This document shows positions 1-36,705 of a stretch of 36,705 nucleotides of DNA, piece by piece. This DNA comes from Acidobacteriota bacterium (GTDB lineage: Bacteria; Acidobacteriota; Terriglobia; Acidiferrales; UBA7541), in assembly GCA_021818865.1 (NCBI GenBank), contig JAKASX010000030.1:1-36705 (forward strand), read 5' to 3'. The position numbers were made by a program, and so were the translations under genes. A model generated the notes under the pieces. That model was not told the DNA's origin. It made no database searches and was given only the letters and a program-made list of their open reading frames with translations. Position 1 is the first letter of the stretch. The number at the start of each line of letters is the position of its first letter.

Positions 1-576
1 GACGTGCTGCCAATTTTTGCCGCCATCGGTGGTGCGCCAGACGCCGGTGGAGCTATTTTCGTTCGTGCCAGTGCCCATGGCGCAGACGAAAACGTTTTGG
101 GAATCGTAAGGATTCACGACGATGCGGGAAATCAGGCCGGCGTCGGTGAGGCCCATGTGCTGCCAGGTGCGGCCGCCGTCGTCGGATTTATAGACGCCGT
201 CGCCGGGCGTGATGCCGTTGCGAATCACCCAGGATTCTCCGGTGCCGACCCAGATGACGGAATGGCGCTGGGGATCGATCGCCAACGCGCCGATCGATTG
301 CACGGGTTCCTTGTCGAAAATCGGGCGGAAACGGAAACCGCCGTCGGTGGATTTCCAGACGCCGCCAGATGCGGCGCCGATGTAATAGACGTTCGGATCG
401 CCGGGAACGCCGACGACGGCGCTGGCGCGATTGCCGTTCATCGGACCGACGAAACGAAACCGCATGGCCCGCAACTGTTCCGGTTTCAAAGTCTGCGCGG
501 CGAGCGGCAGCGCCAAAGCGGCAAGAAGCAAGCCGAAGGCGGCAAAAATCGAGATTCCCATACGACGGTGCGTCAT
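1..576 (-). CDS. Secreted BNR/sortilin-like beta-propeller protein, N-terminal part (runs off the left edge)
   Basis: Only the first 192 codons are in the window. The frame is open to base 1. The protein starts with a basic n-region and a hydrophobic stretch (FAAFGLLLAALALPLAAQ), so it is probably exported. It then shows propeller-blade signatures typical of BNR/VPS10-like glycosidase-type proteins: GAASGGVWKSTDGG, GDGVYKSDDGGRTWQ and GVWRTTDGGKNWQ, with the STDGG Asp-box spaced about 50-60 residues apart. The ATG at 576 has GGGGA upstream. An in-frame ATG at 657 would add 27 residues ahead of the signal peptide and is less likely. Such proteins are abundant in soil Acidobacteriota and are annotated as glycosyl hydrolases, but the substrate cannot be told from this fragment. 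The gene is divergent from the Tat/amidase genes. Confidence 0.85.
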   Translation of the reverse strand, partial: MTHRRMGISIFAAFGLLLAALALPLAAQTLKPEQLRAMRFRFVGPMNGNRASAVVGVPGDPNVYYIGAASGGVWKSTDGGFRFRPIFDKEPVQSIGALAIDPQRHSVIWVGTGESWVIRNGITPGDGVYKSDDGGRTWQHMGLTDAGLISRIVVNPYDSQNVFVCAMGTGTNENSSTGVWRTTDGGKNWQHV

Positions 577-1049
577 TGAGCGTATCCCCAGACCGGCCCG
601 GAAACGCCGCACAGAGCGGCGAACGGCGGGCTCAGCGAAGTAAGATTTCCATTCCATAAATTTTTCGCGCCGTTTGCACGGCAGCCGACTGGGGTGGTCA
701 GATCAGGCCGGCTCAGGCTTCGAAAGCGAAGAGCGGCGCCGAAGCCTTAAGCGGCGTGCGAGCAAAACGGCGTGGCCGCAGCAGCCGCGCCGGGCCCGGA
801 AGCGCCCGATTTGCCCCCATCGCACCCTCAAGAAACGGGGCGCGATCCCCCCAATCCAAAAAAAACACCCGCATTGGTATGTAATTTTGTATACAAATTG
901 TCAAGCAAAAATTTATAGTGTCTTCCCGTGACGTGTTCCACGCGGATGGGCGAGGCGCTGCCCGGCCGTCAAAATCAGCGGTATTGAATCGGCGAAGAGC
1001 AATTTTTCCAAGCCATGATTCGGGCCGAGAGCAAGGAAAGGAGATTCGC
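577..1049. other. Intergenic region between divergent genes, about 470 bp, no gene
   Basis: I see no convincing coding frame in this stretch. Most of it is GC-rich, but 866-918 is a sharp AT-rich island containing a 12-bp palindrome (886-897) and, on the minus strand, a perfect TTGACA hexamer (904-899). It most likely holds the promoters of the BNR-propeller gene and the Tat/amidase genes. The rest is featureless to me. Confidence 0.6.
886..897. promoter_or_regulatory. Putative GntR-family operator palindrome
   Basis: TTTGTATACAAA is a perfect 12-bp palindrome inside an AT-rich island of an otherwise GC-rich intergenic region. The core TTGTATACAA fits the FadR/GntR-type pattern (t-GT-N3-AC-a). 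It lies about 150 bp before the Tat protein/amidase genes and about 310 bp before the BNR gene. No GntR-FadR gene is in the immediate neighbourhood, so the regulator is unknown and the call is inference from the motif. Confidence 0.4.
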
Positions 1050-1502
1050 ATGAAGCGGAATGACGGAGAAAGGGGCGAAGCAGGCCGAAGGAAGCAAACG
1101 AAAGGGATGTCGCGGCGCGATTTCAGCCGGATGGCGGTGTTTGGACTGGCAGGCGGAACGCTGATGCCGGCGGAATTTCTGTTGGAAGCGAAGGCGAAGG
1201 GACTTCCCTTGCCCGACGCGCGAGCGCAGCAGACGAGCGGGCTTTCGGCGCAGGCGCAGGCCGAAGTGAAGGAAAAAGTGTCGCGCATTCTGGCGGAATT
1301 CGGCGACCGGCTTTCGGAAGAGCAGAAGCGGCGGATACCCGGCATCGTTTCCGACCACGTGCGGATGCTCGAAACGGTTCGCGCGGTTTCGCTCGAAAAC
1401 CCCGACCCGCCGGCGACGGTGCTGAAACTGGTGGAAAGGCGCGGCGAGGCGAGGCCAGCCCATCACCGCAAGGCCGCCGGCGGCTCGCGGCGGGAACGGT
1501 AA
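1050..1502 (+). CDS. Small Tat-signal protein with AtzG/GatC-like helical module (possible 5' piece of a split amidase gene)
   Basis: The protein has 150 residues. ATG 1050 is chosen because AAGGAAAGGAG lies 5-6 bases upstream; the frame is open further upstream, but without a ribosome site. After a charged n-region comes a twin-arginine motif, SRRDFSRMAVFGLAGG, predicting Tat export. The remainder is helical, with LSEEQKRRIPGIVSDHVRML followed by ETVRAVSLENPDPPATVLKL. That pattern resembles the C-terminal half of the small AtzG (DUF4089) partner of amidases. The same arrangement (Tat signal, helical module, then amidase) is fused in one protein at 14168-12357. The last 20 residues are basic and low in complexity. 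The stop codon overlaps the ribosome site of the amidase. It is either a true small partner subunit or the product of a frameshift that cut a fused gene. Confidence 0.7.
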   Translation: MKRNDGERGEAGRRKQTKGMSRRDFSRMAVFGLAGGTLMPAEFLLEAKAKGLPLPDARAQQTSGLSAQAQAEVKEKVSRILAEFGDRLSEEQKRRIPGIVSDHVRMLETVRAVSLENPDPPATVLKLVERRGEARPAHHRKAAGGSRRER

Positions 1503-1512
1503 GGAGGGCGAC

Positions 1513-2952
1513 GTGGCGAACGAACAATTGGCGTTTCTGACGGTAAGGGAGCTGGGGGAACGGCTGCGGACGCGGAAACTTTCCCCGGTTGCGCTGGCGG
1601 AATTGTATCTGGAGCGAAGCGAGCGGATTGGGCCGAAGCTGAACGCGTACGTGACGATCACGCGCGAACTGGCGCTCGAACAGGCGCGGGCGGCGGAAAA
1701 GGAGATCGCCGCGGGCCATTATCGCGGGCCGCTGCACGGAATTCCGTACGCGGCGAAAGATTTGCTCGCGGTAAAGGGCTACCCGACGACGTGGGGCGCG
1801 CGACCATATGCCGAGCAGAGATTCGATTACGACGCGACGGCGATCGAGCGGCTAGCAAGCGCGGGAGCGGTGCTCATCGGGAAGGCCGCGATGATCGAAC
1901 TTGCGGGCGGATTGGGCTACGAAACGGCATTCGCGTCGCTGACCGGGCCGTGCCGCAATCCATGGAACACGAACGACTGGACGTGCGGGTCGTCGAGCGG
2001 ATCGGGAGCAATCGTTTCGGCAGGACTCGCGCCGTTTGCGCTCGGTTCGGATACGCGCGGTTCGATCATTTGCCCGGCGACGTGGTGCGGCGTTTCGGGA
2101 ATGCGGCCGAGTTTCGGGCGCGTGAGCCGGCACGGCGTGATGACGATCGCGTGGTCCATGGACAAAATCGGGCCGCTGGCGCGAACGGCGGATTGCTGCG
2201 GGCTGGTGCTGGGCGCGATGGCGGGACACGACGCGAAGGATTGGGATTCGCTGCCGCCGCGGCTGGCGTCGTTTCCGTATCGGCGCGCTTCGCGGCTGGG
2301 ACGGCCGCTGCGGATCGGGCGATTGACGAACGTGTTTCCGCATGCGGACCCGCAATTGCACACGGCGGTTGACGAGGCGCTCCAGGTGATGGAAAAGAAC
2401 GGGGCGAGGGTTTCTGACGCGAAAATTCCGGCGGGTCCGTTCGAGGCGGCGGCAGAGCTGGTGATTTTGATCGAAGCGGCCTCGGCGTTTTCGCAGCTCG
2501 TGCTTTCGGGCCGGTGCGCGCTGCTCGCCGATCCGCTCGGCCAGATCAACGGCTATGCCAGCCGCGTCTTTTCGGCGCACGATTACCTGCACATCGAGCG
2601 CGTCCGTACGTTCCTGGCGCAGAGCATCGACAAGCTGTTCGATGAATTCGACGCGATCGCGGCGCCGGGCGAAGGTTCGACCGCCGAGCCGATTGGGAAG
2701 CCTCCCTCGCAGGCGCCACGCCCGCCGCGCACGCATGAGGCACCTCGAAAGATGGACGAAGCGCAGCCCGACGCGATTTCGAGCTTGTGCGGACTGCCGG
2801 CGATCACCGTGCCCTGCGGCTGGAGCAAACAGAATTTGCCGATGGGGATTCAGTTCATCGGGCGGGCGCTCGACGACCAGCGTGCGATCGACGCGGCAAA
2901 TCTGTTTCAGGCACACACGGATTGGCACAAGCGGCAGCCGCCCGTCGGGTGA
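1513..2952 (+). CDS. Amidase-signature hydrolase (GatA-like), no own signal peptide
   Basis: This is a 479-residue enzyme of the amidase signature family, hydrolysing an amide bond with a Ser-cisSer-Lys triad. Lys82 lies in YAAKDLLA and cis-Ser160 in TCGSSSGSG. The nucleophile Ser184 lies in GSDTRGSI, and the 24-residue gap between the two serines matches the family. Strong N-terminal similarity to the second amidase of the window includes AELYLER, RGPLHGIPYAAKDLLA and KGYPTTWGA. The GTG start at 1513 is set by AAGGAGGG at 1501-1508, which overlaps the stop of the preceding Tat protein, so translation should be coupled. Unlike its relative at 14168-12357 it has no signal sequence. It may stay cytoplasmic, leave with the Tat partner, or originally have been fused to it. 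The substrate is unknown. Confidence 0.9.
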   Translation: MANEQLAFLTVRELGERLRTRKLSPVALAELYLERSERIGPKLNAYVTITRELALEQARAAEKEIAAGHYRGPLHGIPYAAKDLLAVKGYPTTWGARPYAEQRFDYDATAIERLASAGAVLIGKAAMIELAGGLGYETAFASLTGPCRNPWNTNDWTCGSSSGSGAIVSAGLAPFALGSDTRGSIICPATWCGVSGMRPSFGRVSRHGVMTIAWSMDKIGPLARTADCCGLVLGAMAGHDAKDWDSLPPRLASFPYRRASRLGRPLRIGRLTNVFPHADPQLHTAVDEALQVMEKNGARVSDAKIPAGPFEAAAELVILIEAASAFSQLVLSGRCALLADPLGQINGYASRVFSAHDYLHIERVRTFLAQSIDKLFDEFDAIAAPGEGSTAEPIGKPPSQAPRPPRTHEAPRKMDEAQPDAISSLCGLPAITVPCGWSKQNLPMGIQFIGRALDDQRAIDAANLFQAHTDWHKRQPPVG

Positions 2953-3001
2953 GCCAGACCTCGCGCGACGAAACGACATACGCTCGCGCCGAGCGGTTCT
3001 G

Positions 3002-3029
3002 GTAGGGGCACGTCGCAACGTGCCCCTAC
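3002..3029. repeat. Palindromic element, copy 1
   Basis: A perfect 12-bp inverted repeat, GTAGGGGCACGT / ACGTGCCCCTAC, with a 4-base loop (CGCA), lies 50 bp after the amidase stop. It is the first of three near-identical copies within 2 kb (see 3865-3900 and 5014-5041). There is no U-tract, but a strong hairpin here could stop or stabilise the amidase transcript. Confidence 0.8.
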
Positions 3030-3090
3030 GCATGCAGGCCACGGCCTTCCGGGCGGATGCCTACCCTCCAGCATTTCCCCTCCCTGCCAG

Positions 3091-3116
3091 TGAACGTTTG
3101 GGGCTAGCATGGCGTC
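3091..3116 (+). promoter_or_regulatory. Putative ECF-type autoregulated promoter of the sigma operon
   Basis: TGAAC at 3091-3095, a 17-bp spacer and CGTC at 3113-3116 fit the usual ECF pattern (AAC-type -35, CGTC-type -10). The ATG of the sigma gene follows 19 bases after the -10, giving a leader of about a dozen bases. ECF operons are commonly autoregulated. That this sigma factor uses this site is inference. Confidence 0.5.
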
Positions 3117-3134
3117 TAGCCTAGTGAGCATGCG

Positions 3135-3692
3135 ATGGAAGCCGAATGGGCCGCCCGTCCGGACGCAATGGTGAACGCCGGAAGCGACGCGGAACGCGAG
3201 TTCGGCGAACTCGCGCAGGCGGCGTCGCGATTGGCGTTTCGCGTGGCCTGGAGCGTGGTGCGCGAACGCGGCGACGCGGAAGAGATCGCGCAGGAAGCGC
3301 TGCTCCGGGCATATCGGCATTTTCCTCGCTTGCGCGACCGCGCACGGTTCGAGGCGTGGCTGGTGCGCGTGGCGTGGCGGCTGGCGATGGATCATGTGCG
3401 CGCGGCGCGGAGACGCGAGCGGCGCGAAATCGAAACGGGACGACAAATGGCGCTGGCCGCGACATCAAGAGAATCGCGCGAATTTCGCTTCGCACTCGCA
3501 GAGGAAATCGAACGGCTGCCGCGAAAGCTGCGGATGGTGCTGATTCTGGCCGCCGTCGAAGGATACGACGTGGCTGAGATCGCGCGGTTCGCGGGCGTGC
3601 CGGAAGGAACGGTGAAATCGCGGCTGTTTTTGGCGAGGAAACGATTGTCGGAAAGGCTCGAATGGATTGCCGACGATACAAGAGCGCGTTGA
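3135..3692 (+). CDS. RNA polymerase sigma factor, ECF subfamily
   Basis: This 185-residue protein has the standard two-domain ECF layout. Region 2 covers about residues 30-95 (GDAEEIAQEALLRAYRHFPRL, then RFEAWLVRVAWRLAMDHVRA). Region 4 covers about 120-172, with the recognition helix turn VPEGTVKSRLFLARKRLSER. There is no additional C-terminal domain. The start at ATG 3135 agrees with the putative ECF promoter just upstream; ATG 3168 is possible but would trim only the non-conserved N-terminus. The 3' end overlaps the anti-sigma gene by 31 bp in another frame, which indicates translational coupling and fixed stoichiometry. It probably directs a stress or envelope regulon including its own operon. 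Confidence 0.93.
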   Translation: MEAEWAARPDAMVNAGSDAEREFGELAQAASRLAFRVAWSVVRERGDAEEIAQEALLRAYRHFPRLRDRARFEAWLVRVAWRLAMDHVRAARRRERREIETGRQMALAATSRESREFRFALAEEIERLPRKLRMVLILAAVEGYDVAEIARFAGVPEGTVKSRLFLARKRLSERLEWIADDTRAR

Positions 3693-4468
3693 GCGACGCG
3701 GCGGCCGGGCCGCTCGAGGCCGAGCAGCAGCGCGCGCTCGACGAGCACTTGACGAATTGTCCCGCGTGCGCGGCGCGGCTCGCACGGCTGAAGCGGGCGA
3801 TGATTGCCATCGATCGCGCACTAGCCGAATCCGCGGAGGCCGAACCCTCCGACAAATTCCTGACATCGGTAGGGGCACGTTGCAACGTGCCCCTACCGAT
3901 CGATCGCGGGCTTTCCTGCCCCCACCTTTCTGCCCGCACCGTGGGCGCCGCGGCTGCCGTTTTGGCGATGGTCGCGGGGGCGTGGATGTCTCGCGCGCGA
4001 CTCACCGGTCCAGGGGTTTCGCCGAAAAATGTAGCGCCGCCCTTCCAGGCGGCACATCTTCACGCTCCGGGGCAAAGCCCGGCGGAGAAACTCGTGCCGC
4101 GCGTTCTCTCCGCTCGCGCCGAACCGTCCTTCGCTTCCGCGCCGAGCGTTCGCCGGCGGATTGCCCGACGCGGAACTGTCGCGGCCAGCCAGCCGTTTTT
4201 CGAAAGGGTCAAAGTAGTGCCCGGAGAGCAAGCGGCGATGTTTCAGCTTTACGCGCTGCTTCGAAGCGGCAAGGTGAAGCCGCAGGCGCTTTTTCCGCCG
4301 GGCCGGGATTTGGACAAGCCGCTGAAGATTGCGCCGCTCCGAATCAAACCGATTTCCATTCCGCCCATAGAAATCAGCCGAATTTCAAACGCTTCGCGCG
4401 ATCCATCGCCTGACGCGGGGCGCACGACATTCCCACGAACGGATACGAATAAGGAGACGACACCATGA
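3662..4468 (+). CDS. Membrane-bound zinc-finger anti-sigma factor (zf-HC2 type)
   Basis: The protein has 268 residues. The N-terminal cytoplasmic part contains the anti-sigma zinc finger: Cys3, then His29, Cys33 and Cys36 in LDEHLTNCPACAARL, the HxxxCxxC signature. One transmembrane segment (about 94-109, TVGAAAAVLAMVAGAWM) is followed by a 150-residue periplasmic part rich in Pro, Arg and Ala, with no domain I recognise. It presumably holds the ECF factor inactive until an envelope signal arrives. A 36-bp perfect palindrome (3865-3900) is read in frame as residues 68-80, just before the membrane segment, and a second GC hairpin (4036-4053) lies in the periplasmic part. The gene overlaps the sigma gene by 31 bp and the next gene by 4 bp (ATGA). 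Confidence 0.88.
   Translation: MDCRRYKSALSDAAAGPLEAEQQRALDEHLTNCPACAARLARLKRAMIAIDRALAESAEAEPSDKFLTSVGARCNVPLPIDRGLSCPHLSARTVGAAAAVLAMVAGAWMSRARLTGPGVSPKNVAPPFQAAHLHAPGQSPAEKLVPRVLSARAEPSFASAPSVRRRIARRGTVAASQPFFERVKVVPGEQAAMFQLYALLRSGKVKPQALFPPGRDLDKPLKIAPLRIKPISIPPIEISRISNASRDPSPDAGRTTFPRTDTNKETTP
3865..3900. repeat. Palindromic element, copy 2, inside the anti-sigma coding sequence
   Basis: This is a perfect 36-bp palindrome whose half-site ATCGGTAGGGGCACGTTG is mirrored exactly. Its core is the same as copy 1 (3002-3029), with one change in the loop. It is translated in frame, encoding about residues 68-80 of the anti-sigma factor (GARCNVPLP is the core peptide), between the zinc finger and the membrane helix. 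Confidence 0.85.
4036..4053. repeat. Small GC hairpin inside the anti-sigma coding sequence
   Basis: GCCGCC / GGCGGC forms a 6-bp stem around CTTCCA, embedded in a GTAGCGCC...GGCGGCAC context that looks like another kind of dispersed hairpin. It is read in frame in the periplasmic part of the anti-sigma factor. I see only this one copy in the window, so its status as a repeat is tentative. Confidence 0.35.
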
Positions 4469-5016
4469 GGAACGTCCAAAAATTTTGGCTGGGGCCGACG
4501 GCCCTGCTGCTGTTTGCCACGGTGGCGCCGGCTCAGCAAAAGCCATCAACGCAGGCGAGCAAAATCATTCCGCTGAAGGTCGAAACTGTCTTGAGCGAAT
4601 ACGCCGGCACGAAAGAAATCAGCCGGCTGCCTTACACGCTCGCCGTGAATGCGACCAGCCCTGCTCGCCCCGACTGGACGCACCTACGGCTTGGCGATCG
4701 CGTGCCTATTGCAACAAGTACCACCCAGGTCCAATACCAGGACGTGGGGACCAACATTGACTGCGCTGCCGACGCGCTTCCCCAGGGAACTTTCAGACTC
4801 GAGCTCACTGTCGTGCGATCTTCGGTCGATATATCGCACCAGGGGAAGGGGGTGGGTGTGGACGTCGCGAGCGGACAGCCAATCATACGCCAATTCCGCG
4901 TTTCGAACGCGCTCATCCTGCGCGACGGGCAAACGGACACGTCTACAATTGCCACGGACCCGGTGAGTGGCCACGTGCTTCGGGTTACAGTCACGCTTTA
5001 CGTGGTGAAACAGTAA
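4465..5016 (+). CDS. Secreted protein with a secretin-like C-terminal sequence, third gene of the sigma operon
   Basis: The protein has 183 residues. ATG 4465 overlaps the anti-sigma stop in an ATGA, and the AAGGAGACGACACC just upstream supplies the ribosome site. Residues 1-24 form a signal peptide ending in APAQQ. The region 55-180 has the rhythm of a secretin beta-domain: LRLGDRVPI, then VQYQDVGTNIDCAADALP, then RLELTVVRSSVD, then QPIIRQFRVSNALILRDGQT. It is far shorter than a real secretin and lacks the N domains, so it is probably a periplasmic or outer-membrane protein borrowing the fold. Gene order suggests it is a target or sensor partner of the sigma/anti-sigma pair. Its stop codon TAA forms the first bases of the third palindromic element. 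Confidence 0.75.
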   Translation: MRNVQKFWLGPTALLLFATVAPAQQKPSTQASKIIPLKVETVLSEYAGTKEISRLPYTLAVNATSPARPDWTHLRLGDRVPIATSTTQVQYQDVGTNIDCAADALPQGTFRLELTVVRSSVDISHQGKGVGVDVASGQPIIRQFRVSNALILRDGQTDTSTIATDPVSGHVLRVTVTLYVVKQ

Positions 5017-5041
5017 GGGGCACGCCGCGGCGTGCCCCTAC
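5014..5041. repeat. Palindromic element, copy 3, at the end of the sigma operon
   Basis: AGGGGCACGCCG / CGGCGTGCCCCT is a perfect 24-bp palindrome (5016-5039). It sits in the same TA...TAC frame as the other two copies, differing at the centre and by one flanking G to A change. It begins on the stop codon of the secretin-like gene and ends 26 bp before the stop of the convergent S10 peptidase gene. It may therefore act as a two-way terminator, although no U-tract follows. Confidence 0.75.
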
Positions 5042-5066
5042 CCTGTTGAACGATTCTCCTCGGGCG

Positions 5067-6635
5067 CTACATCTGGCCGGCTTCGTGCGCCTTGATGAAC
5101 GCCTGGACGTTGGCGCTCAGATGCACCAGGCTGGGCACGCGGACGTACATCATGTGCCCGGATTCGTAATATTTCAGCTCGATGTGGCTTTGGAGATTGG
5201 CCGGAAGGCCGAGGTGGTCCATGGTGTATTCGGTTTCGAAAAACGGCGTGGCGAGGTCGAAATAGCCGTTTTCCACCTGAACGTAGAGATGAGGATTCGT
5301 GATGAGCGCTTCCTTCAAATCGGGCTCGACGTTGGGCGAGCCGGGGAAGCCGAAACCTCCGCCGCGAACCATGTGCTTCCAATCCCAGAAACGGCCGGCA
5401 CCATTGGCCGCGACCATGTAGGGACGGTTCGGATTGAACTTGAGTTCCTGGGTGATGTAGGTGTGAAACGCGGCGGTGTACGCGCCGGAAATGGCCGTAC
5501 TCTGCGGATCGTATTCGCCGTATTCGGTGAGCGGATCGAAGGTGTCGCCGGAGAATCGCGCGTCGAGCCGGCCGGTGATGAGGCCGCGGCTTCGCTGCAA
5601 TTCGGCCATGAACTGCGGGAGGGAAACCCGGAGATCGGCGTTCATCAGATAGTCCACGCTGAGGCCGGTGTACTCGGAGAGCTGCTTGGCGACGGCTTCC
5701 TTATCCGTCTGGCCCAGCGTCGCGCCTTTCAGCAAAGCCTCGGCGTAGGTGGTTTCGGCGTAGTGGGTGACCTGCTGGATGAACGCGGGCAGATTCGCCG
5801 GGCGCGGATTCAAGACCTTGTGATACCAGGCCGTGGCGGCGTAGCTGGGCAGATAAAGGATGTAAGGAAGATCGTTGCCCGGATGGAAGGAGATCGTGCC
5901 GAGATCGAGCACCGAAGACATCAGCACGATGCCGTTGAGATACATGCTGTCGTGCGACTGGAGGTAATTTCCGAGCGCGACCGAGCGGAACGTGCCGTAG
6001 CTTTCGCCAATCAGATATTTCGGCGAATTCCAGCGGTCGTTGCGCGAAATGTAGGTGGTGATGAACTGCGCGAGCGAGCGGACATCTTCGTCGACGCCCC
6101 AGAAATCGCGGTCTTTCGCCTTGCCCACGGCGTGGCTGAATCCGGTACCGACGGGATCGATGAAGACCTCGTCGGTCGCAGGGAGCAGTGTGTACTGATT
6201 ATCGACGATTTGATAGGGAGCGCCACCGGTAGGGGCGGCATTGGCGACAACCACGCGGCGCGGGCCGTAGGCGCCCATGTGCAGCCAGATCGAAGAGGAG
6301 CCGGGTCCGCCGTTGTAGAGAAAGGAAATCGGGCGCTCGGCAAGATTGGTGACGTCGCTGCGCGTATACGCCCAGTAATAGATGAGCGCGGTTGGTTGGC
6401 CCTCATCGTTCTTGATGAGAATCGAGCCGGCGGTCGCTTTGTAGGGAATCGTCTTGCCGTTGATGGTGATGCTGTGCTCGGTGGTGACGGTGGTTTCTTT
6501 CGGCATTTTGCCCGGCGCGCCGGCCTTGGCGGCAGGCGGTTCGCCTGGATGCGGCCGCTCTTGCGCGGCAGCCGTCGCCGGCCGGCCGAGCGCGACGAGC
6601 GCCAGCGCGGCGGCGAGACACAAAACTTTTCTCAT
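5067..6635 (-). CDS. Secreted serine carboxypeptidase, peptidase family S10
   Basis: The protein has 522 residues. Residues 1-24 form a signal peptide (MRKVLCLAAALALVALG, then ATAAAQ). The oxyanion segment is FLYNGGPGSSS (about 105-115). The catalytic triad is Ser212 in LIGESYGTFRS, Asp460 in NGYFDLATP and His494 in YYESGHMMYV, all in the expected order for S10 enzymes. It should remove C-terminal residues from peptides in the periplasm or outside the cell. The start is ATG 6635, preceded by GGGAG; the frame runs further upstream, but the signal peptide and a sigma-70-like promoter at 6706-6679 rule out longer versions. It is convergent with the sigma operon and divergent from the molybdopterin gene. 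Confidence 0.93.
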   Translation of the reverse strand: MRKVLCLAAALALVALGRPATAAAQERPHPGEPPAAKAGAPGKMPKETTVTTEHSITINGKTIPYKATAGSILIKNDEGQPTALIYYWAYTRSDVTNLAERPISFLYNGGPGSSSIWLHMGAYGPRRVVVANAAPTGGAPYQIVDNQYTLLPATDEVFIDPVGTGFSHAVGKAKDRDFWGVDEDVRSLAQFITTYISRNDRWNSPKYLIGESYGTFRSVALGNYLQSHDSMYLNGIVLMSSVLDLGTISFHPGNDLPYILYLPSYAATAWYHKVLNPRPANLPAFIQQVTHYAETTYAEALLKGATLGQTDKEAVAKQLSEYTGLSVDYLMNADLRVSLPQFMAELQRSRGLITGRLDARFSGDTFDPLTEYGEYDPQSTAISGAYTAAFHTYITQELKFNPNRPYMVAANGAGRFWDWKHMVRGGGFGFPGSPNVEPDLKEALITNPHLYVQVENGYFDLATPFFETEYTMDHLGLPANLQSHIELKYYESGHMMYVRVPSLVHLSANVQAFIKAHEAGQM

Positions 6636-6678
6636 GCTGATCTCCCGGAAAAGGGATTTGGGGTGCATTTCGTGGCGG

Positions 6679-6706
6679 ATTCTACCGCGTCTGGCACCGG
6701 AGTCAA
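6679..6706 (-). promoter_or_regulatory. Putative sigma-70 promoter of the S10 peptidase gene
   Basis: On the minus strand, TTGACT (6706-6701), a 16-bp spacer and TAGAAT (6684-6679) match the consensus at five of six positions in each hexamer. Transcription would begin near 6672, leaving a leader of about 36 bases with a ribosome site before ATG 6635. Confidence 0.6.
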
Positions 6707-6788
6707 AGCAAGTTCCATCGGCGGAGGGAGGGCGGGCGGAGGGCCGAGTCGGTGTATCCGGGCGCGGCTCGAAGGCATCTAAAGCCGC

Positions 6789-7805
6789 ATGGAACGACGC
6801 CATTTCATCGCCATACTGGGCGCGGCGGTTGTGGGCACCGCGCTTCCCTATTCGCTCTACCATTATCTGGAGTCCGGTCTGGATTCCCAGGAAGTCGGAG
6901 TGCGGCGGTATCTGGACGCGGGACCGGACGCGGCGTTCGAACTCATCACGCCGAATGACGATTTTTACGTGACGACGTCGCGGAACACGCCGGACGTGGA
7001 CCCACGAACGTTTTCGTTTGCGATCGACGGATTGGTGAACCATCCGTTGCATTTCGATTACCAGCAGGTACGCGAATTGCCGCCCTACCGGACGACGATG
7101 ACGCTCGAATGCATTTCGAATCCGGTGGGCGGGAAATACATCGGCAACGCGCGATGGGCGGGAACCCTGCTGAAACCGCTGCTCAACCGCGCCGGATTGC
7201 ACCCCGCAGCAAAATTCGCGATCAGCCACGGAGCGGAAGGCTATACGACGGCGATTCCGGTGGAGCGGCTGGTTTCACCGCTGAATTTTCTGGCGTGGGA
7301 GATGAACGGCGTCGAGCTGCCGCGCCGGCACGGGTATCCGCTGCGGGTTTTCTTCCCCGGAAAATACGGGATGAAACAGCCGAAATGGATCACGCGAATC
7401 GAGCTGGTGGATCACGACTACACCGGCTACTGGGAGGCGCAGGGGTGGTCGCAGGATTGCGAGCGGCAGATTCAATCGACGATCGACTGGCCCCGGAGCG
7501 GCGCGCGCGTTTCCGGATCGCCGATCGTCGTGTGCGGCTACGCGCTCGCTTCGGAAGTGGGAATTTCGCGCGTGGAGATTTCGACCGACGGCGGACGGAC
7601 GTGGCAGGCGGCGGACATTTTCAGCAATCCTTCGCCGATCGTGTGGGCGCTGTGGAAATACGAATGGCGGAACGCGACGCGCGGCGCGCACACGCTGAAA
7701 GTGCGCGCGATTGACGGCAGCGGGAGGATGCAAACGGCGAAAAACGCTCCCGATTGGCCGAGCGGCGCGACCGGGTACCACACGATTCAGGTTACCGTCG
7801 ATTGA
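6789..7805 (+). CDS. Molybdopterin-dependent oxidoreductase, sulfite oxidase family
   Basis: The protein has 338 residues. The N-terminus (ERRHFIAILGAAVVGTALP) looks like a Tat signal or membrane anchor, as expected for a periplasmic molybdoenzyme folded in the cytoplasm. The cofactor domain (about 45-225) contains the Mo-ligating cysteine, Cys108, in TMTLECISNPVGG. The C-terminal part (about 235-338) is the Mo-co dimerisation domain, with VEISTDGGRTW and YEWRNATRGAHTLKVRAIDG. It has no heme domain, so electrons must go to a separate cytochrome. The substrate could be sulfite or another oxyanion or sulfoxide. It ends in a 14-bp convergent overlap with the cytochrome c-copper protein gene. Confidence 0.9.
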   Translation: MERRHFIAILGAAVVGTALPYSLYHYLESGLDSQEVGVRRYLDAGPDAAFELITPNDDFYVTTSRNTPDVDPRTFSFAIDGLVNHPLHFDYQQVRELPPYRTTMTLECISNPVGGKYIGNARWAGTLLKPLLNRAGLHPAAKFAISHGAEGYTTAIPVERLVSPLNFLAWEMNGVELPRRHGYPLRVFFPGKYGMKQPKWITRIELVDHDYTGYWEAQGWSQDCERQIQSTIDWPRSGARVSGSPIVVCGYALASEVGISRVEISTDGGRTWQAADIFSNPSPIVWALWKYEWRNATRGAHTLKVRAIDGSGRMQTAKNAPDWPSGATGYHTIQVTVD

Positions 7806-9159
7806 GATTCGGCGCCTTTTTCGCGGCGTGCGTGGTGTGCGTCGCGGGATGGCGCACGAAAAACTCATATTTGTTTTCCCACGGCGGAATCGCGATATCG
7901 AAAAATCCGATGAACATCTCATCGAAATCCTGATCGCCCCAGCGGACGGCGACGTTGGGATCGGGATTGTAGGGATTTTTCCAGGAATTGTCGTACCAGC
8001 CGATCGCCTGGAGCTTGGTTCCCGCCTTGAGGTGCAATGGCTTCGCCAGTTCGTAGTGGAGCTGCCAGTTGAAGTTGTAGTGGACGTAGAGGAGCGTCTG
8101 CACCTTTCCGTCTTTGTGGAGGATGTTGAATTCGAAGCGCTTTCCGCGCAGGTGCATGTGCGGAAAAATATCGAGAAGGATCGCGTTGTTCGGCAACGTG
8201 CCCCACGCCTCGACGGGAAAATTCGACGCTTCGGGCGGAATCAGGAAACTGCTGTTCGTCAGCTGGAGCGTGACCACGCGGTGCTTCACCGGCGCCTTGG
8301 CGAAGACCAATCCGACGCTGGCGCGGACCTTCGCCGCGTGACCCATCGGCATGAAATGGAGCTGAAAAACGAAATCGGAGCCGGCCCGAACGAATTTCGC
8401 GAGGCCATTGGGCCACTCGTCGGGCGGACTGCCGGGCGCGTAGACGATCAGCAAACGAGCGTCGTTCCAGCGAGCGTCGCGGCGATCCTGCGCATCTTTC
8501 AAGCTGGACGCGGTGAATGGCACACCGATCGGCGCGTGCGGCAGCCAATGCGAATGCGGCGGGCGAACGTAGACGACGGCGTGATGAACGAGGCCGGGAA
8601 TGGAGGGACGCAACTCGACCATCTGGATCCATTGGTTTCTGGTGAACCCCGTAGGCACGATTTCGTAGGTGTAGGACATGATGCCGTGGGCGGGAACCTG
8701 AACGGGCACAGGCATGCGAACGATTTTATCGGGCTTGGGAATCCGCCAGCCGGTGGCCCAGCGGCGCGCGGGCGGCGCGCCCTGGGGATTGCCGGCCGGA
8801 GCGCCAGCCGCGGCCCAGGCGATGATGGTGCGGATTTCGCGGCGCGAGAGCGTGGGATTATTCGAGAATTTTCCGAAGCGTGGATCGGCGAACCAGGGCG
8901 GCATCGCGCGTTTCTCCACGCTCTTCGCGATCGCCTGGGCGTAGGGGCGCGTTTGGGTGTAGGTGACGAGCGGCATCGAAATTTCGCCGGCGTGATGGCA
9001 ACTTTGGCAGCGCTGCTGGAGGATGGGCAGGACGTTCTTATAAAAAGTGGGCGCGTTGGAGCGCGCTCGCGCTTGCGGCGCAATGCCGAGTGCAACGTAC
9101 GCGCCTGCAAGAAGCAAGCCGGCCCATTTCCGCGTTTGACGAATGCTATGCCCTGCCAT
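7792..9159 (-). CDS. Cytochrome c fused to a PHM/DBH-like copper type II monooxygenase
   Basis: The protein has 455 residues and a signal peptide. An N-terminal c-type heme site is Cys51, Cys54 and His55 (CQSCHH), with a later Met as possible sixth ligand (KRAMPPWF). The rest follows the two-domain copper type II, ascorbate-dependent monooxygenase pattern. The first copper pair His192-His193 lies in GLVHHAVVYV and His268 in FQLHFMPMG. The second-site ligands His334 and His336 lie in FPHMHLRGK and Met415 in DFDEMFIGFF. By family knowledge these are the six copper ligands of peptidylglycine and dopamine monooxygenases. The heme may deliver the electrons that ascorbate supplies in animals; that is inference. 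The start is ATG 9159; an in-frame GTG at 9177 is possible, and neither has a clear ribosome site. Confidence 0.85.
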   Translation of the reverse strand: MAGHSIRQTRKWAGLLLAGAYVALGIAPQARARSNAPTFYKNVLPILQQRCQSCHHAGEISMPLVTYTQTRPYAQAIAKSVEKRAMPPWFADPRFGKFSNNPTLSRREIRTIIAWAAAGAPAGNPQGAPPARRWATGWRIPKPDKIVRMPVPVQVPAHGIMSYTYEIVPTGFTRNQWIQMVELRPSIPGLVHHAVVYVRPPHSHWLPHAPIGVPFTASSLKDAQDRRDARWNDARLLIVYAPGSPPDEWPNGLAKFVRAGSDFVFQLHFMPMGHAAKVRASVGLVFAKAPVKHRVVTLQLTNSSFLIPPEASNFPVEAWGTLPNNAILLDIFPHMHLRGKRFEFNILHKDGKVQTLLYVHYNFNWQLHYELAKPLHLKAGTKLQAIGWYDNSWKNPYNPDPNVAVRWGDQDFDEMFIGFFDIAIPPWENKYEFFVRHPATHTTHAAKKAPNLNRR

Positions 9160-9296
9160 GAAGCCTGAAGTGTTCACCCGTGTTCTGCGCCTCGCAGCCC
9201 CGTATCACAGCCTTCAGGCTGCGCGTGGTTCTGCCTGCTCCCTTTTTCGGTCACCTCTCACTGGATGCGGCGGACGAAAAAGCCGTTGCCGTGCGG

Positions 9297-10349
9297 TCAG
9301 CGTTTTGGGGCGTTTGCGCCGACGAAGATGGATTTCGGCATCATCACGTGGACGCCGACGCGGTCGTCGACGAGTTCATTGATGCGAACGTTGCCGGCGA
9401 CGCTGGTGAGCATGTAGGCGCGGCCTCGCGTGAGATGTTTTTCGGTGACGAGGAATTGGATCATGTTGCGAACCGCCATTTTCGTCGCTTCGCGAAGGCT
9501 GTGGCTGAATCCCATCGAGATGTAATCGGTGGGAGTTTCCGCTTCGGGCCAGAGCAGGTGCATGTGCTTGCGAACGATGAACTGGAACGTGCCGATGAGA
9601 GATGTTTCCATGGCGGTGATATCCACTTCGCCATCGCCCTGGCCGGCGTGGCCGTCACCGACGAAAAACAGCGCGCCGGGCGCCTGAACCGGCAAATAGA
9701 GCGTGGTGCCGGCGACGAGTTCCTTATCGTCCATATTGCCGCCGTGGAACCATGGCGGGACGCTGCTGATTTTTCCCATCATCACCGGCGGCGCAACACC
9801 CATGCTGCCGAAAAACGGCCGGATGGGAACGTGGATTCCCGGCGCGAAGCGGGCGAAACCGCGCTTGGCATCGAGCGGAATGATGATCATGCGGGCGTAG
9901 GGGAAATCATCGGGCAGAAAACCTTCGCCGGGAACGAAGGCGTTGTAGGCGTAAGGAATCGCGAGACGTATTTTCAGGATTTTCACTTCGAGGACGTCGC
10001 CGGGTTCGGCGCCATCCACGTAGATCGGACCGTCGAGGATGTGACCGCCGGGACCGCGGTCCTTCACCTGGGCGAAGATCTCGCTGAGCGCCGCCTCGAC
10101 TTCGGAGGGTGGAACGCCGGCGCGCTCGAGCGCGGTGGGGCTCGAGGTGATCAACGTGCGCGCCTGGACGACGTCGCCCGAATGGATGCGGAGCACGGGC
10201 GGAACGTGGGCGCTGTAATAGCCCCAAGCGACCGTTTTCGGCGTCGGGTCGAGCGTATAGAAATGACCGGGCTGCGGCTTTTGCGCGCCAAGCGCGGCGG
10301 CGGCAAACGCGAGCGCGGCGGCGATGGCGGATAACGCGATTTTACGCAT
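9297..10349 (-). CDS. Secreted acetamidase/formamidase family protein
   Basis: The protein has 350 residues. A signal peptide (MRKIALSAIAAALAFAAAAL, then GAQ) is unusual, as classical FmdA enzymes are cytoplasmic. The body shows family landmarks: TVAWGYYSAHVPPVLRIHSGDVV, then GPIYVDGAEPGDVLEVKI, then FVGDGHAGQGDGEVDITAMETS. By family knowledge these enzymes hydrolyse short-chain amides such as formamide or acetamide to ammonia and the acid. GGGAGGGAG lies just before ATG 10349. The gene reads in the same direction as the cytochrome-copper gene, 137 bp further on, and is divergent from the PQQ-propeller gene. Confidence 0.88.
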   Translation of the reverse strand: MRKIALSAIAAALAFAAAALGAQKPQPGHFYTLDPTPKTVAWGYYSAHVPPVLRIHSGDVVQARTLITSSPTALERAGVPPSEVEAALSEIFAQVKDRGPGGHILDGPIYVDGAEPGDVLEVKILKIRLAIPYAYNAFVPGEGFLPDDFPYARMIIIPLDAKRGFARFAPGIHVPIRPFFGSMGVAPPVMMGKISSVPPWFHGGNMDDKELVAGTTLYLPVQAPGALFFVGDGHAGQGDGEVDITAMETSLIGTFQFIVRKHMHLLWPEAETPTDYISMGFSHSLREATKMAVRNMIQFLVTEKHLTRGRAYMLTSVAGNVRINELVDDRVGVHVMMPKSIFVGANAPKR

Positions 10350-10387
10350 GGATGGTCGCTCCCTCCCTGGGTAGAGTCGTTTCGCAA

Positions 10388-10416
10388 TTGACAGCGGGCC
10401 TGATTGTACTCACGAT
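10388..10416 (+). promoter_or_regulatory. Possible promoter of the PQQ-propeller lipoprotein gene
   Basis: A perfect TTGACA (10388-10393) is followed after 17 bp by CACGAT (10411-10416), which matches the -10 consensus at only three positions. If real, it places transcription start near 10423 and rules out the TTG at 10404 as a translation start. Confidence 0.35.
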
Positions 10417-10475
10417 TAGCCCCGGGCCCCTTCCCTTTTCCAATTGGGCGGGCTCGATCGGGCGGCGCGTCGAGC

Positions 10476-12230
10476 GTGGGTTTTTCGTGCGCCTACCTGC
10501 ACACACGGGAGGACGCCATTACCTCAGATCGTCGAGCCAAACGTACCGTTTCGCAATTTGCCGCCTTCGCCGCGGCGCTGATTCTGGCCGCGCTGGCGGG
10601 ACTTGCCGGATGCAGCCGGCGGCATTCGGAAGCGAGCGAAAAATCGCCGAATTCGGCCCCTGGCGCAGCGGCATTCATTCCCGACAAGACCGTTCCCTCG
10701 CCCGTTTACGCGTCGGTTCCGGCGACACCTGCCGACGACGTGCTCACGTACCACAACAATCTGGCGCGCACGGGCGTGAATCCGCACGAAACGATTCTGA
10801 CGCCGGAGAACGTGAACGCCGGTTCGTTCGGCAAATTGTTCAGCGATCCCGTGGACGGGTTCGTTTACGCGCAGCCGCTTTACCTGGCGGGAGTGGAGAT
10901 TCCGGGCAAAGGGCCGCGGAACGTCGTCTACGTGGCGACGGAAAGCGACACCGTCTACGCATTCGACGCGGATAAAGCGGGACCGCCGCTGTGGCGCAAG
11001 AGCCTGCTCGCCGGCGGCACGGCGCCGACCGGACAGGATTTCGCGTGCGGTCAGATCGTGCCGCGCGTGGGCATCACGAGCACGCCGGTGGCGGATTTGG
11101 CGACGAAGACGATTTACGTGGAAGACATGGTGAAGCACGGGCACGGCGAACATGCGACCTACGCACAGCAACTGCACGCGCTGGACCTCGGGACGGGCGC
11201 GGAGAAACTCGGCGGGCCGGAGACGATCGCGGGATCGGTGCCGGGCAAAGGAGCGGGGAGTAAGAACGGGAAAATCGCCTTCGACGCCTTCCTGCACATG
11301 GATCGGCCGGGACTCGCGCTTTCGCGCGGCGTGATTTACATCGCGTTCGGGTCGCACTGCGATTTGGGCGATTACCACGGATGGGTTTTTGCGTATGGAG
11401 CACAGCATCTGCGGATGCGCGGCGTTTGGAATGCCACGCCGAACGGATCGCAGGGAGCGATCTGGGAAACGGGCGACGCGCCGGCCGTGGATTCCGAGGG
11501 CAATCTTTACGTGATGACGGGCAACGGGACATTTGACGCGAATTCCGGCCAATCCGATTATGGCGACAGCGTGGTGAAGCTCGGATGGCGCGGGAATACG
11601 TTACGGGCGTTCGATTACTTCACTCCGTACGATCAGGAAAAGCTCAACGAGCAAGATCTGGATCTTGGTTCGGGAGGATTGCTGCTGCTGCCGCACGCGG
11701 CGGGCCAATTGCCGCTGGCCGCCGGCGCGGGGAAATCGGGCGTGATTTACGTGATGAATCGAAACAATCTGGGCCATTTCAACGCGCAGGGCGACAGCCA
11801 GATCGTGCAGCGAATTTCCGGCCAAATTTCGGGAAGTTTCAGCACGCCAGCGTATTGGAATGGGCGGGTTTACTTCGGGCCGGTGAGCCAGCCGATCAAA
11901 GCGTTCGCGTTTTCCCACGACAGGCTGTCGGGCGAGCCGATTTCGCAGACGCCGGACCAGTTCGATTATCCCGGGGCGACGCCGTCGATTTCATCGAATG
12001 GGAACAGGAACGGAATCGTGTGGGCGCTCGATACGAGCAACTACGTTTCCGGGCGGCCGGCGGTGCTGCACGCATACGACGCCGCGAATCTTTCGCGGGA
12101 GCTTTACAAGAGCCCGTCGAGCGGGGCGGGAGGGCCGGGCGTGAAGTTCAGCGTGCCAACCGTGGCGCACGGTCACGTCTATTTCGGGACGCAACATTCG
12201 CTGGAAGTGTACGGATTGGTGAAACGCTGA
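10476..12230 (+). CDS. Lipoprotein with PQQ/WD40-like beta-propeller
   Basis: This is a secreted lipoprotein of about 570-585 residues. A basic stretch (SDRRAKRTVSQ), a hydrophobic core and the lipobox LAGLAGC give a class II signal. The mature part starts with DVLTYHNNLARTGVNPHETI and carries repeated propeller blades such as VVYVATESDTVYAFDA, TIYVEDM, GVIYVMNRNNLGHFNA and HVYFGTQHSLEVYGL, typical of PQQ-repeat proteins. I do not see the cysteine pair or other catalytic marks of quinoprotein alcohol dehydrogenases, so it may be a binding or scaffold protein. The start is uncertain. GTG 10476 is the nearest standard codon, but the best ribosome site (GGGAGGA, 10507-10513) sits 4-5 bases before an ATT at 10518, which would give an ideal lipoprotein signal. 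Confidence 0.82.
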   Translation: MGFSCAYLHTREDAITSDRRAKRTVSQFAAFAAALILAALAGLAGCSRRHSEASEKSPNSAPGAAAFIPDKTVPSPVYASVPATPADDVLTYHNNLARTGVNPHETILTPENVNAGSFGKLFSDPVDGFVYAQPLYLAGVEIPGKGPRNVVYVATESDTVYAFDADKAGPPLWRKSLLAGGTAPTGQDFACGQIVPRVGITSTPVADLATKTIYVEDMVKHGHGEHATYAQQLHALDLGTGAEKLGGPETIAGSVPGKGAGSKNGKIAFDAFLHMDRPGLALSRGVIYIAFGSHCDLGDYHGWVFAYGAQHLRMRGVWNATPNGSQGAIWETGDAPAVDSEGNLYVMTGNGTFDANSGQSDYGDSVVKLGWRGNTLRAFDYFTPYDQEKLNEQDLDLGSGGLLLLPHAAGQLPLAAGAGKSGVIYVMNRNNLGHFNAQGDSQIVQRISGQISGSFSTPAYWNGRVYFGPVSQPIKAFAFSHDRLSGEPISQTPDQFDYPGATPSISSNGNRNGIVWALDTSNYVSGRPAVLHAYDAANLSRELYKSPSSGAGGPGVKFSVPTVAHGHVYFGTQHSLEVYGLVKR

Positions 12231-12264
12231 AGCCACGGACGCGCTCGACGATCGCTTGCACTGC

Positions 12265-12305
12265 CATGTTGAGCACCGAACTTTCGGGGCGAAACATCCC
12301 GAAAG
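12265..12305. repeat. Dispersed repeat, short copy
   Basis: CATGTTGAGCACCGAACTTT and the following GGGGCGAAACATCCCG match, with few changes, the reverse complement of about 17437-17472 (CATGCTGAGCCCCGAGCTTT, then GGGGCGAAGCATCCCG). It sits in the gap between the convergent PQQ-propeller and amidase genes and contains a CTTTCGGG...CCCGAAAG stem. Confidence 0.65.
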
Positions 12306-12356
12306 AGCCTCGGCAAAGTGCCAACCGCCGCGGCTGCCGGATTCGGGGTGCCGCGC

Positions 12357-14168
12357 CTAAATCCTCGGGTGGCGCAGGTTGAATTTCGTTGCGTTTTGGT
12401 AGGCGCGGCCGAAGGCCAGCAATTTTGCTTCGCCGTAGAGCGGCGCCAGGAACGTAATGCTGACCGGCGTGCCCGGACCTCCATAGTTGCTTTCGATTAC
12501 ACCGGATTTGCCGGGTTTGGGCGCGGGCGGGGCGTCGGGACCGCGGAGACCGTTGGGCATGATGAGCGCGGGATGGCCGGTGAGGTTCGTGACGGTGAGT
12601 TGCTCGCCGCCGGTGGGCGCGACGATCACGTCGAATCCGGAGAACGCCTTGTCCACCGCTTCGAGTGCCAGGAAGCGGGCGCGCATCGCCTGAATGTATT
12701 CGACGGCGGGAATAAAGCGAGCCACGCGGAATGTGTTCGGCCACGCCTCGGGGCCCTGACTGACGAGCAATTTGTCGCGGCCGGTGCGAGTCAATTCGTC
12801 GAAAGCCGCGGCGGCTTCGGCATTGAGAATCGTGAGCATCGCGCCGAAAGGATCGTTAGGAATTTCGACCGGAGTCATCTCGACGCCCATGGCGTGGAGC
12901 TTTTCGAGCGCGGCCTCGTTGAAGCGATTGTCGTATTTCGCCTGGGCGAGAAACGATTCGCGCTCCTCGTCGGTGAAGTGAGCGAAACGGTTGAGGCGCG
13001 CGGCGAGTTTTTCAGGATTGAAGGCAAATTCCGATTTCAAGTAGCCGACGCGGAGCTTGCGCCAGTCGAGGTCGGCATTCCAATGGAAACCGGTGTGCTG
13101 CACGGAGCGATCCTGGCCGTCGGGACCGTAAATCGCTTCGAGCACCATGGCGCAATCTTCCACGGAGCGGCAGATCGGACCCAATTTGTCCATCGTCCAG
13201 GAAAGCGCCATCGCGCCGGTGCGCGGCACGTGGCCGAAGGTGGGCCGCAGGCCGGTGCAGCCGCAGCGCGTGCTGGGCGAGGAGATCGAGCCGAGCGTTT
13301 CCGATCCGACGCTGAACGCCACGCAGCCGGCAGCGGTTGCGGACGCAGGACCGGCCGATGAACCGCTCGAACCCTGAGCGGGATTCCACGGATTGCGGGT
13401 GATGCCGCCGAACCAGACGTCGCCTTCGGCCAGCGCGCCGAGGGTGAGCTTGGCCACGAGAATGGCGCCGGCGGCGTCGAGACGCTTCACCACCGTCGCG
13501 TCTTCATCAATCACCTGATCCTTGTAGGGCATCGCGCCCCAGGTGGTTCGATAGCCTTTCGCGGCGAGCAAATCCTTGGCGCCCCAGGGCAAGCCGTGGA
13601 GCGGGCCGCGATATTTGCCCGCGGCGATGTCGCGATCGGCTTCCCTGGCCTGCGCGAGCGCGCGCTCTTCGGTGAGCGTGATGACGAAATGGAGCGTGGG
13701 ATCGTAGCGCTTGAGCCGGGCGAGATACATTTCGGTGAGCGCCGTGGCGGAGACTTTGCGGCGGCGAACGAGTTCGGCGAGTTCGCGCACGGTCCAAAAC
13801 GCGACATCCTCGAGATTTTTCGGCACGCCGCGCAGGCCGGGCGCGGGCGAAATGCGCATCTCGCGGCCAAGCGGCTCATACGGCGCGGCGCCGGGATACG
13901 GGTCGAAAATAAAGGCGGGCTGGACGCTATTGGGCATGTGGAGCTGGTAGATCGTGTCGTAGCTTTTCACGTTTTCGTCGAGCATGCCGAGCATCATTTT
14001 CCGGTCGTCCGCGGGAATCGGAACGTCGGCGATGGCCGCGGCCTGCTCGATCATTTCAGGCGTGATTTTTTCCTTGCCCTGTGCCAAGGCCATCAACGCG
14101 CCGGGGAACAGGGTGCCCGCAAGGCCAAAGCTGGAACAGACGGCCAGAAAATTGCGTCGGTTGAGCAT
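12357..14168 (-). CDS. Tat-exported amidase with fused AtzG-like N-terminal module
   Basis: The protein has 603 residues. It starts with a twin-arginine signal (MLNRRNFLAVCSSFGLAGTL). A helical module of about 65 residues follows, with ITPEMIEQAAAIADVPIPAD, LDENVKSYDTIYQLHMPN and SVQPAFIFDP, whose pattern resembles the small AtzG/GatC-like partners of amidases. The amidase-signature domain has Lys198 in LPWGAKDLLA and cis-Ser270 in QGSSGSSAG. The nucleophile is Ser294 in GSETLGSIS, with the correct 24-residue spacing. ATG 14168 is preceded by GAGGAGG at good spacing, so the in-frame upstream start at 14198 is rejected. It acts on an unknown amide in the periplasm. It is a close paralogue of the amidase at 1513-2952, in which the module is a separate product. 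Confidence 0.93.
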   Translation of the reverse strand: MLNRRNFLAVCSSFGLAGTLFPGALMALAQGKEKITPEMIEQAAAIADVPIPADDRKMMLGMLDENVKSYDTIYQLHMPNSVQPAFIFDPYPGAAPYEPLGREMRISPAPGLRGVPKNLEDVAFWTVRELAELVRRRKVSATALTEMYLARLKRYDPTLHFVITLTEERALAQAREADRDIAAGKYRGPLHGLPWGAKDLLAAKGYRTTWGAMPYKDQVIDEDATVVKRLDAAGAILVAKLTLGALAEGDVWFGGITRNPWNPAQGSSGSSAGPASATAAGCVAFSVGSETLGSISSPSTRCGCTGLRPTFGHVPRTGAMALSWTMDKLGPICRSVEDCAMVLEAIYGPDGQDRSVQHTGFHWNADLDWRKLRVGYLKSEFAFNPEKLAARLNRFAHFTDEERESFLAQAKYDNRFNEAALEKLHAMGVEMTPVEIPNDPFGAMLTILNAEAAAAFDELTRTGRDKLLVSQGPEAWPNTFRVARFIPAVEYIQAMRARFLALEAVDKAFSGFDVIVAPTGGEQLTVTNLTGHPALIMPNGLRGPDAPPAPKPGKSGVIESNYGGPGTPVSITFLAPLYGEAKLLAFGRAYQNATKFNLRHPRI

Positions 14169-14189
14169 GAAAAGCCTCCTCGGGCGCGG

Positions 14190-14218
14190 ATTTTCCAATC
14201 GTCAGCCGCGGGAGTCAA
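14190..14218 (-). promoter_or_regulatory. Putative promoter of the Tat-exported amidase gene
   Basis: On the minus strand, TTGACT (14218-14213), a 17-bp spacer and GAAAAT (14195-14190) resemble a sigma-70 promoter (five and four of six matches). A short leader carrying GAGGAGG then leads to ATG 14168. Confidence 0.45.
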
Positions 14219-14266
14219 GCGGAATCGGGCGTGAAAGAGGCGCTTGGCGACGGATGGGCATAGCCG

Positions 14267-14295
14267 TTGACCTTGTCCTGCGACCCGTCTAAAAT
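14267..14295 (+). promoter_or_regulatory. Sigma-70 promoter of the Ser/Thr kinase gene, leaderless or nearly so
   Basis: TTGACC (14267-14272), a 17-bp spacer and TAAAAT (14290-14295) match the consensus at five of six positions each. The start of transcription would fall near 14302, only a few bases before ATG 14306. No ribosome site is present, so the mRNA is probably leaderless or nearly so. The promoter also excludes the TTG at 14267 as a start codon. Confidence 0.65.
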
Positions 14296-14305
14296 CTTCC
14301 CGCCC

Positions 14306-17300
14306 ATGGCGCCCACCGATCCGCTGATTGGCCAGACCGTCGCCCATTACCGCATCCTCGAACGGATCGGCGGCGGCGGAATGGGTGTTGTTTACGCGGC
14401 GGAGGATTTGAACCTGGGGCGCCGCGTGGCGTTGAAATTCCTTCCACCTGAACTCGAACGCAATCCGCACGCGCTCGAGCGATTCCGCCGCGAAGCGCGC
14501 GCCGCCAGCGCGCTGAACCATCCCAACATCTGCACCATCCACGACATCGCCCAGCACGAAGGCCGGTACTTCATCGCGATGGAATATCTGGAGGGCCAGA
14601 CGCTGAAGCACCGCATCGCGGGCCGTCCGCTGCCGCTCGGGCTGTTTTTCTCCCTGGGAATCGAAATCGCCGACGCGCTCGACGCCGCGCACGAAAAAGG
14701 CATCATCCATCGCGACATCAAACCGGCGAATATTTTCGTGACGACGCGCGGGCACGCGAAAATCCTCGATTTCGGCTTGGCCAAACAGATCGGGCGCGAT
14801 TCGCAGCTCACCGCCGGCCTGACACAAGGCGCCACGGCGGGCGTGACGATCGAGAACGACCAACTGACCAGCCCCGGCTCGGCGCTGGGAACCGTGGCGT
14901 ACATGTCGCCCGAGCAGGCGCGCGGCGAAACGCTCGATGCGCGCAGCGACCTTTTCAGCTTCGGCGCGGTGCTCTACGAAATGGCCACGGGCGCGCTGCC
15001 GTTTCCCGGCGACACGAATGCGGTGGTTTTCGCGGCGATTCTCGAAAAACAGCCAGTGCCGCCGTCCCGGCTGAATCCGGAAATTCCGGCGAAGCTCCAG
15101 GAGATCATCGAAAAGGCAACCGAGAAGGATCGCGACCTCCGTTACCACCACGCCGCCGATATTCGCACCGACCTGCAACGATTGAAGCGCGATACGGAAG
15201 CCGGGCGAACGTTGTCCACGCAAGCGGCCGATGCGGTCACTTCGCCGAGCGCCGGTTTCCCCGGGGCGAGCGCGACCACACCATCGGCGGGCGTAACGCC
15301 GGCCGTTGGCACGACGCCGGCCGTCGGAATCACGCCGGCTGTCGGAACCACTCCGGCTGGGGGAACGACGCCAGTTGTGACGGCTGCGACGGCGGGAGCA
15401 AAACGGCGCTGGCCCTTGCTGGCGGGAGCGGTCGTGCTGGCGGCAATTGCTGCCGGTGCGTATTTTTATCTGAATCGCGGGCCGAAATTGACATCCAAGG
15501 ACACAATCGTTCTCGCCGATTTTTCCAACACCACCGGCGATTCGGTTTTCGACGGTACGCTGCGGCAGGCGCTTTCGGCGGAACTCGCACAATCGCCATT
15601 CCTGAACATTCTGACGAACCGGAAGATGGAGCAGACGCTCCGCTACATGGCGCTGCCTCCGACCACGAAAGTGACGCAAGCCGTCGCGGAACAGATTTGC
15701 GAGCGCACCGGAAGCGTCGCTGTGCTGGACGGCTCGATCGCGCAGATCGGCAGCCAGTACGACATGATCCTCACCGTGCGGAATTGCGCCACAGGCGACC
15801 GGCTGGCGGCCGTGGAGGCCGTTGCGCCGGACAAAAACAGCGTTCTCGATACGCTGGGCAAACTGGCTTCGCAGGTTCGCGGCAAGTTGGGCGAGTCGCT
15901 GGCGTCCATCCAAAAATTCGACACGCCGATCGAGCAGGCGACCACATCTTCGCTTGAGGCGCTGAAGATTTACACGCAGGCGGATCTGAAATCCGACAGC
16001 GAGGGCAACGTCGCTGCGATTCCGTTGTATAAACAGGCGATCGCACTCGATCCCGATTTCGCGCTCGCCTATCAGGCGCTGGGCACTGGATACGCCGACA
16101 TCAGCGAGAATCAGCTGGCCGCCGAATATCTCACAAAGGCTTTCCAGTTGCGCGACCGCGTGAGCGAACTGGAGAAGTTTCACATCGAATCGTTGTATTA
16201 CCTGACTGCCAATGGAGATCTGGCCAAGGGCGAACAGACTCTCGAACTGTGGGAGCAGACTTATCCGCGCGACTACATACCGAGAGTAGATCTGGGACAG
16301 GTCTACAGCTTCCGCGGACAGTACGACAAAGTTGTAGCAACCACTCTTGCTGCGGTCGCTCTTGAACCCAACGACGCCACTTCGCGTTCGAATCTGGCGG
16401 GCGCGTACATGGCCATGGGTCGGCTCGGCGATGCGAAGGAGCAGCTTGACGAGGCGCGCAAACGCCACCTTGGCTTCTTCCTTTTGCATCTCCAGGCCTA
16501 CCAACTCGCCTTTCTCGAAAACGATGCTGCCGGAATGCAAAAAGCGGCAAGCGAGTTGATCGGAAAGCCGGGCGAGGAAGACTGGATGTTCGACGCCGAG
16601 GCGAACACCGCGGCGTACGGCGGCGAGTTCGCCAAGGCGCACGAATTAACGCAAAAGGCTGTCGCCTCGGCCGTCGCCAGCGGCAATAAGGAAACCGCGG
16701 CCGTTTGGCAACTGGATGAAGCGTTGCGCGAGGTGGAATTCGGAGACACGGCAGCGGCGCAGCACGACGCGCAGGCGGCGCTCGCACTCGCCTCGGGACG
16801 ATTCGAGCAGGCCGTGGCTGCGCTCATTTTCGCACGCGCAGGCGATGCGGCGCGGGCGAAGACGACGGCCGCCGCGCTTGCCAAAGCCCACCCCGACGAC
16901 ACCATTCTCAACAACTACTGGATTTCCTCGATTCATGCGGCAATCGCGCTCGACCAGAAGAATCCAGCCAAGGCCATGGATGCACTTGCGGCCGCCCAGC
17001 CTTACGAACTCGGCGGCGAGCCACCGTTCCAGGGCGGGCTTATGTACCCGGTCTACCTACGAGGGCTGGCGTACCTGCAACTGCACGAGGGACAGCAAGC
17101 TGCGGCGGAATTCCAGAAAATCGTCGCGCATCCCGGCTTTACCATCAACGAGCCGATTGGCGCGTTGGCGCAACTTGATCTGGCGCGCGCGCAGGCGATG
17201 GTTGGCGATGCGAGTGCGGCGCGTGCTTCGTATGAGAAATTCCTCGCGCTGTGGCAGCGCGCGGACCCCTCCCAGAACGTTCTGAAGCAAGCCAAATCCG

Positions 17301-17320
17301 AATACGCGAAATTGGGGTAA
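14306..17320 (+). CDS. Transmembrane Ser/Thr protein kinase with TPR-type extracytoplasmic domain
   Basis: The protein has 1004 residues. The kinase domain (about 15-295) is complete: glycine loop [10 protein letters not shown], Lys44 in VALKFL, alphaC Glu63, catalytic Asp137, Lys139 and Asn142 in [11 protein letters not shown] with Asp155, and SPE in the activation segment. A Pro/Thr-rich juxtamembrane linker (about 325-360) contains repeats of GTTPAV. One transmembrane helix (about 370-389) follows. The outer part starts with [20 protein letters not shown], a TolB/FlgO-like fold seen in acidobacterial kinases. It then carries TPR-like helices to the end, such as [20 protein letters not shown] and [14 protein letters not shown]. 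It likely senses a periplasmic ligand or protein and signals by phosphorylation inside. It is divergent from the amidase gene. Confidence 0.93.
15296..15385 (+). repeat. 18-bp tandem repeat in the kinase linker, five units
   Basis: Units start at 15296, 15314, 15332, 15350 and 15368. The first three follow the pattern ACGCCGGCCGTCGGAAYC, the fourth differs at several positions and the fifth is degenerate. Each unit encodes six residues of the type TPAVGT, forming the flexible linker before the membrane helix. Copy number changes would alter linker length without breaking the frame. Confidence 0.8.
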
Positions 17321-17729
17321 AAACCTCTGTCACCCTGAGGCCCGGTTTTCGGGCCGACCCTTCCCGACGCCTCCTGTCGGGAAGGGCCCCGAAAATGGCG
17401 CCATGTGGTGAGTCCCAGCGACGAGACGAAGCCACGGGATGCTTCGCCCCAAAAGCTCGGGGCTCAGCATGACATCGTATCGGGGTCTTCGCGGAAAGCT
17501 GCGGGTTGCAGTAGAGGAAGATTCCGTCCGGCATCGCACGGCCAAGCGCTTGCCTTTCCAACCCTTCCCTGGCATACGGGTCTCTCCGATGCGCGCGGAT
17601 TCGCGGGCTCTCGTTTCCCGCACGCGACCGCATTTTCGCGCAATGAGGTTTGCGGCGCTATAGAGGCCTATACGTAAGGACGCGGGGATGAGGGCCGCTG
17701 GCCCGATGCGCGAAGGTGCGGAATTGGTT
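17321..17729. other. Intergenic region between convergent genes, about 410 bp, no gene
   Basis: I see no gene here. The left third is a structured repeat element (17328-17474). The remainder (17475-17729) is moderately GC-rich, without a frame that shows protein-like features or a ribosome site. It contains only a short TATAG/CTATA inverted repeat near 17660. Confidence 0.6.
17328..17474. repeat. 147-bp structured element with imperfect terminal inverted repeats
   Basis: The ends TGTCACCCTGAG (17328-17339) and CTCAGCATGACA (17463-17474) are inverted repeats matching at 10 of 12 positions. Inside are a GGCCCG/CGGGCC hairpin (17339-17355) and a perfect 11-bp stem, CCCTTCCCGAC / GTCGGGAAGGG (17358-17386). 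Its right 40 bp recurs in inverted orientation at 12265-12305. It has no coding capacity, so it is a MITE-like or REP-like element. It begins 8 bp after the kinase stop and may end that transcript. Confidence 0.65.
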
Positions 17730-18884
17730 TCAGAGAGACAGCAGGCGGCGAACGGCTTCGGCGAATTCGTTTTCGCGACCAATCAGGCTGACGACCAGAT
17801 GGCCCTCGGCGGAAAAATCGTAGAAATGGCCGGGATGAACGTAGACGCCTTTTTCGCGCAGGAGCTGGAGGGCCAAATCCTCATCGCTCGCTGCGTCTGC
17901 GACCTGGAGGACGGCGTACCAGCCGCCTTCGATTTTCAGACGGCGGCAACGCGATTGCGCGGCGAGTTGGCGATCGAGTTCCGCGAGATTCGCACGGACG
18001 CGGGCGAGCAATTGGCGCTCAAATTCGGGGCGCAACGCAAGCAGGGTTGGGAGGGCCAGTTGCACCGGGGCATTCATCGAGAGAAACGTATCGGCAATCA
18101 CTTCGAGGCGATCGAGGGCGCGCTGTTTTGCCGGTTCCGGACCGCTGACGACCATCCACGAAGCTTTCATTTGCGGCAAGCCAGCGAGTTTGGAAAGGCC
18201 ACTCAGGGTGAAGGTGAGCGCGTCGTGACGCGAGGCGAAACTTGGGCGCGAGGGGCCTTCGAGCGCGAAATCGAGAAAGACTTCGTCGGCGAGAATGGCC
18301 AAATCGCGTTCGGCGCAGAGCGCGGCAAGGCAATCGGCGTCGCGATCGCCGACGTAATGGCCAGTGGGATTATTGGGATGAATCACGACGACGGAACGGG
18401 AACGGGGAGAGATGGCGCTTTCGAGCGCGGGAAAATCCATGCGCCAACCGTCGTCGTAGACGAGCGGGTACGGAACGAGTTCGACGTCTTCGATGCCGGC
18501 GAGAAAACCGAGCAGCGGATAGCTGGGCTCGGGGACGAGGATTTCATCGCCGGGATCGCAAAGAAGACGCAGGATGAAGGAATAGGCTTCGCTTGTGCCG
18601 GTGATGAGAAGGATGGAATCGAGCGGAACGACGATGCCGCGCTCGGCATAGTAGGCGGCGACGGCGCTCCGCGCGGATTGGAGGCCGCGGGGATCGGGCT
18701 CGTAGACGAGCGATTCGCGCTTTGCAAGCGCCCGGAGGATCGCAGCTTCGGCGTAAGCGAATCCGCACGCGGTGGGATTCGAAACGGTGAGGTCGAGGAG
18801 CGGCTTGCCCGACGCGCGATGCTGCGCCAGGGCTTCGCTCAGAGCGTTGGGCTCGAGATTCCAGTTGGTGCGTTTCGAAAACAT
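17730..18884 (-). CDS. PLP-dependent aminotransferase, class I/II
   Basis: The protein has 384 residues, a normal length for fold-type I aminotransferases. It contains YEPDPRGLQSARSAVAAYYA, the cofactor-stacking region TGTSEAYSF, and HPNNPTG (about 169-175) for the PLP ring and substrate. It also has LADEVFLDF with Asp200 and the PLP-binding Lys232 in TLSGLSKLAGLPQMK. The sequence is nearest to aspartate/alanine-type aminotransferases; the amino donor is not predictable. ATG 18884 has GGGGA upstream. It stands alone on the minus strand, with a putative promoter at 18958-18930 and a pentanucleotide repeat just upstream of it. Confidence 0.9.
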   Translation of the reverse strand: MFSKRTNWNLEPNALSEALAQHRASGKPLLDLTVSNPTACGFAYAEAAILRALAKRESLVYEPDPRGLQSARSAVAAYYAERGIVVPLDSILLITGTSEAYSFILRLLCDPGDEILVPEPSYPLLGFLAGIEDVELVPYPLVYDDGWRMDFPALESAISPRSRSVVVIHPNNPTGHYVGDRDADCLAALCAERDLAILADEVFLDFALEGPSRPSFASRHDALTFTLSGLSKLAGLPQMKASWMVVSGPEPAKQRALDRLEVIADTFLSMNAPVQLALPTLLALRPEFERQLLARVRANLAELDRQLAAQSRCRRLKIEGGWYAVLQVADAASDEDLALQLLREKGVYVHPGHFYDFSAEGHLVVSLIGRENEFAEAVRRLLSL

Positions 18885-18929
18885 GGATTGGCCGTCCCCG
18901 ACGAAGCGGAGGGACAGTTCACCTTTTCG

Positions 18930-18958
18930 ATTCTATGTGGCTTGCGGCATTTTGCCGA
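18930..18958 (-). promoter_or_regulatory. Putative promoter of the aminotransferase gene
   Basis: On the minus strand, TCGGCA (18958-18953), a 17-bp spacer and TAGAAT (18935-18930) match a sigma-70 promoter at four and five of six positions. Its distance to ATG 18884 leaves a leader of about 40 bases. Confidence 0.4.
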
Positions 18959-18970
18959 GGGAGCGCGTAT

Positions 18971-18990
18971 CTTCTCTTCTCTTCTCTTCT
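18971..18990. repeat. Pentanucleotide microsatellite (CTTCT)x4
   Basis: Four exact CTTCT units lie 12 bp upstream of the putative -35 box of the aminotransferase gene, and also in the 3' gap after the esterase. On the aminotransferase strand this is a purine tract (AGAAG)x4. Confidence 0.75.
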
Positions 18991-19055
18991 TGCACGTTTT
19001 CGGACTCTTGTTGAATTGATTCGCAAGCCGTGGCAACTCTGCGGTTCCCGAGCGC

Positions 19056-19988
19056 CTATTTCGCAATCATTCCTATCGTGTGCAGCCACGTTTTCACAAG
19101 CCGAGGCCATCGCGTTATCGGAAACTTCGTGCGGCGCAGGCCAAAGGCATGGCCGCCTTGCGCATACAGGTGCATCTCCACGGGAACCCCAGCCTTTTCC
19201 AGTGCCATGTAGTAAACGAGCGAGTTCCCGATGCTGTCTTCCGGGTCATTCTCCGCCTGAAGCAAAAACGTGGGCGGCGTCCGGCTGGTGACGGGAACAT
19301 TCGGGTTCAGACCGTTGGGCGTCTGCAAGTGGCCCGGATACAAAGCTACGGCAAAATCCGGGCGACAGCTTTCCTTGTCGGCCGCGTCCAGCACCGGGTA
19401 CAAGCGACGGACGAAGTGCGTGCTGATTTCCGCCACCAGATATCCGCCCGCCGAAAACCCGAGCACGCCAATTTTGTGTGGATCGATGTGCCACTGTGCG
19501 GCGTGAAAGCGCACCAAACCCAGCGTCCTCTGTGCGTCTTCGAGCGACGGCGTTGATTCCGCAAAGCTGTAGCACTTGCATCGCCAGTCATAGGGCGGAC
19601 CAGGCACACGATATTTCAGCAGGACGCAAGTGATGCCGTTGGACGTCAGCCAGTGGCAGACCTCGGTGCCTTCGAGATCGATCGCCAGAATCTGAAATCC
19701 CCCGCCAGGAAAAACGACGATTGCAACGCCCGTATTCTTTCCTTTTGGCGAATAGACCGTCATCGTTGGCCGCGAAACGTTGCCGAGTTCAATCCAAGGT
19801 TTGCCGGCGACCAGTTCGTCCTTCACCGTCTTCGCGTATTCGGGGCCGGGGACTGGCTGAGCGTCAGGCGCGCGGCCCGGCCAAATCGGAATTTGCGTAT
19901 GTCCCGGCGACGGCTGCCAAACAGGTGCCTGCGCGCTGAGAGCGCCCCACGCGAACAGGGCGCAAGCGGCGAAGAGCAGCGGCTTCAT
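19056..19988 (-). CDS. Secreted alpha/beta hydrolase, acetylxylan-esterase-like
   Basis: The protein has 310 residues with signal peptide MKPLLFAACALFAWGALSAQ. The alpha/beta hydrolase core shows the oxyanion motif VVFPGGGF, nucleophile Ser179 in VLGFSAGGYL, Asp248 in LLQAENDPED and His280 in AQGGHAFGL. The arrangement matches BD-FAE/acetyl-esterase proteins (often annotated XynB-like or endo-1,4-beta-xylanase B-like) that remove acetyl groups from plant polysaccharides. ATG 19988 is chosen for its signal peptide and GGGAGC upstream; the frame extends further but only into the end of the quinone reductase gene. It lies 31 bp downstream of that gene on the same strand and is probably cotranscribed. 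Confidence 0.88.
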   Translation of the reverse strand: MKPLLFAACALFAWGALSAQAPVWQPSPGHTQIPIWPGRAPDAQPVPGPEYAKTVKDELVAGKPWIELGNVSRPTMTVYSPKGKNTGVAIVVFPGGGFQILAIDLEGTEVCHWLTSNGITCVLLKYRVPGPPYDWRCKCYSFAESTPSLEDAQRTLGLVRFHAAQWHIDPHKIGVLGFSAGGYLVAEISTHFVRRLYPVLDAADKESCRPDFAVALYPGHLQTPNGLNPNVPVTSRTPPTFLLQAENDPEDSIGNSLVYYMALEKAGVPVEMHLYAQGGHAFGLRRTKFPITRWPRLVKTWLHTIGMIAK

Positions 19989-20019
19989 CACGAACCAGGC
20001 GCTCCCTTTTCGATGGCGA

Positions 20020-20982
20020 TCACGGGATGAGGGCGATTTTGCCGAACGCGCGGGATTCGAGAATTTCGATGTGGGCGCGCGCGGCTTCGGCGAGCGGAAG
20101 CTGCTTGCCAACGACCGGGCGCAGGGTGCCATTTTCGAGGCCGCTCGCGAGGCCAGCGTGGATTTCGCGCACCTCCGCTTCGTTTATGCCCCAAAGCGCG
20201 AAGCCAACGACTGAAGCACGGCGCATCATCAGATCGCGCGGAGCGATCGTGACATCGCCGCGACTGCCGATGACGACGACGCGACCGCCGGTGGCCAGTA
20301 GTTTCAGATCGGCGCCAAGATTCACGTTGGCAAGCATTTCGAGAATGAGGTCAACGCCGCGGCCGGCGGTGGCCTCGAGAATTTCGTCTTGATAGCCGGA
20401 TCTCGAATGAAGGAACGCGCGATGCGCGCCTTCGCGTTTCACGAGTTCGAGACCCTTTTCGCTCCCCGCAGTGCCGAAAACGGTGAGGCCGAGCGCGCGC
20501 GCCATCTGGACGGCGGCGATGCCGACGCCGCCGCTCGCGCCGTGAACGAGCACGGTTTGGCCGGCGCGGGCGTGCGCGCAGGGATAAAGAGCAAAATAAG
20601 CGGTGCCGTAGGGCACCCAGATGCCGGCGCCCTGTTCGAAGCTGATTTTTTCAGGAAGCAGATGGAGCTGGGCTTCCTTCGCCAGAGCGTATTCGGCGTA
20701 AGCGCCGCTGAGCGTTCTGGCGGTGAAGACGCGATCGCCGCGTTTGACGCGCGTCACGCCCTCGCCAAGCGCTTCAACGATTCCGGCGGCGTCGGAGCCG
20801 GGCGTATAGGGCAGCTGCGGCTTGATGGCGTAGCTTCCCGACCGCATGTACGTGTCGTAGGGATTGACGCCGGCGGCGTGGACGCGCACGAGCGCTTCGC
20901 CGGGGCCGGGACTCGGCATGGGGATTTCCTCGAGTTTCAGGACTTCGGGCCCGCCGAATTCGCGCACCTGAATCGCTTTCAT
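20020..20982 (-). CDS. NADPH:quinone reductase-like zinc-free MDR oxidoreductase
   Basis: The protein has 320 residues. It is a medium-chain dehydrogenase with the quinone-reductase layout: N-terminal substrate lobe with AAGVNPYDTYMRSG and PYTPGSDAAGIVEALGEGV, then the nucleotide-binding motif VHGASGGVGIAAVQ (about 147-160), with FGTAGSEKG after it. No structural zinc cysteines are present. It should reduce quinones or related alpha,beta-unsaturated carbonyls with NADPH in the cytoplasm. GAGAGGAGCG precedes ATG 20982. It is the first gene of a two-gene unit with the esterase, a pairing with no obvious metabolic link. Confidence 0.93.
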   Translation of the reverse strand: MKAIQVREFGGPEVLKLEEIPMPSPGPGEALVRVHAAGVNPYDTYMRSGSYAIKPQLPYTPGSDAAGIVEALGEGVTRVKRGDRVFTARTLSGAYAEYALAKEAQLHLLPEKISFEQGAGIWVPYGTAYFALYPCAHARAGQTVLVHGASGGVGIAAVQMARALGLTVFGTAGSEKGLELVKREGAHRAFLHSRSGYQDEILEATAGRGVDLILEMLANVNLGADLKLLATGGRVVVIGSRGDVTIAPRDLMMRRASVVGFALWGINEAEVREIHAGLASGLENGTLRPVVGKQLPLAEAARAHIEILESRAFGKIALIP

Positions 20983-21176
20983 GAGTCGCTCCTCTCGCCC
21001 TTTGGATTCGCGGCGAGGAAAACGGTTTCGGAAAAAGGCGGATCAGATGCCAGGACAATGGAGACCGTTGTCAGGCTCCGATCGTGACAGCCGGAGGAAT
21101 ATTACCCTCATCGGCGCGAGCGGAGCCAGAAATCAGATCGGTTCCCGCATTCGGGTGACGGGGTCCCGGCAGGCTG

Positions 21177-21941
21177 TTAAGGGGCCGTCGAGGTGCGTCT
21201 TCTTTGGCTGAGGTAATCGGCGACGATCCACGCCGCGCCGGCGATGACGAGAGTTTCGGCATTCTCGGTCCAATTGGTGAGATTGTGTGGATCGGCAAAT
21301 ATTGCGGGCAGCCACACGAGCAACCCGAAGCCGATCAGCATCGCCGCAAGCAAGCGAGACGCGAGGAGGGCCAGACGCCCGGAAAGCAAAGCGATGGCCG
21401 CGAGCGCAAACGCAATCGTCGTGACAATCGCCCAGAACATTTGGCTGGGCGGAATCCATTTGGGAACCAAGGACACCGTTATGGAAAGATAAAAGAGTTG
21501 TGCGAGAGTGAAGGAAATCACGCAAACGCCAAAGAAGATGTACCCGAGCCGAGCCGCGCATGCCAACTGCTCCGAATCGCTTACTCTAAGGGACGCGTAA
21601 GCGATCAGCGCTCCCGAAAATTGGGAGAATTGCTCGAAAAAGTTGCCGTAGGAGCCGTAAACGGCTGGATCGGTGACGATGCGCGGTATCCACAGCAAGG
21701 CAAACAGGAGGAAGATCGCGCCCAAGGCGACGGCGCCGACTTGCGCCGTTTTGCGCCATTGGAGAGCAAAGCCGCCGAAAATTTCGATTGCGCCAACGAC
21801 ACAGGCCAAGATTTCGGGATGAGGGACATTGCGGAAGGGTTGAAACTGCTGCCAAATATTGGAGTCGCGCCAATACAGGATGACGATGCCGAAAAGGATG
21901 GCCGCCAGTCCGAAGACGTGACGGCCCATCAGGATTTTCAT
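21177..21941 (-). CDS. DoxX-like integral membrane protein
   Basis: The protein has 254 residues with about seven or eight hydrophobic segments and no soluble domain. The first half (VPHPEILACVVGAIEIFGGF, then ALGAIFLLFALLWIPRIV, then YGNFFEQFSQFSGALIAYA) has the pattern of DoxX-family proteins. The second half holds further helices. DoxX-type proteins are linked to quinone redox chemistry or stress in the membrane, but no function is proven for this group. It lies 124 bp downstream of the small CxC protein gene on the same strand and may share its promoter facing the MocR regulator. Confidence 0.7.
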   Translation of the reverse strand: MKILMGRHVFGLAAILFGIVILYWRDSNIWQQFQPFRNVPHPEILACVVGAIEIFGGFALQWRKTAQVGAVALGAIFLLFALLWIPRIVTDPAVYGSYGNFFEQFSQFSGALIAYASLRVSDSEQLACAARLGYIFFGVCVISFTLAQLFYLSITVSLVPKWIPPSQMFWAIVTTIAFALAAIALLSGRLALLASRLLAAMLIGFGLLVWLPAIFADPHNLTNWTENAETLVIAGAAWIVADYLSQRRRTSTAP

Positions 21942-22065
21942 GACGTCATCCCGGCTGGACCGGTGGATGCTTCACCACATAGTTGTTTTCGGCCGCAGGC
22001 GAATTTCCGAGCGGCAATCGCCTGAAACCGGCACGAAGAGCCGCGGTATTCGGACCGCGACGGCG

Positions 22066-22335
22066 CTAATGCGCCAGCGCGTGGCGATTTGCCTTGGCCC
22101 ATTTGCTGTTGCGCGGCACGGCTTTCATGGGAGGGCCACCCTGGGTGCCGCAGGAACACGGGCCTTCGGTTTTCGACTCGGTCATGCAGGAACAGGATTT
22201 TGTCTTCAGACAACTGCACACGTAGACCATTTTCTCTTTCTTGGGAGCCCTGGCCGGAGCCGCTTTCGGAGCGGCGCTGGTAGGGACGAGCGGCAACGAC
22301 AAAAGCAGCCAAAGAAGAAGAGCGCCCGGTTTCAT
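22066..22335 (-). CDS. Small secreted cysteine-rich protein with three CxC motifs
   Basis: The protein has 89 residues. A signal peptide (MKPGALLLWLLLSLPLVPTS) and an Ala/Lys/Pro linker precede a compact cysteine region, VYVCSCLKTKSCSCM, then EGPCSCG. This gives six cysteines in three CxC pairs. The tail is basic (KWAKANRHALAH). I do not recognise a named family; metal or redox binding is a reasonable inference. The gene is real rather than chance: AGGAGGGGAG precedes the ATG, and the signal peptide and regular CxC spacing are clear. It is divergent from the MocR regulator and upstream of the DoxX-like gene. Confidence 0.8.
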   Translation of the reverse strand: MKPGALLLWLLLSLPLVPTSAAPKAAPARAPKKEKMVYVCSCLKTKSCSCMTESKTEGPCSCGTQGGPPMKAVPRNSKWAKANRHALAH

Positions 22336-22446
22336 GATTGTTTGTACTCCCCTCCTAGGGATATGACCGCAGCCCGGGGGCGGGGGCGGCCGCTCCCTGG
22401 AACTGCCGGTCGAGTTTCCTCGTCGAAACGATGCGCCAAAATATGG

Positions 22447-22458
22447 TATTGTTCAATA
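22447..22458. promoter_or_regulatory. Candidate operator upstream of the MocR gene
   Basis: TATTG-TT-CAATA is an inverted repeat in an AT-rich stretch between the divergent CxC-protein and MocR genes, 5 bp before the putative -35 box of the latter. MocR regulators usually bind in such divergent regions. Assignment to this regulator is inference. Confidence 0.35.
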
Positions 22459-22463
22459 TCCAC

Positions 22464-22493
22464 TTGAAGTTAAATTCATATAGCCATTATGAT
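22464..22493 (+). promoter_or_regulatory. Putative promoter of the MocR gene, nearly leaderless
   Basis: TTGAAG (22464-22469), an 18-bp spacer and TATGAT (22488-22493) match sigma-70 hexamers at four and five of six positions. The transcript would start around 22500, directly at ATG 22503, which lacks a ribosome site. Confidence 0.5.
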
Positions 22494-22502
22494 TGCACGC
22501 AA

Positions 22503-23984
22503 ATGAAGAGAGTCGCTTCGGGCATCTCGCCGGTCATCGCCATCGACAAGCGCAAGCGGCAATTCCTGTACAAACAGGTGTATGAATCCTATCGCCAAGC
22601 CATCGTGGAGGGCAGACTAGCTCCCGGCCAGAGGGTTCCCTCGACGCGGGTCGCGGCGATGGAGTTGGGGATTTCCCGGATTCCCGTGCTCGATGCTTAC
22701 GCTCAGCTCCTCGCGGAAGGCTATTTTGAGAGCCGGGTCGGCTCGGGAACTGTCGTATCCAGATCCTTGCCCGACCGCGCGATCCCATTGCGCGCTGCGA
22801 GCGCGCCCTCGCCGAGCGCAAGCGGAGGGCGACGGCCGGTGGCGAAGCGTTGTTCGGCGCTTCCGAGCGGAGGGGATCTGTACCGCCGGCGTGGCCGCGG
22901 TGCGTTTGCCGTGGGCCAGGTGGCGTTCGATCACTTTCCGTTCCAGGTGTGGAACCGGCTGGTGACTCGCTATAGCCGCAGGATGCGCGCCGGCGGCCTG
23001 GATTACGGGGACGCGATGGGATTGCCGGACCTGCGCGATGCGATTGCCAGCCATCTGCGAACTGCGCGCGGCCTTCACTGCCAGGCGGAGCAGATTTTGG
23101 TGGTCAGCGGGTCGCAGCAGGGTTTGGAATTGGCCTGCCGCGTGCTGCTCGACGCGGGAGACCGGGTGTGGATGGAAGAGCCGGGCTACAGTTTCGCCCG
23201 CAGCGTCTTCACTTCAAACGATTGCAGGATCGTGCCCGTCCCGGTTGATTCGGAAGGCTTAGACGTGGCTTCGGGAATCCGGCAATGCCGCCGTGCGCGA
23301 GCCGCAGTGGTGACTCCCTCCCACCAATATCCGCTCGGTGCGACCATGAGCGCGTCGCGACGACTGCAACTGCTGGACTGGGCCGCAAAAAACGAGGCGT
23401 GGATTATCGAGGACGATTACGACAGCGAGCACCGGTACGAGGGCCTGCCGGCCACTTCCCTGCAGGGGATGGACCGCAATTCACGCGTGGTGTACGTGGG
23501 CACGTTAAGCAAGGTGCTTTTCCCCTCGCTGCGCCTGGGTTACGTGGTGGCACCTCTGGATCTGGTGGAGCGTTTTCGCGCCGTTCGTCTGGCCATGGAC
23601 ATCTGTCCACCGACTCTCTTTCAAAACGTGCTGGCCGACTTCATTCGCGAAGGGCATTTTTCCCGCCACATCCGCCGAATGAGAACGCTTTACGCCGAGC
23701 GCCGAAGCGTGCTGATCGAGAGCCTCCGGCGGGAACTGGGTTCTGTGGCGGAACTTTCGGGAGGACAGGCGGGAATGCACCTTGCCATCCTGATGAATGG
23801 GATCGACGATCGTGTGACCGCCGATCGCGCCGAGCGCGTGCGCCTCTGGCTCACACCGCTTTCTCCGGCGTATCACCGCAGCGAAAACGCTCGCACGGGT
23901 TTCATCCTGGGTCTTGGCAGCGTTCCGGTGCAGGACATTCCGGACGCGGTCCGCAAGTTGGGGACAATCTTGCATGGGAAATGA
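22503..23984 (+). CDS. MocR/PdxR-type transcription regulator (GntR helix-turn-helix plus aminotransferase domain)
   Basis: The protein has 493 residues. The N-terminal winged helix (about 20-88) contains LYKQVYESYRQAIVEGRLAP, GQRVPSTRVAAMELGISR and the wing GSGTVV. A linker of about 50 residues follows. The C-terminal fold-type I aminotransferase domain has VVSGSQQGLELA, the family motif EDDYDSEHRY (about 303-312) and the PLP lysine Lys337 in YVGTLSKVLFPSLRLGY. Such proteins sense PLP or an amino compound and regulate neighbouring divergent genes, here the CxC protein and perhaps the DoxX-like gene. No pdx genes are near. An earlier in-frame ATG at 22431 would place the promoter inside the gene, so 22503 is preferred. 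Confidence 0.9.
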   Translation: MKRVASGISPVIAIDKRKRQFLYKQVYESYRQAIVEGRLAPGQRVPSTRVAAMELGISRIPVLDAYAQLLAEGYFESRVGSGTVVSRSLPDRAIPLRAASAPSPSASGGRRPVAKRCSALPSGGDLYRRRGRGAFAVGQVAFDHFPFQVWNRLVTRYSRRMRAGGLDYGDAMGLPDLRDAIASHLRTARGLHCQAEQILVVSGSQQGLELACRVLLDAGDRVWMEEPGYSFARSVFTSNDCRIVPVPVDSEGLDVASGIRQCRRARAAVVTPSHQYPLGATMSASRRLQLLDWAAKNEAWIIEDDYDSEHRYEGLPATSLQGMDRNSRVVYVGTLSKVLFPSLRLGYVVAPLDLVERFRAVRLAMDICPPTLFQNVLADFIREGHFSRHIRRMRTLYAERRSVLIESLRRELGSVAELSGGQAGMHLAILMNGIDDRVTADRAERVRLWLTPLSPAYHRSENARTGFILGLGSVPVQDIPDAVRKLGTILHGK

Positions 23985-24034
23985 GATGCCGGAAGCTGAC
24001 GCGAGCTATTCTCCCCTTTTCGCGTGGCATCGCG

Positions 24035-24040
24035 TAGAAT
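24035..24040 (+). promoter_or_regulatory. Putative -10 box of the tRNA-Arg gene
   Basis: TAGAAT lies 13 bp before the tRNA 5' end, a suitable distance. No good -35 hexamer is visible at the expected spacing, so support is limited to the -10 and its position. Confidence 0.35.
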
Positions 24041-24053
24041 CAGGGTTAACGAT

Positions 24054-24130
24054 GCGCCCGTAGCTCAGTGGACCAGAGCGTCTGCCTTCTAAGCAGAGGG
24101 TCGCAGGTTCGAATCCTGCCGGGCGCGCCA
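24054..24130 (+). tRNA. tRNA-Arg (anticodon TCT)
   Basis: The 77 nt fold into a full cloverleaf. The acceptor is GCGCCCG with CGGGCGC, the D stem GCTC/GAGC and the anticodon stem TCTGC/GCAGA, with loop CTTCTAA (anticodon TCT, reading AGA). The T stem is GCAGG/CCTGC with TTCGAAT, the discriminator is G, and CCA is encoded. The last 24 nt plus 5 bases of flank are repeated exactly 129 bp downstream. Confidence 0.97.
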
Positions 24131-24137
24131 GTTTCTG

Positions 24138-24176
24138 CCGCAGTCCCGATCCAACCCATCGGGATTTCGCCTGCGG
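24138..24176 (+). terminator. Hairpin after the tRNA, possible terminator
   Basis: An inner perfect 7-bp stem TCCCGAT / ATCGGGA (24144-24150, 24158-24164) is directly followed by TTT. An outer 6-bp stem CCGCAG / CTGCGG encloses it. Its position just after the tRNA suggests a role in ending or processing the tRNA transcript. Confidence 0.5.
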
Positions 24177-24197
24177 TCCCGGCAAAAAGCGCCGGGA
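24177..24197. repeat. Second hairpin after the tRNA
   Basis: A perfect 7-bp stem TCCCGGC / GCCGGGA with a 7-base loop follows directly on the first hairpin. It has the same stem and loop lengths, which suggests duplication or a compact structured element. Confidence 0.6.
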
Positions 24198-24235
24198 TGC
24201 CAACTGCGCAGCTCGGACGCCCGCAACCGGCTCAA

Positions 24236-24264
24236 GTTCGAATCCTGCCGGGCGCGCCAGTTTC
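24236..24264 (+). repeat. Exact 29-bp copy of the tRNA-Arg 3' end (attachment-site-like)
   Basis: These 29 bases equal 24107-24135. They cover the T loop, the 3' side of the T stem, the 3' acceptor strand, CCA and five bases beyond the tRNA. The preceding 45 bases (24188-24235) do not form a proper tRNA 5' part. The pattern matches a remnant left by site-specific integration or excision at the tRNA, or a partial local duplication. No integrase gene is present between the copies or nearby. Confidence 0.75.
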
Positions 24265-24337
24265 CTTACTCGTTGGACAAGCTCCGAGCAGGCGTGCGGC
24301 GTGCGATGAGAAAACTCGATGCTCAAGATTCCGACTT

Positions 24338-25441
24338 TCAGCGCGGGGGCTGCGCCGGGATGACGCGCGGGATGCGCTCGTTGACGGGAGGGAGCGCGGG
24401 CAGCGGCAAATGAGGTTGGGTCTGATACCAATACGCGACGGAAAAATAACTGTCGCCGCGATCGTCGGCGTTGCCGTGCTCGATGGTGGCGCGGAGGGAT
24501 TTCGTGAAGGTGATCGGCGAATCAAGATTGAAACGATACACGGACCAGCGCGAACCCTGGAGTTCGGGGCCGGTGACCGGAGCGCCGTAGAGCGGATAGG
24601 AAAAGGCGCGATCGCCGAAATCCCAGGCGCCGAGGAAATAGTCTTCGGTGCCGGTGCCGTTGATCGAAGGCAATTTTTGGCCGTCGACAAAAAACATGTC
24701 GTCGCCTTCGCCCCACCAGCCGTCTGAATTTTCAATCACGGACATCGTGACGCCGACGAACTGGCCGCGACCCCGGGCGACGAGCCAAACGTAATTGTTC
24801 TTGCCGTCGAGATTCTTCGTTGCGTGGGGATGCGCGATATTCGGCGTCGCTTGGCGATATTCGGCGTGAAAGTAGAGCGTGCCTGCCGGGAGCGGATGGT
24901 CATAGGCGCGGAAATCGATGTTCCAGTAGATGGCGTCGACCGGGCGCGAGCCCTGGTTTGTGACGGTGATGAGCGCGTGCTTTTCAAAGGGCATGGGGAA
25001 AAAGCAGTTGAGCGCGTTGTCGGGCGCGACCTGGAGCGGCAGCGAATCGTAATTGACGTACTCGCCGAGACCGAGACCGAAGAAATCGCCGATTGGAGCG
25101 AGGACGCTGGGCGAGGATTCGCCGTCCCAATACATGCGAAGAACGATTTTCTTGAGGCTGTAGCGCTCGCCATCGGCGATGGTCATCCAAATGTGCGTGA
25201 TTTCGCCGGGACCGTTTTCATCGAGGAGGGTGAGTGTGCCGCCGGGAGGGATCGAGCGGTAGTCGTGATTGCCGCCAGTGCGGTCGTAGCTCGAAACGCG
25301 ATGGAGAACGTAGTTGTGCGGGCGAGTGAGATTCTGGAGAAGAGCCGGCGACTGAGCGTGCGCCGCACCAGCGAAACCGAGCAGGCAAAAGAACAAGAGA
25401 ATGGACCGCGTGACTACCCTCCGAAAATTTGCGTTCGACAA
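24338..25441 (-). CDS. Secreted GH172 (DUF2961) glycoside hydrolase
   Basis: The protein has 367 residues with a signal peptide (RSILLFFCLLGFAGAAHAQ). The body is a DUF2961/GH172 domain, with GPGEITHIWMTIAD, RMYWDGESSPSVLAPIGDFFG, then WWGEGDDMFFVDG and INGTGTEDYFLGAWDFG. Glu245 and Glu266 are 21 residues apart, the same spacing as the nucleophile and acid/base reported for the bifidobacterial difructose-anhydride-forming enzyme of GH172. An exo-alpha-fructofuranosidase or D-arabinofuranosidase type of activity is therefore likely, in the periplasm or outside the cell. The start is uncertain. TTG 25441 has no ribosome site, whereas GGAGGG (25422-25417) sits five bases before an ACG at 25411 that would give a compact signal peptide. 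Confidence 0.88.
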   Translation of the reverse strand: MSNANFRRVVTRSILLFFCLLGFAGAAHAQSPALLQNLTRPHNYVLHRVSSYDRTGGNHDYRSIPPGGTLTLLDENGPGEITHIWMTIADGERYSLKKIVLRMYWDGESSPSVLAPIGDFFGLGLGEYVNYDSLPLQVAPDNALNCFFPMPFEKHALITVTNQGSRPVDAIYWNIDFRAYDHPLPAGTLYFHAEYRQATPNIAHPHATKNLDGKNNYVWLVARGRGQFVGVTMSVIENSDGWWGEGDDMFFVDGQKLPSINGTGTEDYFLGAWDFGDRAFSYPLYGAPVTGPELQGSRWSVYRFNLDSPITFTKSLRATIEHGNADDRGDSYFSVAYWYQTQPHLPLPALPPVNERIPRVIPAQPPR

Positions 25442-25551
25442 CGACTCGCAATGTGACGCGACAATCGGCGGGCACTATACGCCTTGCGGTTGCCGGTGAC
25501 AATAGGAGATCCGGACAGTGGCTGTGCTACGCGAGTTTTTTTCGCGGCTTG

Positions 25552-26292
25552 CTAGAAGCTGACGACGACTTCGTCGGGATTCGTGGGCAGTTGGAATTTC
25601 GAGCCGAGCTGCTGATTCAGGCGCAAGGTGGCAGGAACGTTCAATTCGGAAATGGCGATTTTTTGGGCCGGCGAGCCGGTTGCCCAATAGTCGCCGCTCG
25701 CATAGATGAAGCCGTTGCGAATTTCATACCGCTGGAGCTGGAGCCGGTGGCCGTTGCGAAACACGAGAACGGCGTGAGGCAACGGCGGAACGGGCCTCGC
25801 CGCTTCTTCCGCTTCGATGGCGGCGTCTTCGCGGGAAGTGGAGGACGCGGCAGAGGCGCGATGTTCCGTTTTGATGCTCGTCGGGACTTCCGTGCCCGTG
25901 GGAACGCGAACCCAGTGGCCATCGCGATATTCGAGCATCAGCGAAGGCGCCGGCGGTGCGGGAGGAGCGGCGGGAGGGGCGGGCGGAGGAACGACGACGA
26001 TTTGCGTGGGAGATGATGGCGGCGCGGGAGAGCCCTCGTAGTAGCCCTCGTCGGTCCAGAAATACGGATACGGATAGCCCACGTAGCCGGGACCAATGAA
26101 ACGGCCTCGGCGGCCAAAATGCCGGAAGCCCCGTCCTCCCCTTCCTCTTATTCCGCCATGGCCGAAATGGATGGTCATGCCGCGCGGAGGGCCGGCAAAA
26201 CGCATGGGCCGGCCTTGGGCGTGGGCAGGCGAAGAGAAAAACAGCACTCCTGAAAAGGCGAAGGCAAGCGCGAGGATTAGCCTGCGGAGCAT
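25552..26292 (-). CDS. Secreted Gly/Arg- and Pro-rich protein with a conserved C-terminal domain, function unknown
   Basis: The protein has 246 residues. A signal peptide (MLRRLILALAFAFSGVLFFS, then SPAHAQ) leads to a low-complexity part rich in Gly, Arg, His and Tyr (for example GGIRGRGGRGFRHFGRRGRF). A Pro/Ala stretch follows (PPPAPPAAPPAPPAPS). The C-terminal third looks folded: VLVFRNGHRLQLQRYEIRNG, FIYASGDYWATGSPAQKIAI, SELNVPATLRLNQQ. I know this tail only as a feature of uncharacterised secreted proteins. The first part could interact with a surface or polymer; that is a guess from composition. ATG 26292 is chosen for the signal peptide; the frame is open upstream without such a signal. 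Confidence 0.75.
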   Translation of the reverse strand: MLRRLILALAFAFSGVLFFSSPAHAQGRPMRFAGPPRGMTIHFGHGGIRGRGGRGFRHFGRRGRFIGPGYVGYPYPYFWTDEGYYEGSPAPPSSPTQIVVVPPPAPPAAPPAPPAPSLMLEYRDGHWVRVPTGTEVPTSIKTEHRASAASSTSREDAAIEAEEAARPVPPLPHAVLVFRNGHRLQLQRYEIRNGFIYASGDYWATGSPAQKIAISELNVPATLRLNQQLGSKFQLPTNPDEVVVSF

Positions 26293-26482
26293 GAGGCTGT
26301 TCCCATGCCTAATGTATACCCGGCGGTTTGGAATGACAACAGGCTGGAAAGTACCGGAACCTGGGGCGCGAAGGGGCGCGGTGCTCGAATGGCGGAGGGC
26401 GAAGGGCATTTTGTGACGCCGGGGTCAACTGGCGGGATCCTTCAGGCCCAACAAGGCGGGGCCTTCGGGATACCAAAATGTT

Positions 26483-27862
26483 TCAAGGACGCGGCAATTC
26501 GTTTGCTAAGCGACGCAGTAGCCGAGGCCAGGCCTGGAGACCAAGGCGGAAACGTTCGGGACGATAGAACTCGTTTGGTGCGTGGATATTTTCGTCGGCG
26601 GTGCTGAAGGAAAAGAAAACGGTATCGACGCCGAGAACGTCGCGGAACGTGTTGACGATGGGGACGGTGGCGCCCATGCCAACGAACTCCGGCGGGCGGC
26701 CGAAAACTTCGGCGAGCGTTTCGGCGGCGGCGCGGACGGCCGGGCTTTCGGGAGAAACGCGATAGGCGGTTGCGCCTTCGTGGCCCTCCTCGATGGAAAG
26801 AGTGACGCCGGGCGGGCAGTGGCGTTCGAGATGGCGGCGAATCTTGGCCAAAACGTCCCCAGTGCGCTGACGCGGGACCAGACGGCAACTGAGTTTTACA
26901 TGCGCTTCGCTCGGCAAGACGGTTTTGCCGCCGGAGCCCTGATAACCGCCGTAGAAGCCGTTGACATCGAGCGTGGGCCGAAACCACTGGCGCGCGAGCA
27001 TGGCGTAGCCCGGCTCGCCGAATCCCGAGGGCGCGCCGATTTCGGCAAGATAGTTTGCTTCGTCGAAAGAGAGTTTGCCGAGCGCCTGCGCGAGCGACGG
27101 CTCGATTTCCTCGACGTCGTCGTAGAAGCCTTCGATGGCGACGCGGCCCTCCGAATGAAGCGAAGCAACGAGTTCAGCGGCAGCGTGCAAGGGATTCGCG
27201 ATGCCGCCGCCATGACGGCCGGAATGGAGATCGTGACGCGGCCCGCGCACGGTGAAGGAAAGCGAGACGAGGCCGCGCGAACTGACGGTGATGCTCGGCG
27301 CTTCGGGACGCCACATGCCGCCATCGGCGGAAAGGGCGACGGCGCAGGCGAGAGCGTCACGACGCGAGCGAACCAGAGAAGGAAGATCGACGCTGCCGAT
27401 CTCCTCTTCGGCTTCAAAGAGGAAGCGAAGATTCACGGGAGGGATTTCGCCGGAGAGGAAAAACGCTTCCGTGGCAAGAATCGGAAGCAGCATCGAGGCT
27501 TTGTCGTCGCTGACGCCGCGGCCATACAGGCGTCCATCGCGCTCGGTGAGAACGAACGGCGGAGAATGCCAGAGATTCTCGGGATCGGCGGGCTGAACGT
27601 CCATGTGGCCATAAATAAGGATGGTCGGAGCGCCGGGCGCGCCATTCCAGCGGCCGAAAACGGCGGGGTGGTGAGGCGTCTCCCAAAGCTCGACTTCGAT
27701 GGGCCCGGCTTTGCTCAGGCGCTGCGAGACCCACGCGGCGGCGCGGCGAACGTCGGCGGCGCGGGCGGGATCGGTGCTGACGGATGGAATCGAGACAAAT
27801 TCGGCGAGATCGCAGAAGTAGCGCGATTCGTTGGCGGCAAGCGTTTTCAGAACGGCGTCCAT
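26483..27862 (-). CDS. M20 family dipeptidase/metallopeptidase
   Basis: The protein has 459 residues and no signal peptide. It is a di-zinc peptidase of the M20 (carnosinase/PepV-like) type, with His86 and Asp88 in LIYGHMDVQPADP and the bridging Asp119 in GRGVSDDKASML. The catalytic and ligand glutamates 153-154 lie in FEAEEEIGS, a further ligand in ALSADGGMW, and the last histidine in DENIHAPNE. A dimerisation domain lies in the middle (about 200-320). It should hydrolyse dipeptides or acylated amino acids in the cytoplasm. GGAGA precedes ATG 27862. It is the last gene of a minus-strand run of four (creatininase, ketopantoate reductase-like, SDR, M20). Confidence 0.93.
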   Translation of the reverse strand: MDAVLKTLAANESRYFCDLAEFVSIPSVSTDPARAADVRRAAAWVSQRLSKAGPIEVELWETPHHPAVFGRWNGAPGAPTILIYGHMDVQPADPENLWHSPPFVLTERDGRLYGRGVSDDKASMLLPILATEAFFLSGEIPPVNLRFLFEAEEEIGSVDLPSLVRSRRDALACAVALSADGGMWRPEAPSITVSSRGLVSLSFTVRGPRHDLHSGRHGGGIANPLHAAAELVASLHSEGRVAIEGFYDDVEEIEPSLAQALGKLSFDEANYLAEIGAPSGFGEPGYAMLARQWFRPTLDVNGFYGGYQGSGGKTVLPSEAHVKLSCRLVPRQRTGDVLAKIRRHLERHCPPGVTLSIEEGHEGATAYRVSPESPAVRAAAETLAEVFGRPPEFVGMGATVPIVNTFRDVLGVDTVFFSFSTADENIHAPNEFYRPERFRLGLQAWPRLLRRLANELPRP

Positions 27863-27930
27863 GAGAAATTCTCCGCGCGGGTGACGCGATATCTATTTGC
27901 GCGATCTTATTGGGCTCCACGCGATCGAGT

Positions 27931-28698
27931 TCAGCGGCCTCCGTCGATGGACAGGGTTTGGCCGGTGATCCAGGCGGCGTGGTCGCTGGCGAAAAACAGA
28001 ACGCCGCTCGCGATATCCTGTGGCGAGCCGAGCCGCTTGAGCGCGATATTTTCGATGAGGCGGCGCTGGCCCTCCTCGCCGTAGGATTGCCACTGTTTTT
28101 CGGTGGTGGAATTCGAGCGGACGAAGCCGGGAGCGATCGAGTTTACCGTGATGCCCCAAGGGCCGAGTTCGTGCGCGAGTTGGCGGGTGAGGCCGATCTG
28201 GCCGGCTTTCGCCGAAGCGTAGGCTTGAATGCCGGTGAGGCTGATTCCAAGGCCGGCGCCACTCGAAATATTGACGATGCGGCCGTAGCGGGCGGCTTTC
28301 ATTGCCGGAGCGACTGCCTGGCAACAATACAAGACGCCGTCGAGATTGACGGCGAAAATGGCGCGCCAATCGGCTTCGGAGATTTCCTCGATGGGACGGC
28401 CGACCTGACCCAGGACGCCGCCGGCGTCGTTCACCAGAATATCTATGCGGCCAGTGCGGGCGAGCGTTTCGGCGGCCATGGCGTGAACGGCGGAGCGATC
28501 GGTGACGTCGAGAACGCAAACGTCGAGCGGAGTTCCCTGCTCGGCGGCGAGATGCGATGTTTCATCGAGTTCGGACTCGAGAACGTCGCAGGCGACGACG
28601 CCCGCGCCCAGACCGGCGAAATTGAGCGCGATGGCGCGGCCGAAACCGTGCGCGGCTCCCGTGACGATTACGGTACGGCCGTCGAAACGGAATTGCAT
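27931..28698 (-). CDS. Short-chain dehydrogenase/reductase
   Basis: The protein has 255 residues, a classical SDR. The Rossmann glycine motif is TGAAHGFG (13-20) and the NAG variant is NDAGG. The catalytic Ser lies in NISSGAG (about 145-146), with Tyr160 and Lys164 in YASAKAG. The C-terminal motif is GQTLSIDGG. Asp38 after the second strand (VVACDV) suggests NAD rather than NADP. It oxidises or reduces an alcohol or ketone, and the FabG/gluconate-dehydrogenase-like sequence does not give the substrate. GAAGGTG precedes ATG 28698. It is the third gene of the creatininase operon; the gaps of 46 bp before it and 68 bp after it are compatible with cotranscription. Confidence 0.93.
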   Translation of the reverse strand: MQFRFDGRTVIVTGAAHGFGRAIALNFAGLGAGVVACDVLESELDETSHLAAEQGTPLDVCVLDVTDRSAVHAMAAETLARTGRIDILVNDAGGVLGQVGRPIEEISEADWRAIFAVNLDGVLYCCQAVAPAMKAARYGRIVNISSGAGLGISLTGIQAYASAKAGQIGLTRQLAHELGPWGITVNSIAPGFVRSNSTTEKQWQSYGEEGQRRLIENIALKRLGSPQDIASGVLFFASDHAAWITGQTLSIDGGR

Positions 28699-28744
28699 TC
28701 AGTGCACCTTCGTCGCTGTACCCGCTCGCGCGGAGCGGAACAGT

Positions 28745-29818
28745 TTACGGCGCGGCCGATGCCGAGCCCTTGCTGGGATTCGGTTCAGTGACGGCCAGAA
28801 GCGACAAGTTTTCCAGCGATTGCGGGAGCGCGCGGGTTTCGACCTGGCGCATGACCGAGACGAGGCGCTCGATGTGAGGAATGGCGACACCGCGCCGGCG
28901 CGCCAGATCGAGGATGGGCACGAACTGCGCGTCGCACTCGGTTTTCCGGTGATGGACGGCGATATCGCGCCAGACGCCGCTGTGCGTCTTCGCCGAGCGG
29001 CGATTGAAAGCGACCATGGCGTCGAACGAGGCGTCAATCGCTGCTTCGGTGCCGTTTGGGCCGAAGGCAGCAGGGTCGTAGCCGTTGAAACCCATCGGCG
29101 TCGCGCTTTCGGCCGCGGCGACGGTCATGACTTCGCGGGCGAGCGAGGTGAGCGCGGGACGCGCGGGACGCGAATCGAGAACCTCGACGATGCTGGCCGG
29201 AGTGAGCGCGCTGGCGAAGAGGAGCGCGCCGTAGCCCATTTTGCCCCACAAATAACCCCAAATATTGTCGGTGGTGATGGCGGCCGGTTCGAAATGGAGC
29301 AGGGCGCGATGAACGCGCGCCAGACGCTCGGTCGCGCGGCCATCCAGCTCGCCGACGACAACCGCTCCGCGGCCGGCGTAGTGAACGACGCCGGGATCGA
29401 GCACGTCGGCGCCGAAATTGATGAAGGCGCCCATGGTTCGCTCGCGGCCGACGATTTTCGAAATCACGAGTTCGTTGAAGCCGTTCTGGAGCGACACGAC
29501 GACGCCACTTTCGGCGAGGTGAGGAGCGAGTTCGCGCGAGGCAATATCGGTGTGCAGCGCCTTGACGCAAAGGAAAATCATATCCCACACACCGGCAACG
29601 TCACGCGGCGTCCAGGCCGGGAGGGCCTCGGTGAAATTTTCGATGGGACCGGTGATGATGAGGCCGCGATCGCAAATCGCCTGCACGTGCGCGGCGTTCG
29701 CATCCACCACGGTGACGTCTAAACCGGCGCGGCACAAATACGCGGCGACGGTGCCACCGATGGCTCCCGCGCCCCAGACCAGAATGCGGTCGGGAGGGTC
29801 AGAGTGACCGGCGTTCAC
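28745..29818 (-). CDS. 2-dehydropantoate 2-reductase-like protein (PanE/ApbA family)
   Basis: The protein has 357 residues. The N-terminal Rossmann fold has the motif ILVWGAGAIGGTVAAYL, then VTVVDANAAHV. Family features follow: MIFLCVKALHT, VVSLQNGFNE and the central WGKMGYGALL with the expected lysine. The C-terminal helical domain is longer than in typical PanE (about 300 residues). In a catabolic operon it is more likely to act on a related 2-keto acid than in CoA synthesis. Start choice: GTG 29818 forms a 4-bp GTGA overlap with the creatininase stop and has GGAGGG nine bases upstream. GTG 29824 is too close to that site. Confidence 0.88.
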   Translation of the reverse strand: MNAGHSDPPDRILVWGAGAIGGTVAAYLCRAGLDVTVVDANAAHVQAICDRGLIITGPIENFTEALPAWTPRDVAGVWDMIFLCVKALHTDIASRELAPHLAESGVVVSLQNGFNELVISKIVGRERTMGAFINFGADVLDPGVVHYAGRGAVVVGELDGRATERLARVHRALLHFEPAAITTDNIWGYLWGKMGYGALLFASALTPASIVEVLDSRPARPALTSLAREVMTVAAAESATPMGFNGYDPAAFGPNGTEAAIDASFDAMVAFNRRSAKTHSGVWRDIAVHHRKTECDAQFVPILDLARRRGVAIPHIERLVSVMRQVETRALPQSLENLSLLAVTEPNPSKGSASAAP

Positions 29819-30516
29819 GCCCACGGACCCTCCAACGCTTCGCGCGTTTCCTCGACGCCGGCGCGCCAGACCTGCATCATTTGCTCATCGGGTTTGTCGT
29901 AGACGCCGCCGAAATTGCCGTCGCCGAGATAGCCGCGAACGCCCGCGGCGTCCATCATGCGCATGCGAGCGAGATCGATCATTTGTTTCTGACCGCTTGG
30001 CATTTTCACGCCAGCGAGGCGAGTCCAGGCGAAATTTTCCATCCAGGAGGCGTGGGACGCGACGGAATCAATTGCGGCGACGGCGGCGGCGGTTTTCGGA
30101 GCGTTCCACCAATTGTGCCATTTCACGGTCACGCCGGGATGGGCGTTCATCCATTCCTGCAGGATCGAGCCGCCGGGAATATTGCCGCCGTGGCCGTTCA
30201 CGAAAAGGATCCGCTTGAAGCCGGAACCGGCGAGGCTTTCGAGAATATCGGCCATGATGCGCTGGTAGGTGTCGAGGCGAAGACTGACGGAGCCGGGATA
30301 GGCGCGGAAGTAAGGCGTGATGCCGTAATAAAGGACGGGAAAAACGGGCACGCCGAGCGGCTCGGCAGCTTCCAGGGCGACGCGCTCGGCGAGGATGGCG
30401 TCGGTGGCGAGCGAGAGGTAGGCGTGCTGCTCGGTGCTGCCGACGGGGACGACGGCGCGGGCGTCCTGCTTGAGTTTTTGCTCGACCTGCATCCAGTTCA
30501 TTTCGGTGATTTTCAT
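29815..30516 (-). CDS. Creatininase-family amidohydrolase
   Basis: The protein has 233 residues. The metal-binding pattern of the family is present: Glu29 and His31 in VPVGSTEQHA, Asp39 in LATDAI, His109 in FVNGHGGNIP and Glu160 in ASHASWMENF. These correspond to the Glu, His, Asp, His and Glu ligands of creatininase. One difference is that the usual HGPHLP stretch reads HAYLSL, lacking the second histidine. Family members hydrolyse creatinine, formamides of the riboflavin route or other cyclic amides; the substrate here is open. ATG 30516 is the natural start by homology. It is the first gene of the four-gene minus-strand run and is divergent from the pseudokinase gene. Confidence 0.88.
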   Translation of the reverse strand: MKITEMNWMQVEQKLKQDARAVVPVGSTEQHAYLSLATDAILAERVALEAAEPLGVPVFPVLYYGITPYFRAYPGSVSLRLDTYQRIMADILESLAGSGFKRILFVNGHGGNIPGGSILQEWMNAHPGVTVKWHNWWNAPKTAAAVAAIDSVASHASWMENFAWTRLAGVKMPSGQKQMIDLARMRMMDAAGVRGYLGDGNFGGVYDKPDEQMMQVWRAGVEETREALEGPWA

Positions 30517-30606
30517 TTTCGTTGTCCGTAGCTTTGGATGACCGCACTGTAGGCCCGGGGGAATGGCTTCGTCAAGACGAGTGCCGGGGTCATGCGGCGG
30601 GCCGCG

Positions 30607-30635
30607 TTGACGGACCCACGTACTAGACTTAGGAT
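30607..30635 (+). promoter_or_regulatory. Putative promoter of the pseudokinase gene
   Basis: TTGACG (30607-30612), a 17-bp spacer and TAGGAT (30630-30635) fit sigma-70 hexamers at five and four of six positions. Transcription would begin near 30642, giving a leader of about 27 bases that includes GAGGA before ATG 30669. Confidence 0.5.
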
Positions 30636-30668
30636 GGGCGCGATGCCCTGTGAGGACATCGCCGTTCC

Positions 30669-33242
30669 ATGGATTCACTTCTCGGACAGACCATTTCCCA
30701 TTACCGTATTCTTGCCCCGCTGGGTGGCCAGGAAGGCGTCTACGTAGGCAAAGACACACAGTCGGGGCGACCTGTCTTCATAAGGTTTTTCCCGAAGGGA
30801 TGGGGCGATCCCGAGTCGCTCGCCAAACTCCGGCATCTGGCGCGAACCGTTACGGGCTTGAATTACCGTCACATTCTGGCTGCGTCGGATTTCGGCGAGC
30901 GCAACGGACGACTGTACAGCGTGACCGAGCTGCAGGACGCGGAAACGCTGCGCGAGCGCATCGCCGGACGCTCGATTCGCTTTACCGACCTGCTCGATCT
31001 GGGCGCGCAAATCGCGAGCGCGCTCGATGCGGCGCATTCCGAGGGCGTGGTGCACGGAGCGCTGCAGCCGATCGACGTCTGGGTGACGCGGCAGGGCGAA
31101 ACCCGCGTGACGGAATTCGGCTTGTACGAGTTGCTGCCGGCAGCGAGCCGCGTGGGCTGGGGCGCGGACAGCTACCTTTCGCCGGAACAGGTGCGAGGCA
31201 AGGCGGCCGATGCGCGAAGCGACCTTTTCGCGCTGGGCGCGATCCTGCATGAAATGGCGACGGGACAGCCGGCGTTTCAAGGACCGGATGCCGCGGCGAT
31301 CCATCAGGCGATTCTGGAGTCCGATCCCGCGCCGCCGTCGGCGGGCAGCTCGACGCTGCCGGCGATGTTCGATTCGATCGTCGTGAGGGCGCTGGCGAAG
31401 AATCCGGACGAGCGGTATCAGACGGCGGCGGATCTGGAAATGGATTTGCGCCGGCTGCTGCGGGAATGGGAATCGGAACGCATCGCGGCGACGCGGGCGG
31501 CGCTGGCCGAGCCCGGTGCGACGCAGTCTCGCGATGCGCAAGAAGGGACGGGCGGCGCGCCGAAACGATCGAAGGGCCGGCTGGCGATGATGCTGGTGAC
31601 CGCGCTGCTGTTGGCAGCGGCAGGCGGCGCGATCGCGGTGCGGATGATGCGGCATTCGGCAACGTCGCTGCCGGCGGTGTTTCACCGGCTGACGTTTCGC
31701 CGCGGCACGATCGAAACGGCGCGCTTCGCGCCGGATGGACACACGATCTATTACAGCGCCGCATGGGACGGCCAGCCGCCGCAGATTTTTTCGGTGCGGC
31801 CGGAATCGCCGGAATCGAAGCCGCTCGGCGTGAGCGACGCGGTCATTTTGGGCATCTCTCCCGCGGGCGAATTGGCGATTCTGGCGGGCGTGCACGATTC
31901 CGGAATGGGAGAAAGAGAAGGCGAACTAGAAAGCGTGACGGCGGCTGGCGGCGTGCCGGAAACCATCCTGAAGAACGCCGAGGACGCCGATTGGTCGCCT
32001 ATCGGCAAGGGCATCGCCATTGTGCGACGAGTGGACGGACGCGACCGGCTGGAATATCCGATTGGGACGGTGCTGGCGGAGACGAGCGGCGCGATTGGCG
32101 ACGTGCGGTTTTCTCCGAATGGCAGCCGAATCGCATTCGTCGAGCGGCCGGAGGCCGGGAGCGCGGCCGGCACACTGGACATGGTTGACGTGAAGGGCGG
32201 ACGAGAGACGCTTTCGCGGGACTGGGCGAGCCTCGACGGACTGGCGTGGTCGCCGGACGGCAAGCAGGTGTGGTTTACCGCAGCGCGGCACGCAGGACAG
32301 CAAGTTTACGTGGTAGACCTTTCCAGACAGCTACGCCAAGTGGCGGCGATGGCCGGTTCGTTGCGCTTGGAGGACATCGCCGCGGACGGGCGGATGCTGC
32401 TGGTGCGCGACGACGTGCGGCGCGGAATGATCGAGGCGGAACGCGGGCAGAACAACGAACAGAACATTTCCTGGCTCGACGGTTCCAAGCTGAGCGATCT
32501 TTCCGCCGACGGCAAAACCGTGCTATTCGATGAAGCGGGCGAGGCCGGCGGCGTGGAACAGGCGATTTACGTTCGCCTGATCGGCGGCGGCGACCCGACG
32601 CGGCTGGCAGCGGGACGCGCGCTCGCGCTTTCTCCCGACGGGAAACAGGTGCTGGCGGAATCGCCGGGACCGAACCGGAATTTGATGGTGCTGCCGGCGG
32701 GAGCGGGCGCGGCATTGAATTTGCCGGAGGTCCCGGTGAGCCACCGCTGGGCGGCGTGGTTGCCGGATGGTAAGCGATTCGTCTTTCTGGGGCGGGAGCC
32801 GGGGCAGGGATTGCGATTGTTCGTCGAAAACGCGGCCGGCGGCTTGCCGCGCGCGTTCAGTCCGGCGGGACTGGGCGGCTCGGCGGCGCTTTCGCCGGAT
32901 GGAAGCCGAGTGGCGGCGATGGGGCCCGACGGCAAAGGGTACCTCTATCCGATTGACGGCGGCGCGGTGCCGACGTTTCCCGGACTGACGCCGGCGGATA
33001 CGATCGTAGGCTGGAGCCGCGACGGCTTGGCGATCTACGTGGCGGAGGGAACGCTGCCGGTGAACGTCTTCCGGATGAGCCTCTCCAGCGGACGTAAAAC
33101 GCCGCTGTGGCAATTGGCGCCGACGGATACTGCGGGCGTCACGCATCTGGATGCGATCCGGGTGACTCCGGATGGAAAATTCTGCGCATATTCCTATCGC
33201 CGAACCTTTTCCTACCTTTACCTCGCCCAAGGTTTGCAGTAG
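30669..33242 (+). CDS. Transmembrane pseudokinase with TolB/WD40-type beta-propeller
   Basis: The protein has 857 residues. The N-terminal domain (about 10-265) aligns throughout with the kinase at 14306-17320 (SHYRILAPLGG, ALDAAHSEG, YLSPEQVRGKAADARSDLFALG, ILHEMATG). Every catalytic position is altered. The glycine loop is degenerate (LGGQEGVYVG). The ATP lysine is Arg39 (FIRFFP), the alphaC Glu is Leu57, HRDIKPAN reads HGALQPID (129-136), and DFG is EFG (149-151). The frame is intact and the fold landmarks are kept, so this is a pseudokinase rather than a decayed gene. A transmembrane helix (about 305-325) is followed by a periplasmic propeller with blades such as ARFAPDGHTIYYSA, VRFSPNGSRIAFVE, LAWSPDGKQVWFTA and AALSPDGSRVAAMG. 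It presumably transmits a signal by binding rather than phosphorylation. Confidence 0.92.
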   Translation: MDSLLGQTISHYRILAPLGGQEGVYVGKDTQSGRPVFIRFFPKGWGDPESLAKLRHLARTVTGLNYRHILAASDFGERNGRLYSVTELQDAETLRERIAGRSIRFTDLLDLGAQIASALDAAHSEGVVHGALQPIDVWVTRQGETRVTEFGLYELLPAASRVGWGADSYLSPEQVRGKAADARSDLFALGAILHEMATGQPAFQGPDAAAIHQAILESDPAPPSAGSSTLPAMFDSIVVRALAKNPDERYQTAADLEMDLRRLLREWESERIAATRAALAEPGATQSRDAQEGTGGAPKRSKGRLAMMLVTALLLAAAGGAIAVRMMRHSATSLPAVFHRLTFRRGTIETARFAPDGHTIYYSAAWDGQPPQIFSVRPESPESKPLGVSDAVILGISPAGELAILAGVHDSGMGEREGELESVTAAGGVPETILKNAEDADWSPIGKGIAIVRRVDGRDRLEYPIGTVLAETSGAIGDVRFSPNGSRIAFVERPEAGSAAGTLDMVDVKGGRETLSRDWASLDGLAWSPDGKQVWFTAARHAGQQVYVVDLSRQLRQVAAMAGSLRLEDIAADGRMLLVRDDVRRGMIEAERGQNNEQNISWLDGSKLSDLSADGKTVLFDEAGEAGGVEQAIYVRLIGGGDPTRLAAGRALALSPDGKQVLAESPGPNRNLMVLPAGAGAALNLPEVPVSHRWAAWLPDGKRFVFLGREPGQGLRLFVENAAGGLPRAFSPAGLGGSAALSPDGSRVAAMGPDGKGYLYPIDGGAVPTFPGLTPADTIVGWSRDGLAIYVAEGTLPVNVFRMSLSSGRKTPLWQLAPTDTAGVTHLDAIRVTPDGKFCAYSYRRTFSYLYLAQGLQ

Positions 33243-33329
33243 CAGGAAGTTGACCCGTTTGGCAAAGCGCCACGCTGCGCTGGAAGGCACGGTGGCGGAG
33301 GGGCGCGACCAGTGGCTTTCGGATCGGTT

Positions 33330-33348
33330 CGCAGGCTGGAAGCCTGCG
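33330..33348. repeat. Hairpin in the gap before the MDR gene
   Basis: CGCAGGCT / AGCCTGCG forms a perfect 8-bp stem with a 3-base loop, about 90 bp after the pseudokinase stop. It resembles common dispersed GC hairpins. It may end the pseudokinase transcript, although no U-tract follows. Confidence 0.5.
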
Positions 33349-33467
33349 CCACCGCCAAACGGAATCACGCCGCGAGCAACACCGCGCTTGCATTGGTTTG
33401 TGGGTTCGTGTATCGCTGAAAGTTCGGGCGTGAGCCGCCCGGCCGGGAAACGAACAAGGAGGGACGC

Positions 33468-34475
33468 ATGCGGGCATACGAGTTGCACGACTTCGCGATC
33501 GAGCAATTGAGGATCGCGGAACGGCCCGATCCGAAGCCGGGTTCGGGGCAGGTGGTGATGGGAGTGCGCGCGGTTGCGCTGAATTTCCGCGATACGCTCG
33601 TCGCGAAAGGCCTCTACAGCCGCAAGCTTCGGTTGCCGCTCGTGCCTTGCTCGGATGCCGCGGGGGAAGTGATCGCAGTGGGCGAGGGCGTGAAACGACT
33701 GCGCGTGGGCGACCGCGTGGCGGCGAATTTCATGACGGGTTGGATCGAAGGCGAACTGGACGAAGCGAAGGCGCGGACGGCACTGGGCGCGGCCGTGCCG
33801 GGCGTGCTGGCCGAGCAGGTGGTTTTCGCGCAGGAATCGCTGGTGCGGATACCGGACTCGCTGTCGTTTGAGGAAGCCTCGACGCTTCCCTGCACCGGTG
33901 TCACCGCGTGGAACGCGCTGATGGTTTCCGGCCGGCTGCGGCCGGGGGAAACGGTGCTGGTGCAAGGGACGGGCGGCGTATCGATTTTCGCGCTCCAATT
34001 GGCACGGATGGCCGGCGCGTTCGTGATCGCGACATCGTCGAGCGACGCGAAACTCGAGCGGGCGCGCGAACTGGGCGCGGCCATCGGCATCAATTACAAG
34101 ACCACGCTCGATTGGGGCGAAAAGGCGCTGGAACTGACGGCGCGGCGTGGCGTGGATCACGTTGTGGAAGTCGGTGGAGCGGAAACGCTGCCGCAATCGG
34201 CGCGCGCGGCGCGTTTTGGCGGACACATCGCGCTCGTCGGAAACCTGACCGGCCGCGGTGGCGTGGACTTGGTGCCTGTGTTCATGAAGGCGCTGCGCGT
34301 GAACGGCATTTTCGTCGGTTCGCGGGCGATGTTCGAAGACCTGAATCGCGCGGCGGCTCACGCGGGACTGCGGCCGGTGGTCGATCGCGTGTTCCCGTTC
34401 GAGGAGGCGGTCGAAGCGCTGCGCTACATGGAAAGCGGGGCGCATTTCGGCAAGATCGTGATCCGCGTGGGATAA
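33468..34475 (+). CDS. Zinc-free MDR-family NAD(P)-dependent oxidoreductase
   Basis: The protein has 335 residues. The medium-chain dehydrogenase layout is clear: substrate lobe with VRAVALNFRDTLVAKGLY and PLVPCSDAAGEVIAVGEGV, then the Rossmann motif VLVQGTGGVSIFALQLARMAG (about 164-184), and a C-terminal FEEAVEALRYMESGAHFGKI. It lacks the four structural zinc cysteines of alcohol dehydrogenases and is closer to enoyl or quinone reductases. AAGGAGGGACGC precedes ATG 33468. The stop lies 32 bp before the old-yellow-enzyme gene, whose own ribosome site is in the gap, so the two are probably one operon for reducing unsaturated carbonyls. Confidence 0.93.
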   Translation: MRAYELHDFAIEQLRIAERPDPKPGSGQVVMGVRAVALNFRDTLVAKGLYSRKLRLPLVPCSDAAGEVIAVGEGVKRLRVGDRVAANFMTGWIEGELDEAKARTALGAAVPGVLAEQVVFAQESLVRIPDSLSFEEASTLPCTGVTAWNALMVSGRLRPGETVLVQGTGGVSIFALQLARMAGAFVIATSSSDAKLERARELGAAIGINYKTTLDWGEKALELTARRGVDHVVEVGGAETLPQSARAARFGGHIALVGNLTGRGGVDLVPVFMKALRVNGIFVGSRAMFEDLNRAAAHAGLRPVVDRVFPFEEAVEALRYMESGAHFGKIVIRVG

Positions 34476-34507
34476 ACGGCGGCGCGAACGGAACCGGAGG
34501 AATTTCA

Positions 34508-35629
34508 ATGGCCCATCTTTTTGAACCGCTCGAACTGCGCGGAACGCGGCTGCGGAATCGCATCGGCGTATCGCCAATGTGCCAGTATTCGTGCTCGGAA
34601 GGTTTGGCGACCGAGTGGCATCTGGTGCATTTGGGTTCGCGGGCCGTGGGCGGAGCGGCGCTGGTTTTCACAGAAGCTGCGGCGGTCGCGCCTGAAGGCC
34701 GGATCAGCCCGCAGGACCTGGGGATTTGGAGCGACGCGCACGCGGAAGCGCTCGCGCCGGTGGTGCGATTCGTTCACGCACAGGGGAGCCTGGCCGGCAT
34801 TCAACTCGCACACGCGGGCCGCAAAGGGAGCACAAAACGGCCGTGGGAGGGCCAGGGAAAAGCCGCGGAAACGGAAGGCGGATGGAGCCGCGTGGTGGCG
34901 CCGAGCGCCATCGCATTTCGTGAAGATTATCCAACGCCGCAGGAGGTAGATGAGCCGGGAATCGCCGCGGTGGTGCGCGCGTTCGCCGATGCGGCCGCGC
35001 GCGCCGCGCAGGCAGGCTTCGACGTGGTGGAAATTCACGCCGCGCATGGATACCTGATCCACGAATTTCTTTCGCCGCACGCGAATCGGCGAAGCGATCG
35101 GTACGGCGGTTCGTTTGAAAATCGCACGCGGCTGGCGCGCGAAGTGGTGGAAGCGGTGCGGCGCGCGTGGCCGGAACGCAATCCATTGTTTCTCCGCATT
35201 TCGTCCACCGACTGGCTGCCGAACGGCTGGGACGTGGAGCAATCGGTGGAACTAGCGCGCCAGGTGCGGCTTTTGGGCGTGGATTTGGTGGATTGCTCTT
35301 CGGGGGGCATTGCTCCAAACGAAACGATTCCGGCAGGCCCCGGCTATCAGACTGCGTTTGCGGAACAGATTCGGCGCGAAGCGGGAATCGCGACAGCGGC
35401 GGTCGGAATGATCACCGAGCCGGTGCAGGCCGATCACGTGATTCGCAGCGGGCAAGCGGATATGGTGCTGATGGCGCGGGAATTTCTGCGCGATCCCTAT
35501 TGGCCGCTGCGGGCGGCACAGGAGCTGGGGAACGCGGCGTCGTGGCCCGCACAATATTTGCGCGCGGCGCCATCTGGAGTGCCCGTGCGCGTTCCGGCCG
35601 AATCCATTCGACCGGAATGCGCAGAATGA
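34508..35629 (+). CDS. Old yellow enzyme family NADH:flavin oxidoreductase, YqjM-like
   Basis: The protein has 373 residues. It is an FMN-dependent TIM-barrel ene-reductase. The YqjM-class marks are Cys25 and Tyr27 in VSPMCQYSC near the flavin, and His177 and His180 in EIHAAHGYLIHEFLSP as the substrate-anion pair. NRRSDRYGGSFENR is the family motif. The end (ADMVLMAREFLRDPYWPLRA) is also typical. It reduces alpha,beta-unsaturated ketones, maleimides or nitro compounds using NADPH. ATG 34508 has GGAGGAA upstream; the same frame is open far upstream, but only as a shadow inside the MDR gene. It is the second gene of the pair and ends one base before the stop of the convergent helicase gene. Confidence 0.93.
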   Translation: MAHLFEPLELRGTRLRNRIGVSPMCQYSCSEGLATEWHLVHLGSRAVGGAALVFTEAAAVAPEGRISPQDLGIWSDAHAEALAPVVRFVHAQGSLAGIQLAHAGRKGSTKRPWEGQGKAAETEGGWSRVVAPSAIAFREDYPTPQEVDEPGIAAVVRAFADAAARAAQAGFDVVEIHAAHGYLIHEFLSPHANRRSDRYGGSFENRTRLAREVVEAVRRAWPERNPLFLRISSTDWLPNGWDVEQSVELARQVRLLGVDLVDCSSGGIAPNETIPAGPGYQTAFAEQIRREAGIATAAVGMITEPVQADHVIRSGQADMVLMAREFLRDPYWPLRAAQELGNAASWPAQYLRAAPSGVPVRVPAESIRPECAE

Positions 35630-35630
35630 T

Positions 35631-36705
35631 TCAGCGGGCAGCGGCGACGGGCACCGGACGATCGGTCGCGCCCATCAGCACGCCATCGCAATAGACCAGG
35701 AATTTTCCGGAAAGCGAAGGCACGCGTTCCCCGGGCAGAAGAATGCCGACAAGATTCAGCGGGTCGGCCGCGGAAACGGTGGCGATCTCTCTCGTATTGG
35801 GTTCCGTACGCGAAGCACGAAGGGATTCGACGGCGAGCGGCAAAGCGAATTGCTCGCCGAGGAAACCGTCAACGAAACGCCCGCCGCGGATTTCGCCGCG
35901 ATCCTCCAAACGGCGAAGGGCGATGAGCATTTCGCGCCACGGCGGCAGAATGTTTTCGCGCTCCGTCAGTTCCCGAAAGATCACGCCATAACGATCGAGC
36001 AGCATCCGGCAAGCCAATTCCACGGCTTTCGCGCGTTCGGCCGTGGCGCCGAATTCAAGGACCGACCACCGGCCGGTGCTGTGCCGCGGACGCAAGGCGC
36101 GGGAGCGGCCGATGCCGGCGCGGCGGCGTGGATCGAGCAAGGCGCGGAGATTATCGAAATCATCTGCGGTGACGCGGCCGGCGGCGACGAGTTCCCACAG
36201 AGCGGTTTCCACTTCGGCCTTCAGGCGGCCCGAGCCGCGAACGATATCGGCGAAAAAGCTGGCGCCGCGGCGCTCGAGCCACGCAAGGACGTCTCGCGCG
36301 GCGTGGTTCAGCCCCGCGGCGGAATGGACGGCGCCTGCGGCGAGCGCGAGCCAATCGGACTCTTCACGCAAAAAGAGGGCTATTGGAGCGACGCTGGTGG
36401 GCGCGACGCGGCGGGCCGACGAGCCCGCTTCGATCGTCGCCGGATGCGGCCTGAGCCTGCCCCATCCGGCTACACCGCTCAGACACAACGTATCGAGGAG
36501 TTTCGGATCGTAGCCCTGGATGCGGCGCGGCAGAATCTGCGATTCCCAGGCGCTCGCCGGCGCTTCGAATCCCTGCAACTGGCGCAGAACTTCGATCATG
36601 CCGCGTTCGCCCGATTGCTGCGTTCCGGGCGCGACGTGCTGCCAGCGGCAGAGCCAGCGCAAAAATTGCGCGGGACTCACCGGCTCGATTTCGCGGCGCA
36701 GACGC
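35631..36705 (-). CDS. lhr: Lhr-type DNA/RNA helicase, C-terminal part (runs off the right edge)
   Basis: The last 357 residues are present. The frame is open through the window edge, so the GTG at 36680 is internal. It begins with RLRREIEPVSPAQFLRWLCR and continues with WQHVAPGTQ, VLRQLQGFEAPASAWESQIL, then LCLSGVAGWGRL. That is the winged-helix and accessory region that follows the helicase core in large helicase-related (Lhr) proteins. The end includes a Lhr-C type domain (RYGVIFRELTERENILPPWREML and GRFVDGFLGEQFALPLAVE). The DEAD-box motor domains are outside the window. Lhr is a 3'-5' superfamily 2 helicase linked to DNA repair. It is convergent with the old-yellow-enzyme gene. Confidence 0.88.
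   Translation of the reverse strand, partial: RLRREIEPVSPAQFLRWLCRWQHVAPGTQQSGERGMIEVLRQLQGFEAPASAWESQILPRRIQGYDPKLLDTLCLSGVAGWGRLRPHPATIEAGSSARRVAPTSVAPIALFLREESDWLALAAGAVHSAAGLNHAARDVLAWLERRGASFFADIVRGSGRLKAEVETALWELVAAGRVTADDFDNLRALLDPRRRAGIGRSRALRPRHSTGRWSVLEFGATAERAKAVELACRMLLDRYGVIFRELTERENILPPWREMLIALRRLEDRGEIRGGRFVDGFLGEQFALPLAVESLRASRTEPNTREIATVSAADPLNLVGILLPGERVPSLSGKFLVYCDGVLMGATDRPVPVAAAR

Follow-up and report, generated by a model that had tools for sequence, protein, structure and literature searches.

A putative c-type cytochrome joined to a predicted dicopper core of the PHM/DBH superfamily in Acidobacteriota: family membership, possible electron source and gene neighbourhood

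Among the copper enzymes of animals, PHM and DBH are textbook examples; by them peptide hormones are amidated and noradrenaline is made. Their copper ligand set performs O2-dependent hydroxylation, a reaction that consumes electrons, and the animal enzymes take these from free ascorbate. The window analysed here, an acidobacterial stretch of 36,705 nucleotides, contains a gene whose product seems to combine such a copper core with an N-terminal heme domain. The core is already known in kind, and it is the fusion to a heme that sets this protein apart. To what family does this protein belong, from where might its copper sites be supplied with electrons, and do the genes around it suggest what it acts upon?

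The features discussed are collected in Table 1. The gene is present as a single copy in the source genome, which is 3.97 Mb in size and 95% complete. The ORF also has an ATG in frame at 9159, giving a 455-aa version; this start, the one used in the original prediction, is the likelier because the probable signal peptide begins there (hydropathy peaks at 2.0, in the segment starting at residue 19). Residue numbers are those of the 461-aa frame throughout; those of the original prediction, made from the DNA letters, were 6 lower.

Table 1. Positions of the copper-enzyme gene, its domains and putative ligands, and its neighbours in the window
Feature	Positions	Strand	Remarks
SUOX-fold molybdoenzyme gene	6789-7805	plus	PF00174 E 2.3e-42; convergent with the copper-enzyme gene
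Cytochrome c / PHM-DBH-type copper protein gene	7792-9177	minus	461 aa from GTG 9177; stop codon 7792-7794
Probable Sec signal peptide, residues 7-39	9061-9159	minus	Basic start, hydrophobic core and A-R-A end in the sequence
Putative c-type cytochrome domain, about residues 43-130	8788-9051	minus	PF13442 E 0.0091, below cut-off
Heme-attachment motif CQSCHH (C57, C60, H61)	8992-9009	minus	Conserved in relatives
M92 of MPPW, probable second axial heme ligand	8902-8904	minus	Conserved in relatives
Predicted dicopper PHM/DBH core, about residues 147-449	7831-8739	minus	Model residues 108-410 (+39) structurally aligned to PHM
H198-H199, copper H-site ligands (PHM H107, H108)	8581-8586	minus	Conservation and PHM alignment
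H274 in QLHF, copper H-site ligand (PHM H172)	8356-8358	minus	Conservation and PHM alignment
H340-M-H342, copper M-site ligands (presumably PHM H242, H244)	8152-8160	minus	Conservation and PHM alignment
M421 of DEMF, copper M-site ligand (presumably PHM M314)	7915-7917	minus	Conservation and PHM alignment
Acetamidase/formamidase-family gene, signal-like N-terminus	9297-10349	minus	PF03069 E 1.9e-32; directly upstream of the copper enzyme
PQQ-type beta-propeller protein gene	10404-12230	plus	PF13360 E 0.0018, below cut-off

In Pfam searches the window protein matched Cu2_monoox_C (E 0.0079) and Cytochrome_CBB3 (E 0.0091), both weakly and below cut-off: its PF03712 score was 16.1 bits compared with a curated cut-off of 23, and there was no match to PF01082. 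Among 59 relatives, 56 matched PF03712 at E 1 or better and one matched PF01082. Cut-offs of this kind are limits of score and do not describe a biological trait. A single-sequence phmmer search of the PDB with the window protein brought up nothing relevant, and its NCBIfam search gave no match; as both were blind to the copper enzyme, profile and fold methods were needed. When a profile built from 30 diverse members of the family was compared with the PDB, the first families to emerge were PHM, with the rat enzyme at E 1.1e-7, and DBH, with the human enzyme at E 3.7e-7, and the alignment with PHM paired all six copper ligands one for one (HH, H, HxH, EM). An AlphaFold model of the mature protein (pLDDT 92.7, pTM 0.90) gave, in a Foldseek search of the PDB, a best 31 rows that were all PHM or DBH. 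In VIA comparisons it was aligned with PHM over 274 residues (Z 24.1, rmsd 2.9) and with DBH (4zel) at Z 23.8, the next fold being that of PNGase F at Z 9.1, so that the double jelly-roll fold of PHM appears to be matched at a score far above any other. On the strength of its ligands and its modelled fold, we place the copper enzyme in the PHM/DBH superfamily, as a branch of its own, with a two-jelly-roll core predicted to provide three His for one copper site (CuH) and two His and a Met for the other (CuM).

How well are the corresponding residues kept across the family? In 90 aligned relatives (from which ORFs of less than 300 aa and duplicates had been dropped), C57 was found in 90/90 and C60, H61 and M92 in 89/90 each; for the copper H-site the figures were 88/90 for H198 and for H199 and 89/90 for H274, and for the M-site 88/90 for H340 and for H342 and 86/90 for M421. 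Five of the 90 rows depart from the pattern, and three of these were left out as incomplete (in one the heme part is encoded in a different frame, and two run off the end of the locus). Of the 87 readable relatives, 85 have the complete ligand set, with H198, H199 and H274 present in 85, 85 and 86, and H340, H342 and M421 in 85 each; all ten residues are invariant in 30/30 deliberately diverse family members. The original prediction had picked out CQSCHH and the six copper ligands, and had named homologues lacking them as one of two results that would count against it; the homologues, checked for such loss, keep the ligands to the extent just given, and the pairing with PHM agrees. Its wider view, of a PHM/DBH-type copper core fused to a c-type heme domain, is likewise upheld by profile, model and conservation, although M92, the likely second heme ligand, was absent from its list of ligands. 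As the copper and heme residues are conserved together, it seems that the fusion is old and that both halves have been under selection. The two real exceptions, L019 (4917-5981) and L021 (4824-5957), are among the most divergent rows: they retain CXXCH and the methionine of MPP, have lost most of the copper ligands, and are possibly non-copper offshoots.

The N-terminal domain is taken to be a c-type cytochrome on account of the CXXCH motif and the conserved M92, both the attachment motif (C57, C60, H61) and the presumed distal methionine being kept, and of weak matches in fold. Modelled alone (pLDDT 87.6), it gave no Foldseek match at E 0.001, and its best VIA match was the monoheme cytochrome c PccH (4rlr; Z 7.0, rmsd 2.1, 76 residues aligned). 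Around CXXCH the family profile matches PccH and, in its heme region, hydrazine synthase alpha (E 0.0047 and 0.0049). The similarity is modest, and neither of these is fused to a copper core as the window protein is.

Might the enzyme nevertheless be simply a bacterial PHM or DBH? PHM, which is the N-terminal half of PAM, shares with it the two-jelly-roll core, and the His3 CuH and His2Met CuM sites in the same order and with the same motifs (vHH, qlHy, HxH, dEM), the M-site ligands of PHM being, we assume, residues 242, 244 and 314; the acidobacterial enzyme differs in its added heme c domain. PHM has conserved disulfides, and these are absent from the copper enzyme, since C57 and C60 are the only cysteines in the whole window protein. 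The positions of R240, N316 and Y318, which we take to be the peptide contacts of PHM, are occupied by F338, I423 and F425, and among the 87 relatives R is found at the first in 4, N at the second in 0 and Y at the third in 10. With these positions hydrophobic, the substrate is probably not a glycine-extended peptide bound in the PHM way. The resemblance to DBH and MOXD1 includes, besides the core and its ligands, the presence of a further domain at the N-terminus (MOXD1 having all of these as DBH does), but in DBH, an ascorbate-using enzyme, this is a DOMON domain, whereas the window protein has a CXXCH cytochrome in its place and gave no Pfam match to DOMON at E 1. The peptide contacts, the disulfides and DOMON are thus all missing, and to judge from its sequence the enzyme is neither PHM nor DBH. 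The H-site numbering used in Table 1 (H107, H108 and H172 as CuH ligands of PHM) is that given in PMC6123673.

Relatives of the copper enzyme were detected at E 1e-20 in 59/95 genomes of the order, and in a sample of 396 acidobacterial genomes in 87 by single sequence and 88 by profile (three candidates were scored per genome in the profile survey, so that copy numbers from it are floors). A profile count gave 366 matches in 28 genomes, picked mostly because they had matches, with up to 31 in one genome. One scan of genome contigs gave 20 loci, of which one was titled Planctomycetota and one Acidimicrobiia, and a search of 72,556 plasmid records gave no match to the copper enzyme. In the open-licence literature, as represented by titles and the beginnings of abstracts, no account of a bacterial fusion of cytochrome c and PHM was found; the family is probably present in databases, where automatic Pfam labels may exist, and undescribed in the literature searched.

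How, then, might the heme and the copper sites work together? We lean, with moderate confidence, towards a copper hydroxylase of the PHM/DBH superfamily that is exported and has its reductase, the heme, built in, acting as follows. Once exported and loaded with heme and copper, as we suppose it to be, the enzyme would take electrons in the periplasm one at a time from the quinol or cytochrome c pool by way of its heme, which would pass them to CuH. O2 and substrate would be bound at CuM, and two electrons and O2 would serve to hydroxylate a C-H bond, by analogy with PHM and DBH, without free ascorbate; it is plausible that the electrons come from the heme where the animal enzymes rely on ascorbate. 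A heme domain is known to feed a copper monooxygenase in the case of cellobiose dehydrogenase and LPMO, although there the heme is of the b type, the two are separate polypeptides, and the copper is held by a histidine brace in an unrelated fold. The electrons could conceivably run in reverse, the copper core oxidizing a substrate and the heme c handing the electrons on to the respiratory chain: a c-type cytochrome fused to an enzyme is often the way out for electrons, as is known from periplasmic dehydrogenases with a fused heme domain, and one paralogue locus (L163) also holds a PQQ/cytochrome c protein. We think this unlikely, because the full CuH and CuM set is conserved, and in PHM and DBH that set does electron-consuming O2 hydroxylation. 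Ranking after it, and also unlikely, is a hydroxylase of the same fold in which the heme is a sensor or a structural group, the reducing work being done by small ascorbate-like molecules, such as the free ascorbate of the animal enzymes; here it is difficult to see why CXXCH and M92 should be as conserved as the copper ligands, or why the heme domain should be kept in very divergent members, including those with added TPR repeats. That the protein merely binds or stores copper, without catalysis, seems very improbable, given that motifs of the catalytic type, including the Met ligand, are so generally conserved, and that a storage protein would need no heme.

A further suggestion, to which the original prediction pointed, is that the copper enzyme works together with the molybdoenzyme encoded next to it and would receive the electrons for its heme from that enzyme. 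The two genes lie side by side in the window and in G055, but they are convergent, overlapping tail to tail by 14 bases, and therefore cannot share a transcript. Among 45 distinct loci of relatives (flanks of 1.5 to 8 kb; L002 and L004 left out as duplicates of L080 and L090), the molybdoenzyme was near the copper enzyme in two, both from the genus of the window itself. In G057 the two are more than 3 kb apart, and in the congeneric G054 the molybdoenzyme is kept and the copper-enzyme gene is absent. Co-occurrence was scored across the 95 genomes of the order, with partial matches counted as present, at cut-offs of about 53% identity or more for the copper enzyme (38 genomes), E 1e-30 for the molybdoenzyme (15 genomes) and about 61% identity or more for the acetamidase/formamidase (41 genomes). 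A molybdoenzyme orthologue accompanied the copper enzyme in 6/38 genomes and occurred in 9/57 genomes without it (odds ratio 1.0), so the answer to the question posed with the original prediction, of whether the fusion travels with sulfite-oxidase-type genes, is for this order negative. Gene direction, synteny, co-occurrence and the G054 locus all led us to reject this partnership, to which we attach hardly any probability, and the functional tie originally proposed is not supported. As to the molybdoenzyme itself, it keeps the Cys in TLECISNP; the CAGNRR arginines of sulfite oxidase are missing in the alignment, and it is thus probably not a sulfite oxidase.

Within the genus, the more consistent companion of the copper-enzyme gene is the acetamidase/formamidase gene. 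The two are present together in 3/5 genomes, adjoining each other still in G057, and both are absent from the other two. In G054 the window order of a zinc-finger (anti-sigma-like) gene, a 183-aa gene, and genes for a carboxypeptidase, the molybdoenzyme, the PQQ protein and an amidase is kept, with the acetamidase/formamidase and copper-enzyme genes missing and about 200 bp between the molybdoenzyme and PQQ genes; the PQQ-type beta-propeller gene, divergent from the acetamidase gene in the window, is the right flank of this empty site. From this joint presence and absence, it seems that the unit that comes and goes consists of these two genes, its gain or loss within the genus being, on so small a tree, a matter of one or two events. 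The pairing was found in two of the 45 loci, both from the same genus, and in none outside it. Across the order, the acetamidase/formamidase was present in 22/38 genomes with the copper enzyme compared with 19/57 without it (Fisher p 0.021, a value that ignores descent), and in the largest genus the association was weak (11/14 compared with 15/22).

This pairing is the reason for a working guess about the substrate, for this genus only: the copper hydroxylase might attack the carbon next to the amide nitrogen of an N-substituted amide, and the primary amide released could be converted to acid and ammonia by the exported acetamidase/formamidase encoded upstream. The chemistry of PHM on an N-acylglycine yields a primary amide and glyoxylate. 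With an acidobacterial PAL-like query, no PAL-type lyase was found at E 1e-15 in the 5 genomes of the genus (90-97% complete), so that the dealkylation would be spontaneous or brought about by another enzyme; a weak repeat match to the PAL-like protein was present in G000 (E 3.5e-8).

Viewed in full, as a phylum-wide, often multi-copy and self-sufficient branch of the PHM/DBH superfamily in which a covalently attached heme c replaces ascorbate, with periplasmic breakdown of N-substituted amides in conjunction with acetamidase/formamidase in this genus, the picture is a tentative one, and we think it less likely than not. If it is true, dicopper hydroxylases driven by cytochromes would exist in large numbers in bacteria, beyond the animal type that is fed by ascorbate. 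The family would probably also be a part of the aerobic chemistry that Acidobacteriota carry out in soil. How CuH is supplied with electrons in PHM and DBH, and how these then pass to CuM, is still debated; with a covalently attached, spectroscopically visible donor in a bacterial relative, the one-electron steps could be timed individually. The distance to be crossed is about 11 A, according to PMC6123673.

A shared operon was looked for in the 45 loci of closer relatives, but none of the neighbours was conserved throughout them, and no conserved neighbour gives a clue to the substrate or to the source of electrons. A set of neighbours including an MreB-like protein, which recurs in up to 14 loci, reflects local synteny, mostly in one genus. 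Lyases of the PAL type were considered as partners among the paralogues, as in PAM. Among the lyase and copper-enzyme matches listed (150 against 143), three pairs lay within 3 kb where 1.45 would be expected by random placement, and among the same matches four lay within 5 kb where 2.14 would be expected; copper-enzyme rows from G000, G055, G057 and G073, two from G025, and the L168 pair were not part of this count. There being no clear excess of adjacency, and no such lyase in the genus, this partnership was rejected. NHL propellers are encoded near paralogous copper enzymes at L165 (4014-5183, minus strand) and L168 (8290-9486, plus strand), the former of which can be aligned from end to end with the PAL portion of rat PAM (3fvz, E 1.2e-37), and several acidobacterial genomes have up to 29 PAL-like matches.

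Finally, we draw attention to some features of the paralogues themselves. Neighbouring or tandem pairs of copper-enzyme genes are found in L008, L056, L059, L060, L119 and L129, the second gene of L129 (1452-2414) being without a heme domain. C-terminal TPR repeats occur in some paralogues (L121, L124, L126); the protein from L124 (1820-4312, plus strand) is of 831 aa, with about 200 extra residues before the heme and the TPR repeats after the core, and its extra N-terminal part looks thioredoxin-like by eye, although it gave no Pfam redoxin match at E 0.01. Lastly, a protein of some 290 aa that looks secreted and has no Pfam match is encoded near the paralogue in 10 of 55 distant-paralogue loci (L137, L138, L140, L142-L146, L149 and L172), mostly from one genus.

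Follow-up and report, generated by a model that had tools for sequence, protein, structure and literature searches.

Locus and Domain Organization

The window (the whole stretch of DNA that was analyzed, 36,705 nucleotides) belongs to a genome referred to here as G000; G001–G004 are four other genomes of the same uncultured acidobacterial genus. At 30669–33242 the plus strand is open for 857 aa, so that the full-length frame described in the initial annotation is indeed kept, and the reverse strand read in frame contains several stops. The features of this gene and of its downstream neighbor are the following.

30669..33242, + strand: pseudokinase receptor gene, 857 aa plus stop (open frame; Pkinase and PD40 matches; orthologues in G001, G002 and G003)
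30669..30707, + strand: N-terminal tail, residues 1-13 (MDSLLGQTISHYR), where conservation among the pseudokinase orthologues is highest
30696..31457, + strand: kinase-fold domain, PknB-like, predicted to be cytoplasmic, residues 10-263 (sequence matches; AlphaFold2 from pseudokinase rows)
30720..30743, + strand: degenerate glycine loop, residues 18-25, two residues short in the alignment
30762..30764, + strand: Ser32 at the position of PknB Leu33 (back-to-back dimer), a serine in 4/4 orthologues and a leucine in 35/35 active relatives
30783..30785, + strand: Arg39 where the ATP-binding beta3 lysine would be; the G001 orthologue keeps Lys
30837..30839, + strand: Leu57 in place of the alphaC glutamate, which is absent in all four orthologues
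31053..31076, + strand: HGALQPID in place of HRDxKPxN, residues 129-136; HG[AG]LxP in all four orthologues
31113..31187, + strand: activation segment, shortened by length comparison, EFG (149-151) to SPE (171-173)
31581..31655, + strand: transmembrane helix, residues 305-329 (Kyte-Doolittle peak and model helix)
31677..33239, + strand: TolB/PD40 propeller region, probably periplasmic, residues 337-857 (PD40 and TolB matches; confident all-beta model)
33468..34475, + strand: zinc-type alcohol dehydrogenase/quinone oxidoreductase, context only; also follows the pseudokinase in G001 and G002

The Pfam Pkinase model matches residues 24-252 of the product with 72 bits (cut-off 31.7), and PD40 repeats occupy its C-terminal half. 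By sequence search, the best solved relative of the first half is PknB of M. tuberculosis (7.5e-37) and that of the second half is TolB (1.4e-10). Hydropathy peaks at 2.26 (Kyte-Doolittle, residues 306-324) directly after a basic KRSKGR, and this basic N-side of the helix, read by the positive-inside rule, suggests that the kinase fold is cytoplasmic and the propeller lies outside. With an N-terminal kinase fold, one transmembrane (TM) helix and a C-terminal propeller, the protein has the architecture of propeller-type receptor kinases in its predicted orientation.

Structure prediction, a check proposed in the initial annotation, returned the kinase fold. The full-length AlphaFold2 model (mean pLDDT 86) shows a kinase-like part followed by a helix (305-329) and then an all-beta region (337-854), in which about 45 strands suggest a propeller of roughly 11–12 blades. 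A fold search with this model gave a match list filled by kinases. When only the four pseudokinase rows were supplied, the model retained the secondary structure of a kinase (pLDDT 70.5, pTM 0.68) and matched PknA and PknB at Z 22-24; it is least confident in the activation segment and the loop that follows alphaC. The Hanks-type (PknB-like) fold is thus recovered over the whole domain by profile, sequence and structure matches alike. Neither EssB nor MviN figures in the top fold matches listed.

In G001 and G002 the pseudokinase is followed by dehydrogenase, FMN-oxidoreductase and helicase genes, and in G003 it is the genes of the opposite flank that correspond; this shared order supports orthology. 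In G004 a DsrE-like gene and the dehydrogenase stand 142 bp apart with the pseudokinase missing between them, and the same DsrE-like gene lies upstream of the pseudokinase in G002. The gene is therefore dispensable, as a member of the same genus has the locus without it. Trees of the alcohol dehydrogenase and the helicase did not fix the position of G004, and so leave gain of the gene and loss in G004 both standing. An operon with the dehydrogenase was considered and appears weak, given a 226-bp gap and a SCO1-like gene inserted in G002. The window's intact kinase (14306-17320, + strand) is a TPR kinase without a propeller by Pfam; it lies 13 kb away, and its orthologue is near the pseudokinase only in the sister species G003. 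No other kinase gene occurs in the stretches retrieved around the G001 and G002 orthologues. Separately, the helicase-like coding end at 35634-36704 (- strand) is duplicated at 94% identity close to the start of a different contig of the assembly (G000:C24:1240-2310), which perhaps reflects strain variation.

Loss of the Catalytic Machinery

All of the substitutions named in the initial annotation (Arg39, Leu57, HGALQPID, EFG and a broken glycine loop) are present in the alignment. Three further changes can be added: the alanine of VAIK is Phe37, the dimer-position leucine is Ser32, and the activation segment is about half-length, with 22 residues from the Asp position to SPE where the window's intact kinase has 46 (22, 24, 18 and 22 residues in the four orthologues). 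The four residues expected of an active Ser/Thr kinase, namely beta3 Lys, alphaC Glu, HRD Asp and DFG Asp, are here Arg, Leu, Ala and Glu. The fold motifs, as also claimed, are retained: besides the Pkinase match, the window copy keeps His129, Phe150-Gly151, Pro134, SPE (171-173), Asp185 and Arg249, and the structural residues E173, D185 and R249 are invariant among the pseudokinase orthologues.

Across G000/G001/G002/G003, the HRD Asp reads A/G/G/A, the alphaC Glu L/T/L/L, the beta3 Lys R/K/R/R and the DFG Asp E/G/D/E (motif variants EFG/GFG/DLG). Loss of every catalytic residue, the original claim, therefore holds for the window copy but not for the family, since G001 still has the beta3 Lys, and G002 both the DFG Asp and the catalytic-loop Asn. 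The shared core of the loss is the HRD Asp and the alphaC Glu, and the rest is variable. With canonical residues lost, and their loss conserved in four orthologues, the protein is a pseudokinase by the sequence definition. Some inactive-looking kinases still bind ATP. Catalysis by this domain is very unlikely, because the orthologues share no conserved set of polar active-site residues.

Orthologues and Origin

Orthologues were found in three of the four other genomes of the genus, at 54% (G001), 53% (G002) and 88% identity (G003, over 274 residues, the gene being cut by a contig end). All four proteins lack the HRD Arg, the HRD Asp, the alphaC Glu and two glycine-loop residues, and they have the deletions in the glycine loop and the activation segment in common. 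In the other full-length relatives examined (about 35) the motifs are intact, and so they are in the 35 other complete kinase domains of the window's genome, where the pseudokinase is the only gene of its kind. The pattern is more than chance, being common to four orthologues from separate assemblies and absent from all of the ~35 full-length relatives; a recent local loss or a sequencing error is ruled out, as the same pattern recurs in four species assembled separately. The core losses are thus conserved across at least four species of the genus. The objection foreseen in the initial annotation, that close relatives might keep Lys, HRD and DFG, does not fully apply, as the closest relatives are without HRD, the alphaC Glu and the glycine loop. 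Among the matches listed from 95 genomes of the order there are no orthologues outside the genus, a search that weak cases could escape.

In trees of the kinase half and of the propeller half, the pseudokinases form one clade (support 100/99) nested among active kinases. This placement indicates that the pseudokinase derives from an active propeller-type receptor Ser/Thr kinase, with an ancestral loss of the catalytic machinery.

Other unusual kinases were seen in the course of the survey. An acidobacterial TPR kinase-fold protein (L013:3304-5865, + strand) has HGALTPTS for HRDxKPxN and lacks the alphaC Glu, with DFG kept. A common origin with the window's protein is ruled out, as it carries TPRs and falls elsewhere in the tree, outside the window's clade; HGAL-type loss therefore seems to have had more than one origin. 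Two neighboring kinases (L034:5824-6828 and L034:6570-7982, + strand) have HGD for HRD, the Arg being lost and the catalytic Asp kept. One kinase gene of the window's genome (G000:C139:37967-38646, in L187) is split over two frames of 186 and 382 residues, possibly by a frameshift or an assembly error.

Selection and Residual Constraint

We took dN/dS from the G000–G003 comparison, as values against G001 and G002 were near saturation and were left out. The kinase core of the pseudokinase has a dN/dS of 0.19 (bootstrap range 0.11-0.28), well under 1 and the second highest of 23 kinase-core orthologue pairs (median near 0.08). The kinase is normally the slower-evolving half in active relatives: the ratio of minus log identity, kinase to propeller, has a median of 0.49 over 496 active pairs (5-95% range 0.29-0.99), as against 1.17-1.45 in pseudokinase pairs. 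Correspondingly, the kinase tree gives a G000–G001 path length of 2.23 and the propeller tree one of 0.77. The highest active-pair ratios involve apparent kinase-propeller swaps. Two proteins of G057 (L142:5528-8188 and L142:11181-13838, + strand) join the propeller of one clade to the kinase domain of another, and therefore point to kinase-propeller domain swapping in the family.

Invariant positions were compared between two trios of the same genus, one of pseudokinases and one of active kinases, with like propeller conservation (0.47 and 0.46, respectively). The invariant fraction falls from 1.00 in the active trio to 0.09 in the pseudokinase trio for alphaC, from 0.74 to 0.09 for the activation segment and from 0.86 to 0.29 for the glycine loop; it rises from 0.54 to 0.85 for the first 13 residues. 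Conservation of the N-terminal tail and the post-kinase segment is at least that of active kinases. The kinase domain is relaxed where catalysis needs constraint, but it is not free; from these alignments, the parts still under constraint are the N-terminal tail, the C-lobe core, HG[AG]LxP and the propeller.

A decaying pseudogene is ruled out by the dN/dS of 0.19 and the open frames; about half of the kinase residues have changed, yet the frame is full in all three complete orthologues. Relaxed selection along the gene, which had been named as a possible refutation, is found in the kinase half, which diverges faster than the propeller and has a dN/dS of 0.19 against ~0.08, but that half is not decaying and the gene as a whole is not relaxed. 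The central proposal of an old, apparently non-catalytic kinase fold on a membrane propeller protein, under purifying selection, is upheld.

Interpretation

Since the enzyme machinery has been lost in at least four species while the gene is intact and under selection, the protein probably acts by binding rather than by phosphorylating. We judge it reasonably probable that it is a genus-level non-catalytic membrane receptor or tether whose kinase fold serves as a binding or docking module; a docking role is favored by where constraint is left, as described above. In such a receptor, the propeller outside the inner membrane would bind a ligand, the single helix would cross the membrane, and the cytoplasmic fold, transferring no phosphate, may dock or tether a partner through the N-terminal tail, the C-lobe core around alphaE/alphaF and the post-kinase segment. 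Against this, no partner, ligand or operon points to a function, the gene is dispensable, the Lys-to-Arg and Asp-to-Glu changes are conservative, and the faster divergence of the kinase half would fit a mere vestigial tether too. A more specific form, in which a lineage-specific receptor passes a propeller-gated signal through a kinase fold rewired for docking, catalysis and the back-to-back dimer interface having been given up, is a tentative possibility.

The kinase half could instead be a vestige, with the propeller alone working as a membrane-anchored periplasmic binding protein and the fold kept since misfolding is harmful. The kinase half does diverge 1.2-1.45 times as fast as the propeller where the active-pair median is 0.49, alphaC and the activation segment are each 9% invariant where an active trio with equal propeller divergence has 100% and 74%, and the residues replacing the active site differ between orthologues. 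We nevertheless think a vestige rather unlikely, in view of the full frames maintained through the turnover of kinase residues, the dN/dS of 0.19, and the conservation of the tail and the post-kinase segment, which does not fall below that of active kinases. Residual enzyme activity, as a weak kinase or through other chemistry as in SelO or SidJ, might be read into the conservative Arg39 and Glu149, the Lys kept in G001 and the DFG Asp kept in G002; we regard it as highly improbable, as no polar active-site set is conserved in the four orthologues.

The initial annotation had further suggested that the protein pairs with an active kinase such as the one in the window, and this part found no support. 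Mixed dimers with an active receptor kinase, activating or inhibiting it allosterically, could draw on the facts that bacterial PknB-type receptor kinases dimerize, that about 35 active kinases are available in the genome, and that the equivalent of PknB Asp76 is kept as Asp or Glu. However, the PknB Leu33 position, which we take to have a role in the back-to-back dimer and which is the site altered in the solved PknB mutants L33D and L33E (by their structure titles), is Leu in all 35 active relatives compared and Ser in all four pseudokinases. The constraint on alphaC is nearly lost, and a conserved kinase neighbor is absent from the stretches retrieved around the G001 and G002 orthologues. 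Canonical back-to-back pairing is disfavored by the Leu-to-Ser change and the lack of a conserved kinase neighbor, and mixed dimers in general seem improbable.

Relation to Known Systems

Bacterial pseudokinases, described in the initial annotation as rare, are experimentally largely unstudied, but in genomes they are not rare: five of 42 bacterial STK families consist entirely of pseudokinases (PMC12599244). The same paper lists seven bacterial families rich in pseudokinases and mentions neither Acidobacteriota nor propellers; our literature search for propeller kinases in Acidobacteriota returned nothing relevant. The present case extends the set of known bacterial pseudokinases in a sound but modest way and leaves the general picture unchanged. 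Its value is that the loss of catalysis has a definable place in a tree, that the same genomes contain active sisters and that one species lacks the gene at this locus; the constraint left on a dead kinase can thus be followed from one position to the next. If a propeller-gated docking receptor is the true reading, it would be a prokaryotic parallel to the receptor pseudokinases of animals and plants.

Compared with family descriptions, the pseudokinase fits none of ActPs2, ActPs3/MviN, GLW, DYD, CP1 and DLHK. ActPs1 resembles it in having all three catalytic residues substituted, and many ActPs1 members carry a C-terminal "PQQ 2" domain (presumably a propeller repeat in Pfam naming), for which the Pfam scan of the 857-aa protein gave no match; ActPs1 is actinobacterial and about 60% lack helix G, which is predicted here at residues 208-217. 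The beta3 Lys-to-Arg change of ActPs2 fits Arg39, but that family has Asn for the HRD Asp and a long activation-loop insertion, where the window's protein has Ala and a shortened segment. ActPs3/MviN has Leu for the HRD His (Lsidhpsr type) and DFG deleted, in contrast to HGALQPID and EFG; it shares an activation-loop deletion with the short segment seen here, and MviN keeps the back-to-back dimer, the leucine of which is lost in the window's protein. GLW members have GLW for HRD and Leu or Trp for the beta3 Lys (here HGA and Arg). DYD members share the Lys-to-Arg change and the absence of the alphaC Glu, but have DYD where the orthologues have EFG, GFG or DLG, and CP1 and DLHK lack a TM region and have COG3899 or helicase partner domains instead of a helix at 305-329 and a propeller. 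EssB/YukC is likewise a transmembrane pseudokinase with a degraded glycine loop and an attenuated activation loop (PMC12599244), but it belongs to type VII secretion in Firmicutes and has no propeller.

The closest parallels in architecture are active kinases. PknD of M. tuberculosis has a cytoplasmic kinase fold, one TM helix and an extracytoplasmic, six-bladed beta-propeller (PMC3601408); it differs in being active, and the window's protein has a PD40/TolB-type propeller that is much longer, at about 520 residues. The same genomes also encode active PD40-propeller kinases, for example G001 C142 and G012 C11, which have the same full-length architecture at 43% identity, with all catalytic motifs intact. 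In architecture, the pseudokinase is an inactive equivalent of PknD-like propeller receptor kinases and of its own active paralogues.
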